Shown: positions 1-64,000 of the stretch, in pieces | Numbering within the stretch: the stretch's first letter is position 1 | Layout of the letters: every line of letters starts with the position of its first letter | Assembly: GCF_014692875.1 (NCBI RefSeq) | Contig: NZ_CP061171.1 | Coordinates: 3,844,001 to 3,908,000, forward strand | Direction: 5' to 3' | Source of the DNA: Pedobacter riviphilus | GTDB taxonomy: Bacteria; Bacteroidota; Bacteroidia; Sphingobacteriales; Sphingobacteriaceae | DNA length: 64,000 nucleotides | The notes under the pieces: generated by a model | What the model was told of the DNA's origin: nothing | Database searches by the model: none | What the model saw: the letters and a program-made list of their open reading frames with translations, nothing else | Made by a program: the position numbers and the translations under genes

Positions 1-1
1 G

Positions 2-784
2 CTGCTTGGTTTGGTACTTGTACATGCCAAAAACCTGTCTAACTACGTTAAAGAAAACATCGTTTTAAACATTATTGTTGATGAAGGTGCAAAAGAAGCC
101 GATGTTTTAGCCTTTCAGAAAGAGTTAAATGCAAATCCTGCAGTAAAACAAACTCAATATGTAAACAAAGAGCTTGCCGCAAGAAATTTAACCCAGGATT
201 TAGGTGAAGATTTTGTTAACTTTTTAGGATACAACCCACTAACTTCTACCTTTGATGTGTATTTAAAAGCGGAATATGCGAATAACAAAAGTATTGATGC
301 CTTAAAAGCAAATATTTCTAAAAACCCTGTGGTTAAAGAAGTGGTTTACCAAAGTTCTTTAATTGATATGGTAAATAAAAATATTAATACTATCGGTTTA
401 ATTATTTTAGCCTTTGCAGCATTACTACTGATTATCTCTATAGCACTGATTAACAACACAATAAGATTAGCAATCTACTCGCAGCGCTTTTTAATTAAAA
501 GTATGCAGCTGGTTGGTGCAACGAAAAACTTTATTAGACGTCCTTTCTTATTGTATGCTGCTTTGCACGGCCTAATTGCCGCATTTATTGCCATTATTAT
601 TTTACTGGCAACTTTAATTTATGCCCGCAAAGAGGTACCAGAGATTATTATTTTAAATAACTACCAGGAATTTGGCTTCGTATTTATAGGCCTTTTAATT
701 GTGGGTATTTTTATAACAGGTATTAGTACATGGTTTGCAGTAAGCAGATATTTACGTTTAAAATCTTATCATCTTTATAGATAA
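2..784 (+). CDS. ftsX: Cell division protein FtsX, 5'-truncated by window edge
   Basis: This is the C-terminal part of an FtsX-type permease, the membrane partner of the ATPase FtsE, which activates peptidoglycan hydrolases at the septum. The frame is open from base 2, so the real start lies before the window; the TTG at 11 is only an in-frame codon. What is visible is the end of the first membrane helix, an extracytoplasmic loop of about 100 residues, and three further helices in the usual FtsX layout, with NNTIRLAIYSQR followed by MQLVGATKNFIRRPF typical of the family. The stop overlaps the start of the next gene by one base, implying translational coupling. The genes that follow match the usual Pedobacter order. 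Confident assignment. Confidence 0.9.
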   Translation: MLGLVLVHAKNLSNYVKENIVLNIIVDEGAKEADVLAFQKELNANPAVKQTQYVNKELAARNLTQDLGEDFVNFLGYNPLTSTFDVYLKAEYANNKSIDALKANISKNPVVKEVVYQSSLIDMVNKNINTIGLIILAFAALLLIISIALINNTIRLAIYSQRFLIKSMQLVGATKNFIRRPFLLYAALHGLIAAFIAIIILLATLIYARKEVPEIIILNNYQEFGFVFIGLLIVGIFITGISTWFAVSRYLRLKSYHLYR

Positions 785-1011
785 TGGCAGAAAAAAAAAC
801 AGGTCCGGTTGTAAAGGACGTTAAAAGCGAATTGGTTTTTACCAAGAAAAACTACCAGTTATTGTTAATCAGCATTGCAATTGTTGCAGTTGGCTTTATA
901 TTAATGATGGGTACCACTGGCAATATTTATGATTTCAGAAGAACTTTACTGGCACCGATAGTGGTGTTAGCGGGTTTTGCTTTTGGTATTTATGCTATCC
1001 TAAAAAAATAA
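784..1011 (+). CDS. DUF3098 family small membrane protein
   Basis: A 75-residue protein with two hydrophobic segments (about residues 25-43 and 52-72) separated by a short loop containing a YDFRRTLLAP motif, which is typical of DUF3098 proteins. This family is found in Bacteroidota directly after ftsX, as here; its function is unknown. The ATG overlaps the ftsX stop codon by one base, so the two are almost certainly translated together. A strong terminator hairpin follows 24 bp after the stop, ending this transcription unit. Confidence 0.85.
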   Translation: MAEKKTGPVVKDVKSELVFTKKNYQLLLISIAIVAVGFILMMGTTGNIYDFRRTLLAPIVVLAGFAFGIYAILKK

Positions 1012-1034
1012 TTTTATCCTAAAGGATTATACTT

Positions 1035-1072
1035 GAAAACGCTTAATTTACTGGTTAAGCGTTTTCTTTATT
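1035..1072 (+). terminator. Rho-independent terminator after ftsX-DUF3098
   Basis: A perfect 12-bp inverted repeat (GAAAACGCTTAA at 1035-1046 and its complement at 1055-1066) with an 8-base loop is followed by a T-rich stretch. It lies between the DUF3098 gene and uppP. Confidence 0.75.
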
Positions 1073-1091
1073 TCTTATCTTTTCTAAAAAT

Positions 1092-1886
1092 ATGAACTCT
1101 TTTGAAGCCATTGTCCTTGCCATTGTTGAAGGATTAACTGAATTTTTGCCTGTATCGAGCACCGGACACATGATTATTGCCTCGTCTTTAATGGGCATTG
1201 CATCAGAACCATTTGTAAAACTTTTCACCATTGCGATACAATTGGGTGCAATACTTTCGGTTGTTGTACTCTATTTCAAAAGATTTTTCAAATCAATAAA
1301 TTTCTACATTAAATTAATAGTCGCATTTATTCCGGCGGCAGTATTTGGCCTGCTATTAAGCAAAAAAATCGACGAGTTACTGGAAAGCCCAATGGCTGTT
1401 GGTATTTCGCTATTAGTTGGCGGTGTTATCTTATTATTTGTTGATAAATGGTTCAACAAACCAACCATTAATGAAGAGGAGAACGTAACCTATTTAACGG
1501 CATTGAAAATCGGTTTCTTCCAATGTATTGCCATGATACCGGGCGTATCGCGCTCGGGAGCCACTATTGTTGGTGGTATGAGTCAGAAATTAAGCAGAAA
1601 AGTTGCCGCAGAATTTTCATTCTTCTTAGCAGTACCTACCATGTTTGCTGCAACAGCGAAAAAACTTTACGATTTTTATAAAGAAGGGCACACCATTACC
1701 CATGAGCAAACGAACCTCTTAATTATTGGTAATGTAGTTGCTTTTGTAGTGGCACTTTTGGCGATAAAAAGTTTTATCGGGTACTTAAACAAAAATGGTT
1801 TCAAGGTTTTTGGATGGTATAGAATTGCTGCTGGTTTAATTATTATCATCTTATTGCTCAGCGGACACAAATTACAGATTATATAA
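1092..1886 (+). CDS. uppP: Undecaprenyl-diphosphatase UppP (BacA family)
   Basis: This integral membrane phosphatase removes a phosphate from undecaprenyl diphosphate on the outer face of the inner membrane, recycling the lipid carrier for peptidoglycan and other glycans. The two diagnostic motifs are present: [15 protein letters not shown] near residues 14-28, with the catalytic glutamates, and [10 protein letters not shown] near residues 150-160. The 264-residue length and seven to eight hydrophobic helices match the family. It starts 20 bp after the terminator of the previous operon, so it probably has its own promoter. Overexpression of this family gives bacitracin resistance in other bacteria, but housekeeping is the main role. 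Confidence 0.95.
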
Positions 1887-1973
1887 TCCCGGAATATTAA
1901 CTACAGGTCTACACAGATGATTGTTATCTGTGCGCATCCTTTTCATCTGTGGTAAAAAACGACATTGAATCCG

Positions 1974-1981
1974 TATCTTTG
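1974..1981 (+). promoter_or_regulatory. Putative -7 box (TATCTTTG) for truB
   Basis: An exact match to the Bacteroidota -7 consensus TAnnTTTG lies 14 bp before the GTG at 1996. A clear -33 TTG at the right distance is not obvious. The position implies a very short leader and supports the GTG as the truB start. Confidence 0.5.
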
Positions 1982-1995
1982 CGCAAAAAAGATTT

Positions 1996-2727
1996 GTGAG
2001 TACCGAAAATTCAAAATTCAAAGACTTCAATTTTGCTGAAGGCGAATTGCTTTTAATTAACAAACCATACAAATGGACTTCATTTGATGTGGTGGGCAAA
2101 ATCCGTAATTCTTTAAAACCGCTAAAACTAAAGGTTGGTCATGCCGGCACTTTAGATCCACTTGCTACAGGCTTGCTAATTATCTGTACAGGGAAATTAA
2201 CTAAGCAGATAGATACTTTCCAGGCTGAAGAGAAAGAATATACCGGTACTATGATTTTGGGTGCTACTACCCCATCATTCGATATGGAGACTGAGGTAGA
2301 TCAAAGTTTTGACATCAGTAATATTACAAAAGACGAAATTTACGCTGCATGTAAACCATTTATTGGCGATATAGAACAATATCCACCCGCACACTCTGCT
2401 GTAAAGGTAAATGGCGAACGGTTATATGTAAAAGCAAGATTAGGCGAAGAAGTAGAGCTACGCAAACGTTTTGTAAGTGTTCCTGAATTTGAAATTACCC
2501 GGATCGAACTGCCAGAAATCGATTTTAGAATTGTATGTAGTAAAGGCACTTACATCCGTTCATTAATATCCGATTTTGGTAAAACTTTAAATAGCGGGGC
2601 TTATCTTTCCAAACTTACCCGTACCCGAAGCGGAAACTTTTTGTTAAAAGATGCGTTTGAGGTATTAGAACTTGTTAATTATATTCGTACGAAGAAAGAA
2701 GAAGCTAAAACTGAAGCAGAGGCATGA
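1996..2727 (+). CDS. truB: tRNA pseudouridine(55) synthase TruB
   Basis: TruB converts U55 of the tRNA T-loop to pseudouridine. The catalytic-aspartate motif GHAGTLDPLATGLL lies at about residues 51-64, and the YTGTMILGATTPSFDMETE and KGTYIRSL stretches are typical of the family. Length (243 residues) fits the short Bacteroidota form without a long C-terminal PUA domain. The GTG start is chosen because the frame has no upstream ATG and a TATCTTTG promoter element lies just before it. The stop overlaps the next start as ATGA, so translation is probably coupled with the YitT gene. Confidence 0.93.
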   Translation: MSTENSKFKDFNFAEGELLLINKPYKWTSFDVVGKIRNSLKPLKLKVGHAGTLDPLATGLLIICTGKLTKQIDTFQAEEKEYTGTMILGATTPSFDMETEVDQSFDISNITKDEIYAACKPFIGDIEQYPPAHSAVKVNGERLYVKARLGEEVELRKRFVSVPEFEITRIELPEIDFRIVCSKGTYIRSLISDFGKTLNSGAYLSKLTRTRSGNFLLKDAFEVLELVNYIRTKKEEAKTEAEA

Positions 2728-3584
2728 ACCACGTCAAAAACAGGAATACCAGGTTTATAAAAGAAATTCTTTTAATTATTGCAGGTGTAACTTCGGCATG
2801 TTTCGGCTTAAAAAGCTTTTTAATGCCCAGCCATTTTATTGATGGCGGTGTTACGGGTATTTCTCTTTTGCTAAGCACCTTAACTGGCTGGAACTTATCG
2901 TACCTTATTGCCATAATCAATATTCCATTTGTTATTTTAGGTTACAGGCAGATTGGTAAAGGCTTTGCTCTTAAAACTGCTATTGCCATTGCTGCACTCT
3001 CATTGGCGCTAATTATCCTACCCTTTCAGCCCATTACACACGATAAATTGCTTATTGCATTTTTTGGCGGTTTATTTTTAGGTGGGGGGATTGGATTGGC
3101 CATGCGTGGTGGCTGCGTAATTGATGGTACAGAGGTTTTAGCACTCTACATTAGTAAAAACAGCATTTTAACTGTTGGAAATATCATCCTGATTTTAAAT
3201 ATCATTATTTTTGCTTTCGCTGCTTATTTCTTAAATATCGAAACGGCGCTGTATGCCATTCTAACGTATTTATCAGCGTCGAGCACTATCGATTTCATCG
3301 TAAACGGTATAGAACAATACACGGGTGTGACCATTATTTCAGAACATCAGGAAGCCATAAAGGGGTTCATTATTAACGAAATGAAACGTGGTGTAACCAT
3401 TTATAAAGGCGAAGGTGGTTACGGAGAAAAGAAAGATATCGACATTATTTTCACCGTTGTTACCAAGTTAGAGATGAGCAAGTTACAAACCGCTATCCGG
3501 CAGATTGATTCGGATGCCTTTGTAATACAACAACAGATTGCCGATTTAAAAGGCGGGGTGGTTAAACGCCATGCCTTACATTAA
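2724..3584 (+). CDS. YitT family membrane protein (DUF161 + DUF2179)
   Basis: A 286-residue membrane protein with about five hydrophobic helices in the first 195 residues and a soluble C-terminal domain (about residues 205-280) of the DUF2179 type, which contains GVTIYKGEGGYGEKKDIDII and ends with a VIQQQIADLKGG stretch. This layout is that of YitT/YczE-like proteins, whose transport or sensing role is unproven. The glycine-rich MRGGCVIDGTEVLAL segment between helices is conserved in the family. It overlaps truB by 4 bp and is followed 12 bp later by ribF, so truB, yitT and ribF form one operon. Confidence 0.85.
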   Translation: MNHVKNRNTRFIKEILLIIAGVTSACFGLKSFLMPSHFIDGGVTGISLLLSTLTGWNLSYLIAIINIPFVILGYRQIGKGFALKTAIAIAALSLALIILPFQPITHDKLLIAFFGGLFLGGGIGLAMRGGCVIDGTEVLALYISKNSILTVGNIILILNIIIFAFAAYFLNIETALYAILTYLSASSTIDFIVNGIEQYTGVTIISEHQEAIKGFIINEMKRGVTIYKGEGGYGEKKDIDIIFTVVTKLEMSKLQTAIRQIDSDAFVIQQQIADLKGGVVKRHALH

Positions 3585-3596
3585 TTTCTTATCCCA

Positions 3597-4592
3597 TTGA
3601 AGATATACAATAACCTTTCGGATTTTAAAAAATTAGATAATGCCATTGTAACCATTGGCACTTTTGACGGTGTGCACTTCGGACACCAAAAAATCATTAA
3701 ACAACTGGTACAAAAGGCGAAGGCCGATAATGGAGAAAGTGTAATATTAACTTTTTTCCCCCACCCGAGAATGATTATCGATCCAGAAAACCAGGATCTG
3801 AAGATGATCAATACCATTAATGAAAAAGCCGAGATTTTAAAAGGTCTGGGTGTAGATCATTTAATCATCACGCCATTTACAAGAGACTTCTCTAATCAGT
3901 TGCCTGAAGATTATATAAAAAACACATTGGTGAATAACATTGGCACCAAGCATATTATTATTGGTTACGACCACCGTTTTGGTAAAGACCGTTCTGGAAA
4001 TTTAAGCGATTTAAAAGCCGCTGGTTTACATTATGGTTTTAGTGTTGAAGAAATTATGGAGCAGGATATTCATGATGTTGCGGTAAGCTCTACCAAAATC
4101 CGTCAGGCATTACTCGCTGGAGATGTAAGTTTAGCCAATGATTATCTGGGTTATCCGTTTTCTATTTTTGGAAGGGTAATTAAAGGTGATAAAATTGGCA
4201 GAACAATTGGTTTCCCAACAGCTAATATCTTTGTCGAAGAAACTTATAAACTGATTCCAGGCGATGGCATCTATGCGGTTACTGTTGATATGAGTGCCGA
4301 ATTTAAAGAAGAAGGTCCAGAATCGACAAACAGATTTCAGACTTCAGACTCTGGACTTCGAACTTATAAAGGAATGGCCTACATTGGGCAGCGACCAACC
4401 ATTAACGGGATGACCAGAAATATTGAAGTAAATATTTTCGATTTTAACCAGGAAATTTATGGCCAGGATATTAAAATGAACTTTTTGAAATTCCTTCGTC
4501 ACGACGTAAAATTTACCGGATTAGAAGCCCTAACCATTCAATTACAAAAAGACAAGGAGGCTACTTTAGCTTATTTTGAATCTGTAAGTTAA
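3597..4592 (+). CDS. ribF: Bifunctional riboflavin kinase / FAD synthetase RibF
   Basis: RibF phosphorylates riboflavin to FMN and adenylates it to FAD. The N-terminal nucleotidyltransferase domain has GTFDGVHFGHQKII (about residues 22-35) and VSSTKIRQALL (about 161-171). The C-terminal flavokinase domain has GRTIGFPTAN (about 201-210), AYIGQRPTI and a final LKFLRHDVKFTG stretch. The start is TTG at 3597; no closer ATG preserves the first beta strand. About 20 residues between the YAVTVD strand and the GMAYIG strand (encoded near 4308-4368) are not expected in the family and are encoded by a sequence resembling the AGTC/GGACTT repeats found between genes here, suggesting an in-frame repeat insertion. 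Confidence 0.93.
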   Translation: MKIYNNLSDFKKLDNAIVTIGTFDGVHFGHQKIIKQLVQKAKADNGESVILTFFPHPRMIIDPENQDLKMINTINEKAEILKGLGVDHLIITPFTRDFSNQLPEDYIKNTLVNNIGTKHIIIGYDHRFGKDRSGNLSDLKAAGLHYGFSVEEIMEQDIHDVAVSSTKIRQALLAGDVSLANDYLGYPFSIFGRVIKGDKIGRTIGFPTANIFVEETYKLIPGDGIYAVTVDMSAEFKEEGPESTNRFQTSDSGLRTYKGMAYIGQRPTINGMTRNIEVNIFDFNQEIYGQDIKMNFLKFLRHDVKFTGLEALTIQLQKDKEATLAYFESVS

Positions 4593-4617
4593 CAGATTTA
4601 AATCCAATTTTCCTTTC

Positions 4618-4662
4618 AAAAAAGCCTCATTTTCGTTATATTAGCGGCAATGAGGCTTTTTT
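4618..4662 (+). terminator. ribF terminator overlapping the next start codon
   Basis: A perfect 13-bp inverted repeat (AAAAAAGCCTCAT at 4618-4630, complement at 4650-4662) with a 19-base loop and a T6 tail. The right arm contains the ATG of the following small gene. Confidence 0.7.
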
Positions 4663-5003
4663 ACATCATCTTTTTTCTATCTATCTCCATTAATTTTGCG
4701 GCCTTCGCATCGCAGGAAAAAAGAAATGATGTACCATTAAAAAACACCAAAATAAGTTTCATTTCAAGCAAAAAAAATATTAAATCCAATTCCGATTTCA
4801 ATCAGGACAGTGAAAGTCTGCAAAAAGATTTTATTAACAACCCAATTATAAAAATATCTTCCAGTGCGTTTGTACTAATTACTTTTTTGCTGTTCCTTTT
4901 TTTCAAGAACAAAACCATCAATACCAAAGTTATAATCAAGAGATTAAAATATAATTATTGGTGTTTGTTTAAAATGCTCTATCCAAAACATGTTTTTTGG
5001 TAA
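4650..5003 (+). CDS. Hypothetical small exported membrane protein
   Basis: No family is recognised. The 117-residue product has a hydrophobic N-terminus of about 20 residues ending near AFAS, which could be a signal peptide, a polar lysine/asparagine-rich stretch, and a second strongly hydrophobic segment (about residues 69-88), then a short basic tail. The first codons lie in the right arm of the ribF terminator, so either the gene is read from a promoter inside the loop or the true gene is transcribed only by read-through. It precedes the Kef-type antiporter gene by about 100 bp. The hydrophobic pattern argues for a real gene, but no homologue is recalled. Confidence 0.5.
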   Translation: MRLFYIIFFLSISINFAAFASQEKRNDVPLKNTKISFISSKKNIKSNSDFNQDSESLQKDFINNPIIKISSSAFVLITFLLFLFFKNKTINTKVIIKRLKYNYWCLFKMLYPKHVFW

Positions 5004-5102
5004 GTAATTTCATTTTTAACCACAATGTGGAGTTTTCAATAAAATGCCAAGTAATAATACTTGGAAATAAATTATTTAATCATCAATACCCATTTTTTAT
5101 AG

Positions 5103-7316
5103 ATGCATTTACCCGATTTAATTGCCGATTTAGGATTAATCCTTGCTGCTGCAGGGATAACCACCCTCATATTTAAACGAATTAAACAACCCCTGGTTTT
5201 AGGTTATATACTGGCTGGCCTGTTGGTTGGCTCACATTTAGATTTTTTTCCTTCAGTTACCGATACAAAAAGCATCAATATTTGGGGTGAAATAGGCGTA
5301 ATTTTCCTTTTATTCAGTTTAGGTTTAGAATTCAGTTTTAAAAAACTGGTTAAAGTTGGCGGTTCAGCCTCTATTACGGCGATTGTAAAAGTCCTTTTTA
5401 TCATTCTAGCGGGCTACTTAGTCGGTAAAGCAATGGGTTGGAAAGACATGGATAGTTTATTCTTAGGGGGGATTTTGTCCATCTCATCAACAATGATTAC
5501 CATTAAGGCCTTTGAAGAACTTGGTTTAAAACATAAAAAGTTTGCTGGCCTGGTTTTCGGGGTTTTAATTGTTGAAGATCTGGTGGCCATCTTGTTACTG
5601 GTATTATTCTCTACCCTGGCGGTTAGTCAGCAATCGGCAGGTACAGAAATGCTTTATTCCATCTTAAAACTGGCTTTTTTCCTGGTACTTTGGTTCCTGG
5701 GCGGAATATTCCTGGTTCCATCATTTCTCAAAGCAACCAAGAAATTAATGAATGACGAAACCATGTTGGTGGTATCGTTAGCCTTATGTTTGGTAATGGT
5801 ATTACTGGCCGATAAGGTGGGCTTCTCTCCTGCCCTGGGTGCATTTATTATGGGTTCCATTTTAGCAGAAACCACACAGGCAGAAAGAATCGAACATTTA
5901 ACTAAATCGGTAAAGGATTTATTCGCAGCAGTGTTTTTTGTTTCAGTTGGTATGCTGATTGATCCTTCCATGCTGGTTAAGTATTGGGTTCCAATTTTAG
6001 TAGCTACCGTGGTTATTATCTTCGGGAAAATCATATTTACCATATTAGGTGCATTATTATCTGGCCAGCCGCTAAAAACTTCGGTACAATCAGGTATGAG
6101 TTTGGCACAGATTGGCGAGTTTTCATTCATCATTGCCTCATTAGGTTTAACACTTAAAGTAACCAGCAATTTCCTCTATCCTATCGCGGTAGCAGCAGCG
6201 GCGATCACGACCTTTACTACACCATATTTAATTAAACTATCTGAGCCTTTTTACCAGTATTTGAACCGTGTTTTACCAAAAAAATGGCTTAATGGTATCG
6301 AAAGATATAGCTCCAGTACCGAAGGGATTACCACCTTAAGCGATTGGAAGGTTTTATTGAGGTCTTATATCTTTAATACGATTATCCACTCGGTAATCAT
6401 CATAGCAATCATATTTCTGGCTTACCGATATGTTCAGCCTTTTATTGTAAGCAATATTTCCGATAGTTTAACTTCTATTATTATCAGTGTAGTGGTTTCG
6501 TTTATTTTAATGTCGCCATTTTTATGGGCGTTATCTATCCGAAGGATCCAGCGAACAGCCTATTCCCACCTTTGGCTGAACAAAAAATATACCCGGGGCC
6601 CGTTAATTGCCATTGAGTTTTTCAGAATTGCCTTAGGGATTTTCTTTGTAGGTTTTTTAATGTATGAGTTTTTTGATACCTGGATTGCCGCTGTAATTGC
6701 ATTGGGTTTAATTGTCATCGGTATGATCATTTTCTCGCGAAAATTACAGTCATTTTATGATAAACTGGAAAGGCGTTTCATGTTGAACCTGAACGCCCGT
6801 GAAAGCCAAAAACCAAATATTTTACCTTGGGATACCCACTTAACTGAACTCATTGTTTCTCCCGAATCGGAAGTGGTTGGAAAAACACTCGCCGAATTAA
6901 TGATCAGGGAAAAATATGGCGTTAACATTGCTTTAATAGAACGTGGAAGAAATAACATTCCAACGCCTGGAAGAGACGAGCGGCTTTATCCAAACGATAA
7001 ACTGCTATTAATTGGTGCTGATGATCAATTGGCTGCTGTTAAAGCACTTTTAGAAGTTGATGCTCCAGAAACAGCTGAAGAAAGTAATTTCCCAAATAAA
7101 GAAATGACCTTGCAAAAGGTAGTTGTTCATGCCGAATCGCCGGTTTATGGATTAAGCATTAGAAATGCAGGTATCCGCGAAAAAGCGCAGGCATTAATTG
7201 TTGGCATAGAAAGGGGTACTGATCGGATATTGAATCCTTCATCAGACTTTGTATTCGACAATGGCGATGTAATTTGGATTGTAGGCAATAACAAGAAGAT
7301 CAAGGAGGTTATATAG
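5103..7316 (+). CDS. Kef-type cation:proton antiporter (CPA2) with two TrkA-C domains
   Basis: A 737-residue inner-membrane antiporter. The first roughly 380 residues form the Na+/H+ exchanger fold, with FLLFSLGLEFSF, the ion-pathway segment VLIVEDLVAILLL (acidic ED pair) and GFSPALGAFIMGSILAET. A second hydrophobic block of several helices (about 420-545) follows. The C-terminus carries two TrkA-C/RCK-C ligand-binding domains (about 575-660 and 665-737, the latter ending VIWIVGNNKK). No TrkA-N nucleotide-binding domain lies between, unlike E. coli KefB/KefC, so gating by NAD(H) or glutathione is not expected. Likely role is K+ or Na+ efflux coupled to pH control. The ion specificity cannot be read from sequence. 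Confidence 0.88.
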   Translation: MHLPDLIADLGLILAAAGITTLIFKRIKQPLVLGYILAGLLVGSHLDFFPSVTDTKSINIWGEIGVIFLLFSLGLEFSFKKLVKVGGSASITAIVKVLFIILAGYLVGKAMGWKDMDSLFLGGILSISSTMITIKAFEELGLKHKKFAGLVFGVLIVEDLVAILLLVLFSTLAVSQQSAGTEMLYSILKLAFFLVLWFLGGIFLVPSFLKATKKLMNDETMLVVSLALCLVMVLLADKVGFSPALGAFIMGSILAETTQAERIEHLTKSVKDLFAAVFFVSVGMLIDPSMLVKYWVPILVATVVIIFGKIIFTILGALLSGQPLKTSVQSGMSLAQIGEFSFIIASLGLTLKVTSNFLYPIAVAAAAITTFTTPYLIKLSEPFYQYLNRVLPKKWLNGIERYSSSTEGITTLSDWKVLLRSYIFNTIIHSVIIIAIIFLAYRYVQPFIVSNISDSLTSIIISVVVSFILMSPFLWALSIRRIQRTAYSHLWLNKKYTRGPLIAIEFFRIALGIFFVGFLMYEFFDTWIAAVIALGLIVIGMIIFSRKLQSFYDKLERRFMLNLNARESQKPNILPWDTHLTELIVSPESEVVGKTLAELMIREKYGVNIALIERGRNNIPTPGRDERLYPNDKLLLIGADDQLAAVKALLEVDAPETAEESNFPNKEMTLQKVVVHAESPVYGLSIRNAGIREKAQALIVGIERGTDRILNPSSDFVFDNGDVIWIVGNNKKIKEVI

Positions 7317-7317
7317 A

Positions 7318-7381
7318 TAGTACGGAGTCCTTAGTCCGAAGCCGGAAGTCTATTGACTGAGGACTTTTGACTAAGGACTAA
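7318..7381. repeat. Degenerate AGTCC/GGACT intergenic repeat
   Basis: A stretch of overlapping short motifs such as AGTCCGAAG, GGAAGTC and GGACTTTTGAC forming partial hairpins between the antiporter and DUF2157 genes. Similar text occurs at about 14996-15020 and inside ribF near 4330-4365. Confidence 0.5.
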
Positions 7382-7410
7382 AAAACATATCTTCGTACAT
7401 AACCTAACCT

Positions 7411-8445
7411 ATGAAAGTCGATAGAGAAAAGAGTGAGTTTCTTGATGATATGATTGAGCAATGGCAAAGTGACGGCTTAATTAATAATGAAACAGGCGAT
7501 AAACTCCGTAAAAGTTATGAAGCAAAAAACTTCGATTGGTTACGCCTGGCACAGTATGCTTTTTGGGTAGCCCTGGCTTGCGGTTTTATTGCACTTGGAT
7601 CGCTCCTCATTGATAATTCGATCTTAAACTATTTAAAACGGGTTTACAATACACCAAACATCGTAATTGCTATTGTTTCCGGCGGATTGGCAGCATGGCT
7701 TTACATTCTAGGTTTTAAGCGAAAAAAGAAATTGGCCCATTTAAAGTTTAGTAATGAGGCCATCGTTTTTTCTGCCATTTTACTTACTGCGAATGCCATT
7801 GCCTATTTCGGGAAAGCGCTGGACAATGGATCTGGCAATTTCTCCATCCTGATTTTAATATCTGTCTTCATTTATGGTGCTTTAGGTTATATCTTCAATT
7901 CGCGTTTAATCTGGGTTTTTGCTTTGATATCTTTAGGTGCCTGGTTTGGTACTGAAACAGGTTATTTAAGCCGTTGGAATTATTACTTCCTTGGCATGAA
8001 TTATCCCTTGCGCTTTGTGGTTTTTGGCGCTGCATTAACCGCAGCATCCTTCATTATGAAAATTTTCCCCAAAACACAAAACTTCTTTCAGGTCACCTAT
8101 ATCGCAGGGATGGTGTACTTGTTTGTATCACTTTGGACCTTATCGGTGTTCGGCAATTTTGCCAGTTTAGAAGAATGGTACAAAGTTAGGCAGCTGAGTT
8201 TGTTTTATTGGGCGTTAATTTCAGGAGCCATTTGTGTGGCAAGTACTTTATTTGGTTTAAAATACCGTGATGATATCGCCCGCGAATTCGGGATCACTTT
8301 TCTCTTTATTAATCTTTACACACGCTATTTCGAATACTTTTGGGACAGCTGGCATAAAGCTTTATTCTTTTCAGTCCTGGCAGCCTCTTTTTGGTTGATT
8401 GGAAGAAAAGCAGAGAAAATATGGAATGTGGAGTTTTTGAAGTAA
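7411..8445 (+). CDS. DUF2157-like multi-pass membrane protein
   Basis: A 344-residue protein with a short soluble N-terminus (about 55 residues, with the pattern MIEQWQSDGLINNETGDKL that resembles the DUF2157 start) followed by about nine hydrophobic segments up to the C-terminus. DUF2157 proteins are predicted membrane proteins of unknown function. There is no catalytic motif to point at. The gene stands alone, with repeats on the left and a DUF1016 gene on the right. Confidence 0.65.
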   Translation: MKVDREKSEFLDDMIEQWQSDGLINNETGDKLRKSYEAKNFDWLRLAQYAFWVALACGFIALGSLLIDNSILNYLKRVYNTPNIVIAIVSGGLAAWLYILGFKRKKKLAHLKFSNEAIVFSAILLTANAIAYFGKALDNGSGNFSILILISVFIYGALGYIFNSRLIWVFALISLGAWFGTETGYLSRWNYYFLGMNYPLRFVVFGAALTAASFIMKIFPKTQNFFQVTYIAGMVYLFVSLWTLSVFGNFASLEEWYKVRQLSLFYWALISGAICVASTLFGLKYRDDIAREFGITFLFINLYTRYFEYFWDSWHKALFFSVLAASFWLIGRKAEKIWNVEFLK

Positions 8446-8517
8446 TCGTTAATACCAGTTTGAAGTGAAAAAACTATTCTTCAATTTATAAGATTAATAC
8501 ATTTTATTGTGATAAGC

Positions 8518-9603
8518 ATGCAAGTTGAAAGGCAAAATTTATATACTAAGATTATTGAACTGCTTAACCAAGCGAGGCAAAATGTAGCACAAACCATTAA
8601 TAATACAATGGCTACCACTTACTTCGAAATTGGCAGAATGATTGTTGAAGAAGAGCAGCAAGGAAAAGAAAAAGCAGAATATGGTAAACGAGTTTTAAAA
8701 GAACTCTCGGGAAAACTGGTTGTAAAGTTTGGCAAAGGCTTTTCTGAAACAAATTTGAGGCAAATACGCAATTTTTATTTACTCTATTCAATTCAGCAGA
8801 CAGTGTCTGCTGAATTGGGAAAAGATCAGACAGCCCCCGACGAATTCAAAAATGAAGAAATTGCCGATACAGTATCTCGTAAATCTATAAATCAGCAGAC
8901 ACTGTCTGCGCAATTCAAACTTACATGGTCTCATTACCTTAAGTTAATGAGAATAACCGATGTAAACGAACGTAATTTCTACGAAGTAGAGGCAATCAAA
9001 AACAATTGGAGTCTACGGGAGCTACAACGTCAATATGATTCAGCACTATATGCACGTTTAGCGCTAAGTAAAAATAAAGAAGAGGTAATATCACTTGGGC
9101 AAAAGGGACAGGTTATCGAAAAAAGTAAGGACTTAATAAAAGACCCTTATGTATTAGAGTTTTTAGGCTTGCCCGAAAAAAGTTTTTATTCAGAAAATGA
9201 CTTAGAGCAAAGGTTAATAGATAAACTTGAACATTTTTTATTAGAATTAGGCCATGGCTTTACCTTTGTAGCACGTCAAAAAAGAATAACTTTCGAAGAA
9301 AAACATTTCAAAATAGATTTAGTTTTCTATAACCGTATCTTAAAGTGTTTCGTACTTATCGATTTAAAAATCGGAGAATTAAAACATCAAGATATAGGCC
9401 AGATGCAGATGTATGTGAACTATTTCGATAGAGAAGTAAAACTTGAGGATGAAAACAAAACCATCGGTATTATCCTTTGTCAAGATAAAAGTGAATCCGT
9501 AGTAAGATATACACTTCCAGAAAACAACGAACAAATTTTCGCAAGTAAGTATTTAACGGTTTTACCTAGTGAAAAGGATTTCATTAAAATCATTGAGAAT
9601 TAA
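8518..9603 (+). CDS. PDDEXK nuclease domain protein (DUF1016/YhcG type)
   Basis: The protein has an N-terminal DUF1016 helical domain (about residues 5-165) and a C-terminal PD-(D/E)XK domain (about 215-350), with the active-site strands visible as FKIDLVFYN and FVLIDLKIG. Family members are linked to DNA processing and defence or mobile elements, but the biological role is unsettled. The start is taken as ATG 8518 rather than GTG 8509, because MQVERQNLYTKI aligns with usual starts. The linker (about residues 90-145) carries three palindromic DNA motifs encoding T(V/L)S, an expansion seen at this point in the family. It is not next to restriction genes here. Confidence 0.82.
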   Translation: MQVERQNLYTKIIELLNQARQNVAQTINNTMATTYFEIGRMIVEEEQQGKEKAEYGKRVLKELSGKLVVKFGKGFSETNLRQIRNFYLLYSIQQTVSAELGKDQTAPDEFKNEEIADTVSRKSINQQTLSAQFKLTWSHYLKLMRITDVNERNFYEVEAIKNNWSLRELQRQYDSALYARLALSKNKEEVISLGQKGQVIEKSKDLIKDPYVLEFLGLPEKSFYSENDLEQRLIDKLEHFLLELGHGFTFVARQKRITFEEKHFKIDLVFYNRILKCFVLIDLKIGELKHQDIGQMQMYVNYFDREVKLEDENKTIGIILCQDKSESVVRYTLPENNEQIFASKYLTVLPSEKDFIKIIEN

Positions 9604-9608
9604 TTCAA

Positions 9609-10031
9609 ATGAAAATATACCAGCAAGCTTTAGCTCTTAGAGAACGAAGAAGAGGTTTTCATATCATTACCGACGAAATTGAAGATGCCTTACCGCAGCT
9701 TGATGAGATTAACATTGGCATTTGCCAGGTTTTTATACAGCATACTTCCGCTTCTCTTACCATCAACGAAAATGCAGATCCTACGGTTCGGGCTGATTTT
9801 GAAATGTTCTTTAATAAAACCGTAAAAGAAAACGATCCCGATTATGAGCATGACTATGAAGGATCGGATGATATGCCTGCGCACTTAAAATCGGCACTTT
9901 TGGGCAGTTCTGTAACCATTCCAATCAGAAATGGCCGATTGGCGCTTGGTACCTGGCAGGGCATTTATCTTTGCGAACATCGCAACCATGGCGGGCAAAG
10001 AAGATTAATTATTACAGCTTGGGGCGAATAA
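9609..10031 (+). CDS. YjbQ family protein (UPF0047, secondary thiamine-phosphate synthase)
   Basis: A 140-residue single-domain protein matching the YjbQ/UPF0047 family in length and motifs: FIQHTSASLTINENADP (about residues 41-57), DMPAHLKSALLG (about 87-98) and LGTWQGIYLCEHRN (about 116-129), with histidines that could bind metal. Family members show weak thiamine phosphate synthase activity that can complement thiE mutants; the physiological role is uncertain. The gene lies 5 bp after the DUF1016 gene, so the two may be co-transcribed, although no functional link is evident. Confidence 0.88.
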   Translation: MKIYQQALALRERRRGFHIITDEIEDALPQLDEINIGICQVFIQHTSASLTINENADPTVRADFEMFFNKTVKENDPDYEHDYEGSDDMPAHLKSALLGSSVTIPIRNGRLALGTWQGIYLCEHRNHGGQRRLIITAWGE

Positions 10032-10053
10032 AATTAGCTCTTCTTAAATTTCA

Positions 10054-10089
10054 AACAAAAAAAGCTCCGAATTTTAGTCGGAGCTGTAT
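10054..10089 (-). terminator. Terminator of the minus-strand hydrolase gene
   Basis: The inverted repeat AGCTCCGA (10063-10070) and TCGGAGCT (10078-10085) is followed, read on the minus strand, by seven T residues. It lies between the convergent yjbQ and hydrolase genes. Confidence 0.7.
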
Positions 10090-10114
10090 TCTTTGTCGAT
10101 AGGCGAGATTTATG

Positions 10115-11433
10115 TTATTTGGCCTTAATCCACGATGCAATATCGTTCACTAAAATGTCGGATACACTTACGGCAGCCTGATATTGGGCCATCGTACCCT
10201 TTTCTGTTTGAGAACTTAACAGGTGGTTTAAATCTGGGTAAAATTTAAGAACCACATTTTTCTTTTTACTCAAGGCAGTATTCCATAAATCAAAATCTAC
10301 TTTACCCACCTGAAAATCATTACCGCCCTGCAATACATATATTTTAGGTTTCGAAAGGCTTTTTGCTACAGCAACCTGATTGTAGGTATTTAAATCTGCC
10401 CAATATTTTGCAGGCAGTCCTAAAATTAAAGAATCAGGCTTTATGGTAGTTCCCAACTGCGAAATTCTACTTTTATCAATTTCCAAATTAGCATCTGCCA
10501 ATTGTTTTTTAAAGGCAGCTGTTGTATCGTTAGCCTGATCGAACATATACTTATTCTGATCAACAATAATATCTGTTAGTTTTCGTGCAGGTGCTGCTGC
10601 CAAAATAATCCCTTCTAAATCAGGTGTAAGCGTTGCTATTTTAGGCGCTAACATCCCGCCTAAACTATGACCGAATACATAAACGGCTTTAGGATTAGCG
10701 CCAGCAACCGTTTTTGCAAGTGCAATAGCTGCAGTTGCATCATCCAGTACCTCTTCTTTTACGGTAAACGCTTTATTAAATTCGTTTGGATAGATTAAGG
10801 TTCGTTTTACATAACGAACAGAAGCAATTCCTTTAGAGGCTAAACCACCGGCCAAATCTTTAAAAGGTTTATTCGCACCAACTGTTTCATCCATATCGGC
10901 AGGGCCAGAGCCGTGAACAAATACCACTACAGGGAAATTTTTGACATTTTTGGGGTGGTGATAATAGCTGCCAATTGTTTTCCTGCGGGGCCAATATATA
11001 CTGACTTTTCCTGGTATAAACTGGTATCAACATAAGTGGGTTTTAAATAACTGGCCGCCTTTCGGGAAGGTGCAAGGAAGATTCCAACTATTTTCTGCTG
11101 TTTATTAAAACCTAAAATAAAGTTCTGATCACCGTTGGCAAATTTACCTTCTACCGTTACCGCGAAAAACTCACCCTGGGCTTTACTTTGGATGGCATCT
11201 AACGATTCTGCCTTTCCGTACTTTGTTCCAATATCGCCCCAAAGTTTCTTTAAACTTTCTTCTGTTAATTTCGTTTTTAAAGTATCGTCAAAGAAGGCAT
11301 GGGCATCTTTAAATTTCTCTTCCTGCAACAGTTTAAAAAAGTCGTTTGCACCGTTGAAGAGCTGGATTACATTTTGAGAAAATGCAGTGGTTGTAAATAA
11401 TAAAGCAATTATGAATAAAAGGCTCTTTTTCAT
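10115..11433 (-). pseudogene. Secreted alpha/beta hydrolase with DUF3887 N-domain, frameshifted
   Basis: Two frames together make one protein. The first 168 residues have a signal peptide (ending near TAFSQ) and a DUF3887-like domain; the second frame (10115-10927) is a full alpha/beta hydrolase with the nucleophile elbow GHSLGG, the oxyanion strand FVHGSGP and a C-terminal catalytic histidine in LNHLL. The break is near 10947-10951, where the run of five T residues on the + strand would need to be six to restore the path from TTPKNVKNF into PVVVFVHGSG. Homologous proteins are single chains of about 440 residues. This is either a real -1 frameshift or a homopolymer sequencing error. Substrate unknown. 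Confidence 0.8.
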
Positions 11434-11465
11434 CCGTATGTTTTTGTTTTAATGGTAATGAGCGG

Positions 11466-11501
11466 TCATGATTTATCCATTTATGGATCTAAAAATCATG
11501 A
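11466..11501. promoter_or_regulatory. Imperfect palindrome upstream of the hydrolase gene
   Basis: TCATGATTTATCCA pairs with TGGAT...AAATCATGA across a TTTA loop, with a 4-base bulge. It lies about 35 bp before the hydrolase start and may be an operator or an mRNA hairpin. Evidence is only its symmetry. Confidence 0.35.
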
Positions 11502-11592
11502 TGCTTTCATGTACTGTGTTTGGTTGTTTACAATACCCAAAGTTAACAATATTTGGTTCTGAAAAGCCTTTAACTAAACTAGCCGTTTAGTT

Positions 11593-11970
11593 TTAACTAA
11601 TTTTAACATTTGATGCCAGTTTCTTCCATAAAGTATACGGGATAAACATAATTACCAGGGCAATAAGCGGTGGAATTAAAAGCGACATACCATCGCCAAC
11701 AAATGCCCTGGAGGCAAAGGCACCAATAAAATTAATGGCAAAACCTGCATAAGCCCATTCTTTAAGAGTAATAAATTTATTTTGTAAGACAGATGCCGCC
11801 CCAAGCAATTTTGCTATACCAACAATGGTAAGCAGATACATCGGGTAGCCAAGGTGCTTAAGTACTTCTTTTCCTGCTTCCTGCTGAGTAATTCCTCCAA
11901 TGCCATCCATAATCATCATTAACGCGAAAATAATGGTGGCAATCCAATACCATGTTTTTAACCTCTTCAT
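11593..11970 (-). CDS. DoxX family membrane protein
   Basis: A 125-residue protein with four hydrophobic helices (about residues 8-25, 44-62, 71-88 and 93-113) and the pattern of DoxX-like proteins (YWIATIIFALMMIMDGIGGI near the N-terminus, GYPMYLLTIVGIAKLLGA). DoxX-like proteins are small membrane proteins of mostly unknown function, often beside stress or VOC genes as here. Its start lies 1 bp from the stop of the upstream VOC gene, so both are probably in one operon on the minus strand. Confidence 0.8.
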   Translation of the reverse strand: MKRLKTWYWIATIIFALMMIMDGIGGITQQEAGKEVLKHLGYPMYLLTIVGIAKLLGAASVLQNKFITLKEWAYAGFAINFIGAFASRAFVGDGMSLLIPPLIALVIMFIPYTLWKKLASNVKIS

Positions 11971-11971
11971 A

Positions 11972-12384
11972 TTATCTGTTTTTATCGTAATTAATTAACC
12001 AATTATTCCCAAAGCGATCTGTTAAATCGCCAAAAAGTGCTCCCCAAAATGTTTTCTGTAGCGGGTGCGATACCTTCCCTCCTGCTGAAAGTTTATGGTA
12101 AAAAGACTGGGCCTCTTCTTCCGAGCTGCAATTCAACATCATAGAAATTGAATTGCCTTTAATTAATCCACGTTCTTCTACCATATCTGTTGCCATAATC
12201 ACCAAATCATCTTTAGCCAAAACAGCATGCATAATGCTCCGTTTCATAATATTGGGCATTTTATCAACAATAACCGATTCGCCGATGGTTTCGAGGGTCA
12301 ATTCTCCCCCAAACATTCCTGATAAAATGTCATTGCTTCACGGCAGTTTCCGTTAAAAGTGAGATATGAATTTATACTTGCCAA
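11972..12384 (-). pseudogene. VOC/glyoxalase-like protein (PhnB type), frameshifted
   Basis: The main open frame (11972-12316) begins at MFGGELTLETIGES and lacks the usual first strand. Reading upstream on the minus strand in the next frame gives SINSYLTFNGNCREAMTFYQ from a TTG at 12384, the normal N-terminus of a PhnB-like VOC protein. Adding one A beside 12316-12317 would join YQE to MFGGEL. The rest has the typical SIMMLNCSSEEEAQSFY and WGALFGDLTDRFGNNWLINY stretches. Such proteins fold as glyoxalase/bleomycin-resistance domains and often have no known substrate. As with other breaks here, a base-calling error is a good alternative to a true frameshift. Confidence 0.75.
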
Positions 12385-12390
12385 TTGAAT

Positions 12391-12816
12391 TTATTTTTTG
12401 ATGCCTACCATTAAGCGCACATCTGTTTCGTTCATATACATTTCAAGGCAATAGCCTTTTGGATCAATGTTGGATTGATCGAGCAATTTTTCGAAGGTCT
12501 TCCCAATTTGGCTAACATCTTTCATAAAATCGGGAACCAGTTCACTAATAAATGTTCCTTTCTTTATGGTAAAAGTTTCGACACTAAATTTCTCAGCTTC
12601 GCCACCTGTTATTTCTTCAACGGCAGCCTTATAAATAATCTCTCGCTTTTCATTAGGTCTGCTTATTCCAAAATACCTGCGTTGCTGATCAGGGGGAAAC
12701 AGTGCATGAAGTTTTTGGTGCGCCGCTAATACTCCTTTTGGGAAAGATTCTGCAGTAATGCACATTACCTTAATATCCTCATTTAAAATATACTCTTCCA
12801 TTGTCATTATCGGCAT
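12391..12816 (-). CDS. GyrI-like / AraC effector-binding domain protein
   Basis: A 141-residue single-domain protein. The pattern (VMCITAESFPKGVLAAHQKL, YFGISRPNEKREIIYKAAVEE, a long C-terminal helix and an acidic YCLEMYMNE strand) resembles GyrI-like small-molecule-binding domains that occur alone or after AraC DNA-binding domains. No DNA-binding domain is present, so it is probably a stand-alone ligand binder. The start may be the ATG at 12816 or the internal ATG at 12807. It sits just upstream of the VOC-DoxX pair on the same strand and faces the divergent GlxA-type regulator. Confidence 0.65.
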   Translation of the reverse strand: MPIMTMEEYILNEDIKVMCITAESFPKGVLAAHQKLHALFPPDQQRRYFGISRPNEKREIIYKAAVEEITGGEAEKFSVETFTIKKGTFISELVPDFMKDVSQIGKTFEKLLDQSNIDPKGYCLEMYMNETDVRLMVGIKK

Positions 12817-12909
12817 TACCGCTTTAAAGATTAACTGTAAACGATTAACAACACAAACATACGGGCAGAAATCAACATGCTAAATATGCAGAAACGACAA
12901 TTGCGGGGG

Positions 12910-12940
12910 TTGTTTACGACAAATAGCCTCGTTATATTTG
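12910..12940 (+). promoter_or_regulatory. Bacteroidota promoter for the GlxA-type regulator
   Basis: TTG at 12910-12912 and TATATTTG at 12933-12940 are separated by 20 bp, an excellent match to the Bacteroidota -33/-7 consensus. Only four bases separate the -7 box from the ATG at 12945, so transcription should begin at or near the start codon and the mRNA may be leaderless. Confidence 0.65.
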
Positions 12941-12944
12941 AATT

Positions 12945-13931
12945 ATGAAACATGTATCTATCTTAATTCCAGAGACTGCCGTGATTGAAGCCATTGCAGA
13001 TCCCCGCTATCTATTTACCGCTGTTAACGAATTTTTACAGGCATCGGGCAAACTCCCGCTTTTTAAAGTTGAGCTTATAGGAATGACGAAAGAGGTGAGG
13101 TTGAACAACAGCCTTTTTTCTGTGCACGCTGATAAATTGTTACATGAGGTTGAACATACCGACCTTATATTTGTACCAGCCATTAGCGGCAACATAGGTT
13201 ATGCGATGGAAGCCAACCAGGATCTACTACCATGGATTATAAAACAGCATGCTAAAGGTGCAGAAGTAGCCTCGCTCTGTATGGGTGCTTTTTTACTGGC
13301 TGCAACTGGTTTGTTAAATGGGAGGAAATGTTCTACGCATTGGTTGTTTGCCAACCAATTCAGAGAAATGTTTCCTGAAGTAGAGCTGGTAGATGGTAGT
13401 ATTATTACCGATGCTCAGGGTTTATACTCTAGCGGTGGTGCAAACTCTTACTGGAACTTACTTTTATACCTGGTTGAAAAGCATACGGATAGGGATACCG
13501 CCATTTTAGCCGCTAAATACTTCGCTATTGATATCGATCGCGAGAGTCAGCTGGCTTTTATGATGTTTCAAGGGCAAAAGGGGCACGAAGATGCAAAAAT
13601 TAAAAAAGCACAGGAATTTATTGATGGCAATTACCAAGACCGGATTACGGTAGATCAACTGGCTGATATGTTGGCATTGGGAAGAAGAAGTTTTGAACGG
13701 AGATTTAAAAGTGCGACCAAAAATACAGTAATCGAGTACATTCAAAGGGTTAAAATTGAGGCTGCCAAGCGAAGTTTCGAGTCGAGCCGAAAAAACATAA
13801 CTGAGGTAATGTTTGATGTAGGTTATACAGATACAAAATCGTTCAGGGATGTTTTCAAAAAAATAACGGGTTTAACACCCATTGAATACCGGAACAAATA
13901 CCATAAAGCCGTACCTGTTTTGCAGGTTTAA
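12945..13931 (+). CDS. GlxA family transcriptional regulator (DJ-1/PfpI + AraC HTH)
   Basis: A 328-residue regulator. Residues about 5-185 form a DJ-1/PfpI-like domain with the nucleophile-elbow position in EVASLCMGAFLLAATGLLNG, followed by CSTHW. Residues about 220-320 form an AraC-type double helix-turn-helix (ITVDQLADMLALGRRSFERRF and VMFDVGYTDTKSFRDVFKKI). This layout is typical of GlxA/FtrA/CdhR-like activators, which sense small metabolites. Its target may be the divergent GyrI/VOC/DoxX cluster, but that is inference from position. It has a strong consensus promoter next to the start codon. Confidence 0.88.
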   Translation: MKHVSILIPETAVIEAIADPRYLFTAVNEFLQASGKLPLFKVELIGMTKEVRLNNSLFSVHADKLLHEVEHTDLIFVPAISGNIGYAMEANQDLLPWIIKQHAKGAEVASLCMGAFLLAATGLLNGRKCSTHWLFANQFREMFPEVELVDGSIITDAQGLYSSGGANSYWNLLLYLVEKHTDRDTAILAAKYFAIDIDRESQLAFMMFQGQKGHEDAKIKKAQEFIDGNYQDRITVDQLADMLALGRRSFERRFKSATKNTVIEYIQRVKIEAAKRSFESSRKNITEVMFDVGYTDTKSFRDVFKKITGLTPIEYRNKYHKAVPVLQV

Positions 13932-13983
13932 ATAGATTTCCAGAAAAAAATAAAAAAAATTTAAGCTGTACACAATATATTCT

Positions 13984-14064
13984 ATTTACAGCGTTTATGT
14001 ATGTGAGAGCGTTAATTTAGATGACGGGGATACTGCCTAAGGGTGGAATCCCCGTTTCTTTTTT
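13984..14064 (+). ncRNA. Repeated RNA-like hairpin element, copy 1
   Basis: The first of four copies of a roughly 80-base element with the conserved blocks AGCGTTTATRTAT, GAGAGCGTTAATTTAGATGA, then a G-rich/C-rich hairpin and a T-rich tail. This copy pairs ACGGGGAT with ATCCCCGT, whereas the other copies pair ATGGGGAT with ATCCCCAT: a compensatory T-A to C-G change that supports a conserved RNA stem. The T-tail implies transcription on the + strand. It lies 52 bp after the GlxA-type gene and could also serve as its terminator. No known RNA family is recognised. Confidence 0.5.
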
Positions 14065-14066
14065 GT

Positions 14067-14340
14067 CTGTTATCCTGAGGGATAATTTATTGTATAAAAG
14101 TCAATACAGATGACAGGAGAGATTTTTTTCCAGTAATAGGATGCGAGGAATCGTCATTGCGAGAAGGCTTTTTCAGCCGACGAAGCAATCTTACAACGAT
14201 CGCTACTAGCGTGCGCTTTAAGATTCCCGCCTACTCGGGAATGACGATGCTTTTTATTGAAAGTCTATCAATGGTAGTAGTCGAAGGATCTTTTGAACAG
14301 ATCTCTCCGTTCCGCTCCACTTTAATCGAAAAGACGGCAA
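14067..14340. repeat. Composite intergenic repeat region
   Basis: The gap between the GlxA-type gene and the LiaF-like gene is filled by repeat fragments: TATCCTGAGGGATA near 14071, the MITE-like element at 14151-14250, and a GTAGTCGAAGGATC ... CGAAAAGACG stretch at about 14267-14335 that resembles the repeat near 16427-16557. Small open frames here are encoded by the repeats and are not considered genes. Confidence 0.5.
14151..14250 (-). repeat. MITE-like interspersed repeat (GCAATGACG / GAAGCAATCTT type)
   Basis: A palindromic-ended element beginning CGTCATTGCGAGAAGG and ending GGGAATGACGATGC, containing CGACGAAGCAATCTTACAAC. Its interior (CTAGTAGCGATCGTTGTAAGATTGC on the other strand, overlapping segments) matches the element at 24661-24749 in the opposite orientation. 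A related one lies at 37343-37462. Similar ends are widespread in bacterial genomes as non-autonomous repeats. Confidence 0.6.
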
Positions 14341-14388
14341 AGTAGCTAAATAATCTATCATGCATTTCTAGGCACATTTATTTCAAAT

Positions 14389-14422
14389 AAAAAAGGGACA
14401 TTGTTAAAAAACGTCCCTTTTT
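14389..14422. terminator. Bidirectional terminator
   Basis: AAAAAGGGAC (14390-14399) pairs with GTCCCTTTTT (14413-14422) around a 13-base loop. It follows the minus-strand gene ending at 14447 and has T-runs in both directions. Confidence 0.75.
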
Positions 14423-14446
14423 AGATATATGATAGAGTTAAGAATT

Positions 14447-14836
14447 TTAGCTTTCTTTATCAGTAAAATCAACTGGTTTCTTTTCAAAATACTGATCGAA
14501 ATTTTGTACTTTTTTAGGTTTTAAGATTACATATAAGCCTAAGCCGATCAATACCATTGGAATACTAATCCTAAACAGATCGAAATCAAATATATTTATC
14601 GCTTTAAAAGTGAATAAGCCTCCAATAATGGTTAATGCCAACCAGCCACTTCCCTGAAAGTTTTTACGGTAACCCATCCACAAACCGATACCTAACATAA
14701 TGGTGTGCCATTTCAATATCCAATGTGGAACATCTATCCCTGAGTTTCTTAACAAGAACACCGAACCGATTACTATAATTAAAACACCTAAACCAAATTG
14801 TTTATCTGCGTGATTTTTTTTGATTAAATTTTCCAT
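14447..14836 (-). CDS. LiaF-type transmembrane protein (DUF5668-like)
   Basis: A 129-residue protein with four hydrophobic segments: residues about 14-29 (FGLGVLIIVIGSVFLLRN), 40-54, 64-80 and 90-106. The FGLGVLIIVIGSVFLLRN start and the GLGLYVILKP end resemble the LiaF/LiaI transmembrane region seen in Bacteroidota, where it is often followed by a soluble LiaF C-terminal domain; this protein ends before that domain. LiaF proteins modulate cell-envelope stress sensing, but no sensor kinase is nearby, so the role is unknown. It is a stand-alone gene. Confidence 0.7.
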   Translation of the reverse strand: MENLIKKNHADKQFGLGVLIIVIGSVFLLRNSGIDVPHWILKWHTIMLGIGLWMGYRKNFQGSGWLALTIIGGLFTFKAINIFDFDLFRISIPMVLIGLGLYVILKPKKVQNFDQYFEKKPVDFTDKES

Positions 14837-15072
14837 GACCGTTTGTTTTTATGATTCAAATGTATCACGAATATCAATGCTGGCGAATGGTTTTTCCCCT
14901 AATTGTAATGTTTTATCGGTGAGTGAAATAAAACTGTCGGTAAAAAAATTAAGAGGATCTAAGAAAGGGAGGATTTATCGGTGAAACTGTTATTAGTCCG
15001 AAGTCAGTAGTCCTAAGTCGATGAATCGATGTAAACAATAAACCAATGGTTAATGAACCAGTAAACCAACTA

Positions 15073-15762
15073 TCATTCGAAAATGATAATATCTGCCCCT
15101 TCGCTCATGATTACTTTCGAAGTGATGTTAATGAATAAACCATGGGCCAATAATCCGTTAATCTGATTGAGATCAGAAGATAGTTTTGCAGGATCATCAA
15201 TGAGGCCAAAATCGGCGTCGATAATCAGGTTACCATTGTCGGTAATAAATGTTTTGTCACCTATAGACCTCAATATGCCTTTTCCACCGAGTTTATTAAT
15301 CTGATCGAATACATATTGATAGGCCAATGGTATTACTTCGACAGGAACAGTAAAAGCACCCAGCTTTTTAACTTTTTTAGAAGCATCGGTAATGATGATG
15401 GCATTTTGACTAAGTGAAGCAATTATCTTCTCTCTAAACAGTGCCCCGCCCCCGCCTTTAATCAGATCGAGTGATTCAGTAAATTCGTCGGCTCCATCGA
15501 TACTGATATCTATTTTGCTTAACCGTCCAAGATCAAGCATTTCGATGCCCAGAGATTTTGCGAGTTCTTCTGTTCGGATGGAACTTGCAGCAGCCTTTAT
15601 CTTAAGCCCTTCTTTTACACGTTTACCTAATTCTTTAATGGCAAAGGTTGTGGTAGATCCCGTACCCAAGCCTACCACATCGCCATCTTTAACAAATTTT
15701 ACTGCAGCCAAGGCAGCTGCCAATTTCTCTGCATCTTGTTGTGTTTTATCTGTAGTAGCCAT
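15073..15762 (-). CDS. rpiA: Ribose-5-phosphate isomerase A
   Basis: RpiA interconverts ribose 5-phosphate and ribulose 5-phosphate in the pentose phosphate pathway. The phosphate-binding loop VGLGTGSTTTFAIKEL (about residues 30-45), the substrate motif DGADEF (about 89-94, after ISI) and the catalytic-region KGGGGALFREKI (about 101-112) are all present, and 229 residues is the normal length. The start ATG at 15762 gives the usual short N-terminal helix. A decayed copy of its first about 55 bp lies at 16217-16272, next to the third RNA-like element, showing that this 5' region was duplicated. Confidence 0.95.
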   Translation of the reverse strand: MATTDKTQQDAEKLAAALAAVKFVKDGDVVGLGTGSTTTFAIKELGKRVKEGLKIKAAASSIRTEELAKSLGIEMLDLGRLSKIDISIDGADEFTESLDLIKGGGGALFREKIIASLSQNAIIITDASKKVKKLGAFTVPVEVIPLAYQYVFDQINKLGGKGILRSIGDKTFITDNGNLIIDADFGLIDDPAKLSSDLNQINGLLAHGLFINITSKVIMSEGADIIIFE

Positions 15763-15832
15763 AAAGTAAAAATAGGTTTAAATGATAAACATCCCAAAAA
15801 TGAAAAAAATTTCATAGCTGATGCAATAAATC

Positions 15833-15911
15833 GTTTTTATAGCGTTTATGTATATGAGAGCGTTAATTTAGATGATGGGGATTCTGCGATAGTGGAATCC
15901 CCATTTCTTTT
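15833..15911 (+). ncRNA. Repeated RNA-like hairpin element, copy 2
   Basis: Almost identical to copy 3 (16336-16416) across about 95 bases beginning at GCTGATGCAATAAATCG. It has a perfect 10-bp stem ATGGGGATTC / GAATCCCCAT with loop TGCGATAGTG and a TTTCTTTT tail. It is divergent from rpiA, whose start is about 70 bp away, so it is not the terminator of a + strand gene; an independent short transcript is the likely product. Confidence 0.5.
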
Positions 15912-16009
15912 GAATGATATTCGAATAGAATGATCACAAACGTCGTTAATGGCGATTCCGTTGTGATGCGACAAGGAGAAAATTTCTTAAAAAAACAAAG
16001 GTTTTTGTT

Positions 16010-16110
16010 TACCTATCCTGTACCTGTTCTTTACCCTTTCTTGCTACCAAGTTAACCCCAGGTTAACCCCTGGGTTACCTTTTCTTTACCTTTTGGTTAC
16101 CTAAAAGGTA
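16010..16110. repeat. Degenerate 11-bp tandem repeat (TTACC array)
   Basis: Nine ACC triplets, mostly in TTACC or TAACC, start at 16011, 16022, 16033, 16046, 16055, 16065, 16077, 16088 and 16099, an average spacing of 11 bp. The consensus unit is about TTACCTTTTCT. The array lies between RNA-like copies 2 and 3 and encodes no protein. Confidence 0.6.
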
Positions 16111-16216
16111 AAGCCAGGCACTGCTTTTGGACTTTCTTCGGTGAGTCAGGGCCGATGCTCCCCGCCAGCAGGTACCTAGGATAAGTATTATTGGCAGTAG
16201 GTTAATAACTCGTATT

Positions 16217-16272
16217 TTATTGGGTAACGACAGATCTTGCTACATCCTGTTGGGCCATATCTGTAGTGGCAT
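16217..16272 (-). pseudogene. Relic of a duplicated rpiA 5' end
   Basis: On the minus strand this reads ATGCC-ACTACAGATATGG then CCCAACAGGATG, aligning with the rpiA start (ATGGCTACTACAGATAAAAC, then ACAACAAGATG). One base is missing after the ATG and the frame ends after about 17 codons. It sits at the same distance from RNA-like copy 3 as the real rpiA start does from copy 2, so a segment covering both was duplicated in tandem. Confidence 0.6.
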
Positions 16273-16335
16273 AATTAAGAACAGGCTTATGAAAACATCC
16301 CGAAACGAAAAAAAATTACTGCTGATGCAATAAAT

Positions 16336-16416
16336 CGTTTTTATAGCGTTTATGTATATGAGAGCGTTAATTTAGATGATGGGGATTCTGCGATAGTGGA
16401 ATCCCCATTTCTTTTT
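16336..16416 (+). ncRNA. Repeated RNA-like hairpin element, copy 3
   Basis: Same sequence as copy 2 through the core and hairpin, with a TTTCTTTTT tail. The upstream 60 bp are also similar to those of copy 2, including AACATCCC about 30 bp before the core and the rpiA 5' relic, which marks it as part of a tandem duplication. Confidence 0.5.
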
Positions 16417-16426
16417 CCCATGAATT

Positions 16427-16557
16427 ATGCCATCCTGAGCGTAGTCGAAGGACCATTTCATTTAATAGACCCTGAAATAAATTCAGGGTGACGGGCTAAC
16501 TTGTAGATTTCTCCATTTCGCTGTGCTTCATCCGATAGATCGGATCGAAATGACGAT
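16427..16557. repeat. Interspersed palindromic repeats (CCTGAGCGTAGTCGAAGGACC type)
   Basis: Two adjoining units: 16427-16494, with TGAGCGTAGTCGAAGGACC and the hairpin CCTGAATTTATTTCAGG form (CCCTGAAATAAATTCAGGGTGACG), and 16505-16557, with GATTTCTCCATTTCGCTGTG and GATCGAAATGACG. Both resemble short repeats dispersed between genes in many Bacteroidota. Confidence 0.5.
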
Positions 16558-16625
16558 GCCCCACAACGACTCAACTACCCCACACTAATCAAGGCGAAAA
16601 AATTTTACGTACAATACAATAAATC

Positions 16626-16704
16626 ATATTTACAGCGTTTATATATCTGAGAGCGTTAATTTAGATGATGGGGATTCTGCAATAGTGGAATCCCCATTTC
16701 TTTT
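16626..16704 (+). ncRNA. Repeated RNA-like hairpin element, copy 4
   Basis: Shares the core AGCGTTTATATAT, GAGAGCGTTAATTTAGATGA and the ATGGGGATTC/GAATCCCCAT stem with copies 2 and 3, but its upstream sequence differs, so it is an older or independently placed copy. It lies 55 bp from the end of the convergent cytochrome gene. Confidence 0.5.
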
Positions 16705-16710
16705 ATAACA

Positions 16711-16741
16711 AAAAACGGCTGGCATTTCTACCAACCGTTTC
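16711..16741 (-). terminator. Terminator of the cytochrome c dehydrogenase gene
   Basis: On the minus strand AAACGGTTGG pairs with CCAGCCGTTT across a short loop and is followed by a T-run. It begins 18 bp after the gene's stop. Confidence 0.6.
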
Positions 16742-16758
16742 CTAACAATTAAACTAAC

Positions 16759-18729
16759 TTATTTATTTAAGGAATTTATCCAGCCTGCAATTTTTAAAGC
16801 CTCTGCTTTGGTTACCTGCGGCATTGGAGGCATTTCTGTTGAATAACCCGGCCAGTTTTGTGGTTGTGGGTTGTGGATCAATTGAAATATTTTCTCAGGC
16901 GAATACTTACGTTTCGCAATTTCTGCGAATGGCGGACCAATTTGTCTTTTGGTTTGATTATGACACGCCAGGCAAGTGTTTTTAGTTAACAATCCCTCAA
17001 CTTCTTTAAAGGAAGGTGCTTTAGCCGTAGCAGCAGGCTTAGCTGGAGTAGCCGTTCCTTTTGCTTCAGGCGCTTTTCCGGTTGTTGCCTTTGGAGCAAC
17101 TGTTTTCTTAGCAGGAGCATTTACTGGTGCCGCTGAGTTTTTGGTACTCACTTCACTGGCAGAAAGTTTATTTCCATCAGGAATTTGGTTCAAGGTATAA
17201 TAAGCTACCGGATGAACTAAAGAATAAAAGCCATCTTGAGATCTTAAACCATCTAATGTTAAGGTATGGATATAATATTGACGAAGGTTTTGTACAATAA
17301 TCCTGGCTTTTAATCCATCTGCCGAAACTTTAACCCCAGAGATTTTTAATTTCTCGGTGTTTACAGGAGGTGAACCATACACCGGGTGATATTTGTAAAT
17401 AAAACTTTCTGCATCATATGAAGCTAAATCTTCAGCCGATTTACGATCAACAGGCATGGTAAATTCTACTTCAAAACCATCAGGCATTGCCCTAACGGCT
17501 TTCATTTCGAAAGGGGTTTTATTGTTGTATACCAATCTTTCCAAACCTTCATTGGCATCACCTGCCGATCCCCAACCGCGGTTGGTTTCACCAACAAATA
17601 GCGAACCATCAGTACCCCACTCTAACCTTAATACCCCCGAACGGAAACCTTTACGGAAAAGGAAGGCAGCGCCTTGTTCCTCACCTTTCACTGTCTCCAT
17701 AAAAATCCTGGAAATGATACTCATTCCCTGATCGCCAACCAGAATCTGACCAGCAAATGGCCCAAATGTATTGGCAGGAATTTTAACAGGTTCTGCAGAA
17801 GAAATACCTAAGATACCATAAGGCAACCAAACTGATGGCAAACGTAGTTCAGGGAATACTTTCTTCATTTCAAATAAGGTTTTAAACGTTTCGTTTACCC
17901 TATTTTCTGGTTTAATGTACCTTCCTTGTTCGTTTTTGGTTCTGCGCTCGTCTATTTGCGAGTAAAAGAAATCTGATTGCAGCTTAACTGGAGAGTTTGG
18001 CAGGTTAGTCCAACGTAAACTGGCTGGATGCCCCATAAAATCACCTTTATTTACTTTCCATAAACCACCTGAGCCTACCCAGTCGCCTTGGTTTTCGGTA
18101 TAATAAAACTGACCATCGATACTACCAATACCTGCTGGCGAACGGAAGCCCGCAGCATAAGGGCTCATTTTACCATCTTCGGTAATGTTCATGGCCCAAC
18201 CACGCATCGGTACACGACTTTCTGCGCGCCACCATTCTTCGTCACCAAAAGCCACATTTGCGGTAACCATAAAAGTACCATCAGGCATTAACTTCGGACC
18301 AAAACTATATTCGTGGTAGTGACCGCTTAAAGGCCATGCATAAATGGTTTCGTACACATCGGCTTTGCCATCCTGATCTTTATCGATCAATTTGGTCAAC
18401 TCGCCACGCTGCGCTACATAAATTGCACCATTTTTATAAGCAATGCCCAAAATTTCGTGCAAACCATAGGCAAACCTACGCCAGTAAGGCTTGGCGCTTG
18501 TAGGGTTTTCTACAATGTACACTTCTCCTCTACGGGTAGAAATTCCTAAATCGCCATTTGGTAGGGTAACCAGGCCACCCACTTCTAATATGGGACCTTC
18601 GGGTACGCGTACTTTATTTATCTTGAAAAAATCTTCTTCTTTCGGTGTTTCTTGTGCAAAAACTGTAGTAAAGCTAAAACTTAATGCCAGTATTGCTAAT
18701 TTTTTAAATGTATTTCTCATTACTTTCAC
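16759..18729 (-). CDS. Secreted sugar-dehydrogenase-like beta-propeller with C-terminal cytochrome c
   Basis: A 656-residue exported protein (signal peptide ending near TVFAQ). Residues about 35-400 form a beta-propeller of the glucose/sorbosone dehydrogenase type, with LPNGDLGISTRRGEVYIVEN, AAGFRSPAGIGSIDGQFYYT and SLFVGETNRGWGS blade motifs. An Ala/Pro/Lys-rich linker (about 520-575) leads to a small cytochrome c domain with the haem site CLACH at 586-590 and a methionine-rich STEMPPMP segment as axial ligand. It probably oxidises a substrate in the periplasm and passes electrons to haem. It starts 2 bp after the DUF1080 gene ends, so the two are one operon; this pairing suggests glycoside oxidation followed by cleavage, which is inference. 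Confidence 0.8.
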   Translation of the reverse strand: MKVMRNTFKKLAILALSFSFTTVFAQETPKEEDFFKINKVRVPEGPILEVGGLVTLPNGDLGISTRRGEVYIVENPTSAKPYWRRFAYGLHEILGIAYKNGAIYVAQRGELTKLIDKDQDGKADVYETIYAWPLSGHYHEYSFGPKLMPDGTFMVTANVAFGDEEWWRAESRVPMRGWAMNITEDGKMSPYAAGFRSPAGIGSIDGQFYYTENQGDWVGSGGLWKVNKGDFMGHPASLRWTNLPNSPVKLQSDFFYSQIDERRTKNEQGRYIKPENRVNETFKTLFEMKKVFPELRLPSVWLPYGILGISSAEPVKIPANTFGPFAGQILVGDQGMSIISRIFMETVKGEEQGAAFLFRKGFRSGVLRLEWGTDGSLFVGETNRGWGSAGDANEGLERLVYNNKTPFEMKAVRAMPDGFEVEFTMPVDRKSAEDLASYDAESFIYKYHPVYGSPPVNTEKLKISGVKVSADGLKARIIVQNLRQYYIHTLTLDGLRSQDGFYSLVHPVAYYTLNQIPDGNKLSASEVSTKNSAAPVNAPAKKTVAPKATTGKAPEAKGTATPAKPAATAKAPSFKEVEGLLTKNTCLACHNQTKRQIGPPFAEIAKRKYSPEKIFQLIHNPQPQNWPGYSTEMPPMPQVTKAEALKIAGWINSLNK

Positions 18730-18731
18730 AA

Positions 18732-20135
18732 TTAAAACAAAATGGTATAATTCAACTTACTTCCAATGGCTGCGATCATTTCCCATTTACCATCAACATT
18801 TCTAATAATTGGTTTTGCAGTACTTTCACCAAGCTGTATGTAATACGCTTTATCATCAATTAAGTACAAACCTTTGCCAGCTTCTTCAATATTTGAAGCA
18901 GTAGCCAAAAGGAAATACAAATCTTTTGATGGTTTATCAACAGTAATTTCTCTCGTTAAACCTTGTCCATTTTCCATCACCTTAACGGCATCGGTAACAT
19001 TTGTTCCATTAATGATATACTTAAACTCTGGGCGGTCTTGTTTATCCATTACGTAACCTTTGGTTCTGAAACCAGTACCAGCCGTGTCTGCAATCCACTT
19101 AGCCTGATCATTTGCTAACTTTGATATAGCCAAAATAGGTTTTTTGGTGAAACGGGTAACACTGCCCAAAGCACGCGAGGTACCATTTCCGCGGCCATCC
19201 CACATTGGTGTAGCATCGATGAAATCACCATGCCATCCCTGTAATAATGTACCATTATCTAAGTCATAACTATAAGCAGTTTTTTCTGGTCCACCTACAG
19301 AAATGGCGTGTACCGAACGTACTCTTGGCGCAACATCAACAAAACTTCTGATCATGTTGTTGCTTGCTGCTTCAATGTATATTGGATCTGCCCCGCCGTT
19401 TTGGTTTGGTTTTGGAATTTCCGATAATTCGTTAATCTGGATATTTCTGAACGCTACCGAACCATGATCGCCCTGTAAGCGTAAAGGTCCTTTTGCTTTT
19501 TCAGCGCTTGCAGCCCCTCTGGTTGCACCGAATAATTCGACATTTTCATGGATCAGAACGCCGTTTAGTTCTGCACTGATGATTTTAGCATTTTGGGTTT
19601 TCTTTCCTGATGCATCAAATTTTGGTGCCTGGAATATAATTTTAATATGCTGCCATAAACCTGGCGCCTTGCTTGCGTTCTGACGGGGTGCAACACCTCC
19701 AAACCCTTTTTCTGCTTCAGGTTTGCTATCGTCCCAGCGCTGGTAAATACCACCGTTGTTTGACGAACTAGCGTTTTTAAGTCCCCACGCATCGTCAATC
19801 TGGATTTCATAATTACCCTGAAGATAAATACCAGAATTTGTTCCTTTTGCAGTTAAATAATCTAATTCTATCGCTACATCACCGTATTCATTTATAGTGT
19901 ATAAATCGGAACCGGCTTTTTTTGCTGTAGATTGGTTAACCAATATCCCTTCGCCTTTAACTGTTTTTAAAACATTTTCGGCGTTTAGGTCGGCCGCTAC
20001 ATTTTGTGCCAGCGACCATGAATTTGAAGGGTTTTTAAAGGCTGAAAGATCTTTGAGATCGATACGCTGGCCAAATGCCAACAGGGTTCCGCAAAGCCAT
20101 AAAATGGCTGTAAAACCCGTCTTTGAGATGTTCAT
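18732..20135 (-). CDS. DUF1080 (3-keto-disaccharide hydrolase-like) secreted protein
   Basis: A 467-residue protein with a signal peptide (ending near LAFGQ) and a concanavalin-like DUF1080 domain at about residues 55-235, recognised by GVLVNQSTAK, GDVAIELDYLTAKGTNSGIYLQ (split over two strands), GLWQHIKIIFQAPKFD and LRLQGDHGSVAFRNIQI. The C-terminal about 220 residues form a separate region not recognised as a family. Some DUF1080 proteins cleave 3-keto-glycosides, so the adjacent dehydrogenase would be a natural partner. A strong hairpin separates it from the GH92 gene upstream, and no LacI-type operator is seen in front, so its control may be separate from the mannosidase genes. Confidence 0.8.
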   Translation of the reverse strand: MNISKTGFTAILWLCGTLLAFGQRIDLKDLSAFKNPSNSWSLAQNVAADLNAENVLKTVKGEGILVNQSTAKKAGSDLYTINEYGDVAIELDYLTAKGTNSGIYLQGNYEIQIDDAWGLKNASSSNNGGIYQRWDDSKPEAEKGFGGVAPRQNASKAPGLWQHIKIIFQAPKFDASGKKTQNAKIISAELNGVLIHENVELFGATRGAASAEKAKGPLRLQGDHGSVAFRNIQINELSEIPKPNQNGGADPIYIEAASNNMIRSFVDVAPRVRSVHAISVGGPEKTAYSYDLDNGTLLQGWHGDFIDATPMWDGRGNGTSRALGSVTRFTKKPILAISKLANDQAKWIADTAGTGFRTKGYVMDKQDRPEFKYIINGTNVTDAVKVMENGQGLTREITVDKPSKDLYFLLATASNIEEAGKGLYLIDDKAYYIQLGESTAKPIIRNVDGKWEMIAAIGSKLNYTILF

Positions 20136-20180
20136 ATATTTGATTTATTAGTTTTAGCTCAAAGCTAAATTTTGTTTAAA

Positions 20181-20211
20181 ATCCATCGGATAGTTGCTTT
20201 ATCCGATGGAT
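20181..20211 (-). terminator. Hairpin between GH92 and DUF1080 genes
   Basis: A perfect 12-bp inverted repeat ATCCATCGGATA (20181-20192) and TATCCGATGGAT (20200-20211) with a 7-base loop. On the minus strand it is followed by TTTTAAAC, so it is probably a terminator or attenuator for the upstream GH92 transcript. Confidence 0.6.
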
Positions 20212-20222
20212 AATTATCTTCT

Positions 20223-22510
20223 CTATTTTTCTGTTGATAATGAATAAGGGAAATCAGCAGGATTCGAACCCCTGGTTTTATTTGGCGTTGCTGTCATATT
20301 AAAATTTAACACCGCGCCTTTTTGTATACCACTGTGGCTGATCCAGTTTTTGGAATATGGTTTACCGTTCATCTGTAATGATTGAACATAACGGTTATTG
20401 TCGCTATTGGCCGCCGCATTAATCACCACAGTTTTACCATTTTCTAAAGTAATGGTTACCTTTTTAAACAAAGGAGCACCTAAAACATACTGATCAACTG
20501 CTGGTGTTACCGGGTAGAAGCCCATTGCCGAGAAAACGTACCAGGCAGAAGTTTGCCCGTTATCCTCATCACCACAATATCCATCTGGAGTAGCTTTATA
20601 CATCCTGTTCATGGTTTCTCTCACCCAATATTGCGTTTTATAAGGGGCACCGCCGTAATTATACAGGTAAATCATGTGTTGTATAGGTTGGTTACCATGC
20701 GCATACTGGCCCATGTTGGCAATCTGCATTTCGCGGATTTCGTGGATTACACCACCGTAAGCACTCTCATCAAATACCGGAGGCATAGAGAAAACCGAAT
20801 CCAATTTGGTTACAAATTTACTGTGGCCACCATTAATTTGGCTAAACCATCAACATCCTGGAAAACCGACCAGGTATAATGCCAGCTGTTGCCTTCGGTA
20901 AATGCACCGCCCCATTTAAATGGGCTGAACGGGCTTTGGAAAGTTCCATCCTGATTTTTTCCACGCATTAAGCCAGAAGCCGGATCGAAAAGATTCTTGT
21001 AGTTCATGGCTCTTTTCTTATAGATATCAATCTCTGATGCTGGTTTACCTAAAGCTCTACCCAACTGGTAAATGGTAAAATCATCATAAGCATACTCTAA
21101 TGTTTTAGCAGCATTTTCGTTCTTTTTCACATCGAAAGGCACATAACCCAATTCGTTGTAATATTTAACACCATCGCGGCCAACTGCCTCCATCGGGCCT
21201 TCGTTGTTGGCGCCATGTTTTACCGCCTGCCATAAGGTTTCGATATCATAACCACGCATCCCCTTAATATAGGCATCAGAAACTACCGAGGCAGAGTTGT
21301 TACCCACCATAATGTTGGCATAACCCGGGCTGCTCCACTCAGGCAACCAACCACCTTCTTTGTAATCGTTGATTAAACCTTGCTGCATTTCTTTGTTGAT
21401 AGAAGGATAAACCAGGTTTAAGAAAGGATATAATGCCCTAAACGTATCCCAGAAACCTGTACCAGCGAACATATATCCTGGTAAAACCTGTCCGTTGTAA
21501 GGACTCCAGTGCACAATCTGGTTTTGTGCATCAACTTCGTATAATTTGTTCGGGAAAAATAAAGTGCGGTACATTGCAGAATAAAATGTACGGGTTTGAT
21601 CGATAGTACCACCTTCAACCGAAATTTTGCTTAAAGTTTTGTTCCAGGTTGCTCTACCTTTTGCTTTGGTTGCATCGAAGCCATCGTTAGCCAATTCTCT
21701 TTTTAGGTTTAAATCGGCCTGCTCAAAACTGATAAATGAAGAGGCCACTTTTGCAGTTACCTGCTCGCCTTTTTGTGTAGCGAAACCAATAACGGCACCA
21801 GCATGATCTACAGTTAATTCTAAATCTTTATCGTTAAGCTTTTTATCATCCCAGGTTTTAGCCAATTTGAAATCTTTGTTGAAATAGATTACAAAGTAAT
21901 TTTTGAAATTTTTAGGCAGTGGGCCACGGGCATATTTAGTAGTATAACCTATAATTTTTCTTTCTGCTGGTATAATTTTAATGTAGGAGCCTTTATTCTG
22001 TGCATCTACTACCACATAAGCACTATCCGTTTTAGGGAAGGTAAACCTGAATTGGGCAGCACGTTCAGTTGGGGTGATTTCGGTGGTTACATCTGCATCT
22101 GCTAAATAAACACTGTAATAATATGGTTTAGAAACCTCCGCTTTATGGCTGAACCAACTTGCGCGGTCATCATCTGTGAATCTTAATTTACCCGTAACAG
22201 GCATAATGGAAAAAGCGCCGTAATCGTTCATCCAGGGCGAAGGTTGATGTGTTTGTTTAAAACCACGGATTTTGTCGGCATCGTAAACATAAGCCCATCC
22301 ATCGCCGTTTTTTCCCGTTTGTGGTGTCCACATGTTCATTCCCCAAGGCAAACCAATTGCCGGGTAGGTGTTTCCGTTAGATAATGATGGTTTGGATGCT
22401 GTCCCCATTAAAGGGTTTATCCAATCTACCGGATCTGTAATTTTGCCTATTGTTTGTGCGAAGCTGGTTGACACCGCAACACTCAATAAGGCGATAAATA
22501 ATCTTTTCAT
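20223..22510 (-). pseudogene. GH92 alpha-mannosidase, frameshifted
   Basis: A GH92 family calcium-dependent exo-alpha-mannosidase split in two frames. The N-terminal 566 residues (20810-22510) hold a signal peptide, the N-domain (PLMGTASKPSLSNGNTYPA), FAGTGFWDTFRALYP and AYDDFTIYQLGRALGKP; the second frame (20223-20804) has the catalytic HGNQPIQHMIYLYNY and YCGDEDNGQTSAWYVFSAMG motifs. The frames join if one G is added at about 20830, changing LMVATVNL into the expected LMGGHSKF. The corrected length of about 763 residues equals that of the intact paralogue at 25801. It probably releases mannose from alpha-mannans or N-glycans in the periplasm. Gene order places it after the metallopeptidase gene in one operon. 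Confidence 0.85.
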
Positions 22511-22550
22511 TTGTTTGTGTTTGTGTTTTTTATATGCTTGTACTTATTTT

Positions 22551-23223
22551 TTAAACTTCCGAATTTTTAACGTAATCTGCCCAAAGTGCATCTAAATCTT
22601 TACCTGTTAATTTTACCCAGATATCTTTGGTATAAGTGTGATCTCTTAAAGAAGCATCAACGGTTTTGATTATACCTGGTTTTACACTTTTCTCCATCCA
22701 GGCGAAAAAACCTGCGGTAATGCGGTAGCTGTTTTTTATAACTGTGATCTGGTTTTAAAGCAGGAAGCGACCATTTGGCACTAGCATTATCTACACCAAA
22801 TTTATAACGGGCATAATCTGCAATCCCCTCTGTTAACCAACCCGGGCCAACGCTTCGGCCATAGTCTTGCACAATATGCATCACCTCATGGGTTACGACA
22901 TCAATGTCTTCAGGATGTTTTGTCATCCAGATCGAACTGAAAGTTACTTTACCATCAGCAGTTGCTGCCACACCTTTGTATGCCGTATCTACAAAAAATT
23001 TCACTTCTTTTATGGTGACTGGATTATACGCTTTGGCCAGTTTTGGATAAACTTCGAAAAAAGTTTTGATTAACCGTTTCTTCAATTGCGGATCAAGTTC
23101 TGCGAAATTGCTTTCGAAAGATAAAGTGTAACCACTCTTTTTAATAATTTCCTGTGCTTTTAGCTGTGCAGAAAAAGCCGAGATCAGCACTGCACAAATC
23201 GAAATGGTGAATATTTTTTTCAT
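22551..23223 (-). pseudogene. Basic secretory protein family metallopeptidase, frameshifted
   Basis: A signal peptide (ending near FSAQLKAQ) is followed by a basic-secretory-protein domain with the zinc motif HEVMH inside VVTHEVMHIVQ and the downstream GPGWLTEGIADYARYKFG. After ALKPDHSYK the frame shifts: the run at 22732-22737 has six T residues on the + strand, and five would restore NSYRITAGFFAWMEKSVKPG and continue to a stop at 22551, matching the longer paralogue at 23402. The C-terminal cap is therefore probably intact in the organism. The family is thought to be secreted peptidases. It is the first gene of the operon with the GH92 gene, and a palindromic operator lies 59 bp before its start. 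Confidence 0.8.
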
Positions 23224-23281
23224 TAATCAGTGATTTATGGCTTTGGTTAGGGTATTTGGTTCTGCAAAATAAATATAATAT

Positions 23282-23295
23282 GTAAAACGTTTTAC
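23282..23295. promoter_or_regulatory. LacI-type operator GTAAAACGTTTTAC
   Basis: A perfect 14-bp palindrome 59 bp before the metallopeptidase-GH92 operon. The central CG and AAACGTTT core are typical of LacI-family operators, and the same sequence recurs near the other genes of the locus. Confidence 0.7.
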
Positions 23296-23401
23296 TAAAT
23301 GATCAAAAATTTTACTTTATAGATGAATTATTTTATACAAAATGCATTAGAAAAGTTAAGTTTGCCTGGCCACAAGCCTATAAAACTTAACTTCTCTATA
23401 A

Positions 23402-24385
23402 CTATTTTTTACTGCTATAAGTAAGACTTACTTTTTGGGGTTCTTTACCGTAATCTTCCCAAAGCTGATCGACAGTTTTACCAGTTAAAGCTGCCCATGA
23501 TTGTTCGGTATACTGATGTGCCCTTAACTGTTGGTCTAAAGTAGCAATTAAACCCGGTTTTACATTTTGTTCTAACCAGGCAAAAAAACGCGCTGTAATG
23601 CGGTAGCTATTTTTATAACTCTGCTTCTCGTTATACGCTGGCAAACTCCATTTCGACCCCACATTATCAACACCATATTTATAGCGTATATAATCGGCTA
23701 TGCCTTCGGTTAGCCAAACCGGGCCAGCACTATAGCCATATCCCTGCACAATATGCATGGTTTCGTGCGTTACCACATCTATATCAGTTGGGTGTGCTTT
23801 CATATAACCTGCACTAAACAAAATTCTATTTCCACTTGCTTCTGCAACCGCTTTATAGGCTGTATCTACCACAAATAGCACCTCGTGTGTAGATTGATTG
23901 TTAAATGTTTTAACCAAAGTTGGATAGATTTCGAAATAAGTAGCGATTAACTTCTTTCTTACCGTTGGATCTAAATCCGGGTCTTTGCTGATGAAGGTTA
24001 ATTCATAACCTTTGTGCTTTTCTTTGCTGTAAGAAACCCAATTTTTTGAAAGTGCCGCGAACAGTTCTTTTTGTATTTTCTTTTGAGATTTATTTTTAAC
24101 CCATTGGCTGTTTACTTTAATTTCTCCGGCTTTGGCCTTAATTGTAGGGGTTTCGTCGGTTACCAAATCCAATACAACATTTCTTTTGGTACGATAACCA
24201 TCGGCCTGAGCAAAAAACGGATAAACTTCAAAAAACGCTGTTCTGAGTCTACCATCCAATGTTGCGTTGGCTATGCTATCCGCATCATTGATGGTAATTT
24301 TGTATTCTCTCTGCCCCCGGTTCTGAGCAAAAGCAGCAGCACCTAAAAACGAGACTAATGCAACGAGTAAAAATTTCTTTTTCAT
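23402..24385 (-). CDS. Basic secretory protein family metallopeptidase with duplicated domain
   Basis: The start is taken at ATG 24385, giving a signal peptide (ending near AAAFAQ) and 327 residues. The C-terminal half has the zinc motif HETMH in VVTHETMHIVQGYG, then GPVWLTEGIADYIRYKYG and the ITARFFAWLEQNVKPG segment. The N-terminal about 100 residues resemble the start of the same domain (YKITINDADSIA ... RTAFFEVYP against YELTFISKDPDL ... IATYFEIYP) but contain no HExxH, so it looks like a degenerate duplication. An operator-like palindrome lies about 120 bp upstream. It probably digests protein in the periplasm or outside, alongside mannosidases, which would suit mannoproteins as substrate. 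Confidence 0.8.
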   Translation of the reverse strand: MKKKFLLVALVSFLGAAAFAQNRGQREYKITINDADSIANATLDGRLRTAFFEVYPFFAQADGYRTKRNVVLDLVTDETPTIKAKAGEIKVNSQWVKNKSQKKIQKELFAALSKNWVSYSKEKHKGYELTFISKDPDLDPTVRKKLIATYFEIYPTLVKTFNNQSTHEVLFVVDTAYKAVAEASGNRILFSAGYMKAHPTDIDVVTHETMHIVQGYGYSAGPVWLTEGIADYIRYKYGVDNVGSKWSLPAYNEKQSYKNSYRITARFFAWLEQNVKPGLIATLDQQLRAHQYTEQSWAALTGKTVDQLWEDYGKEPQKVSLTYSSKK

Positions 24386-24504
24386 TTGGTTTGTTTGGTG
24401 TATGATAAAATGACAATTGGAGTTAACAAAAATCACTTCCCATAAAGCATCAGTTATAATGGCAAGTACTGTCGTGTTAAACTAAAATACAGCTTTAAAA
24501 CTAA

Positions 24505-24520
24505 ACTAAAACGTTTAAGT
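24505..24520. promoter_or_regulatory. LacI-type operator, imperfect (ACTAAAACGTTTAAGT)
   Basis: A near-palindrome with the same AAACGTTT core, about 120 bp before the metallopeptidase gene at 23402-24385. It differs from the perfect sites by one base pair in the arms. Confidence 0.55.
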
Positions 24521-24660
24521 AAACAATAATAAGCATATTACTACGTAAGCGAAAATTAAATTCATGTTTTTGCGATAGAAATTTTCATTAAACGCACAGC
24601 GTAGTGCCACAGTGGCCATTAGAAATAAAAATATTACAAAAAAAATTTGTAACCGGCAGG

Positions 24661-24749
24661 GCGTCTTTGCGAGGCACGAAGCAATCTTTGCACACTAGTA
24701 GTGATCGTTGTAAGATTGCCTCGAAAGCTGAAAAAGCCCGCCCGCAATG
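24661..24749 (+). repeat. MITE-like interspersed repeat, second copy
   Basis: Shares TTGCGAGGCACGAAGCAATC and TAGTAG.GATCGTTGTAAGATTGC with the element at 14151-14250 but in the opposite orientation. The ends can pair as a long imperfect hairpin. The rest of this 480-bp gap shows only the operator at 24505. Confidence 0.6.
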
Positions 24750-24862
24750 TATAACCTTCCGCAGTCAATAATCTGCAAAAAGACCATCTGTCATTTAGGT
24801 GATTTTTGTTGAATGTAATTTTCTAAATGACGATAATCGGGAAAGAAAGATAAAAACTAAAC

Positions 24863-25738
24863 TTAAGTAAGACTTAAATCGCAGCAGCTTGCAGCACCAA
24901 TTAACGCGGCATGTTCTTTTAGTTCTGAAATTTTGATTTCAGTATCTATTCCATTGCCTTTAAGTGCTGCAATTAATTCAGGTGCAAATGCGCTAAAAGA
25001 TTGCGCAATATTACCACCAACTATTACTGTGTCTATTTTGTGTTTCTTAATAATAGGGATCAGGAATTGCGCCAGGTTATAGCCAAATTCCATAAAAACC
25101 ATAGTCGCAAAATGATTAGTTTCTACTAATTCCACCAATTCTTTCACCCCATCTACCGTTTTGCCACTAAGTTGGTTAAAACGTTTTACGAACCAGCGCG
25201 TAGAAAGGTAATCTTCTGCAATTCCGTCTAAAAATTCTGAGTTCCAGAGGTCAGCATCAAAAGCTTTATCATTGAGACAAAGCGATGAGCCTAGTCCCGT
25301 ACCAAGCGTTAAGCCCAATACACTCACATTTCCTTTGGCAGCGCCGGCAAAAACCTCACCTTGTAAAAAACCCGCCGCATCGTTTATAAAGTGAATATGC
25401 TCCGCAGGGATATCCAATCTTTCAGACAATTCTTCTTTTACATTGATCTGGTAAAGAGATTTAAACTTATCCTGATCTTTAATTAATGAAATGCCCTCAC
25501 TATAATTAAAAGGACCTGGCATGGCAATTCCAACATTTCGGGCACCGTTTTTAATATTTTTAAAAGCCTTATTGATGATATCGCACCATGCCGATAAAAT
25601 CACTTCTTTACTCTCCTGCGAATTCACAGGGCTACGTTTGATCGAATTCTTCACCAAAGTTCTTGTTTCCAAATCTACCAATGCGGCCGTAATATGCGAG
25701 CCGCCAATATCTACACCTAATGCAACAGGCTTTTCCAT
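24863..25738 (-). CDS. ROK family sugar kinase
   Basis: A 291-residue ROK protein: the ATP-binding loop GVDIGGSHITAALVD (about residues 8-22), IAMPGPFNY, the catalytic-region HFINDAAGFLQGE (about 116-128) with the aspartate base, and LGLTLGTGLGSSL. The zinc-binding cysteine cluster CxCGxxGC usual in many ROK repressors and glucokinases is absent, and no DNA-binding domain is present. It probably phosphorylates a hexose, most likely mannose or glucose, released by the upstream GH92 enzyme, with which it forms an operon (62-bp gap). A perfect TAAAACGTTTTA operator lies within its coding sequence at 25177. Confidence 0.85.
   Translation of the reverse strand: MEKPVALGVDIGGSHITAALVDLETRTLVKNSIKRSPVNSQESKEVILSAWCDIINKAFKNIKNGARNVGIAMPGPFNYSEGISLIKDQDKFKSLYQINVKEELSERLDIPAEHIHFINDAAGFLQGEVFAGAAKGNVSVLGLTLGTGLGSSLCLNDKAFDADLWNSEFLDGIAEDYLSTRWFVKRFNQLSGKTVDGVKELVELVETNHFATMVFMEFGYNLAQFLIPIIKKHKIDTVIVGGNIAQSFSAFAPELIAALKGNGIDTEIKISELKEHAALIGAASCCDLSLT
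25177..25188. promoter_or_regulatory. Intragenic LacI-type operator in the ROK gene
   Basis: A perfect TAAAACGTTTTA palindrome inside the ROK gene, encoding part of FVKRFNQL. Chance occurrence of this exact 12-mer in a window of this size is small, but the codons themselves are ordinary, so coincidence remains possible. Confidence 0.4.
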
Positions 25739-25800
25739 TCTATATATTTCTGTTATCTATTCTTTAATCTGAATTAATCGCCAAAAGTAGCAATTCAATT

Positions 25801-28068
25801 TTATTTACTGATCGAAAATGGCTTATCTTCCTCTAATAATCCCCTATTTAACGAAGGTTTAACATTCATCTCTAATTTTAACACCCCGCCATTTAATAAA
25901 TCGCTATGATTTATAAAGTTTCTGGTATAATTTTTACCATTTAGCCTTGCCGATTTTATATAAACATGATGAACATCATTTGCAGGCGCTTCGATGACGA
26001 ATTTTTTACCATTTTCTAGGTTAATGGTTGTTTTTTTAAACATCGGACTCCCTAAAACATACTCACCAGTACCAGGGGTTACACTATAAAACCCTAAAGC
26101 GCTTAATACATACCAGGAAGAAGTTTGTCCTTGATCTTCATCTCCCGGATAACCATTTTCTGTTGCATTGTACAGTTTATGCATCACCTCGCGGGCATGA
26201 AATTGTGCTTTCCAGGGTTGGTTGGCGTAGTTGTATAAATAAACCATGTGTTGTATGGGTTGGTTACCATGTGCATATTGCCCCATGTTGGCCATTACCA
26301 TTTCGGTCATTTCATGGATCATCCCACCGTACGAACCCACATTTACTTTATTGGGTTCGCTAAAAACAGAATCTAGTTTTGCAGTGAAATTGCTGTTGCC
26401 CCCCATCAAATTAATTAAACCTTTGGTATCATGAAAAACCGACCATTGCCAATGCCAGGCATTTCCTTCTGTAAATGGGCCTCCCCATTCGGTTGGATCA
26501 AAATTTGGCGACCATTTGCCCTCCGCGTTCCTTCCCCTCATAAAACGCGTAGATGGATCGTAAACATTTTTATAATTGAACATCGGTTTCTCAAAAACCT
26601 CCATATAATGTTTATCGCCAATCATTTTGGCTAAAGCGTAAGCACAATAATCGTCGTAGGCATATTCTAGTGTTTTGGCTGTAGCTTCTCTATATTTTGG
26701 ATAAGGAACATAACCCAGTTGGTTATACTCGGTTACGCCGTCTCTACCATTCGCCGGCCCCCATGGCCCCTTATTCATCGCTTCGTGATAATAAGCGTCT
26801 AGTGCCTTTTTTGGATCAAACTTTCTGATTCCTTTGGCCCAGGCATCGGTTAACAAAGAAATAGCATGGTTACCGATCATACTTCCAGCTTCGCTGGGAA
26901 AAGACCACGAGGGCAACCAACCGCATTGTTCATAGGCATCGAGCATAGCCTGCATATAACGACCGTGCATTTCTGGCTGCACCAGTGTATTTAGTGGAAA
27001 TTGTGCACGGAAGGTATCCCAGAAACCCGTATCGGTAAACATATATCCATCATGTACTTTACCGTCATACGGACTAAAGTAATATGGTTTTCCGGCTTCA
27101 TTTATCTCATAAAACTTTCTGGAGAACAGGCTTGCCCTAAAAAAGCAAGAATAAAAAGTTTCCATATCTGCTTTCGATCCACCTTCTACTTCTATCTTGC
27201 CAAGCAATTTATTCCATACCGCAGCGGCATTTGCTTTCGTATCCTCCAGCGTTTTATCATTGCCCAGTTCTCTTTTTAAATTGAGTTCGGCCTGCTGTAA
27301 ACTGATATAAGATGAAGCTGTTTTCACCTGAACTTTTGTCCCGGATTCGAACTGTACAAATGCACCTTTTCCCAATCCTTCGGCAGAAATAGAATCTTTT
27401 GCAACGGTATTCCGTTTATTCTCCCAAGTACCGTAAGATTTAATCGGTTGATCGAACTGGATGACGAAATAACTTTTCCAACCTCTTTTAAAACCTTCGC
27501 CGTTGTTTACCCAGCCCGTTATTTTATTTTCTTTAGGGTAGATCTGAACACCACTTAACCTGTTGTATCCATCTAAAATTAAAAAACTTCTTTTGCCTTT
27601 TGGATAGCTGAACCTGAGGTGTGCGCCACGTTCTGATGGCGAAATCTCAGTGGTAATTTCGTTTTCAAATGTTACTTTGTAATAATTTGGTTTAGCAACC
27701 TCATCCAGATGACTAAACTTGGTTTCGCGTTTATCTTCATTTACAATCAGTTCATCAATCATGGGCATTAAAGAAAATACGGCATAATCCCTCGTCCACG
27801 AACTGCATTGGTGCGCTTGCTGAAAGCCTCTGATTTTATCTTTAAAGTATTGATATTTCCAGCCATCACCATTTCTACCGGTTTGTGGGGTCCAGGTATG
27901 CATGCCAAATGGGAATGCCGTTGTTGGATAGGTATTCCCTCGGGTAAGTTCGTGTTTAGAGTTGGTGCCCTGCAGTGTGTTCACATAGTGGACCCAATCT
28001 TTCTGCTGCGCCAATAACCCTTTGGCAATAAGGCAGCATAAAATGGATGCAATTAATTTAAGTTTCAT
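25801..28068 (-). CDS. GH92 alpha-mannosidase
   Basis: An intact 755-residue GH92 enzyme; the start is set at ATG 28068, giving a signal peptide that ends near AKGLLAQ, rather than 51 bp earlier. Conserved GH92 segments are LQGTNSKHELTRGNTYPTTA, FTDTGFWDTFRAQFPLNT, AYDDYCAYALAKM, HGNQPIQHMVYLYNY and YPGDEDQGQTSSWYVLSALG, the last containing the acidic residues of the catalytic base region. GH92 enzymes invert the anomeric centre and need calcium. It is followed by the ROK kinase gene. Just upstream lies a relic of another gene and two operator palindromes, so the promoter of this unit is probably above 28300. Confidence 0.92.
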   Translation of the reverse strand: MKLKLIASILCCLIAKGLLAQQKDWVHYVNTLQGTNSKHELTRGNTYPTTAFPFGMHTWTPQTGRNGDGWKYQYFKDKIRGFQQAHQCSSWTRDYAVFSLMPMIDELIVNEDKRETKFSHLDEVAKPNYYKVTFENEITTEISPSERGAHLRFSYPKGKRSFLILDGYNRLSGVQIYPKENKITGWVNNGEGFKRGWKSYFVIQFDQPIKSYGTWENKRNTVAKDSISAEGLGKGAFVQFESGTKVQVKTASSYISLQQAELNLKRELGNDKTLEDTKANAAAVWNKLLGKIEVEGGSKADMETFYSCFFRASLFSRKFYEINEAGKPYYFSPYDGKVHDGYMFTDTGFWDTFRAQFPLNTLVQPEMHGRYMQAMLDAYEQCGWLPSWSFPSEAGSMIGNHAISLLTDAWAKGIRKFDPKKALDAYYHEAMNKGPWGPANGRDGVTEYNQLGYVPYPKYREATAKTLEYAYDDYCAYALAKMIGDKHYMEVFEKPMFNYKNVYDPSTRFMRGRNAEGKWSPNFDPTEWGGPFTEGNAWHWQWSVFHDTKGLINLMGGNSNFTAKLDSVFSEPNKVNVGSYGGMIHEMTEMVMANMGQYAHGNQPIQHMVYLYNYANQPWKAQFHAREVMHKLYNATENGYPGDEDQGQTSSWYVLSALGFYSVTPGTGEYVLGSPMFKKTTINLENGKKFVIEAPANDVHHVYIKSARLNGKNYTRNFINHSDLLNGGVLKLEMNVKPSLNRGLLEEDKPFSISK

Positions 28069-28093
28069 TTGTTTGTGTGTTTGCTTTATTCCC

Positions 28094-28300
28094 TTAAAAC
28101 CAATAATATTTATCATCAATCTTTATAAAGACAGCTCCTTCCATTCCGATGTTTAATAGCCGATTGGTTGAGTCCATCACCGAAAGACCAAATACTGAAA
28201 TAGGCATCATTTGTAATGAATAGATAGGCAGGTGCTTTATCTTGTACTTTTGTAATTAAATTAAAAAAAGACAAAGAGCCGCTAAGGAAATTTTTCTCAT
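28094..28300 (-). pseudogene. Relic of a glutaminase-like (DUF4964/DUF5127/DUF4965) gene
   Basis: On the minus strand ATG at 28300 opens a signal-peptide-like MRKISLAALCL, and a neighbouring frame reads KAPAYLFITNDAYFSIWSFG then DGLNQSAIKHRNG, the typical N-terminus of secreted glutaminase-family proteins, followed in a third frame by EGAVFIKIDDKYYWF, which matches the next conserved strand. The rest of the roughly 800-residue protein is gone. The remnant, with at least two frame changes, lies between the operators and the GH92 gene, showing that the operon once had another secreted enzyme as its first gene. Confidence 0.6.
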
Positions 28301-28323
28301 AAATTAATATTTGGCTTTATTCC

Positions 28324-28337
28324 GTAAATCGTTTTAC
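28324..28337. promoter_or_regulatory. LacI-type operator, one mismatch (GTAAATCGTTTTAC)
   Basis: One base from the perfect palindrome, about 255 bp before the GH92 start and just before the gene relic. Confidence 0.55.
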
Positions 28338-28432
28338 CAAATTATCTACTAAATATCTCATGCCAGGCTTAAATAAGCGGAGAAAGATATGCTGGTTTAA
28401 ATTGGATTTTCAGGTGGTAAAAGCCTGAGCAA

Positions 28433-28448
28433 AGTAAAACGTTTTACT
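28433..28448. promoter_or_regulatory. LacI-type operator AGTAAAACGTTTTACT
   Basis: A perfect 16-bp palindrome 365 bp before the GH92-ROK operon and 110 bp from the site at 28324, a spacing that would allow looping. Confidence 0.7.
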
Positions 28449-28513
28449 AGTTTCAATATTAGTAAAAATATCTTCATGTTTAGATCTGTCTAATTGTAAC
28501 ATATAGGTTACAA

Positions 28514-28542
28514 AAAAGGTGCTCAAAAATTGAGCACCTTTT
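28514..28542. terminator. Terminator of the susC-susD operon
   Basis: AAAAGGTGCTCA (28514-28525) and its complement (28531-28542) with a 5-base loop form a perfect 12-bp stem with A/T runs on both sides, 15 bp after the susD stop on the minus strand. Confidence 0.8.
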
Positions 28543-28556
28543 GATAGATCGGCCAG

Positions 28557-30197
28557 TTAGTAGCCTGGATTTTGAGTTAAATTTCCATTCAAATCTCTTT
28601 GTCTTTGAGGAATTGGATAAAGTGCTTTAGTTGCGTTACTAGCGGAGTGATCCCACCATGTAGCAGTAGCAAATTTACCGAAACGGATTAAATCATCTCT
28701 TCTCATCCCTTCGAAGATAAATTCCCGACCTCTTTCGGCTAAAAGTTCATCTAATGTTAAAGATGCAGTTGTGTAAGCACGGGTAGCAAAATCTGCTTCA
28801 CTAAATGCACGTTTTTTACAATCATTAATTAGCTGAACAGCTTCTGCTGTAGCTACTCCTCCGTTTTTACGCATAATCGCTTCTGCCTTGGCAAAATAAA
28901 TCATGGTTAAACGATAGATATTCCAGTCACCGTTATTATAATTCGGATCAATAGCCGGAGTCCCACCAGGACCTGCAAATTGGTTCCCTAATTTATATTT
29001 GTTAAAACGAACACCTGAATTTTCTTCGCCCTCGCTCATATTACTTACCGTAGATCCGGTTTTGTTTTTACGAATATTATCAACAAAGATCAATTGCGAT
29101 CCGTTATATTCTTCTGATGCCAAAACAGGCTCAGTTGGCGCTACAAATTGAAACATTGGCCCCTCTAAAAGCCATGTTCTTTTTCTTAAGTCTGCATCTT
29201 CGTATGTGGTAAAAACCCCAGGGATTAATACAATACCATCGTTACCATTTCTACCACCACCATAAATTTGTTGTTGTTTAAAGTGATAGAATTCTCCGGG
29301 CCACGATGGCTGAAAATTGGCTATTGAATAATTATAAGCAATAGAGAAAATAGCTTCTTTAGACAAATCGTTAGTCGTTTTAAACTGGTCTGTTATATTG
29401 GGATCAAGTGCCATTACACCATTCTGTGCTCCACCCTCACCTGCAATTAATTTATTTGCCGCTGCAATACAATCATCCCACCTTGCTGTACCAGTCCAAA
29501 CTTCAGCGTTTAAATAAAGTTCTACCAACATGGCATAAGCTCCCGCCTGACTCATACGGCCAAGCATAGCGCGAGATAATTTAGGTGCCTTATCAATGTT
29601 CGATTTAATTTCTGATTCGATAAAGTTGAATACCTCTTTACGCGATTTTGTTTCTGGTTTTGCAGGTGTACCTACTTGTGTAACCACTGGAATATTACCG
29701 AACAAGTCCATTAATTTTAAATAGTGGAATGCCCTTAATAATTTTAATTCAGCAATAAATGCATCCTTTTCAGCTTGTGTAATCCCCATTAGCGAAATAT
29801 CACGTTTTTCGATATTTCCAATCGGATCATTACATAAACCCATGCCCCAGAACATTAAAGACCATGCGTTGTTAATTCCGCCTTCATCTGTAGTCCAGGT
29901 ATGGTAATGTAATCTTTTCCATTTACCACCATCTTCGCCGTGACGACCCTTGGTTGGCCATGCTAACTGATCTCCAGAAAGTTCGGCTAAACGCCACCAT
30001 CCATCCTGGCCAGACGGGGTAACCCATGCATTTGCGTGTGTATAGGGTCTTAAAACGGCCGATAAAACCTCAGTTTTATTATTATAAAAGTTATCTGTCA
30101 ATAGCTGATCATAAGCATTTTCATCTAACTTGGTACAGGCATTTGTTAGAAACAAAGTACCCACGAGCAAACTATATATGATTGATTTATTTTTCAT
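28557..30197 (-). CDS. SusD/RagB family nutrient-binding outer membrane lipoprotein
   Basis: A 546-residue SusD-like lipoprotein: signal peptide with lipobox LTNAC (cysteine 21), helical TPR-like N-terminal region with FIAELKLLRAFHYLKLMDLFGN, and the conserved C-terminal LLAERGREFIFEGMRRDDLIRFGKF (as adjoining stretches) and LYPIPQRQRDLN. SusD proteins cap the SusC transporter and capture oligosaccharides at the cell surface. It lies 11 bp after susC and is the last gene of that operon. With the GH92 enzymes nearby, the likely ligand is an alpha-mannose-containing glycan. Confidence 0.92.
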   Translation of the reverse strand: MKNKSIIYSLLVGTLFLTNACTKLDENAYDQLLTDNFYNNKTEVLSAVLRPYTHANAWVTPSGQDGWWRLAELSGDQLAWPTKGRHGEDGGKWKRLHYHTWTTDEGGINNAWSLMFWGMGLCNDPIGNIEKRDISLMGITQAEKDAFIAELKLLRAFHYLKLMDLFGNIPVVTQVGTPAKPETKSRKEVFNFIESEIKSNIDKAPKLSRAMLGRMSQAGAYAMLVELYLNAEVWTGTARWDDCIAAANKLIAGEGGAQNGVMALDPNITDQFKTTNDLSKEAIFSIAYNYSIANFQPSWPGEFYHFKQQQIYGGGRNGNDGIVLIPGVFTTYEDADLRKRTWLLEGPMFQFVAPTEPVLASEEYNGSQLIFVDNIRKNKTGSTVSNMSEGEENSGVRFNKYKLGNQFAGPGGTPAIDPNYNNGDWNIYRLTMIYFAKAEAIMRKNGGVATAEAVQLINDCKKRAFSEADFATRAYTTASLTLDELLAERGREFIFEGMRRDDLIRFGKFATATWWDHSASNATKALYPIPQRQRDLNGNLTQNPGY

Positions 30198-30208
30198 TTT
30201 TTTAAACT

Positions 30209-33200
30209 TTAAAATCCAACATTTAATCCAAACAAGAAAGAGCGTGTACTTGGATAAGCACCACTGTTATCTACACCTGGTCCGGTACCGGTATCGGCAA
30301 TGAAATCGGGATCGCTGCCTGTGTAGCCGGTAATGGTAGCCAGGTTTTGTCCGGTTGCATAAATGCGCATGTTTCTAATTAACTTGGTTTTTAATTTGAA
30401 GTTATAACCTATGGTTACCTCATCTAACTTAACATAACTGCCTTTTTCCAAATAGTAGTCAGAGTACATATAGGTATCATTGATTTGGCTATATTTATCG
30501 AAAGTGCTGGTTAATAAGTTACCAGACCATGTTTTATTGGCGTAAGAAAGTGCATTTCTGTTTAAGATATCATAATCGAATTTACCTCTTAAGAAAACAC
30601 GTAAATCAAATTGTTTGTATCTGAAGTTGTTTGCCATTGATGCATAATACTTAGGAATCGCATTACCAATCATTTGTAAATCTGTTACGTTTTTATCTCT
30701 GGAGTTATTGATCTGCGCATTTGGCACTGCCTGTCCGTTTCTGTTATAGAACAACCATTTACCATCAGAAGTAAAACCAGCGAATTTTTTACCCCAGAAT
30801 TCGCCTAAAGCACCACCTTCGTAAGTTACAATCGCATCACCTAAGGCACCTGCGCCACCAATTCCACCAAATGTTTTGTATAAGATTTTATACTCATCGT
30901 TTGAATAAGAATCCAAAGTGTTTTTTAGCGTACTCGCTGTTGCATCAATATCCCAGCTGAAATCTTTTGTCCTAAATGCAGCGTAACTTAATGCCAACTC
31001 AATACCTTTTGAAGAGATTGTACCTACGTTAGTGTAAATAGAGCTTTGAACAAACGGCGGTTGAGGAGAGGTATAAGTATCAAGTAAATCTTTAGTCGTA
31101 CGTTTAAACAGGTCTAATGATCCTGATAGTTTACTTTTCAATAAGCTAAATTCTAAACCGATGTTAGCTTCTCTTTTGGTTTCCCATTTCAGGTTTGGAT
31201 TTGGGTTTCGGTTAGGGCCGTAAGTTTCGAGATATTGACCATCTGGATATAAATATCGGCCACCACCACCAAGAGTTACCCTTGATGCATTATTTGCAAA
31301 ACCACTGTTACCTGTTTCTCCATAACCAACTCTTAATTTTAAATTGTTAACCCATCTGATATTCTTCATGAAATCTTCCTGAGTAATATTCCACGCTCCC
31401 GAAACTGCCGGAAAGTTACCCCATTTGTTATTATCACCGAAGCGAGACGAACCTTCTCTTCTTAAAGTAGCTGTTAACAAATATTTACCATCATAGTTAT
31501 AGTTAATTCTACCAAAGAAAGCGATTAAAGTATTATCATTCTTACCGCTACTCATCGACGCTTTACCAACGCCCAAAGCAGCACCCTGGCCTAAGTTATC
31601 TTCATGGAATAAATCGTTTATAAACCCGCGGTTAGATGCACTTGAGCTCTCTTCCATGAAATAACGGTAACTATAACCCAATAAAGCAGTTAAATTGTGT
31701 TTTGATGCAATGGTTGTGTTGTACTGCAAAGTTGGTTCTACTGCCCAGGCCTGCGATAAATAATCGCCTTTATAAGCATAACCACCACCTGGAAAATCGG
31801 TATTTTCTAATGAGTTTTCACTTGCTTTAAGGCGGTATTGGCCATCGTAACGGTTATCACGGGTTACTGAGCCAAAAATTGATCCTTTTAAGCCTTTTAC
31901 AATATCTAAATCAGCTTTAACATCGGCAGAGCTGGTTTGTTGTTTACGGTAAGAGGTTTCCTGAGCTAAACGGGCAAATTCATTGGTACTGGTTAAATCG
32001 AAACGATAAGTTCCATCTGGATTATAGTTGGATAAAGTAGGGTTTTTGGTTTGCTCACTTTCCCAGCCTCCACCACCTAATAAATTGGCTTTGTTAAAGT
32101 TAGTTACCAGATTCGCCTGAATCTTTAATCTGTTGTCTAAACCAGTTTGGTTAATGTTAAATCTTAAAGTGTATTCTTCGCGACTATTTTCTTTTGCAAT
32201 ACCTTGTAAATCGCGATAGTTAATACTCGCTCTATAGCTCGTTTTATCTGTGCCACCACTAAAGTTTAAGTTATGGTTTTGAGTCAGGTTATCGTGATTG
32301 ATTAACTGGTCAACAAAATCAGTTTCACTTCCAAAATTTTGTTGTTTAATCTCGCCTGAGGCAATTTTCGCTTTATAATCTGCCGGCGATAAGAAATCTA
32401 ACCATTGATTATAATATTCTTTTCTGGCGTAACCAGAATAGTTGAATTGAGGAGGGCCGGCTTTACCTTTTTTAGTGGTAATTAAAATTACCCCTGCATT
32501 GGCACTAGAACCGTAAATTGCAGCTGCAGAACCATCCTTTAAAACATCGATTGATTCGATATCATCTTGCTGCAATAAATCTGGATTACCGCCAGGAATT
32601 CCATCGATTACAAATAACGGACTTGAGCTTCCCGTTACTGTAACTACACCACGAAGCTGAACACTAACACCAGAGTTTGGATTTGAACCACTACGCGTGA
32701 TGTTCAAACCTGCTACCTTGCCCTGAATAAGGTCTAATGCATTTCTCGAACCACTTTGTCTGAAATCTTCAGCACCAACGTGTGCAACTGCTGAAGTTAC
32801 CTCCTTTTGCAATTGGGTGCCGTACCCAACAGCAACAACGGTTACTTCATCTAGGTTTGTATTTTTTGATACCGCAAATTTTACATTGATAACTGACGAT
32901 TGGCCAACAGTTATATCCTGCGTTTCGTAACCAATGTAAGTAAAACGGAGCACCTGCCCGGCATCGGCCTCGATAGCAAATTTTCCATTAGCATCGGTAA
33001 GGGTTGTTCTACCGGTAGCTTGATTTTTGATACTGGCACCTGGAACCGGCAGGCCACTATCATCCACTACTGTTCCGGTAACATTTTTTTGCGCCTGAAC
33101 TCGCCCACTGAGCATGTTCGCATTCAAGAACCTCCGTGTGCCTTCCCACTCCGAATTCATTGAAAACGCTGGGCTATTTAGCAACACAATTGCAGCAGAC

Positions 33201-33232
33201 AGCCCCGTAATTTTAAGTAAATTAATTTTCAT
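30209..33232 (-). CDS. SusC/RagA family TonB-linked outer membrane transporter
   Basis: A 1007-residue receptor: signal peptide, a carboxypeptidase-D-like domain (about residues 52-130, VTGTVVDDSGLPVPGASI), the TonB-box/plug domain (about 135-260, with SGSRNALDLIQGKVAGLNIT and VLKDGSAAAIYGSSANAGVI) and a long beta-barrel ending in FLFGLNVGF. SusC-like proteins import oligosaccharides using TonB energy. No N-terminal STN domain is visible, so signalling to an anti-sigma factor is not expected; control is more likely through the LacI regulator next door, since two perfect operators lie 235-290 bp upstream. It forms an operon with susD. Confidence 0.93.
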   Translation of the reverse strand: MKINLLKITGLSAAIVLLNSPAFSMNSEWEGTRRFLNANMLSGRVQAQKNVTGTVVDDSGLPVPGASIKNQATGRTTLTDANGKFAIEADAGQVLRFTYIGYETQDITVGQSSVINVKFAVSKNTNLDEVTVVAVGYGTQLQKEVTSAVAHVGAEDFRQSGSRNALDLIQGKVAGLNITRSGSNPNSGVSVQLRGVVTVTGSSSPLFVIDGIPGGNPDLLQQDDIESIDVLKDGSAAAIYGSSANAGVILITTKKGKAGPPQFNYSGYARKEYYNQWLDFLSPADYKAKIASGEIKQQNFGSETDFVDQLINHDNLTQNHNLNFSGGTDKTSYRASINYRDLQGIAKENSREEYTLRFNINQTGLDNRLKIQANLVTNFNKANLLGGGGWESEQTKNPTLSNYNPDGTYRFDLTSTNEFARLAQETSYRKQQTSSADVKADLDIVKGLKGSIFGSVTRDNRYDGQYRLKASENSLENTDFPGGGYAYKGDYLSQAWAVEPTLQYNTTIASKHNLTALLGYSYRYFMEESSSASNRGFINDLFHEDNLGQGAALGVGKASMSSGKNDNTLIAFFGRINYNYDGKYLLTATLRREGSSRFGDNNKWGNFPAVSGAWNITQEDFMKNIRWVNNLKLRVGYGETGNSGFANNASRVTLGGGGRYLYPDGQYLETYGPNRNPNPNLKWETKREANIGLEFSLLKSKLSGSLDLFKRTTKDLLDTYTSPQPPFVQSSIYTNVGTISSKGIELALSYAAFRTKDFSWDIDATASTLKNTLDSYSNDEYKILYKTFGGIGGAGALGDAIVTYEGGALGEFWGKKFAGFTSDGKWLFYNRNGQAVPNAQINNSRDKNVTDLQMIGNAIPKYYASMANNFRYKQFDLRVFLRGKFDYDILNRNALSYANKTWSGNLLTSTFDKYSQINDTYMYSDYYLEKGSYVKLDEVTIGYNFKLKTKLIRNMRIYATGQNLATITGYTGSDPDFIADTGTGPGVDNSGAYPSTRSFLFGLNVGF

Positions 33233-33466
33233 TAACGGTTTTGTTTTAATTATAAATGATTAGTTTTTGTTTCTGGTATTATTTATCTGCGAAAGCGATG
33301 GCCAGACAGGTTAAGTGTCTGACGTTTTCTATTATTTTATTGTTTTGAAGATTTGATTGGACAAACAGAAAAAATCCCAACGAGAATATCTATCCCTGTA
33401 GCTGACACAATCCATTAAAATTCAGTAGAGAACTGCTGTAATACTCATAAAATTAGTCCGGCTATG

Positions 33467-33480
33467 CTAAAACGTTTTAG
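33467..33480. promoter_or_regulatory. LacI-type operator CTAAAACGTTTTAG
   Basis: A perfect 14-bp palindrome 235 bp before the susC start. Confidence 0.7.
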
Positions 33481-33510
33481 TCGATCAATTATAACAATTT
33501 TAAATTATAA

Positions 33511-33522
33511 TAAAACGTTTTA
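33511..33522. promoter_or_regulatory. LacI-type operator TAAAACGTTTTA
   Basis: A perfect 12-bp palindrome 44 bp (about four helical turns) from the site at 33467, between the end of the LacI gene and the susC promoter. Confidence 0.7.
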
Positions 33523-33566
33523 GTAAGTAAAAAAAATATTACAATCGAGCGAGGGATGATTTTTTT

Positions 33567-34571
33567 CTAGTCTCTAATGACTAAACGGGCAGGGATAATT
33601 ACCTCTTCAGCAGGTGATTTACCTTTTGAGGAAAGCTGGTTTAAAATGAGTTTAATAATGGTTTCAGCTATTTCTTCCAGGGGTTGTTGGACAGCAGAAA
33701 TACGGGGGGTATGCAGTTCGAATGCTTCATGGTCATCATATGCGATAACTCCTAAATCATCTCCTACTTTTTTATTGATTTGTTTTAGCGCTTTTAAACC
33801 ACTAATCGCTAAATAATTGGTTGCAAATAACACTGCATCGATTTTTTTATTTTCGAAGAGTTCTTGAATCTGAGCAATCGTTTCGTCTTCTTCCTGGTTA
33901 AAGTGGATCTTTAAAACCAGGTTGTCATCATATTTGATTCCGTTATCTTCCAATGCTTTTTTATAACCATCGTATCGCTCAATAATTTGTTCCACATTTA
34001 TATCAGTGGTAACCAAAGCGATGTTTTTTTTGCCCTGATCGATAAAACTCTGTATGGATTGGTATGAAGCATTAAAATGATCAGCACCAACATAGCAGGT
34101 ATTAATGTCTGGCAAATTTCTATCGAAAAGAATTACCGGATTTCCATCATCAAGGAGCATCTGAATATCTTCTTCTATTCCTTTTATCGGAGAGATGATA
34201 TAGGCATCAACTTTTCGCGATTTGAACATATTGATCAGCTCCTTCGCTTTATCGATGCTATTTTCTGTGCTGGAATAAATAATTTTATATCCTCTTTTAT
34301 AGGCTTTATCTTCGATTAACCTTGCAATCCTCGAGAAGAATGAATTGGAAATATCCTCGATAATCAAGCCGATGATATTGGAATTACCAGTTCTTAAACT
34401 TCTTGCAATCTGATTAGGCTTATAACCACTTTCCTCTATAATTTTTTTTACTTTCTCTATTACTGCTTCGCTTATCGATTTCTCTTTTGCTTTACCGTTA
34501 ATAATGAATGAAACTGTGGTAATGGATACATTTGCTTTTACGGCTATATCTTTGATAGAAAGCGATTTCAT
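33567..34571 (-). CDS. LacI family transcriptional regulator
   Basis: A 334-residue regulator. Residues 1-55 are the LacI helix-turn-helix (SIKDIAVKANVSITTVSFII and NQIARSLRTGNSNIIGLIIED, with the hinge helix between), and the rest is a periplasmic-binding-protein-like effector domain (PVILFDRNLPD, VLFATNYLAISGLKAL, VGDDLGVIAYDDHEAFELHTP, split). It lies upstream of susC on the same strand. The palindromes around the locus have the central CpG typical of LacI targets, so this protein is the likely regulator, repressing or activating in response to a sugar that cannot be named from sequence. A related site at 34673 suggests autoregulation. Confidence 0.9.
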   Translation of the reverse strand: MKSLSIKDIAVKANVSITTVSFIINGKAKEKSISEAVIEKVKKIIEESGYKPNQIARSLRTGNSNIIGLIIEDISNSFFSRIARLIEDKAYKRGYKIIYSSTENSIDKAKELINMFKSRKVDAYIISPIKGIEEDIQMLLDDGNPVILFDRNLPDINTCYVGADHFNASYQSIQSFIDQGKKNIALVTTDINVEQIIERYDGYKKALEDNGIKYDDNLVLKIHFNQEEDETIAQIQELFENKKIDAVLFATNYLAISGLKALKQINKKVGDDLGVIAYDDHEAFELHTPRISAVQQPLEEIAETIIKLILNQLSSKGKSPAEEVIIPARLVIRD

Positions 34572-34672
34572 TTGGTTGGGATTTCTTTAAATTAATCAAT
34601 TCAAAGCTAAATAAAAATTGTAGCTTTTAAATTTTTGCCTGTTATAAAAACGCAATTTAACATTTTTTATGT

Positions 34673-34683
34673 TAATCGTTTTA
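34673..34683. promoter_or_regulatory. Possible LacI-type operator (TAATCGTTTTA)
   Basis: A weaker match to the operator half-sites, about 100 bp before the LacI gene start, in a position suited to autoregulation. Confidence 0.4.
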
Positions 34684-34734
34684 GAAACGCTTATTAAAGG
34701 ATGGCATAATATAAGTGTGAAAGCTTAAAACAAC

Positions 34735-34763
34735 AAAAGGCGCTATCAGAGTGCCTTTTGTAT
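34735..34763 (-). terminator. Probable terminator downstream of the OMPLA-like gene
   Basis: AAAAGGC and GCCTTTT flank a short loop with partial additional pairing; on the minus strand it ends in a T-rich tail. It lies between the outer-membrane protein gene and the LacI gene. Confidence 0.5.
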
Positions 34764-34941
34764 CAAAATTAATATCCTTGGGTTCAGTTCCTGAAAGTTA
34801 AGGATACTGTATGGTGTCACTATTTTTGGTATCGACCTAAATGGTATATTGTTAAAAAAAATCTCAAAATGTTACTTTGACAGATAAAATAAATCTTTAT
34901 TAATAAATTAAGAGAGAAAATGAGAGTATTAATGCTATGCA

Positions 34942-36111
34942 TTATTTTAGATCATCAGCCCGCTTATGATAGTTAAATAATCCGAAACTAAGACCAGCTT
35001 TTGCAAACCAAGCTGCTCGCTGAAAATACGCATTATAGGTGTCCTGCCCATAATATCCACCCTCTACAAATAATCCGGCTGCACTAAAGCCCCGCAGTCT
35101 GTAGTGCAAAGTTGAATGAAAATTTATCCGATCTTGGAATGTTGCTCTGGATAAATTATAAATAGAGCCAACATTCATCTGGTTGGTGATAAAACTTGCA
35201 AAAAATTCTAGTCTAAAACTTTCTATCGGATTGTACCTGGTAATATCATATATCTTTTTTTGATCATGATCAACAATGGTACGTTTATAATTTTTCGAAC
35301 TTTTGAGAGAATAAAATAAATTAAACCTATTGGTACCGTAAATATTATATTTTTTAATTCCCGGCGCCAGACCTGATGATTGCCCGTAACCAAATTTAAA
35401 ATACTGATTGATGGTACTATTGGCATTTTTAAGAAACATGATCCCATTTAGTTCGACCACAAAATCGTCGCTAAAATTTCCGTTATAGGTGTTAAAATAT
35501 CCCCTTTTACCCCAAGCTTTATCAATACTGTTAAATTCTTCGCCATCCTGTCCGTTAGAATGGTGATAGCCTTTAACTGAGAAACCAAAATTATACTTTC
35601 GACCCTGTTTATAGAGTTTATTATGACTAACGAACAACTCACCCCCTGGCCGTGATGATGCCGTGCGCACGGGTAATGAACTATCCCCAACAGTTTTGTC
35701 ATTTTTAAAAATCCTGACTTCAAATTCTGGATTGAAATAAAGCGCAAACATGAGGTAACTTCCTCTCTTTTTATTTAAACCTATTGTCCAGTTAAATGGA
35801 GAAATATTAATATATGGACTGATTTTGGCATCCAAAATCAAACTTTTCCGATCAGAAAAATCACTTTTGGTCATCCATCGTTTGTTTGCAACAAACGAAG
35901 CTTTTGATAAAAAAATAGAAGAGGCAATATCATCATTAAAACTAAAATTATTTCGGTTTCTATCTACGAAATATTTAATCTTTCCACTAAGACTATTATA
36001 TAAAACGGAATCTAATTCTACAATCTGATATTCCGGCTTATCTTGCGCTATCGATTTATTGGAAATAAAAAAAATGGCAATTAAAAGGGTAATGGTTGAG
36101 GCTTTAATCAT
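34942..36111 (-). CDS. Outer membrane beta-barrel, phospholipase A-like
   Basis: A 389-residue protein with a signal peptide (ending near SIAQD) and many alternating amphipathic strands, as in outer-membrane beta-barrels. The segment FSVKGYHHSNGQDGEEF carries an H-x-S-N-G pattern like the catalytic His-Ser of outer membrane phospholipase A (PldA); a downstream asparagine that would complete the triad is plausible (NSIDKAWG or FNTYNGNF) but not certain. If correct, it hydrolyses phospholipids in the outer leaflet. The C-terminus is KRADDLK rather than a terminal aromatic residue. It is isolated, ahead of lpxB on the same strand order (lpxB is upstream). Confidence 0.5.
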   Translation of the reverse strand: MIKASTITLLIAIFFISNKSIAQDKPEYQIVELDSVLYNSLSGKIKYFVDRNRNNFSFNDDIASSIFLSKASFVANKRWMTKSDFSDRKSLILDAKISPYINISPFNWTIGLNKKRGSYLMFALYFNPEFEVRIFKNDKTVGDSSLPVRTASSRPGGELFVSHNKLYKQGRKYNFGFSVKGYHHSNGQDGEEFNSIDKAWGKRGYFNTYNGNFSDDFVVELNGIMFLKNANSTINQYFKFGYGQSSGLAPGIKKYNIYGTNRFNLFYSLKSSKNYKRTIVDHDQKKIYDITRYNPIESFRLEFFASFITNQMNVGSIYNLSRATFQDRINFHSTLHYRLRGFSAAGLFVEGGYYGQDTYNAYFQRAAWFAKAGLSFGLFNYHKRADDLK

Positions 36112-36207
36112 GATGTTAATTTTTTATTTAAAAATAACCCATGTTCAAAACACTACAAATACCCGATACTGGGTATACTGTTGTTCAACCTCACACCTCT
36201 AAAAAGC

Positions 36208-37314
36208 TTAACTTTTTAATTTTTCGACAATTAGCTTCGCCGTTTTTGCCGAAGCACCAGGTTTTCCCATAAGCAAAAGCAGCTCATCATAATCCTTTAA
36301 CATCTGGTTCCTGCTGGCTCCTTCCATGATGATTTTAAGCGCTTCATTCACTTTTTGGGTATTGCAATCTTCCTGGATCAGTTCGGTTACAATCTTTTTG
36401 TTTACGATAAGGTTAACCAATGAGATGAACTTTATTTTCACCAACATCCTGGCAATGGCAATTGAAATGGTCCCTCCCTTGTAAACCACCACTTGCGGAA
36501 CTTTAAATAAAGCAGTTTCTAGCGTAGCTGTTCCAGAAGCTACAATTGCTGCATGGGCGTAGTGCAATAAATTATAGGTATTATTAAAAAGAAGTTTAAC
36601 TTTTTTACCTCCCATAAACTGGTGGTAATAAGCTTCGGTAAAGGTTGGTGCGGCAGCAATGGCGAATATGTAGTGGGGATAACTTTCGGTAATGCTTAAC
36701 ATCACAGGCAATAAACGCTCTATTTCTTGCTTGCGGCTACCGGGCAATAGGGCAATAATTTTTTCACCTCCCAGTTGATTGTTTTCGCGGAAGTTTACAT
36801 CTGGGCTAAACTGTGCAATTTCGTCCAATAGTGGATTGCCTACATAATCTGCCTTCATGCCCCATTCTTTGTAAAAATCGACCTCGAAAGGTAGAATACA
36901 GAACATATGATCGACAACCTTTTTGATTTTCAGCACCCGCTTCTGATTCCAGGCCCAAACCTTAGGTGAAATGTAATAACATACTTTAATGCCATTGGTC
37001 TTTGCAAATTCTGCAATTTTTAAATTAAAGCCCGGAAAATCGATCAGAATTAATACATCAGGCTTCCAATTTAAAATATCGTCCTTACAAGCTTTGAGGT
37101 TTCTGAAAATGGTTCTTAAATTTAAAATCACCTCGGTAAAGCCCATAAAAGCCATATCGGCATAGTGTTTAACCAGCTCTCCTCCTTCAGTTTTCATTTT
37201 ATCGCCCCCGAAATACCTGAATACAGCTTCGCCGTCCTCAGTTTTTAAGGCTTTCATTAAGTTGGCACCATGTAAATCGCCTGAGGCTTCTCCGGCTACG
37301 AGGTAGTACTTCAT
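36208..37314 (-). CDS. lpxB: Lipid-A-disaccharide synthase LpxB
   Basis: LpxB joins UDP-2,3-diacylglucosamine to lipid X, forming the disaccharide of lipid A at the inner membrane. The start is set at ATG 37314 so that the protein begins MKYYLVAGEASGDLHG, the invariant N-terminal glycine-rich motif. Later motifs include LIDFPGFNLKIAEFAK, CYYISPKVWAWN, LPFEVDFY, ALLPGSRKQEIERLLP and ASGTATLETALF, all diagnostic of the GT19 family. Length 368 is normal. It is preceded by a small membrane protein gene and surE on the same strand, the common Bacteroidota order surE-x-lpxB, although a repeat lies between. Confidence 0.95.
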   Translation of the reverse strand: MKYYLVAGEASGDLHGANLMKALKTEDGEAVFRYFGGDKMKTEGGELVKHYADMAFMGFTEVILNLRTIFRNLKACKDDILNWKPDVLILIDFPGFNLKIAEFAKTNGIKVCYYISPKVWAWNQKRVLKIKKVVDHMFCILPFEVDFYKEWGMKADYVGNPLLDEIAQFSPDVNFRENNQLGGEKIIALLPGSRKQEIERLLPVMLSITESYPHYIFAIAAAPTFTEAYYHQFMGGKKVKLLFNNTYNLLHYAHAAIVASGTATLETALFKVPQVVVYKGGTISIAIARMLVKIKFISLVNLIVNKKIVTELIQEDCNTQKVNEALKIIMEGASRNQMLKDYDELLLLMGKPGASAKTAKLIVEKLKS

Positions 37315-37342
37315 AGTTTCTTTTGTTATCACAATATCGTCA

Positions 37343-37462
37343 ATTGCGAGGAGGCACGACGAAGCAATCTTTTATGTTATTGTTTATTCCTTAATTTTCC
37401 TTTGTCTTGGAAAGATTGCTTCACCCTAGTCCACAATCCCCTTCTTCAGTTCGCAATGACGC
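37343..37462. repeat. MITE-like interspersed repeat, third copy
   Basis: Starts ATTGCGAGGAGGCACGACG with GAAGCAATCTTT and ends with AAAGATTGCTTC and TTCGCAATGACGC, so the ends are inverted repeats. The interior is unlike the two other copies. It separates lpxB from the 90-residue membrane protein gene. Confidence 0.6.
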
Positions 37463-37470
37463 CCGTTTCA

Positions 37471-37743
37471 TTAAAACACTTTATAAGCAAAAAACACAAA
37501 AGCGCACAAAAACGTTGCGGCCAATATGCCTCTGCCAATATTTTCTTTATTGTATTTAAAAAAGTACTGCATGGTATAAGCATTTATGGCAATACCTCCA
37601 ATGTATAATAAATCTGCCTTGGCAAGAGAAGCCACGTGATGAATAATATACCAGGCAATGGAACAAAATATTGCTGGTACAAGCAAACCAATTCCCAAGC
37701 CGATCCATACAGAATTATTTAATCTTTTCAATCGATCAATCAT
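37471..37743 (-). CDS. Conserved small membrane protein between surE and lpxB
   Basis: A 90-residue protein with three hydrophobic segments (about residues 12-34, 43-58 and 70-88). No named family is recognised, but a small membrane protein at this position, between surE and lpxB, is common in Sphingobacteriales. It begins 11 bp after surE ends, so the two are co-transcribed. Function unknown. Confidence 0.7.
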   Translation of the reverse strand: MIDRLKRLNNSVWIGLGIGLLVPAIFCSIAWYIIHHVASLAKADLLYIGGIAINAYTMQYFFKYNKENIGRGILAATFLCAFVFFAYKVF

Positions 37744-37754
37744 AATGGCAGCGC

Positions 37755-38593
37755 TTAACCTAAATTAATGCCATCGGGCGCTGAAACTTTGGTACCTGCA
37801 GATTTCGAATCTTTGTTACCTATGAAATCCCAGCTGTTTAAGGCCTGTATAGCGTGATGCGCCGTTAAATCAAACTGAACCGGAACGATAGAAACATAAT
37901 GATGTTCCAAAGCCCAAACATCGGTATCTTCACCCTTATCAAAATTTTCGAAAACACCGGTTAACCAGTAGTATGGGCGTTTGTAAGGATCGGTTCTCTC
38001 ATCAAATTCTTCCATCCACTTCGCATTGGCCTGGCGGCAAACTTTAACACCTTTTAGATTGTCACCTTTCGGGAAATTCACATTTAAAAGTGTGCCTTCG
38101 GGTAAACCATTCGCTAAAACCTGCTCACAGATATTTTTAATGTATTTTTTAGTATGGCTAAAATCGGCATCGGCAGCAAAATCATCGAGTGAGAAACCAA
38201 TAGATGGAATTTTTTCTATCGCACCTTCTACCGCGGCAGACATGGTACCTGAATACAGCACGTTAATCGAATTATTTAATCCGTGGTTAATTCCTGATAC
38301 ACACAGATCAGGTTTTTTACCTTTAAAGATTTTATTTACAGCAATTTTAACACAATCAACCGGGTTCCACTGCATTTATACATTTCTACGCCTGCATAAA
38401 GATCAACCTTATCAAAACGGATCGGTTTACCTATGGTAATAGCATGCCCCATTCCACTCTGCGGACTATCTGGAGCAACTACAACTACATTGCCCAGCTC
38501 CTGCATTACCTCCATTAAATTTTTTATACCTGTAGCTGTAATCCCATCATCATTTACAACTAAAATATTTGGTTTTGTGCCCTGCTTTGTCAT
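37755..38593 (-). pseudogene. surE: 5'-nucleotidase SurE, frameshifted
   Basis: SurE is a metal-dependent nucleoside monophosphate phosphatase. The N-terminal frame from ATG 38593 has the metal-binding ILVVNDDGITATGI and APDSPQSGMGHAIT; the second frame (37755-38375) has PVDCVKIAVNKIF, the metal-site PDLCVSGINHGLNN and YSGTMSAAVEGAI. They join if the G-run at 38362-38364 (+ strand) had four G residues, giving CSGTPVDCV instead of CSGTRLIV. Because every conserved motif is intact on both sides, a homopolymer base-calling error is more likely than gene loss. It heads the operon with the 90-residue membrane protein. Confidence 0.88.
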
Positions 38594-38716
38594 GTCGGTA
38601 AAAATACAGATTATAAATTCAAGGCACAATAAAGCAAGGTTTATATGCAAAAATCATTTATTCCTATATTTTTAGTTTTGAGATCAAAATTATTTCGTTC
38701 CCTGCAAGAAAGCATC

Positions 38717-38724
38717 TATATTTG
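38717..38724 (+). promoter_or_regulatory. Putative -7 box (TATATTTG) for the M16 peptidase gene
   Basis: An exact TAnnTTTG match 91 bp before the start at 38816. The -33 region has only TTTCG instead of TTTG, so support is moderate. Confidence 0.4.
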
Positions 38725-38815
38725 AATAAATAACTTATTAAAAATGAATGCTGTATTTGAGATCATGCTTAAACTAACAGGTGCACATTCATGATCATAA
38801 ACCAAAACCAATTCA

Positions 38816-41749
38816 ATGAAATTCAAACTATTTACTTTGGCTTGTTTTCTAATTACGGGTTCTTTCGCGAAGGCACAAACAACCTACCAATGGAAAACAG
38901 GAACTTCTGGTGGCTTTACCTACAAATATGTAACTAACGATCCGACCAAAACACGTTTTTATACTTTAAAAAACGGTTTGACAGTAATTTTATCACAGAA
39001 CAACAAAGAGCCGAACATTACCTATAAAATGGCGGTAAGAGCGGGCAGTAATACCGATCCTCGTACCAATACCGGTTTGGCGCATTACTTAGAACACCTT
39101 TTATTTAAAGGAACGGATAAATTCGGAACGCTAAATTATGCCAAAGAAAAACCACTTTTAAATAAAATCGAAGCACTTTACGAAACTTACAACAAAACTA
39201 CCGATCCGGCTAAACGTAAAGAGATTTATAAGGAAATTGACAAAACTTCGGGCGAAGCTTCAAATTATTCTATCGCAAATGAATATGATAAAATGATGAA
39301 ATCGATCGGAAGTAATTCTACCAATGCACACACGTCGGTAGAAGAAACCGTTTATGAAGAGGATCTTCCGTCAAATGCCATTGATAAATTTTTGGCTGTG
39401 CAGGCAGAACGTTTCCGTGCCCCTGTTTTCCGCATCTTCCATACGGAGTTAGAAGCTGTGTACGAAGAGAAAAACATCGGTATGGATAACGATGGCCGTA
39501 AAATGTATGAGAAAATGCTGTATGCTTTATTCCCAACACATAACTACGGACAACAAACCACCATAGGTACTATTGAGCATTTAAAAAACCCATCTTTAGT
39601 CGAAATCAGAAAATATTACGATAAATATTATGTGCCTAATAATATGGCCCTAATTATGAGCGGTGATATTAATTATGATGATTTAATCAAAAAAATCGAC
39701 AAAGATTTTGCCTACATGGTCCCAAAACCTTTGTCGCTTTATAATCCTGCACCAGAAAAACCATTAACGCAGGTTCAAACGGTTGATATTTACGGTCCAA
39801 GTGCAGAAAACTTATATGTTGCTTACAGGGGTTTTGCCCAAAATACGCACCAAAGTTTATTGTTAGATTTAATCGGCAGCATTTTATCCAACGGTAAAGC
39901 GGGTTTAATGGATATCAACATCAATAAACAGCAAAAAATGTTGAGGGCAGGTGCCGGTTATAACTCGATGAAAGATTATGGAATCTTCATTTTATCTGGC
40001 TCACCTAAAGCCGGACAAAGTTTAGAAGAAGCGCAAAAATTATTGTTAGAGCAGGTAGAATTGCTTAAAAAAGGCGAATTCGATGAAAGTTTGATTAAAG
40101 CAACTGTTGCGAACATCAAATTAGCTGAATTACAAAGCTTCGATAATAACGATGTGCGAGCAGATTTCGCGATGAATGCTTTTATCCAAAACCGCGGTAC
40201 AGAATGGGATAAAACCCTGGCATCAACTGACGCAATGGCTAAAGTAACCAAAAAAGAAATTGTAGATTTTGCCAATAAATTTTTCATCAACAACTATGTT
40301 TCCATCTTAAAACATAAAGGCGAAGATAAGAGCATTGTTAAAGTAGAAAAACCAGCCATTACGGCGGTAAAAACAAATGCTAATGAGGTTTCTCCATTTA
40401 CAAAAGATATTATTGCTGCTCCGGTAAAACCGATTGCGCCTAAGTTTTTAGATTATACCAAAGATCTTAATTTCGGTAAAGCAGGCATTGCTGATGTAAT
40501 TGCAGTTCAAAACACCGAAAACGGAATTTTCCGTTTAGGCTACCGTTTTGATATGGGCTCTTACAATTATAAATTATTGCCTTATGCTGCCCAATATTTA
40601 GCATTCTTAAGTACTGATAAATATTCGGCAGAAGATATCAGCAAGGCTTTTTACAACATCGCCTGTACCTATAGCATCAATGTAGGTACCGATGTAACTA
40701 CAGTTTCGATCAGCGGTTTACAAGAAAACTTTGATAAAGCTGTTGCCTTGGTAGAAGATGTACTGGCACATTGCAAACCAAACGAAAAAGCCTTAGAAGA
40801 TTTAAAAGGACGTTTGTTAAAATCAAGAGATAACGCAAAATTGAACAAAAGTTCGATATTGAGTGGTTTAATGAGTTATGCACAATATGGTTCTGATAAC
40901 CCTTTTAATTATGGATTAAGCAATGATGAGATCAAAAATATGAAATCGGCAGATTTGATCTACATCTTACATAACCTTACCAATTACAAACACACCATTA
41001 CTTATTACGGTCCTAAAACTTTGGCAGCATTTTCTGCTGATATTGTAAAAGCACATCCGTTGGCTAAAGAATTTACTGATGCTGCACCGATTAAGAAATT
41101 TGTGTACACTAAAACCGATTCGAACAAAGTTTACTTTGCTGATTATGATATGGTTCAGGCAGAAATCCGTTGGGTACGCAACAGCGGTTTGTACGATCCG
41201 GCCAATGCAGCCAAGATTGCCTTATTCAACAATTATTTTGGGGGCGGTATGGGTTCAGTAGTATTCCAAACCATCCGCGAATCTAAAGCTTTGGCTTATT
41301 CTACCTTTGCAGTGTATTCTTCTCCAAACACTAAAGAGAAAGAGAATACCGTTATCGCTTATGTAGGTACACAGGCAGATAAAATGAATGAAGCAGTTGC
41401 TGGTATGAACGAGTTATTAACCACTTTACCTGAGTCGGATAAGTCATTTGCATTATCAAAAACCAATTCGTTAAATGGCTTAGAAACCAGCCGTATTACC
41501 AAAGACGGGATTATTTATACCTATTTGGCAGATAAAAAATTAGGTTTCGATCATGACTCTAGAATTGATGAATATGCAAACTTAAAACCATTAACTTTTA
41601 ATGATGTAAAATCATTCCATCAAGCTAATCTTTCTGGTAAACCTTACAACTATTGTATCGTGGCTTCAGAAAAGAAAATCAACATGGCCGATTTAGCAAA
41701 ATTTGGTCCGGTAACTAAATTAAACCTGGAGCAGATTTTTGGATACTAA
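38816..41749 (+). CDS. M16 family zinc metallopeptidase, two-domain secreted form
   Basis: A 977-residue insulinase-family peptidase with a signal peptide (ending near SFAKAQ). The inverted zinc motif HxxEH is seen as LAHYLEHLLFKGT (about residues 85-97), with the third ligand glutamate in ELEAVYEEKNIGMDN about 75 residues further. The second, non-catalytic half (about 560-977) includes FNNYFGGGMGSVVFQTIRES, the R/Y-type motif that closes the chamber (ESKALAYSTFAVYSS). Such proteins degrade oligopeptides in the periplasm. It is a single gene with a terminator 65 bp downstream. Confidence 0.92.
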   Translation: MKFKLFTLACFLITGSFAKAQTTYQWKTGTSGGFTYKYVTNDPTKTRFYTLKNGLTVILSQNNKEPNITYKMAVRAGSNTDPRTNTGLAHYLEHLLFKGTDKFGTLNYAKEKPLLNKIEALYETYNKTTDPAKRKEIYKEIDKTSGEASNYSIANEYDKMMKSIGSNSTNAHTSVEETVYEEDLPSNAIDKFLAVQAERFRAPVFRIFHTELEAVYEEKNIGMDNDGRKMYEKMLYALFPTHNYGQQTTIGTIEHLKNPSLVEIRKYYDKYYVPNNMALIMSGDINYDDLIKKIDKDFAYMVPKPLSLYNPAPEKPLTQVQTVDIYGPSAENLYVAYRGFAQNTHQSLLLDLIGSILSNGKAGLMDININKQQKMLRAGAGYNSMKDYGIFILSGSPKAGQSLEEAQKLLLEQVELLKKGEFDESLIKATVANIKLAELQSFDNNDVRADFAMNAFIQNRGTEWDKTLASTDAMAKVTKKEIVDFANKFFINNYVSILKHKGEDKSIVKVEKPAITAVKTNANEVSPFTKDIIAAPVKPIAPKFLDYTKDLNFGKAGIADVIAVQNTENGIFRLGYRFDMGSYNYKLLPYAAQYLAFLSTDKYSAEDISKAFYNIACTYSINVGTDVTTVSISGLQENFDKAVALVEDVLAHCKPNEKALEDLKGRLLKSRDNAKLNKSSILSGLMSYAQYGSDNPFNYGLSNDEIKNMKSADLIYILHNLTNYKHTITYYGPKTLAAFSADIVKAHPLAKEFTDAAPIKKFVYTKTDSNKVYFADYDMVQAEIRWVRNSGLYDPANAAKIALFNNYFGGGMGSVVFQTIRESKALAYSTFAVYSSPNTKEKENTVIAYVGTQADKMNEAVAGMNELLTTLPESDKSFALSKTNSLNGLETSRITKDGIIYTYLADKKLGFDHDSRIDEYANLKPLTFNDVKSFHQANLSGKPYNYCIVASEKKINMADLAKFGPVTKLNLEQIFGY

Positions 41750-41814
41750 AAAGGTAGAGGGTAGGAAGGCGGAAGGTTTAAGGTAGAACCTGATGCTTTA
41801 ATATCAAAATTACC

Positions 41815-41847
41815 AGCGATTCCCGGAAACGGGGATCGCTTTTTTTG
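41815..41847 (+). terminator. Terminator of the M16 peptidase gene
   Basis: AGCGATTCCC pairs with GGGGATCGCT (one G-T pair) across a 6-base loop, followed by seven T residues. Confidence 0.75.
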
Positions 41848-42001
41848 TTCGGGTAATTAGTTCACTAACAACAGGTTTAATTATTTAAATCGGTAACTAT
41901 ACACTAGGCGCTAATCTCTATACTCTAGGCTCAAAAAGATTTTTCGGGGCAGGTCTTCATATTATAGAATTAAAAATGCACCTTAATAATACAGAAGATA
42001 A

Positions 42002-42157
42002 GACTCGAGATGGCGCAAAAACAAACAACAACAACAACAACCAACATTGGAAGGCCTTAATAAAATTGCAGAATCCCTGAGTATGGATATCAGAGAGTTA
42101 TTAAATCCGAGCGATTGTAGTAATAGCAGGATTAAGGCCATTAAGAAAAGTAAATGA
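42002..42157 (+). pseudogene. Relic of an XRE-type regulator C-terminus
   Basis: An open stretch with no proper start reads PTLEGLNKIAESLSMDIREL, then LNPS, the standard end of an XRE helix-turn-helix domain (fifth helix onward), then a short basic tail to TGA. It is preceded in frame by a CAA tract (five glutamine codons) that has replaced the DNA-binding helices. It points towards the restriction cassette and may be the remains of its controller gene. The rest of the 41750-42267 gap has only the M16 terminator and no recognisable gene. Confidence 0.55.
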
Positions 42158-42267
42158 TACTAACATGGCGAAAAATGTCCTATGATCTCGTAAACATAGT
42201 TTCTCACTTGAAAAGCTTCACCTTACCGAAACAGAATCAGGACCGGTAATTTGTTCTGATCATACTT

Positions 42268-43644
42268 TTATTTTTTCTTCACAGCTTCTGCGACAGATTC
42301 GGCAGAGCCAAAGCCAAGGCGTTCAAGGAAATTGAATTTTTTGTCTGTTAGTCTTGGTAAACCTTTCCTGTTATAAATCCCTGAAAACCTATCCATGATA
42401 TCAGTTATTATAGGCTCATTTACTCTTAGAATCAATTTCATTTTAGCAAACTGGATCTGCTGCAGTGTTTTGACAGATCTTAAATTTACAACAACATGCT
42501 CATCCGCCAAGCCTGCATAATATAACATATAGAATCCCGGATTTTTGGCATAAAAATCCTTTATATCCCTCATTGATTTCCATTCTTTGCTGCCGTTTAA
42601 GCCTGCTTTATTGATGAGGTACGGTGCCTCTTTGTCTTTATAATCTTTAGGGACGTAATTTGACGGATATGTTTTCTCATTAAACTCAATACATTCCAAT
42701 ACCGTAAATCCCTCACCTTTTACCTGGGCGATATCACACTCCGGAGTAATTACAAGTAAATATTTAATTTTTTCTTCATTTGGAATTTCATAAATATTTC
42801 CGGTCCAAATCGGATGGCTTTCCAATATGCCTGATGTATTATACAAAAAGTTGAAGCCCTTGATAATGCTTTTATTGAGGTCATGATTGACCTCTTCTCC
42901 TTCAACGGGCGGTGGAGGAGGTGTATAATTTGAAGAAATAACGTGCTGCCTTAATAGCCCTAGTAAAAGACTGTTTAAAGTCAGGTTGATATGCTCTTTC
43001 GAATCAAGATCCTCTTTCAAAATATTGTAAAATTTATCCCATGTTTTAGTTCTGACATCCATAAACGGGCTTAGAGCAATATCTCTTGCTTTATTCAGGC
43101 TACATTCAAACTGAGTGATCAATTCATGCGAAAATTTATCTGATAATATTTTAAGCAGATCCTCTTGAATGGTTTCAATTTCCTTGTTAAATGAAACTGC
43201 ATAATTGTTGAGAAAATTCAGTTCTTTATGATTTTTTACCCTATCCTCTTCAAGCTCGGCTATCCACTCTTTTTTAATATCATCCCATTTTTCAGCATAT
43301 GATGAGTTGATTGCAAGAAAAAAATACCCAAAACATTTAATGGCATTTAGTATAATCGCTTTAACCATCGCAATATCCCCTTCCTCTACTTCACCTGATT
43401 CATCAAGATCAAGATCCAAAACTAGTAGTCGCACGTTTTGGTAGTGCTTCATCTTTTGAAGCAATGATCCAAGATCAGATGTATCAGTTATGGCTGAGAA
43501 AAAATATCCGTGGTTGTCAAACAATGATTTAAGCCTTAGGAAGTTGGAACGCTGAACTTTCTGCGCCACATCCTGCGGCTCATCTTTATAACAAAGGTTG
43601 AACTGATCGTCAATTACTAAAATATTACCTGGAAAGAGAGACAT
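42268..43644 (-). CDS. Receiver-like protein of the restriction cassette
   Basis: A 458-residue protein whose first about 130 residues resemble a response-regulator receiver: NILVIDDQ with the acidic pair D12-D13, and the strand VRLLVLDLDLDESGE with aspartates 77/79 at the phospho-acceptor position, followed by a YFFLAINSS strand where the conserved Thr/Ser would be. The remaining about 320 residues are unrecognised; they contain LVITPECDIAQVKGEGF and end with a DRFSGIYNRKGLPRLTDKKF segment. There is no DNA-binding domain. Its start lies 12 bp after the stop of the histidine-kinase-like gene, so the two are an operonic pair and probably a signalling pair. It may be an effector or a regulator of the restriction system. 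Confidence 0.7.
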   Translation of the reverse strand: MSLFPGNILVIDDQFNLCYKDEPQDVAQKVQRSNFLRLKSLFDNHGYFFSAITDTSDLGSLLQKMKHYQNVRLLVLDLDLDESGEVEEGDIAMVKAIILNAIKCFGYFFLAINSSYAEKWDDIKKEWIAELEEDRVKNHKELNFLNNYAVSFNKEIETIQEDLLKILSDKFSHELITQFECSLNKARDIALSPFMDVRTKTWDKFYNILKEDLDSKEHINLTLNSLLLGLLRQHVISSNYTPPPPPVEGEEVNHDLNKSIIKGFNFLYNTSGILESHPIWTGNIYEIPNEEKIKYLLVITPECDIAQVKGEGFTVLECIEFNEKTYPSNYVPKDYKDKEAPYLINKAGLNGSKEWKSMRDIKDFYAKNPGFYMLYYAGLADEHVVVNLRSVKTLQQIQFAKMKLILRVNEPIITDIMDRFSGIYNRKGLPRLTDKKFNFLERLGFGSAESVAEAVKKK

Positions 43645-43656
43645 AAATTTATTGTT

Positions 43657-46251
43657 TTAAAATATGATTTCTAATACAGCACCACTATCGTTATAACCGT
43701 GTAGGCTTGCATCGATTCTTGTTAGAATTTCCTTGACAAGATATAACCCAAGGCCGAGGCCATCTGTTTTTCTGCTATAATATGGCTCAGTAAGCAGTTC
43801 AAAAGGGTCTTTAAATCCATCACCATTATCTTTGATAATCAAAAAAGGCCGGTTTTCATTGTTGATTCCTGATGTAATTATTATTTGAGGCTGAAAATCT
43901 ACATTGTTGTTGCGCATTGCAATTTTTTTGGCTCTCAGCCAATACACGGCATTATCCACGATATTCAGCACTGCAGTATTAAGAAGCCCAGGGAGTGCTT
44001 CAACATTTATTTCTTTTTCCCCGTGGTAAATCAGGTTGATATTATATTTTTCCAGATCACCTTCTTTTAAGATTTTTACGTTGCTTACAACGGTAGTGAG
44101 GTTTACCTTTTGCCTTTTTTGACGTGACATAATTGAGGATACAGCTTTCACAATATCTTCAGTATCGCGGAGCTGCCTTGCGAGCTCTCTCAGGTATTTA
44201 TCTTCGATTACAGCATTACGTTCAATGTCCTCTATAACGTGTTTTATTGACGAAAGTCTGATTTTCATTTCATGAATCGGAAGGCTATAAGAAATTCCTA
44301 TTGCTGCAGCCATCATGTATCTTTCAAGAACATCATTGATTTTTTCATGATATTTCTTCTCAATGACATCGACGGTCTGTTTATATAACCCGTTGTGATT
44401 GTTGTGTTCTATTTCGGATCTTAACTTATCGATGTTCTGTGTAACAACGTCCATTGAATTGTTATTTGTGGAAACGCTGTCAATTTTTATTTTATCCGTT
44501 TTTCTTTCCTTGGCAAATATGGCCAATGATGAACTTACAAGATGATAAAACTGCTCATAGTTTTCATTTCTTATCAAGCCTTCCCTGTTAGACTGATCAG
44601 CAAGCATCTCATTCCATATTGAAGAGATATGCACAATCCCGAAAATCTGATTTCTAGATACTGTTCTCTGTTTGGGAGCGTTTAGCCTAGTCAGATCCAG
44701 TTCAAGCCAGTCGTTATCCGGTTCGCCGTATGGCCATACCCGGAAATTGTCTCGATAGATCCGGACACCGGTATTCGGCTTAATTATATTTTTGTAATAG
44801 TCTGCTAGTCCGGCAACTTTTAAAGAGGCAGAATCAAGATCCCAAGCATAAAAACTTACCTCAAAGTTTCCCGGAGTGTTTCTGTCATTCAAAGGGTGTT
44901 CTTCAGACCATTCAAGATCATATTCATTAAGGTTTTCTTCCTTAGCTGTTACGGTTCTTTGAATGTCCTTATAGCCCGCCCGCCTGAAATCATAGTCGTA
45001 TGTAATATTTCCGTTGGTGTCTATGATGCCTTTGAACTTATAAAATGCTGTTTCCAGTAGTTCATTAAAAGATTTAAGGTCGGAAATTTCGTTGTTTAAT
45101 TTTATATCATTCGAAGTAATATTTATAGAAATACCTGGGTCATTGTAATTTCCGGCCTCATGATGGGAAGTATTTTTTGCGGCCACAGGGCTTTCTAACC
45201 CTTTGATCTTAAGTACAGCATCCATGACCGCCTTAGAGTTTTTCCAAGGATGAATGTTCGAGATCTTAATTATTGTCCCTGAGGATCTAAGGAACTCTTT
45301 TGGAGCTACTTTTGATACTGTAATAGGAATTTCCTCCAAATATTTATCTTCCGTGAATACGTTCCAGTCTATTTTTACTTTAGTTTCATAATCCAGAGGC
45401 TGCAGATCGCAGTCAAGCTTTGCTCTACTGGAAAGCTCAATATTATTGCCAAGGCGGTGTGCAGCAAAACGGCCGATGCCTTTTTCACCCAAAAGCCTCC
45501 TTTTGGAACAGATGCTGAATTTTTTGTTGATGGAATCTTTTTTATCGGGGGTTGCCGGTTCGAGCCATACATCCACAATTTTTTCATGGGTCATTCCCAA
45601 TCCATCATCCCTTACAATTATCTCTCCTGATTCAGAAAAAATGTCATTTAGTTCAATATCAATATTTCGGGCATCGGCATCGTAAGAATTTTTTATGAGC
45701 TCTACAAGCGCAATAACGTCATTCGAAATCAGCTCCTGACCAATTACCTTTATAATCCTTGCACGGGGTCTGAAACTGTAATCGCCTGTAGAGATTATAT
45801 TATTCATTATCAGGCTATTTGTATCTTCTTCAGAAAGTTCTAACTCTGCTAAAAATCGATTTTTTTCGGATTCGTCAGACAACAAAAATCCAAGGTAGGA
45901 GTCTTCAGAAATCTTGGTTAATATTATGAGCTGTCCCTCTTTAAAAGACCTGCCCATCCTTGTAATCCTATATTCGTTTCTTGTACCTTGACCATAATAG
46001 ATGAAGCGGCATTCGGAAGTTGCACCGTCATACCATTGAATAGAAGCAAACTTTTCTTTATTTTCGCCTTTTTTGCCGGGCTCATCAAACATTAATTTGA
46101 TAGAATTTTTTGGAATATATAACCCTGCCTGATGGGCACCGGTAGCACCGGCATCATTAGGACTTACAAATTTGCAAAAACTATATTGATGGGCTTTTAC
46201 CGCAGCAATCGCACTTGATAACTCATCTGTCATGTCTTGATTAGATTCCAT
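43657..46251 (-). CDS. EcoRII-N-like domain fused to two GHKL ATPase domains
   Basis: An 864-residue protein. Residues about 20-135 match the EcoRII N-terminal DNA-recognition domain (FVSPNDAGATGAHQAGLYIP, ECRFIYYGQGTRNEYRITR). Residues about 160-340 form a GHKL ATPase of the MutL/MORC/Hsp90 type: N-box ALVELIKNSYDADA (E184, N188), G1 DDGLGM (215-220) and G2 GEKGIGRFA (255-263). After a middle region, residues 646-864 look like a sensor histidine kinase: SLPIHEMKIRL with H660, N-box NIVDNAVYW, G1 DNGDGF (808-813) and G2 GLGLGLYLVKEI (831-842). So one chain combines site-specific DNA binding, a MORC-like ATPase and a kinase-like ATPase. No membrane segment is visible; it is probably cytoplasmic. 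It sits between the restriction enzyme gene (29 bp) and the receiver-like gene (12 bp). Confidence 0.78.
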   Translation of the reverse strand: MESNQDMTDELSSAIAAVKAHQYSFCKFVSPNDAGATGAHQAGLYIPKNSIKLMFDEPGKKGENKEKFASIQWYDGATSECRFIYYGQGTRNEYRITRMGRSFKEGQLIILTKISEDSYLGFLLSDESEKNRFLAELELSEEDTNSLIMNNIISTGDYSFRPRARIIKVIGQELISNDVIALVELIKNSYDADARNIDIELNDIFSESGEIIVRDDGLGMTHEKIVDVWLEPATPDKKDSINKKFSICSKRRLLGEKGIGRFAAHRLGNNIELSSRAKLDCDLQPLDYETKVKIDWNVFTEDKYLEEIPITVSKVAPKEFLRSSGTIIKISNIHPWKNSKAVMDAVLKIKGLESPVAAKNTSHHEAGNYNDPGISINITSNDIKLNNEISDLKSFNELLETAFYKFKGIIDTNGNITYDYDFRRAGYKDIQRTVTAKEENLNEYDLEWSEEHPLNDRNTPGNFEVSFYAWDLDSASLKVAGLADYYKNIIKPNTGVRIYRDNFRVWPYGEPDNDWLELDLTRLNAPKQRTVSRNQIFGIVHISSIWNEMLADQSNREGLIRNENYEQFYHLVSSSLAIFAKERKTDKIKIDSVSTNNNSMDVVTQNIDKLRSEIEHNNHNGLYKQTVDVIEKKYHEKINDVLERYMMAAAIGISYSLPIHEMKIRLSSIKHVIEDIERNAVIEDKYLRELARQLRDTEDIVKAVSSIMSRQKRQKVNLTTVVSNVKILKEGDLEKYNINLIYHGEKEINVEALPGLLNTAVLNIVDNAVYWLRAKKIAMRNNNVDFQPQIIITSGINNENRPFLIIKDNGDGFKDPFELLTEPYYSRKTDGLGLGLYLVKEILTRIDASLHGYNDSGAVLEIIF

Positions 46252-46280
46252 TTAAATTAAATATATAAAACAAAGCCGAT

Positions 46281-47477
46281 TTATAACACATCCAGCTGTT
46301 TATTTGCAACCAGATTTATAAAATCCTTCAATGAAATTAAATTAACTTTTTGTGCTTCAGTATAAGTAACCAATAGAGGAGAAGGTATAACTAATTGTAA
46401 ATTATTTGCCCTCATATCTTCTGTTTGATTCCAGCTAATTGCAGGTTCCAGCGTAATTAAATGCTTTTGAGGAATTCTTGCTGCTTCTGATAATACCTGT
46501 CGCCACCTGTCTTTAGCTGTTGTTTTGACGCCAAGCATAGAAAGCAGGTTAAAATCAAATTCATTATCATGATATTGTTTAGTGCCTGGAAAAACAAAAT
46601 CAGGCTTATTATTTCTTTCCGTGATTCCGCCATGGGTATAAGCCAAATTATTAAGTTCGAAAATCAATGCCAGATTATGCTCGAAAGAAAACCCCGCCCT
46701 TGCCTTTCTCCGGTTTTGTATACTCAATGAAAAACTTATAAAATCGTCTACATCTTCCCCAAAACCTTTCTTTAGTTTTTCTTTTACCAAAGCTTTTTCG
46801 AGTGTTTTAAAAAGCAGTTCTTCGCGTATCATCCATTTTAATAACGTTTGATCAGGCTCTTCAATTGGTGAAACATCCTTTACTGTTGATCTCGAAAATT
46901 CAGAAAATATCTTAGTAGAAGGAAACGACCTACCGAATTTTTCGAGAATGAGCTCAAGGTAGTCAGGTAAAGTTTCTTCAAGCTCGAAACCCAGGGTTGA
47001 TAAAATGTATCTCCCTGCAAAGCCGATATCCGTGTTGCTCGCTGATAAATCCTTAACAACGAGACGTGTGTCTAAATCAGCCAAGCCGAACAACCAGAGA
47101 AGTTGTTTTTCAGAGGTTGAGCCTTGAGGAGCCACAATAGTAGCCAGGTTATGATCATCGATTTTCGCAACAATAAGCAAATCGCCTGCGTTCGCAGTAG
47201 CAAAAATTTCATCTTCGGAATAATATAAGCGATATTCTGATCGTGTTGGGTGACTTTCCCGTGCATCATACCAGGTCATTTGGCCACTTACACTTTTTAC
47301 TTTTTCTTCATCATCAAACAGGGAGATAAAGGTGGTGGCGAATGTAGTTTTATCAGGCCCGAAGATACGCTTAAAATCGCCGATTCCGTTAAGTTCGTGT
47401 TGGTGAGAGATTATTGATGACACCTCTACGATAGACAGTCTTTTCGCACCTATTGCCTTGAAGTATTTTGAGAGCAT
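46281..47477 (-). CDS. EcoRII-type type II restriction endonuclease
   Basis: A 398-residue protein. Its C-terminal half (about residues 215-398) closely matches the EcoRII catalytic domain: NRRKARAGFSFEHNL (255-269), ITERNNKPDFVFPGTKQYHD (285-304), MLGVKTTAKDRWRQVLSEA (314-332) with the PD-(D/E)XK-type lysine, and LVIPSPL. The N-terminal half (SHQHELNGIGDFKRIFG, MTWYDARESHPTRSEYRLYY) is a diverged effector or pseudobarrel domain. EcoRII-type enzymes cut before CCWGG and often need two sites. The methyltransferase next door is Dcm-like, so the same CCWGG-type site is expected, though the exact site must be inferred. The start lies 8 bp after the methyltransferase stop. Confidence 0.88.
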   Translation of the reverse strand: MLSKYFKAIGAKRLSIVEVSSIISHQHELNGIGDFKRIFGPDKTTFATTFISLFDDEEKVKSVSGQMTWYDARESHPTRSEYRLYYSEDEIFATANAGDLLIVAKIDDHNLATIVAPQGSTSEKQLLWLFGLADLDTRLVVKDLSASNTDIGFAGRYILSTLGFELEETLPDYLELILEKFGRSFPSTKIFSEFSRSTVKDVSPIEEPDQTLLKWMIREELLFKTLEKALVKEKLKKGFGEDVDDFISFSLSIQNRRKARAGFSFEHNLALIFELNNLAYTHGGITERNNKPDFVFPGTKQYHDNEFDFNLLSMLGVKTTAKDRWRQVLSEAARIPQKHLITLEPAISWNQTEDMRANNLQLVIPSPLLVTYTEAQKVNLISLKDFINLVANKQLDVL

Positions 47478-47485
47478 TCTTGTTA

Positions 47486-48733
47486 TTATTCTGATTTTAA
47501 CCTCTGTAATATTTGGTTTCCTACAGCCTGAATAAGTGGCATTACTACGGAATTCCCGAACTGCCTGTAAGCCTGATTGTCAGACACCGGAATTACGAGA
47601 CTTTTCGTTTCGTCATATGTATTAATCGGATAGATGGGATAACCTTGTAAAGCTCCTGCCTCGTGTGGCGTTAATCTACGTGGATTTTTTCCTTCCTGAG
47701 CAATCAATATTTCTGCCCCATCTTTATAATACCTTGCGCTTATCGTACGGCTAATGCCATCTGGATTAGCTAAACCAAATCCAAATCCATTACCCTTCTC
47801 TTTATGCTTTTTAGCATATTCCTGCAAATAATTCCAGAGTTTGTCACTTAAGGTAAACTTTGATTCAACATTTTCCTGGAGAATGGTTTTGAGCTGTTGT
47901 TTTTCCTCCGGCAATTCTACCTGACTAAAATCGAATTTAACATTATCGCCATAAACACGTTTATCGAATCCAACCATTAAAGTTCTTTCACGGTGTTGGG
48001 GAACAAAATGTTTCCCATCGATTACTTTATGATCAAAGGAATAACCGAGTTCTTCCAGTGTTTCTTTGATAACCTTGAATGTTTGCTTCTTATCGTGTGA
48101 CACTAGGTTCTTTACATTTTCTAGGAAGAATGCTTTTGGGCGGTGCTTTTCAATAATGTCTGCAATATGAAAAAACAGATTGCCTTGTTTTTCGTCTGCA
48201 AAGCCATGCAACCGGCCTAAACTAATTTTTTTCGAGACTCCTGCAATTGAAAAAGGCTGGCAAGGGAAGCCGCCACAAATAACATCAAATTCCTGAGGAA
48301 TATATTGTTTGGTAGAATCTTTTGTGATATCGCCAAAAGGATACTCGCCATAGTTTGCAAAATAGGTTTGCTTAGAGTATTTGTCCCACTCGGAAGTAAA
48401 TACACAACGACCGCCCAGATTTTGAAGGGCCATCCTAAATCCACCTATACCTGCAAACAAATCTATAAATGTGAATAACTCTTTTCCTTCTTTTGGGCCG
48501 GGAAAGGGAACACTGGTATTTCCGAACAGCTTTTGCTGAATTGCCCGATAAAGATTATCCAGATTTGGTTCTTCCACCAAATGCGTAAATTGCTCAACAA
48601 CATCCAGCGCGTTGCCATATATGGGTTCATTTGTTGAATGATAGTGTGTTAACAAAGCCAAATCATTATCCTGCGGAAGGATTACTTTAGTCGATTTTTT
48701 ACTTTTTGATTTATAAACTACTTTATCTTCCAT
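47486..48733 (-). CDS. dcm: Dcm-like DNA (cytosine-5-) methyltransferase
   Basis: A C5 methyltransferase with motif I FIDLFAGIGGFRMALQNLGG, motif IV GGFPCQPFSIAG with the catalytic cysteine, motif VI FFLENVKNL, motif VIII QHRERTLMVGF, and motifs IX-X ending IPVSDNQAYRQFGNSVVMP. The target-recognition stretch SRTISARYYKDGAEILI with RRLTPHEAGALQGYP closely resembles E. coli Dcm and M.EcoRII, so CCWGG-type methylation is likely. The start is set at ATG 48733 because AAGGAGA lies 7 bp before it (+ strand 48740-48746); such a Shine-Dalgarno sequence is unusual for Bacteroidota and may hint at transfer. It protects host DNA from the neighbouring restriction enzyme. Confidence 0.92.
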   Translation of the reverse strand: MEDKVVYKSKSKKSTKVILPQDNDLALLTHYHSTNEPIYGNALDVVEQFTHLVEEPNLDNLYRAIQQKLFGNTSVPFPGPKEGKELFTFIDLFAGIGGFRMALQNLGGRCVFTSEWDKYSKQTYFANYGEYPFGDITKDSTKQYIPQEFDVICGGFPCQPFSIAGVSKKISLGRLHGFADEKQGNLFFHIADIIEKHRPKAFFLENVKNLVSHDKKQTFKVIKETLEELGYSFDHKVIDGKHFVPQHRERTLMVGFDKRVYGDNVKFDFSQVELPEEKQQLKTILQENVESKFTLSDKLWNYLQEYAKKHKEKGNGFGFGLANPDGISRTISARYYKDGAEILIAQEGKNPRRLTPHEAGALQGYPIYPINTYDETKSLVIPVSDNQAYRQFGNSVVMPLIQAVGNQILQRLKSE

Positions 48734-48861
48734 ACTATCTCCTTCAATTAACACAAACTAGATATTTTTTTTGGTTTGGCCGGGCTAAAATTTTCAACAC
48801 CTAGCTGCAAATATAGCGTATTACTAACTAAATTAGTAGAATTTATGTCCTGAGTGCCATT

Positions 48862-49299
48862 TTAGATAATGTTGACAATAACAGGTTGAGTCAGGTAGGC
48901 CAGAAGATTAGTAAGTGTTGTAGATTTTTGTTTAGGCTTCAATTCACATTCCCATATCTCTATAACCTGCCAACCTGCATTTTTTAATGATTCGATATTA
49001 GAGCTATCTTTAGTTTTATTACCATTAATTTTGTTTAGCCACCATTCAGTTTTAGTTTTTGGGATTACATAATATCTGCATTGATCATGACCATGCCAGA
49101 AGCAGCCCTGTATAAATATAACAGTTTTGTATTTTGGCAACGCAATATCGGGCTTGCCTGGTAAATCTTTAACATGGAGGCGATATCTGAAACCATTGGC
49201 ATGCAGAAACCGGCGCACGAGCATTTCGGGTTTGGTATTTTTGCCCTTGATGCGGCTCATGTTATATGAGCGGGTTTCTTTGTTGTGTACGTCTGCCAT
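48862..49299 (-). CDS. vsr: Very short patch repair endonuclease Vsr
   Basis: Vsr nicks beside T:G mismatches arising from deamination of 5-methylcytosine, so it accompanies Dcm-type methyltransferases. The start at ATG 49299 gives MADVHNKETRSYNMSRIKGK, the normal beginning. Motifs are RIKGKNTKPEMLVRRFLHANGF (read as two adjoining stretches), LPGKPDIALPKYKTVIFIQG with the metal-binding aspartate, CFWHGHDQCRYY with zinc-binding residues, and NGWQVIEIWECEL-like KNAGWQVIEIWECELK. It is the first gene of the minus-strand cassette, 128 bp before the methyltransferase start. Confidence 0.92.
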   Translation of the reverse strand: MADVHNKETRSYNMSRIKGKNTKPEMLVRRFLHANGFRYRLHVKDLPGKPDIALPKYKTVIFIQGCFWHGHDQCRYYVIPKTKTEWWLNKINGNKTKDSSNIESLKNAGWQVIEIWECELKPKQKSTTLTNLLAYLTQPVIVNII

Positions 49300-49388
49300 C
49301 GTAATATAACAATGTACAATCATTAAAGTTGGTCGATATTTGATCAATATATTGCAGTTAGATGATCCCGCATCTTAACGGTCAACAG

Positions 49389-50438
49389 CTAAGCATATTT
49401 CAATGTGCTCAAGATCTCATTTATCGAAAATTTAGCCCCGCAAACAAACTCATCGGCTGCACCATAATAAATCGTTAATTCATCTCCGTTAACGATGTGG
49501 CCATTTGTAAATACTACTTCACCAAAGAAACCATGCAGTTCGTAATCCTCTTTTGGTACCATAATCGGATTTTCGGTTCTAGCCAGCACTTTCGATGGAT
49601 CATTTAAATCCATTAGAAATGCACCTAAACAATACTGATGTTTTTCATTTGCTCCGTGATATATTTCGAGCCATCCTTCTGCGGTTTTTATAGGTGCTGC
49701 ACCGGCGCCCACACGGGCACTATCCCAGAGGTTAGGTCTGGTTTTAATAATACACCTGTGTTTGCCCCAATGAATCCCATCCGGAGATTCGGCCAGCCAG
49801 ATATAATTACCACCCAAAGCTACACTGCTGGGGCGGTGCAAAGCGTAAAATTTACCATTAACACATTCTTCAAATATGGCGCAGTCTTTATTGTGGGGAG
49901 GGATAATCATACCATAACGCTGAAAGTTTTTCCAATCTTCTGTAGTCCGCATCCCCACACCAACGCCATGCTCTGAAACAGCGGTATAGGTTAAATAATA
50001 CTTATCTCCTATTAAAGCTACTCGGCAGTCTTCAATTCCAAACATTTCATCTTTGCCCTCTCCCTGTAGCAAAGGAAAGCCTTCGGGTTCATCAAAATGA
50101 ATACCATCAGCGCTACAAACCAATCTTAAATGAGATAGTGTGGTTAGGTAATCAGTTCCTTTGTAAGTGATCACTCTCGGGTCGCTGGCATTGAGACCCG
50201 GATCGTTTTCTTCGATGGCTATAATTTCTATCCCAGCTTCGTTTAATACCGGAAACGAAATGATGCCTTCCTTTTGCTTTGGTCTTTCGGCTACACGGAT
50301 CAATAGCCAAATTTTCCCTTCAAACTTAAAAACGCCGGGGTTTAGCAGACAAACAATCTCCAGTCCTTCCCTACTGGGTACGAGATCTTTTGGAGATAAT
50401 ATCGGATTTTGACGAAACCGCTGGGCAATATCGGCCAT
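49389..50438 (-). CDS. GH130 family glycoside phosphorylase/hydrolase
   Basis: A 349-residue five-bladed beta-propeller enzyme of the GH130 family, which acts on beta-mannosides, mostly as mannosyl phosphorylases. Motifs include LNPGVFKFEGKIWLLIRVAE (about residues 32-51), GIEDCRVALIGDKYYLTYTA (about 134-153) with a catalytic aspartate and YYLTYTA strand, IWLAESPDGIHWG, RVGAGAAPIKTAEGWLEIYH and the final ELTIYYGAADEFVCGA. No signal peptide is seen, so it is probably cytoplasmic. Substrates might be mannooligosaccharides or mannose-GlcNAc units. It lies beside the restriction cassette and near the second susC gene, and would suit use of N-glycan cores alongside the GH92 enzymes. Confidence 0.9.
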   Translation of the reverse strand: MADIAQRFRQNPILSPKDLVPSREGLEIVCLLNPGVFKFEGKIWLLIRVAERPKQKEGIISFPVLNEAGIEIIAIEENDPGLNASDPRVITYKGTDYLTTLSHLRLVCSADGIHFDEPEGFPLLQGEGKDEMFGIEDCRVALIGDKYYLTYTAVSEHGVGVGMRTTEDWKNFQRYGMIIPPHNKDCAIFEECVNGKFYALHRPSSVALGGNYIWLAESPDGIHWGKHRCIIKTRPNLWDSARVGAGAAPIKTAEGWLEIYHGANEKHQYCLGAFLMDLNDPSKVLARTENPIMVPKEDYELHGFFGEVVFTNGHIVNGDELTIYYGAADEFVCGAKFSINEILSTLKYA

Positions 50439-50502
50439 AAAATGATTTTAAAACAAACAGACGACCAAAATTTTGACCGCCTGTTTTGCTATTGAATTGA
50501 TA

Positions 50503-50688
50503 TTATAATGAGTTTATCCATTTAACAAGCTCATTTCTTCCTTTTCCTGTTTTTTGTTGCAGTTTCCCCAACAATTCATCGTCTTGACCTTCTACATGTT
50601 TTAAATCATCATCAGTTAAATCAGCATAAGCTTGTTTAAGCTTTCCTTTTATTTCATTCCACTTTCCTTTTAATTCTAACTTATCCAT
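50503..50688 (-). CDS. CsbD family stress-response protein
   Basis: A 61-residue CsbD-like protein with the typical [20 protein letters not shown] (about residues 5-24) and [14 protein letters not shown] stretch. CsbD proteins are small, abundant, stress-induced and of unknown mechanism; they are common in Bacteroidota. The gene stands alone between the GH130 gene and the second SusC gene. Confidence 0.88.
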
Positions 50689-50888
50689 GCTCGTGTTTTT
50701 CGTGGGCTATAATGTATTTTATCCATTAATTAACATTCTTATCTCCTTTTTGTTTCGTTTTTTTAGCCCTTTACCTAAAAAACTTAGCTTATTCTACTTT
50801 ATTCCCGAAGGTTTTATGTATATTTTAATTATATTAACCGTATCATTTCTATTCATAATTAAACATTACTAATTAAACTACCAATTTG

Positions 50889-53800
50889 ATGAAAAAACTA
50901 CTCTTAAGTATGATTTTATCACTTAGTGTAATTTCGTTTGCTTTCGCACAAGGCAAAGTAATTACCGGAAAAGTGACGTCAACCTCAGGACCAATTCCTG
51001 GCGTTAGCGTATTTGTAAAAGGCTCACCAGCTAATGGCACACAGAGCGATGCCTCGGGAGCTTTTAAATTGACTGTTTCGGATGACGCTAAAACACTTGT
51101 TTTTAGCTTTATCGGTTACAAAACCAAAGAAGTGCCTATTACAGGGCAAACCATTAATGTAAGCCTCGATGAGGAAAATAATACCTTATCTGATGTAGTT
51201 GTGGTGGGTTACGGTACGCAGAACAAACGTGATGTAACAGGATCAATTGCGAAGGTTACAGCAGCCGATTTAAAGGACAGACCTTTAACAACCATCGAAA
51301 GTGCTTTACAAGGTAAAGCACCTGGTGTATTTATCAACTCGGGTAGTGGTAAACTGGGGCAGGCACTTCAAATTCGGGTTAGGGGTATTTCTTCTATTTC
51401 GGCAAGTAACCAGCCATTATTTGTAATAGACGGAGTCCCTATTGTGAGCGATGCATTGGGAACTTACACGGAGGCAGATAATCCATTAGCTGCAATTAGT
51501 CCAGATGATATTGAATCAATGGAGGTTTTAAAAGATGCGGCCTCTGCAGCAATTTATGGCGCCAGAGGTTCAAATGGAGTTGTATTAATCACCACTAAAA
51601 AAGGTAAGCAAGGCAGAACCAATATAGATTTTGGCTACTACGCTGGCTTTAGTGATCCAACAAAAAAAGGAGAGTTCTTAAATGCTGCACAATACAAACA
51701 GTTAATGGAGGAATCTTTCAAAAACGTTGATTACAACGGATATAATAATTCTTCTGAGTTATGGAAAGATTATACCGGAACAAATGACTGGGATGGTACA
51801 GCTGATGCAAATTGGGTAAACGCATCTTTTAGAAGAGGTCATGTACAACAATATAACTTAAATATAAATGGTGGCGATGCTAAAACTCGCTTTTTAATAT
51901 CTGGTAATTATAGCAACAATGACGGAATTATAGTAAGTAACCGTTATGTGCGTACAGGTGGTAGAATGAGCTTAGATCATACTGTTTCTAAAATTTTAGA
52001 TATTGGTGGAGCAATAAATATCTCTAAGGTTGACAATTATCGTATCCCTACGGATAATGCATTTTCAAATCCTCTCCAGTTAAATGCACTGCCTCCAATT
52101 CAACCCATATATGATGCATCTGGTGAGCTGAACAATAAGACGGTTTATTATAACTCATTAATTGATATCTCCAATGGGAGCAACTTATCTACTACCTACA
52201 GAACTTTTGCTAATGCCTATGCAAGTTTAAAAATTACACCCGAACTAGTTTTTAGAAGCGAATATGGTTTTGACTTTAATAATCTGGAAGAAGAACAATA
52301 TCTGGGTTCGAAAACACAAGATGGTGGTAGTACAAGCGGATACGGAAATGATTACAATGCAAAGTCAATTAATTTTAATACTAACAACACCTTAAATTAC
52401 ACCAAAGTATTTAATCAGAAACACAGTTTAAATGTATTAGGCGGTTTTACTTTCCAAGATACTAAATTTAGATATGGAACAGTTACAGGAACAGGCTTCC
52501 CGTCCGATAGATTTGTTAAAATTGCAAGCGCAGCAACAATTTCAGCGGGAAGTTCATTCGAAACTGAATACTCATTTGTATCATATTTAGCTAGGGTAAA
52601 TTATAAATATGATGACAAATATTTGGTAAGCGCATCTGTTAGAACGGATGGTTCATCTAGATTTGGTGCTAATAACAGATACGGAACTTTCCCAGCGGCC
52701 TCTTTAGGCTGGATTGCTACTAATGAAGATTTTTTAAAAGAAAGCTCTTGGTTAAGTTTATTAAAAGTTAGAGCAAGTTACGGATTAACTGGAAACGCAG
52801 AAATTGGAAATTTTGCATCCAGAACATTGTATGGCGGGGTTAATTATGCAGGTACGGCAGGTACACTTCCAAATCAGTTAGGAGATCCTAATTTAACATG
52901 GGAGAATACATCCAACTTTAATATAGGTTTAGATTTTGGATTCTTATCAGATAGAATTACAGGTACAATTGAAGCCTACAAGAAAAAAACTACAGATTTA
53001 TTGCTTAATGTTCCAATTGCAGCAACTAATGGGTTTACTTCCATTACTCAAAATATTGGAGATATGCAAAATAAAGGTTTGGAATTCTCATTAAACACCA
53101 GAAACTTTATTGGAGCATTTAAATGGAGTACATCATTCAATATTGCCTTTAATAGAAATAAAATTCTTCGTTTAGTAGATGGCCAGCCAATTTTTACTGG
53201 CGGTAGATTCTTAGGAAGGATTGCAGAAGGCGAACCGTTCGGATATTTTTACGGTAAAGCTTATGCAGGGGTAGATGCAAACAATGGCGATGCACTTTAC
53301 TATGTTGATGCAAGCCGTACAACAACTACAAATAATTATAACGCCGCGCAAAACCAAAAACTGGGTGATCCAAACTCAAAATACTATGGTGGATTTGGAA
53401 ATCATTTCTCATTCAAAAATTTTGATTTAGATATTCAAACTCAATTTGTTAAAGGAAATGATATTTATAATATGGCCGGTGGTTTTCAATCTGCAAATGG
53501 TGATTATTTCGACAATCAAACAATCGATCAGTTAAATTACTGGACGCCTACAAATAGAATTACAACGATCCCTCAACCAAGATTTGATTCTGCAAACGGA
53601 ACAAGACCTTCATCAAGATATATTCAAGATGGTTCTTATTTAAGGGTAAAAAGTGTTGTTTTTGGGTACAATTTACCTAAAGAGTTTATCACAAAGTATA
53701 AACTACAGAATGTAAGAATCTATGCTTCAGCACAAAACCTGTTTACCATTACAGGCTATAAAGGATATGATCCTGAAGTAAATACACCTGCGGGAACTTC

Positions 53801-53891
53801 TCTTCAAACAAACAATATCCAGATTGGACACGATTTCTATACGCCGCCACAGGCCAGAACGATAACTTTTGGAGTAAATATTGGGCTTTAA
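50889..53891 (+). CDS. SusC/RagA family TonB-linked outer membrane transporter (second)
   Basis: A 1000-residue receptor; the start is set at ATG 50889 (MKKLLLSMILSLSV), with a signal peptide ending near FAFAQ. Domains are carboxypeptidase-D-like (about 23-100, ITGKVTSTSGPIPGVSVFV), plug (about 105-230, with VVVGYGTQNKRDVTGSIAKV and VLKDAASAAIYGARGSNGVV) and barrel ending in ARTITFGVNIGL. It pairs with a SusD gene that starts one base after its stop. None of the TAAAACGTTTTA operators are nearby, so it belongs to a separate system; no clear degradative partner except possibly the GH130 gene is next to it. Confidence 0.93.
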   Translation: MKKLLLSMILSLSVISFAFAQGKVITGKVTSTSGPIPGVSVFVKGSPANGTQSDASGAFKLTVSDDAKTLVFSFIGYKTKEVPITGQTINVSLDEENNTLSDVVVVGYGTQNKRDVTGSIAKVTAADLKDRPLTTIESALQGKAPGVFINSGSGKLGQALQIRVRGISSISASNQPLFVIDGVPIVSDALGTYTEADNPLAAISPDDIESMEVLKDAASAAIYGARGSNGVVLITTKKGKQGRTNIDFGYYAGFSDPTKKGEFLNAAQYKQLMEESFKNVDYNGYNNSSELWKDYTGTNDWDGTADANWVNASFRRGHVQQYNLNINGGDAKTRFLISGNYSNNDGIIVSNRYVRTGGRMSLDHTVSKILDIGGAINISKVDNYRIPTDNAFSNPLQLNALPPIQPIYDASGELNNKTVYYNSLIDISNGSNLSTTYRTFANAYASLKITPELVFRSEYGFDFNNLEEEQYLGSKTQDGGSTSGYGNDYNAKSINFNTNNTLNYTKVFNQKHSLNVLGGFTFQDTKFRYGTVTGTGFPSDRFVKIASAATISAGSSFETEYSFVSYLARVNYKYDDKYLVSASVRTDGSSRFGANNRYGTFPAASLGWIATNEDFLKESSWLSLLKVRASYGLTGNAEIGNFASRTLYGGVNYAGTAGTLPNQLGDPNLTWENTSNFNIGLDFGFLSDRITGTIEAYKKKTTDLLLNVPIAATNGFTSITQNIGDMQNKGLEFSLNTRNFIGAFKWSTSFNIAFNRNKILRLVDGQPIFTGGRFLGRIAEGEPFGYFYGKAYAGVDANNGDALYYVDASRTTTTNNYNAAQNQKLGDPNSKYYGGFGNHFSFKNFDLDIQTQFVKGNDIYNMAGGFQSANGDYFDNQTIDQLNYWTPTNRITTIPQPRFDSANGTRPSSRYIQDGSYLRVKSVVFGYNLPKEFITKYKLQNVRIYASAQNLFTITGYKGYDPEVNTPAGTSLQTNNIQIGHDFYTPPQARTITFGVNIGL

Positions 53892-53911
53892 TGGATATAA
53901 ACATTAGAATT

Positions 53912-55282
53912 ATGAAAAATTATTATAAAAATATATTGGCTGCAGCTCTTATTATTTTAAGTGCATCCTCGTGTAAAAAACAGCTAGAAATCGAGCCAAA
54001 ACAATCGATTTCTTCAGATGTAGCTTTATCTACCACCGCTGATGTTCAAAATGCTCTTATAGGCGCTTATACTGTATTAGCCACAGGAGATTTATATGGA
54101 ACAAATCTTGTTTTTCTTCCGGATATCTATGCGAGTAATAACTATTTAAACTGGACAGGTTCATTCAGCACTTATAGGGATATTTCTAATAAGGCAATCA
54201 TTTCTACGAATGGAGATGTATTACGAACTTGGGTTTCTGCTTACAAAGCGATAAACGTAGCCAATACTGTACTCTCTGCAACCGGAGTTGTAAGCAACGC
54301 CGCTACTAAAGACATCATTGAAGGCAAAGCTTTATTCATCCGGGGGATTATGCATTTTGAACTGGTGAGGCTTTATGCCCAGCCCTTTGATGCAACCGGA
54401 ACTAACACTGGTTTAGGTGTTCCAATCATCACAAAAGCCGTACAATCAACCAGTGATATTGTAACGAGTGTTCCAAGAAATACAATTGCAGAAGTTTATA
54501 CCGCTGTAGAAAATGATCTTAAATCATCAATTACCAAACTCAGTGCTGTTAATGAAAAATATGCCTCAATGGCCTTTTTAGCCCGTGTGTATCTCCAGGA
54601 AGGGAAGTATGCTTTGGCCAGAGACCTTGCAAACGACATTATTACAAATAGTCCATACACTTTAATAACCAATTCTTTGGAAGCTCCATTCAGAACCAAA
54701 AACTCAAGTGAGGGCATTTTTGAAATTCAACAGAACGAGCAAAGTAACGCCGGATCTTCAAATGATGGATTGGCAACTTTTTATGCTAGTTACGAAAACT
54801 CAACCGGAGGTAATGTTGGTCGCGGAGATGCAAATGTTAACACAACTTTTTATGATTCTTTTGAAGCCGGTGATAAAAGGCAAACTGATTTAATTTATAC
54901 CGGTACTGGAGCAAAAACAGGCTTATTTACAAAAAAATGGTATGACTATTTTGGAAATATACCCGTAGCACGTATTACTGAGCAATATTTAATTAGGGCT
55001 GAGTGTAATTTCAGATTAGGTACCGCTATCGGGGCTACACCAGCTAATGATATCAATACTTTAAGAGCGAGAGCAGGTTTGGGAACAGTGGTGCCAACGC
55101 TAGCCATAATTTTGAATGAACGTGAAAAAGAACTAGATTTTGAAGGTTTCAGACTGCATGATTACAAACGTACAAAACGTTCTCTTGGCACTTTCGCGTA
55201 CAATGATCCAAAATTGGTTTTTCCTATCCCTGATCGCGAATTAACTGCTAATAAAGCATTGGTTCAAAATACTGGGTACTGA
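53912..55282 (+). CDS. SusD/RagB family outer membrane lipoprotein (second)
   Basis: A lipoprotein of 456 residues, start at ATG 53912 with lipobox SASSC (cysteine 21). An earlier in-frame ATG at 53891 overlaps the susC stop but would put seven residues before the signal peptide. The SusD pattern is seen in IEGKALFIRGIMHFELVRLY, LNEREKELDFEGFRLHDYKR and FPIPDRELTANKALVQN. It should cap the neighbouring SusC transporter. The substrate is not indicated. Confidence 0.9.
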   Translation: MKNYYKNILAAALIILSASSCKKQLEIEPKQSISSDVALSTTADVQNALIGAYTVLATGDLYGTNLVFLPDIYASNNYLNWTGSFSTYRDISNKAIISTNGDVLRTWVSAYKAINVANTVLSATGVVSNAATKDIIEGKALFIRGIMHFELVRLYAQPFDATGTNTGLGVPIITKAVQSTSDIVTSVPRNTIAEVYTAVENDLKSSITKLSAVNEKYASMAFLARVYLQEGKYALARDLANDIITNSPYTLITNSLEAPFRTKNSSEGIFEIQQNEQSNAGSSNDGLATFYASYENSTGGNVGRGDANVNTTFYDSFEAGDKRQTDLIYTGTGAKTGLFTKKWYDYFGNIPVARITEQYLIRAECNFRLGTAIGATPANDINTLRARAGLGTVVPTLAIILNEREKELDFEGFRLHDYKRTKRSLGTFAYNDPKLVFPIPDRELTANKALVQNTGY

Positions 55283-55498
55283 TTTACTAAATATTAAAAT
55301 ATGCCTTTCAAAAATCGAAAGGCGTATTTTAAGTAAAACAATCACTACTATCCCATTAAGTATACTTTTTTGAAGTTATCAAAGTTTCCTTCATAAAGAC
55401 GCGTTTTTTTGAAAAGAAATATGACAATGACAAGGTATCTAAAAACGTTTTTCATGTTAGAACCGATTCAAAATCCGAGATACTTAAAATAAGCATAA

Positions 55499-55537
55499 AA
55501 AAGAAATGGCCCCGAAAAATCGGGGCCATTTCTTTTT
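55499..55537. terminator. Bidirectional terminator between susD and acs
   Basis: AAGAAATGGCCCCGA and its complement flank an AAAAA/T loop, giving a strong GC-rich stem with T-runs on both strands. It lies between the convergent susD and acs genes. Confidence 0.85.
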
Positions 55538-55550
55538 CTTAAAATTATGG

Positions 55551-57445
55551 TTAAAGCTTTTCGGCAGCCGCTATAATTTCTTCTACAACTCCCGGATCAA
55601 GCAGTGTAGAAGTATCACCTAAATTACTGGTATCACCTTCGGCAATCTTGCGCAGAATTCTGCGCATAATTTTGCCCGAACGTGTTTTCGGCAAACCAGA
55701 AACAAATAATATTTTATCTGGCTTTGCAATGGCTCCAATTACACGGGTAACGGTCTGCAATATATCTTTTTTAGATAAATCTGCTTCGCCATGCATGTCT
55801 GGATAAATAACAAAAGCATAAATCCCCTGCCCTTTTACATCATGTGGATAACCCACAACAGCACTTTCTACCACACCCGCATGCATATTAATGGCATTTT
55901 CTACTTCTGCAGTTCCAATTCGATGTCCTGAAACATTTAATACATCATCTACACGTCCGGTAATTCTATAATATCCATCTTCATCACGTAAACAGCCATC
56001 GCCGGTGAAATATAAATTATCGTAGGTAGAGAAATAAGTCTGTTTGCAACGCTCATGGTCGCCATAAGTAGTACGCAACATGCCTGGCCAAGGAAATTTA
56101 ATGCAAAGATTACCCATTACTCCATTTCCTTCAATTTCATTCCCATTTTCATCAACTAAAATTGGCTGAATTCCTGGTAAAGGTAATGTAGCAAAACTTG
56201 GTTTAGTTGGGGTTACCGTAGCAATAGGCGAAATCATAATCCCCCGGTTTCTGTTTGCCACCAGGTATCAACAATAGGTGCTTTGCCTTGACCGATTTTT
56301 TCATCAAACCAATGCCATGCCTCTTCGTTAATTGGCTCGCCCACTGACCCCAAAACGCGGATCGAACTCAAATCTTTTCCATTAAGTGGGTCGTCGCCAT
56401 AACTCATTAAAGAACGGATGGCTGTAGGTGCGGTGTATAAGGTATTTACTTTATGTTTTTCTACAATATCCCAAAAACGAGATGGGCTTGGGTAAGTTGG
56501 AATTCCTTCGAACAATACAGATGTTGCTCCTTGCGAAAGCGGCCCATAAACAATATAAGAGTGGCCTGTAATCCAGCCAATATCTGCTGTACAGAAATAA
56601 ACCTCACCCGGCTGGTAATTAAACACATTTGAAAAGGTATAACCCGCATAAACCATATAACCACCACAGGTATGCACCACACCTTTGGGTTTTCCTGTAG
56701 AGCCAGATGTGTAGAGAATGAACAGCATATCTTCTGCATCCATTTCTTCCGCTTCGCAGATATCATTAACGTGTTTAACTTCATCTTCCCACCATACATC
56801 TCTACCTTTCAACATCGAAACAGGCGTACGGATATGGGTTAGCACGATACATTTCTCCACAGTTGGGCAACCAATCAAGGCATCATCAATTACATCTTTT
56901 AAAGGAATTTGTTTGTTTCCACGGTATGAGCCATCTGCAGTAATCACTACTTTACATTGCGAGTCGTTAATCCTATCGGCGATAGATTTAGCAGAAAATC
57001 CACCAAAAATAACCGAGTGAACGGCGCCAATTCTTGCACAGGCTAAAACAGCAATAGCCAGTTCTGGCACCATCGGCATATAAATACAAATACGATCGCC
57101 TTTTTTAGCTCCATTACGTTTTAAAACATTGGCAAAACGACAAACGCGTTCGTGCAACATTTTATAAGTATAGGTAACACTTTCTTCTTCTGGGTTATTC
57201 GGTTCCCAAACAATGGCTGGTTTATTTCCATTGGTAGCTAGGTGACGATCTAAACAATTTTCGGTGATATTAAGTTTTGCACCTTCAAACCATTTGATAT
57301 TGGGTTCGTTAAAGTTCCAGGATAATACCTTGAACCAAGGCTTGCGCCATTGAAAGTTTTGCGCTACTTCGCCCCAAAACTGCTCTGGGTTTTCTACGCT
57401 TTTCTTATAATCTTCTTCGTATTGCTTAAAAGATGTAATTTGCAT
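55551..57445 (-). pseudogene. acs: Acetyl-CoA synthetase, frameshifted
   Basis: Acs activates acetate to acetyl-CoA through acetyl-AMP. The N-terminal frame (56234-57445) has FGGFSAKSIADRINDSQCK, the AMP-binding loop ILYTSGSTGKPKGVVHT and [10 protein letters not shown]; the second frame (55551-56261) has [52 protein letters not shown] and the acetylation-site motif [15 protein letters not shown]. The frames join if the C-run at 56241-56245 (+ strand) had six C residues, giving TETGGIMISP. The joined length of about 632 residues is normal. Loss of this conserved gene is unlikely, so sequence error is suspected. Confidence 0.88.
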
Positions 57446-57871
57446 TGCTTGTTTTTATATTTTGGATTAGTGACGGCTAATTTAAATAAATAATAATAAG
57501 GAAAAACAGTCTAATCGTATCAAAATGAATATCAAACGTTTGCCAGGGAATAATTATTTCTTAACATATCCAATATATTAAGAATTTATAGTCGGCATAA
57601 CAAACCTTTTATCGCCTACGGATATTAATTAACCTAAATTCGATAATTATTCTCGAAACCTTGTATGATAAGCACCATGTTATAAAGCCCGTGCTTCCTG
57701 CCAATTGAAAACCTGATTAAGCAAAGGCCGAGGCTGCTGTAACCGAAGAAGCAAAGGCGCGGCTTTCCTTAAAAAATCAACGACCACTTTAATCCAGAAC
57801 CGCTATTAAATGCTTAAAATCAAAATTAACGATCTAAGCCAGGTTAATTATAAAAATAATTAGCTAGGCTA

Positions 57872-57902
57872 TTGTCTTTTACAATTATTATTCAGATATT
57901 TG
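57872..57902 (+). promoter_or_regulatory. Putative promoter of the rpmB operon
   Basis: TTG at 57872-57874 and GATATTTG at 57895-57902 are 20 bp apart, one base from the Bacteroidota -7 consensus. It lies 52 bp before rpmB. The rest of the 57446-57954 gap shows no gene. Confidence 0.5.
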
Positions 57903-57954
57903 CACACTCTTAAAAAAATTAAGCGGACGATATTAACAACTATATTTACAAGTC

Positions 57955-58188
57955 ATGTCAAGAGTTTGTGATTTAACAGGAAAAAAAGCAATGGTAGGTA
58001 ACAACGTTTCTCACTCAAACGTTAAAACCAAACGCAAATTTTACCCAAACCTACAACTTCAGAAATTTTATATTCCTGAAGAAAACCGTTGGATTACGTT
58101 GAAAGTTTCTACTTCAGCGATTAAAACCATCAATAAAGTGGGCATTAGCGAAGCAATTAACCGTTTCGTAAAAAAAGGATTTTTGTAA
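57955..58188 (+). CDS. rpmB: 50S ribosomal protein L28
   Basis: A 77-residue protein with the L28 start [20 protein letters not shown] and the C-terminal ISTKALKTI-like [14 protein letters not shown] stretch. It lacks the four-cysteine zinc site, having only one N-terminal cysteine, as in many Bacteroidota. It is first in an operon with L33, a DUF4295 protein and probably ftsY. Confidence 0.95.
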
Positions 58189-58232
58189 AAAACATTAACT
58201 GTTGAGATTAACAGTTTTCAATTTATATTAAA

Positions 58233-58415
58233 ATGGCAAAAAAAGGTAACAGAGTTCAGGTTATTTTAGAATGTACTGAACATAAAGAAAGTGGCATGCC
58301 AGGTATGTCTAGATATATTTCTACCAAGAACCGTAAAAACACTACTGAAAGATTAGAATTGAAAAAATTCAATCCAGTATTGAGAAAAGTAACCGTACAT
58401 AAAGAAATTAAATAG
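58233..58415 (+). CDS. rpmG: 50S ribosomal protein L33
   Basis: A 60-residue L33 with [20 protein letters not shown] and [20 protein letters not shown], typical of the family; the zinc-binding CxxC pairs are incomplete, indicating the C-minus form. It follows rpmB by 44 bp. Confidence 0.95.
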
Positions 58416-58424
58416 GTTTAGAAT

Positions 58425-58500
58425 AAAAGACCAAAGCTTAAAGACTAAAGCATTTGCAAGTCTCAAATCTAATGTCTGATATCTCAAATCTAATAATTAA
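58425..58500. repeat. Degenerate intergenic repeat (CTCAAATCTAAT)
   Basis: AGTCTCAAATCTAATGTC and TGATATCTCAAATCTAAT are imperfect direct repeats in the gap between rpmG and the DUF4295 gene, in the same low-complexity style as other short repeats in this genome. Confidence 0.45.
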
Positions 58501-58512
58501 AATTATAAGAAC

Positions 58513-58668
58513 ATGGCAAAGAAAGTAGTTGCAACCCTTAAAACAGGTACAGGTAAAGAATATTCGAAAGTAATTACAATGGTAAAATCACCAAAAACCG
58601 GTGCTTACTCATTCAAAGAACTTATCGTACACAACGACCACGTAAAAGATGCTATCGCATCTAAATAA
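58513..58668 (+). CDS. DUF4295 family small ribosome-associated protein
   Basis: A 51-residue basic protein starting MAKKVVATLKTGTGKEYSKV and ending KDAIASK, with stop at 58666-58668. It matches the Bacteroidota DUF4295 family, always found just after rpmG, as here. From memory, a protein of this kind was seen as an extra Bacteroidota ribosomal protein in a Flavobacterium ribosome structure; that link is a recollection, not shown here. Conserved position and composition suggest a ribosomal role. Confidence 0.85.
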   Translation: MAKKVVATLKTGTGKEYSKVITMVKSPKTGAYSFKELIVHNDHVKDAIASK

Positions 58669-58698
58669 GGTTAATATTTTTTAATATAAAAATATTAA

Positions 58699-58733
58699 AG
58701 GCCGTTCCGTTTTAACCGGAAGGGCTTTTTTTG
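58699..58733 (+). terminator. Terminator after the ribosomal protein genes
   Basis: GCCGTTCCG and CGGAAGGGC form an imperfect stem with a TTTTAAC loop, followed by seven T residues. It separates the ribosomal genes from ftsY 19 bp further on. Confidence 0.7.
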
Positions 58734-58751
58734 TTATAGCAAATTTTAGAT

Positions 58752-59714
58752 ATGGGTTTATTCGATTTTTTCAAAAAGAAAGAAACTGCACCTGAAGCTC
58801 AGGAAGCGCTGGATAAAGGTTTAGAGAAAACCAAAGACGGTTTCTTTAATAAAATTACCAAAGCCGTAGCAGGAAAATCTTCTGTTGATGATGAAGTTCT
58901 CGATAATCTGGAAGAAGTTTTGGTTACTTCTGATGTAGGCGTAAGCACTACATTAAAAATCATCAAACGTATTGAAGAACGTGTTGCTAAAGACAAATAC
59001 CTCAATACCTCAGAGTTAAATTTTATCCTGCGGGATGAAATCCAGTTGCTGTTATCTGAAAACAATAGTAACGATTTCCGTCAGTTCGAATATGGCGATC
59101 ATAAACCATATGTTATCATGGTGGTTGGCGTAAATGGTGTTGGTAAAACAACTACCATCGGAAAGCTGGCACATAAACTTAAAGAATCAGGACTTAAAGT
59201 AGTATTAGGCGCTGCCGATACCTTTAGAGCCGCAGCTGTTGATCAGATTAAACTTTGGGGCGAACGTGTTGGCGTGCGGGTTGTAGCACAGGCCATGGGC
59301 TCTGATCCTGCTTCAGTTGCTTTTGATACCTTACAGTCTGCCGTGGCCAATAATGAAGATGTAGTAATTATCGATACTGCCGGACGTTTACACAACAAAA
59401 TCGGCTTGATGAACGAGTTGGGTAAAATTAAGCAGGTGATGCAAAAGGTAGTACCAGGTGCACCACACGAAATTTTACTGGTATTAGATGCCTCAACCGG
59501 ACAAAACGCTTTTGAGCAGTGCAAACAGTTTACCGAGGCTACTGATGTTAATGCATTGGCCATTACAAAATTAGATGGAACAGCGAAAGGTGGTGTAGTA
59601 ATCGGAATTTCAGATCAGTTCAGGATTCCCGTTAAATACATTGGCGTGGGCGAAAAAATAGGCGATTTACAGCTTTTTGACAAGAAAGAGTTTGTGAATA
59701 GTTTGTTTAAGTAA
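58752..59714 (+). CDS. ftsY: Signal recognition particle receptor FtsY
   Basis: FtsY docks the signal recognition particle with its nascent chain at the inner membrane. The 320-residue protein has the N domain (about residues 15-100) and the G domain, with the P-loop GVNGVGKTTTIGKLA (G1), DTFRAAAVDQ (G2), DTAGR (G3) and TKLDGTAKGG (G4). The short N-terminus without an acidic A domain is normal for Bacteroidota. Confidence 0.96.
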   Translation: MGLFDFFKKKETAPEAQEALDKGLEKTKDGFFNKITKAVAGKSSVDDEVLDNLEEVLVTSDVGVSTTLKIIKRIEERVAKDKYLNTSELNFILRDEIQLLLSENNSNDFRQFEYGDHKPYVIMVVGVNGVGKTTTIGKLAHKLKESGLKVVLGAADTFRAAAVDQIKLWGERVGVRVVAQAMGSDPASVAFDTLQSAVANNEDVVIIDTAGRLHNKIGLMNELGKIKQVMQKVVPGAPHEILLVLDASTGQNAFEQCKQFTEATDVNALAITKLDGTAKGGVVIGISDQFRIPVKYIGVGEKIGDLQLFDKKEFVNSLFK

Positions 59715-59766
59715 CACTTCTTGTGTGAATATACTGGAGATTTAGCTTCAGGTTCACTTCGTGGGT

Positions 59767-59796
59767 GATTACACCGATTAGTGGATTTCACAGATT
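59767..59796 (+). repeat. Left inverted repeat flanking the GxxExxY gene
   Basis: GATTACACCGATTAGTGG then ATTTCACAGATT; its reverse complement aligns with 60239-60270 (AATC..CCGAAATCATTAGTAATC, then GGTGGAATC) over about 30 positions with a few mismatches and short gaps. Confidence 0.55.
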
Positions 59797-59814
59797 TTAT
59801 ATAGACTTATATAT

Positions 59815-60189
59815 ATGATCGAATATGAAAAAGACACCTTAACACAAACCATTATAGGCTGTTGTTATGAAGTTCATAATCAGTTAGGTCCAGGATTTCT
59901 GGAAAAAATATACGTGAATGCGCTAAAAATCAAACTTCAACAAGCAGGCTTAAATTACACAGCAGAAAAAGAGTTCAGTGTTGTATTTGAGAGCATTATT
60001 GTAGGAAAATTTAGGTGTGATCTTTTTGTTGAAGATAAAGTAATTGTAGAATTAAAATCAGTGACAGGATATCAACCTAAGTTATTTCAAAGTCAACTTA
60101 TATCATACTTAAAAGCAAGCAAAATTAAAACCGGATTATTGATTAACTTTGGAAACACAAGCTGTGAGGTAAAACGCTTATCTATTTAA
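59815..60189 (+). CDS. GxxExxY family protein
   Basis: A 124-residue GxxExxY protein with GCCYEVHNQLGPGFLEKIY carrying the signature glycine/glutamate/tyrosine pattern, and CDLFVEDKVIVELKSV, which resembles a PD-(D/E)XK nuclease core (D, then ELK), then INFG near the end. Function unknown; such genes are scattered in bacterial genomes. It is flanked by about 30-bp imperfect inverted repeats at 59767 and 60239, which suggests a mobile or once-mobile unit inserted between ftsY and rimO. Confidence 0.85.
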   Translation: MIEYEKDTLTQTIIGCCYEVHNQLGPGFLEKIYVNALKIKLQQAGLNYTAEKEFSVVFESIIVGKFRCDLFVEDKVIVELKSVTGYQPKLFQSQLISYLKASKIKTGLLINFGNTSCEVKRLSI

Positions 60190-60238
60190 CAGTATAATAG
60201 GCATAAAAGCCTTAATCTATTAATCCAATCATAAGATT

Positions 60239-60270
60239 AATCACCGAAATCATTAGTAATCGGTGGAATC
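60239..60270 (-). repeat. Right inverted repeat flanking the GxxExxY gene
   Basis: Imperfect inverted copy of 59767-59796, ending 9 bp before the rimO start. Confidence 0.55.
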
Positions 60271-60279
60271 ATACACAAT

Positions 60280-61611
60280 ATGAATACCAAAATAGTAAGA
60301 AGTAAAAGCGCAGTTAAACAACCAAAAATTAATGTAATTACATTAGGTTGTTCAAAAAACATTTACGATTCGGAAGTGTTGATGGGGCAGTTGCGTGGCA
60401 ACAATTTGAATGTTGTGCACGAATCAGACAAGATGGGCAAAGATGATATCGTGGTAATCAATACCTGCGGTTTTATTGATAATGCTAAACAAGAATCAAT
60501 TGATACCATTCTACAGTTCAGCGAGCTGAAAGAAGCTGGTAAAATTGGTAAAGTGGTGGTTACAGGCTGCCTTTCTGAACGCTATAAACCAGAACTGGAA
60601 TCAGAAATTACCAATGTAGATGCCTTTTTTGGCACCAACGATCTGCAGAATATATTACATGAGCTGGGTGCCAATTACAAGCACGAGCTTATCGGCGAGC
60701 GCTTGCTAACCACTCCTTCTCATTTTGCCTATTTCAAAATTGCTGAAGGCTGTAACCGTCCCTGCTCTTTCTGTGCCATCCCTTTAATGCGTGGCAAACA
60801 CTTGAGCAAACCAATGGAAGAATTGGTTAACGAAGCTAAAATATTGGCCAAAAACGGCACTAAGGAGTTGATTTTAATTGCACAGGACCTTACCTATTAT
60901 GGTTTAGACCTTTATGGTGTGCGTAAACTCGATGAGTTGATGCGTCGCCTGTCAGATGTTCCGGGAATTGAATGGATCCGTCTGCAGTATGCCTACCCTT
61001 CTGGTTTCCCGATGGAAATTTTGGACGCTATGAACGAACGCGACAACATCTGCAAATATCTGGATATGCCATTACAGCACATTACCGATAACATGCTAAA
61101 ATCGATGCGCCGTGGCACAACCAAACAAAAAACCATCGATTTAGTTAACCAGATTAGGGATAAGGTACCCAACATTGCCATGCGCACCACCCTAATATGC
61201 GGATATCCAGGCGAAACAGAACGCGATTTTGAAGAAATGAAGGAATGGGTTGCCGAAACCAAATTCGATCGTTTAGGCTGCTTTACCTATTCGCACGAAG
61301 AAAAAACGCACGCACATACTTTAGTTGATGATATCCCCGAAGAAGTTAAGCAACAACGTGTGGATGATATTATGGAAATACAACAAGGCATATCATTTGA
61401 TATTAACCAGGAAAAAGTAGGCAAAACCTTCAAAGTACTGGTTGATAAAAAAGAAGGCGATTTCTTTGTAGGCAGAACCGAGTTTGATTCGCCTGAAGTT
61501 GATAACGAAGTTTTAATCGACGCTGCAACAGGTTATGCCGCCAATGGAAGTTTTGTTAATGTGAAGATAGACAGGGCTGAAGATTTCGATTTATACGGAA
61601 CTATAGTTTAA
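60280..61611 (+). CDS. rimO: Ribosomal protein S12 methylthiotransferase RimO
   Basis: RimO adds a methylthio group to an aspartate of ribosomal protein S12 using two iron-sulfur clusters. The N-terminal UPF0004 domain has VITLGCSKNIYDSEVLMGQL, VINTCGFIDNAKQES and VVTGCLSERY with the cluster cysteines; the radical-SAM cysteines are in EGCNRPCSFCAIPLMRGKH (about residues 149-167); the TRAM domain is at the end. Length 443 is normal. Confidence 0.96.
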   Translation: MNTKIVRSKSAVKQPKINVITLGCSKNIYDSEVLMGQLRGNNLNVVHESDKMGKDDIVVINTCGFIDNAKQESIDTILQFSELKEAGKIGKVVVTGCLSERYKPELESEITNVDAFFGTNDLQNILHELGANYKHELIGERLLTTPSHFAYFKIAEGCNRPCSFCAIPLMRGKHLSKPMEELVNEAKILAKNGTKELILIAQDLTYYGLDLYGVRKLDELMRRLSDVPGIEWIRLQYAYPSGFPMEILDAMNERDNICKYLDMPLQHITDNMLKSMRRGTTKQKTIDLVNQIRDKVPNIAMRTTLICGYPGETERDFEEMKEWVAETKFDRLGCFTYSHEEKTHAHTLVDDIPEEVKQQRVDDIMEIQQGISFDINQEKVGKTFKVLVDKKEGDFFVGRTEFDSPEVDNEVLIDAATGYAANGSFVNVKIDRAEDFDLYGTIV

Positions 61612-61629
61612 AAAATATAAAAAATAAGA

Positions 61630-61657
61630 AACCCCAAAAGCAGTGCTTCTGGGGTTT
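61630..61657 (+). terminator. rimO terminator
   Basis: ACCCCAAAAGCA and TGCTTCTGGGGT form a strong stem followed by TTTTTG TTTTT. It begins about 20 bp after the rimO stop. Confidence 0.8.
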
Positions 61658-61837
61658 TTGTTTTTATAAACATTAAAATATTCGCTTTTAGCTGTAGCAA
61701 ATACCGCCGCATCATCGTTTAAAGAATAGAACCAGATATGGAAGTACTAAACCGGATTAACCAAACGATTGCGGTTAATTGCAATTAAACAGAATATACC
61801 TTCCTTAAAAGTATAACTATTCAATAATTTAAACCAA

Positions 61838-62338
61838 ATGAAAAAAATTCTATTTGTTCTCGTACTAATTTTCATCACCAATTTAGGTTGCAAAAAAATA
61901 ACTAACGGCGGTGGACTATGTGCCTGCTCCCCTATAAATTATGACACAAGCTTGGGGCTGGTGATTAAAAACAGTACAGATGCGGATCTTCTTAATCCTA
62001 AAACTACAGGTTTTTTAGACAAAACCCAGATACAACTTTATTCTAAAGATGCCAACAATGTAATTAAACAAATCAATTTTGACATTCGCCAGCCCTTTAC
62101 CTATACAAATAATTTGAAAATGGATTATTATCAGCTTGTTTCTTCTGAAATAGGCCAACAAGCGAAAAGTATTGATAATACCTTTTATCTTAAACTTGGC
62201 GATAAGCTTTATGAGCTTAATCTAAAGGTAAATAACCAGGCAGTAGAAAAATTACTGATCGATAAAAACGATGCACCTAAAGAGCTCCCGAATGCGAACA
62301 GTCAGTATCTCAATAGCATCTATACCTTAAAAATTTAA
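61838..62338 (+). CDS. Hypothetical lipoprotein
   Basis: A 166-residue protein with a lipoprotein signal peptide and lipobox TNLGC (cysteine 18), followed by a beta-rich region (SLGLVIKNSTDADLLNP, TQIQLYSKDANNVIKQI). No domain is recognised. It may be exposed on the outer membrane or in the periplasm. A bidirectional terminator follows. Confidence 0.7.
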   Translation: MKKILFVLVLIFITNLGCKKITNGGGLCACSPINYDTSLGLVIKNSTDADLLNPKTTGFLDKTQIQLYSKDANNVIKQINFDIRQPFTYTNNLKMDYYQLVSSEIGQQAKSIDNTFYLKLGDKLYELNLKVNNQAVEKLLIDKNDAPKELPNANSQYLNSIYTLKI

Positions 62339-62370
62339 AATGTGGTACTTCAGGTATAACTGATTTATAT

Positions 62371-62407
62371 AAAAAATCCCGGTGAGTAAAGTTCATCGGG
62401 ATTTTTT
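62371..62407. terminator. Bidirectional terminator
   Basis: AAAAAATCCCGGTGA and TTCATCGGGATTTTTT pair across a short loop, between the convergent lipoprotein and exported-protein genes. Confidence 0.8.
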
Positions 62408-62411
62408 AGAC

Positions 62412-62756
62412 TTATTTTTTAGATGCAGGTCTGTTTTTAATCTGACTAGGTTTTAGCCAAATTTTAGCACCTTTCGAGTTTACATAATATTTTTCATTTT
62501 TTGCATTGATATAAACATCAGAACCATCTGGTGCCATTTTACCTTTCCAGGTTTTATCTGCAATTTTCGAACTACCCTTTACCGCTACTTCAGCAGTTTT
62601 ATTACCAACCGATTTGGCACCTTTACTAATTGCCTTTCCGGTATGGTCTAGTGCCTTACCAACTTCGCTTTTTTTCTTTTCTTGTGCATTTACACTAAGA
62701 GCAACGCCGCCAACTAAGGTCAGCGCTAATAAACCCATTACAAATTTCTTTTTCAT
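62412..62756 (-). CDS. Hypothetical exported basic protein
   Basis: A 114-residue protein with a clear signal peptide (ending near LSVNAQ) and a lysine-rich mature part: an Ala/Lys/Ser-rich region with repeated KA(I/L)xKGAKSVGNKTAE-like text, then a short beta region (GSDVYINAKNEKYYVNSKG). No family is recognised. It is probably periplasmic. Confidence 0.65.
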   Translation of the reverse strand: MKKKFVMGLLALTLVGGVALSVNAQEKKKSEVGKALDHTGKAISKGAKSVGNKTAEVAVKGSSKIADKTWKGKMAPDGSDVYINAKNEKYYVNSKGAKIWLKPSQIKNRPASKK

Positions 62757-62864
62757 AACCGCTAATTTTTATTTAAATGTTAAATTACAACGAGTTAACT
62801 GGTAGTTTTGTTTTGCAGGAGTACAATTATTTTTTCGGTGGTTAAACTTTTTGCTGCAGGATCA

Positions 62865-63925
62865 AAATACTCACTAACCTTCACAAAAAGATAATAGCGA
62901 AAAGAAGGGCTACCCCAACCAAAAAGCAAGAAACCTACTACAATAAATTTAAATTATTTTTTTTTGCAGCGCAGGGCCAGAGCAGCTATTTAAGCCTGTT
63001 CCCGTGCTCCACTATATCCTTTCGCTGCGCTTCAGGGATGCCGCTGCACCCGGGGCTAAGACACTCGGTAGTGCAGGTAGAGCGAAACGTATAATATCTG
63101 GCAAAATGCGGCTTCTTTTCTTCCACTGCCCCACGTTAAATAAACCTTATTGCAGCGGCTATACTTTTTGGTGCGCTACCTAAAAATACTCACTAACCTT
63201 CACAAAAAGATAATAGCGAAAAGAAGGACTACCCCAACCGAAAAGCAAGAGACCTGCTTTACAATAAACTTAAATTATTTTTTTGAAGCGCAGGGCCAGA
63301 GCAGCCATTTAAGCCAGTTCCCGTGCTCCACTATATCCTTTCGCTGCGCTTCAGGGATGCCGCTGTGCCCGGGGCTAAGACATTCGGTAGTGCAGGTAGA
63401 GCGAAACGTATAATATTTGGCAAAATGCGGCTTCTTTTCTTCCACTGCCCCACGTTAAATAAACCTTATTGCAGCGGCTATACTTTTTGGTGCGCTACCT
63501 AAAAATACTCACTAACCTTCACAAAAAGATAATAGCGAAAAGAAGGACTACCCCAACTGAAAAGCAAGAAACCTGCTTACAATAAATTTAAATTATTTTT
63601 TTGAAGTGCAGGGCCAGAGCAGCTATTTAAGCTAGTTCTCGTGCTCCACTATATCCTTTCGCTGCGCTTCAGGGATGCCGCTGCGCCCGGGGCTAAGACA
63701 TTCGGTAGTGCAGGTAGAGCGAAACGTATAATATTTGGCAAAATGCGGCTTCTTTCCTTCCACTGCCCACCTTAAATAAACCTTATTGCAGCGGCTATAC
63801 TTTTTGGTGCGCTACCTAAAAATACTCACCAACCCTCACAAAAAGATAATAGCGAAAAGAAGGACTACCCCAACCGAAAAGCAAGAAACCTGCTTTACAA
63901 TAAATTTAAATTATTTTTTTGAAAT
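62865..63925. repeat. About 319-bp tandem repeat, three full units
   Basis: The string TCACTAACCTTCACAAAAAG and its neighbours recur at 62871, 63190, 63509 and 63826, so the unit is 317-319 bp. Each unit holds GCGCAGGGCCAGAGCAGC, CTATATCCTTTCGCTGCGC and TGCGGCTTCTTTTCTTCC. Units are about 95% alike, so the duplication is recent. The array has no plausible gene; a short frame at 63150-63413 is part of the repeat. It abuts the end of the window at about 63925. Confidence 0.85.
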
Positions 63926-64000
63926 GGATAGCCAATACTTTAAGAGTATGGCCTTAATTTAACTTCTCGGCTAATAATTTCATTTCGATATGCGGCGAAC

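What the first reader, a model, noticed from the sequence alone, without database searches (positions are those of the whole stretch)
42268..49299. EcoRII/Dcm/Vsr restriction cassette with a built-in two-component-like pair
Five co-oriented genes, four of the junctions 8-128 bp, run vsr, Dcm-like methyltransferase, EcoRII-type nuclease, an EcoRII-N/GHKL fusion protein and a receiver-like protein. The first three are a standard CCWGG-type restriction-modification set. The last two look like a kinase and receiver but lack any sensor or DNA-binding output of an ordinary two-component system. Known prior work (Iyer, Abhiman and Aravind on MORC/MutL-like ATPases in restriction systems) describes GHKL ATPases beside restriction genes, but I do not recall one carrying both an EcoRII-N domain and a kinase-like second GHKL domain with a receiver partner. 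A signalling layer that reports methylation state or invading DNA is a reasonable inference.
Basis: partly seen in the sequence, partly recalled or inferred. Interest (0 to 1): 0.9.

Follow-up and report, generated by a model that had tools for sequence, protein, structure and literature searches.

The report
Restriction cassette with DNA-reading signalling kinase
A bacterial DNA-restriction gene cluster carries an extra two-protein signalling pair whose kinase bears the same DNA-site-reading domain as a restriction enzyme, which suggests a self/non-self alarm wired to a phosphate relay rather than straight to a DNA-cutting enzyme.

Summary
The five genes are real and intact: vsr, Dcm-type methylase, EcoRII-type nuclease, an EcoRII-N/GHKL/DHp/HATPase protein and a receiver-like protein, on the minus strand, junctions 8-128 bp, in a ~7.5 kb insertion missing at this site in the same-genus stretches compared. 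The last two look like an active kinase-receiver pair: both ATP sites and the phospho-histidine are kept in 81 of 81 kinases, the phospho-aspartate in 67 of 67 receivers. A co-oriented gene follows the kinase in 75 of 80 loci (74 receiver-like); 68 of 80 hold a C5 methylase or Vsr.

The general kind is published (HEF_HK/Response_reg_2, 2021), but these proteins do not match those Pfam models: a remote sister family. My searches found no report of the EcoRII-N fusion. It sits on 10 of 81 kinases, was exchanged between lineages (59% identity in the domain, 30% in the cores) and tracks a Dcm-type (CCWGG) methylase: 8 of 9 loci against 6 of 52 (p 8e-6; 0.03-0.06 with relatedness counted).

Best reading: the kinase senses unmethylated CCWGG and signals through the receiver to an effector; the nuclease is optional. 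Binding, phosphotransfer and defence are not shown. New variant of a known kind.

The parts
48862..49347 (-). vsr, very short patch repair endonuclease (ORF; likely start ATG at 49299)
   Evidence: Pfam Vsr 9.3e-34; TIGR00632 above cut-off
47486..48754 (-). Dcm-type C5-cytosine methyltransferase
   Evidence: Pfam DNA_methylase 1.5e-80; 45% identical to E. coli Dcm over 391 aligned columns, shares its GNGFG...SARYYKDGAE stretch
46281..47477 (-). EcoRII-type nuclease with intact EcoRII-C catalytic domain and an alternative (SNQHEFNG-type) N-terminal domain
   Evidence: Pfam EcoRII-C 1.3e-62, no EcoRII-N match; aligns to EcoRII 1na6 only at residues 163-389, KPDF...VKTT kept; N-domain remotely like EcoRII-N of nucleases (hhalign E 3e-5, prob 73%)
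43657..46251 (-). sensor-kinase-like protein, 864 aa: EcoRII-N (res. 22-104), MORC/MutL-like GHKL ATPase (180-298), DHp with His660-Glu661, histidine-kinase ATPase domain (757-851)
   Evidence: Pfam, PDB match to EcoRII N-domain 3hqf 9e-10, motif conservation 81 of 81
42268..43644 (-). receiver-like protein, 458 aa: REC domain (D12, D13, D77, S114, K154) plus an unassigned C-terminal domain with CD..Q.K and R-x-G motifs (C303, D304, Q307, R426, G428)
   Evidence: alignment of 67; PDB profile hits to response regulators
41850..49400 (.). approximate extent of the inserted cassette between M16 peptidase and GH130 genes
   Evidence: in same-genus genomes the two flank genes lie next to each other without it

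Best explanation
A restriction-modification cassette with a built-in alarm. The Dcm-type methylase marks the cell's own CCWGG sites and Vsr repairs the deamination mismatches that follow. The kinase's EcoRII-N domain, homologous to the allosteric effector-binding domain of EcoRII, binds CCWGG sites, presumably unmethylated ones on incoming DNA. Binding is passed through the MORC/MutL-like GHKL ATPase to the DHp/HATPase part, which autophosphorylates on His660 and passes the phosphate to Asp77 of the receiver. The phosphorylated receiver switches on an effector: its own C-terminal CD/R-x-G domain here, or a separate MBL-fold protein in a sister variant. The EcoRII nuclease cuts in parallel and is dispensable to the design. 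Shown by sequence: the domains, intact catalytic residues in both partners, conserved adjacency, linkage to the methylase, and EcoRII-N tracking the methylase type. Inferred: site binding, methylation sensitivity, phosphotransfer, effector activity, defence.
For: (1) Kinase: E184, N188, D215, G217, G219, H660, N763, N767, D808, G810, G812, G831, G833, G835 in 81 of 81 (residues 255-260 were partly selected by the fetch pattern). (2) Receiver: D12 and D77 in 67 of 67, K154 in 65, S or T at 114 in 59; 15 of 16 PDB profile hits are receivers. (3) Co-oriented gene directly after the kinase in 75 of 80 loci, gaps -28 to +86 bp: 66 long and 8 short receiver-like, one other. (4) EcoRII-N on the kinase in window + 9 of 80, none in the other 71 at E<=10; Dcm-type methylase motif in 8 of those 9 against 6 of 52 other loci with a methylase, Fisher p 8e-6; independent pairs on the kinase tree: about 5.6 of 6 go the same way (median p 0.031, range 0.031-0.219), methylase-bearing loci only about 4.5 of 5 (median p 0.0625, the best that 5 pairs can give). 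(5) EcoRII-N exchanged between kinase lineages: mean 59% identity for the domain against 30% for the cores, 8 x 8 kinases. (6) H40, Y45, R91, E93, R95 invariant in those 16 kinases. (7) 34 of 80 loci have methylase, kinase and receiver in one co-oriented cluster; 13 of these have no other gene of 150 aa or more there besides vsr (2 of the 13 reach a contig end). L008, with EcoRII-N, is one of them. (8) Sister variant (8 loci): short receiver followed by a gene with an HPHxDH[YF]xG metallo-hydrolase motif in 8 of 8; the one scanned resembles LmuA (1e-14), RTasMBL and Avs1a. (9) EcoRII-N as a separate 141-145-aa gene in another GHKL operon type (L099 and viral L137-L141): the methylase is Dcm-type in 5 of 5 loci that show one.
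Confidence: 0.45

Rival explanations
1. The pair is a regulator of the adjacent restriction enzyme, not an effector: the kinase reads the methylation state of host CCWGG sites and the receiver represses or releases the nuclease (or its expression), protecting the host during establishment or loss of the methylase.
For: The same anatomy; the 2021 authors proposed control of R-M systems (PMC8011034); the cassette is a horizontal insertion, where establishment control matters; EcoRII nucleases next to intact EcoRII-N kinases carry the alternative N-domain in 4 of 4 (window, L005-L007).
Against: 13 of 34 methylase-kinase-receiver clusters hold no further large gene but vsr, and in 5 of 9 EcoRII-N loci no EcoRII-C nuclease was found. 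The receiver has no known DNA-binding output domain.
Confidence: 0.25
2. The kinase-like protein does not run a phosphorelay; it is a MORC/MutL-type ATP-driven DNA clamp whose histidine-kinase-like part is a second conformational ATPase, and the receiver is a dimerisation partner.
For: HATPase_c_3 module typical of MORC/paraMORC; no HisKA match for the window's protein; receiver outside Pfam Response_reg apart from one member of 67 at E 0.036.
Against: H660 81 of 81, receiver D12 and D77 67 of 67 and K154 65 of 67: the residues of a phosphorelay, hard to explain otherwise.
Confidence: 0.13
3. A neighbour by chance: an independent signalling or defence module that happens to sit in a defence island beside an EcoRII system.
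For: Defence genes cluster; two alternative-N EcoRII loci of seven (L130, L131) have a GHKL relative nearby on the opposite strand.
Against: Co-oriented operon with 8-29 bp junctions in the last four genes; EcoRII-N on the kinase; methylase directly upstream, co-oriented, in 35 of 80 loci.
Confidence: 0.07
4. A house-keeping epigenetic regulator that reads Dcm methylation for gene expression, with no defence role.
For: Two-component architecture; methylases can act as regulators (general knowledge).
Against: Insertion missing at this site in same-genus stretches; EcoRII-N kinases are rare; no DNA-binding output found; the sister variant's MBL protein resembles known defence effectors.
Confidence: 0.05

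Closest known systems
HEF_HK / Response_reg_2 two-component-like pair (PF19191/PF19192; Bellieny-Rabelo 2021, PMC8011034)
   Same: HATPase_c_3 + H-box + HATPase_c kinase next to a receiver-like protein; linked to C5 methylases, Vsr and restriction nucleases including EcoRII-C; no membrane segments (here judged by hydropathy alone).
   Different: No PF19191/PF19192 match for the window's proteins at E<=1 and none in the lists returned for 33 kinases and 67 receivers. Kinship is remote: kinase hhalign E 1e-27 over DHp+HATPase, receiver E 2.8e-5 (probability 74%) over REC only. 'EcoRII' occurs once in that paper, as the EcoRII-C neighbour; no EcoRII-N fusion.
MORC/paraMORC GHKL restriction operons (Iyer, Abhiman, Aravind 2008, PMC2292703)
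   Same: GHKL ATPase with cytosine methylase and Vsr; some operons with EcoRII-like nucleases and a VP1/RAV DNA-binding protein, probably what I see as separate EcoRII-N genes in L099 and L137-L141.
   Different: 'Receiver' occurs 0 times there; sections 4 and 5, which I read, describe no fused EcoRII-N and no second HATPase of kinase type.
EcoRII Type IIE restriction-modification (PMC4081073, passages read)
   Same: Dcm-type methylase, EcoRII-C nuclease, EcoRII-N effector-binding domain.
   Different: EcoRII-N is on the kinase, while the nuclease carries a divergent N-domain.
BbrUII/HgiDII-type restriction enzymes with a GHKL part (NCBIfam NF050001, PADLOC REase_II)
   Same: The window kinase's first GHKL module (residues 166-337) matches these models (1.3e-18; 8e-11).
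   Different: Far below the NCBIfam cut-off (67 of 550 bits); the kinase has EcoRII-N and histidine-kinase parts instead.
MZA and Lamassu/Avs-type defence modules (PADLOC models)
   Different: The window's kinase matches MzaB only weakly (6e-4) and its receiver no PADLOC model.

Membership tests
EcoRII-type R-M system | Dcm/EcoRII-type C5 methylase | tested here: met
   Motif shared with E. coli Dcm; 45% identity
EcoRII-type R-M system | EcoRII-C catalytic domain with intact active-site stretch | tested here: met
   Pfam 1.3e-62; KPDF...VKTT...DRWRQ aligned to 1na6
EcoRII-type R-M system | canonical EcoRII-N effector domain on the nuclease | tested here: not met
   No Pfam match; remote profile similarity only
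EcoRII-type R-M system | CCWGG cleavage and methylation | not testable with these tools
   needs biochemistry or methylome
HEF_HK / Response_reg_2 pair | match to PF19191 and PF19192 | tested here: not met
   No match at E<=1 for the window's proteins; none among the families listed for the alignments (25 of 29, 37: 25 of 40, 54: 25 of 26 families shown); not found in the window's genome, while 5 of 148 genomes match each model (3 over cut-off)
HEF_HK / Response_reg_2 pair | HATPase_c_3 + His helix + HATPase_c, adjacent receiver, R-M linkage | tested here: met
Canonical two-component system | phospho-His, N/G boxes, receiver DD/D/[ST]/K | tested here: met
   81 of 81 kinases; receivers D12 and D77 67 of 67, K 65 of 67, S/T 59 of 67
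Canonical two-component system | recognised HisKA and known output domain | tested here: not met
   No HisKA and no output domain for the window's proteins in Pfam
Canonical two-component system | phosphotransfer | not testable with these tools
   needs in vitro assay
MORC/paraMORC GHKL ATPases | N-terminal HATPase_c_3-type GHKL with intact motifs in an R-M operon | tested here: met
   Pfam 3e-19; motifs 81 of 81
MORC/paraMORC GHKL ATPases | S5 fold after the GHKL domain | not tested

The most novel reading that the evidence does not exclude
A restriction-like system in which site recognition is uncoupled from DNA cutting: the EcoRII effector-binding domain has been grafted, more than once, onto a cytoplasmic histidine kinase, so that unmethylated CCWGG on invading DNA starts a phosphorelay that arms a receiver-controlled effector (the receiver's own novel C-terminal domain, or an MBL enzyme), with methylase-kinase-receiver as the minimal unit and the nuclease optional.
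Probability: 0.35. Interest if true: 0.92.

Novelty: new variant of a known kind. Interest (0 to 1): 0.72.

Why it matters
If right, a two-component system would be a sensor of DNA modification state, linking restriction to phosphorelay signalling. It would give a testable answer to what GHKL ATPases do in restriction operons: the EcoRII-N fusion names a likely ligand (CCWGG), a likely switch (5-methylcytosine), a donor (His660) and an acceptor (Asp77). For the published HEF_HK family the authors left the signal open (PMC8011034 discussion).

Tried and rejected
Tried and dropped. (a) 'The effector domain moved from the nuclease to the kinase': nucleases beside intact EcoRII-N kinases have the alternative N-domain in 4 of 4 (window, L005-L007), but among 12 nucleases found in 395 class genomes 8 (the window's included) are of that type anyway, and of the 7 others only 2 have a GHKL relative nearby; L069 has a broken canonical nuclease beside an EcoRII-N kinase. 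Not shown. (b) Rhizobium kinase N-domain as a further EcoRII-N: hhalign does not support it. (c) Membership in PF19191/PF19192: not met. (d) The 2075 plasmid records do not measure the kinase: in an even sample of 40, 38 match over 9-10% of the query only, the EcoRII-N stretch; 35 of these are annotated as restriction nucleases, 2 are unannotated, 1 is named EcoRII N-terminal effector-binding domain protein. (e) Enlarging the EcoRII-N set through the family of G654: 1 of 13 genomes, a nuclease. (f) Identity of the receiver's C-terminal domain: no Pfam, PDB or separate relative found. (g) I first took the EcoRII-N and GHKL genes of L099 for a broken kinase; one search shows the same three-gene order as viral L139 (47%, 49% and 40% identity), a separate operon type.

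Full report
What is there. The window lies in a 5.83 Mb single-contig genome. On the minus strand five intact genes run vsr, Dcm-type methylase, EcoRII-type nuclease, an 864-aa EcoRII-N/HATPase_c_3/HATPase_c protein and a 458-aa receiver-like protein, with gaps of 107 (or 128), 8, 29 and 12 bp. The methylase is 45% identical to E. coli Dcm and shares its GNGFG...SARYYKDGAE stretch. The nuclease's catalytic half aligns with EcoRII (1na6, E 1e-40), active-site stretch kept; its N-terminal half is not a canonical EcoRII-N and only remotely similar (hhalign E 3e-5, probability 73%).

An insertion. Of 20 same-genus relatives searched I fetched the stretch around the GH130 gene in 5. The M16 peptidase and GH130 genes that flank the cassette lie about 300 bp apart in L164, 230 bp in L165, 70 bp in L167 and 1990 bp in L168; in L166 the peptidase was not found in the 19 kb. 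No cassette protein matched in any of the five stretches (tblastn E<=1e-15). In L164 and L165 the peptidase is 97-98% and GH130 86-90% identical to the window's, and the shared DNA breaks off near 41850 and 49400. So the cassette is a local, probably recent, insertion.

The kinase-like protein. Residues 22-104 match EcoRII-N (5.5e-21) and the solved EcoRII N-domain (3hqf, 9e-10). Against nine nucleases found by their EcoRII-N match, the kinase domains align over 146 columns at 47% identity (hhalign E 1e-53). Residues equivalent to EcoRII H36, Y41, R94, E96 and R98, which I recall as DNA contacts, are invariant in 16 of 16 database kinases compared. In nine domains from the window and loci R, E and R hold in 9 of 9, H in 8 (N in L016) and Y in 8 (H in L069); L008, not in that set, differs at two of the five by eye. 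Then come a MORC/MutL-like GHKL ATPase and a histidine-kinase part. In 81 kinases (window + 80 loci) both ATP-site motif sets and His660 are kept in 81 of 81. The loci were fetched with patterns that include GEKG[IV]GRF, so residues 255-260 are conserved partly by construction.

The receiver. In the window's protein plus 66 neighbours of kinases elsewhere, D12 and D77 are kept in 67 of 67, D13 as D/N/E in 67 of 67, S or T at 114 in 59, K154 in 65. The profile finds receivers in 15 of 16 PDB hits listed at E up to 1, best E 0.0042. The C-terminal domain keeps C303 and D304 in 66 of 67, R426 in 62 and G428 in 63; it matches nothing known.

Conservation of the pair. In 75 of 80 a co-oriented gene starts within -28 to +86 bp of the kinase end: 66 of 390-600 aa, 8 of 239-265 aa (the eight printed show the receiver motif LFLDLxY or close to it), and one of 295 aa, not identified. 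A C5 methylase is present in 61 of 80, directly upstream and co-oriented within 300 bp in 35, Vsr in 41, either in 68, neither in 12, EcoRII-C in 4. Some loci are cut by contig ends. Methylases and Vsr were detected by phmmer with the window's proteins at E<=1e-3, which favours Dcm-like ones. In the protein searches 24 of 45 receiver relatives share an exact longest-contig length with one of the 120 listed kinase relatives, which suggests shared contigs.

EcoRII-N is a swapped module that follows the methylase. It occurs on the window's kinase and 9 of 80 others and on none of the remaining 71 (E<=10), and on 30 of the 120 listed homologues, the window's own included. Two groups of 8 kinases that carry it differ in the core (mean 30% identity, 64 pairs) but much less in EcoRII-N (59%); the kinase tree needs six changes of state. 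Close sisters have an Ig/cadherin-like domain (Pfam in 3 members, 9e-5 at best) or none there. The Dcm-type methylase motif is found in 8 of the 9 EcoRII-N loci, against 6 of 52 other loci that have a methylase (Fisher p 8e-6) or 6 of 71 in all. With relatedness counted, about 5.6 of 6 independent pairs agree (median p 0.031, range 0.031-0.219); with methylase-bearing loci only, about 4.5 of 5 (median p 0.0625) (quick LG+G4 tree with long-branch warnings). The exception L016 has N in place of H40.

A second operon type points the same way. Separate EcoRII-N genes of 141-145 aa stand in chromosomal L099 and viral L137, L138, L139 and L141; in L140 the matching stretch was not called as one gene. 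In L099 and L137-L140 the operon has a GHKL gene (HATPase_c_3 by Pfam in L139; the others 39-47% identical to it) and a Dcm-type methylase is in the locus in 5 of 5; L141 shows neither in the stretch held.

Known or new. The general kind is in print: PMC8011034 (abstract, sections 7, 8, 10 and passages read) describes a HATPase_c_3/HEF_HK/HATPase_c kinase with a Response_reg_2 protein near C5 methylases, Vsr and nucleases including EcoRII-C, and proposes control of R-M systems. PMC2292703 (sections 4, 5 and passages read) reports GHKL proteins with methylases, Vsr, EcoRII-like nucleases and a VP1/RAV DNA-binding protein. The window's pair has no match to the two Pfam models, nor do they appear in the lists returned for 33 kinases and 67 receivers (which show 25 of 29, 40 and 26 families), and profile comparison shows remote kinship. 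A kinase-borne EcoRII-N did not appear in searches; most subscription papers and all preprints are outside that library. Of PMC4081073, PMC12137116, PMC12839542 and PMC12707154 I saw passages only.

Limits. The DNA-contact residues of EcoRII-N are recalled; the structural paper was not held. Assigning CCWGG rests on a methylase motif verified on E. coli Dcm alone and may include CCNGG enzymes.

Noticed in passing
window 42032-42154 (+): Remnant reading frame ending GLNKIAESLSMDIRELLNPSD..., resembling the tail of an Xre-type HTH controller, at the edge of the insertion.
   Followed up: partly
L099:5092-9953 (-); viral L137-L141: Operon type with a separate EcoRII-N gene, a GHKL gene and a ~600-660-aa gene beside Dcm-type methylases: the sensor domain as its own protein.
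   Followed up: partly
L005, L006, L007, L010, L016, L035, L066, L067: Variant with a receiver of about 245 aa followed by an MBL-fold gene in place of the long receiver.
   Followed up: partly
L003, L027, L067; among proteins P0015-P0050: Kinase relatives with a short N-terminal domain, Ig/cadherin-like in some, in the slot where the window has EcoRII-N; an unusual domain for a protein without membrane segments.
   Followed up: no
L142:5719-8319, L143:5668-8268 (Rhizobium plasmids): Kinase with a different ~160-aa N-terminal domain in a locus with dcm, vsr and a type II nuclease; in L142 the methylase is Dcm-type and the nuclease EcoRII-like with the alternative N-domain.
   Followed up: partly
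L004, L012, L057: Relatives of the kinase in records titled as archaea (Altiarchaeales, Pacearchaeota, Cenarchaeum).
   Followed up: no
L125-L131: EcoRII-type nucleases with a SNQHEFNG-type N-terminal domain in place of EcoRII-N form a separate, commoner subtype in this class (8 of 12 nucleases, the window's included).
   Followed up: partly
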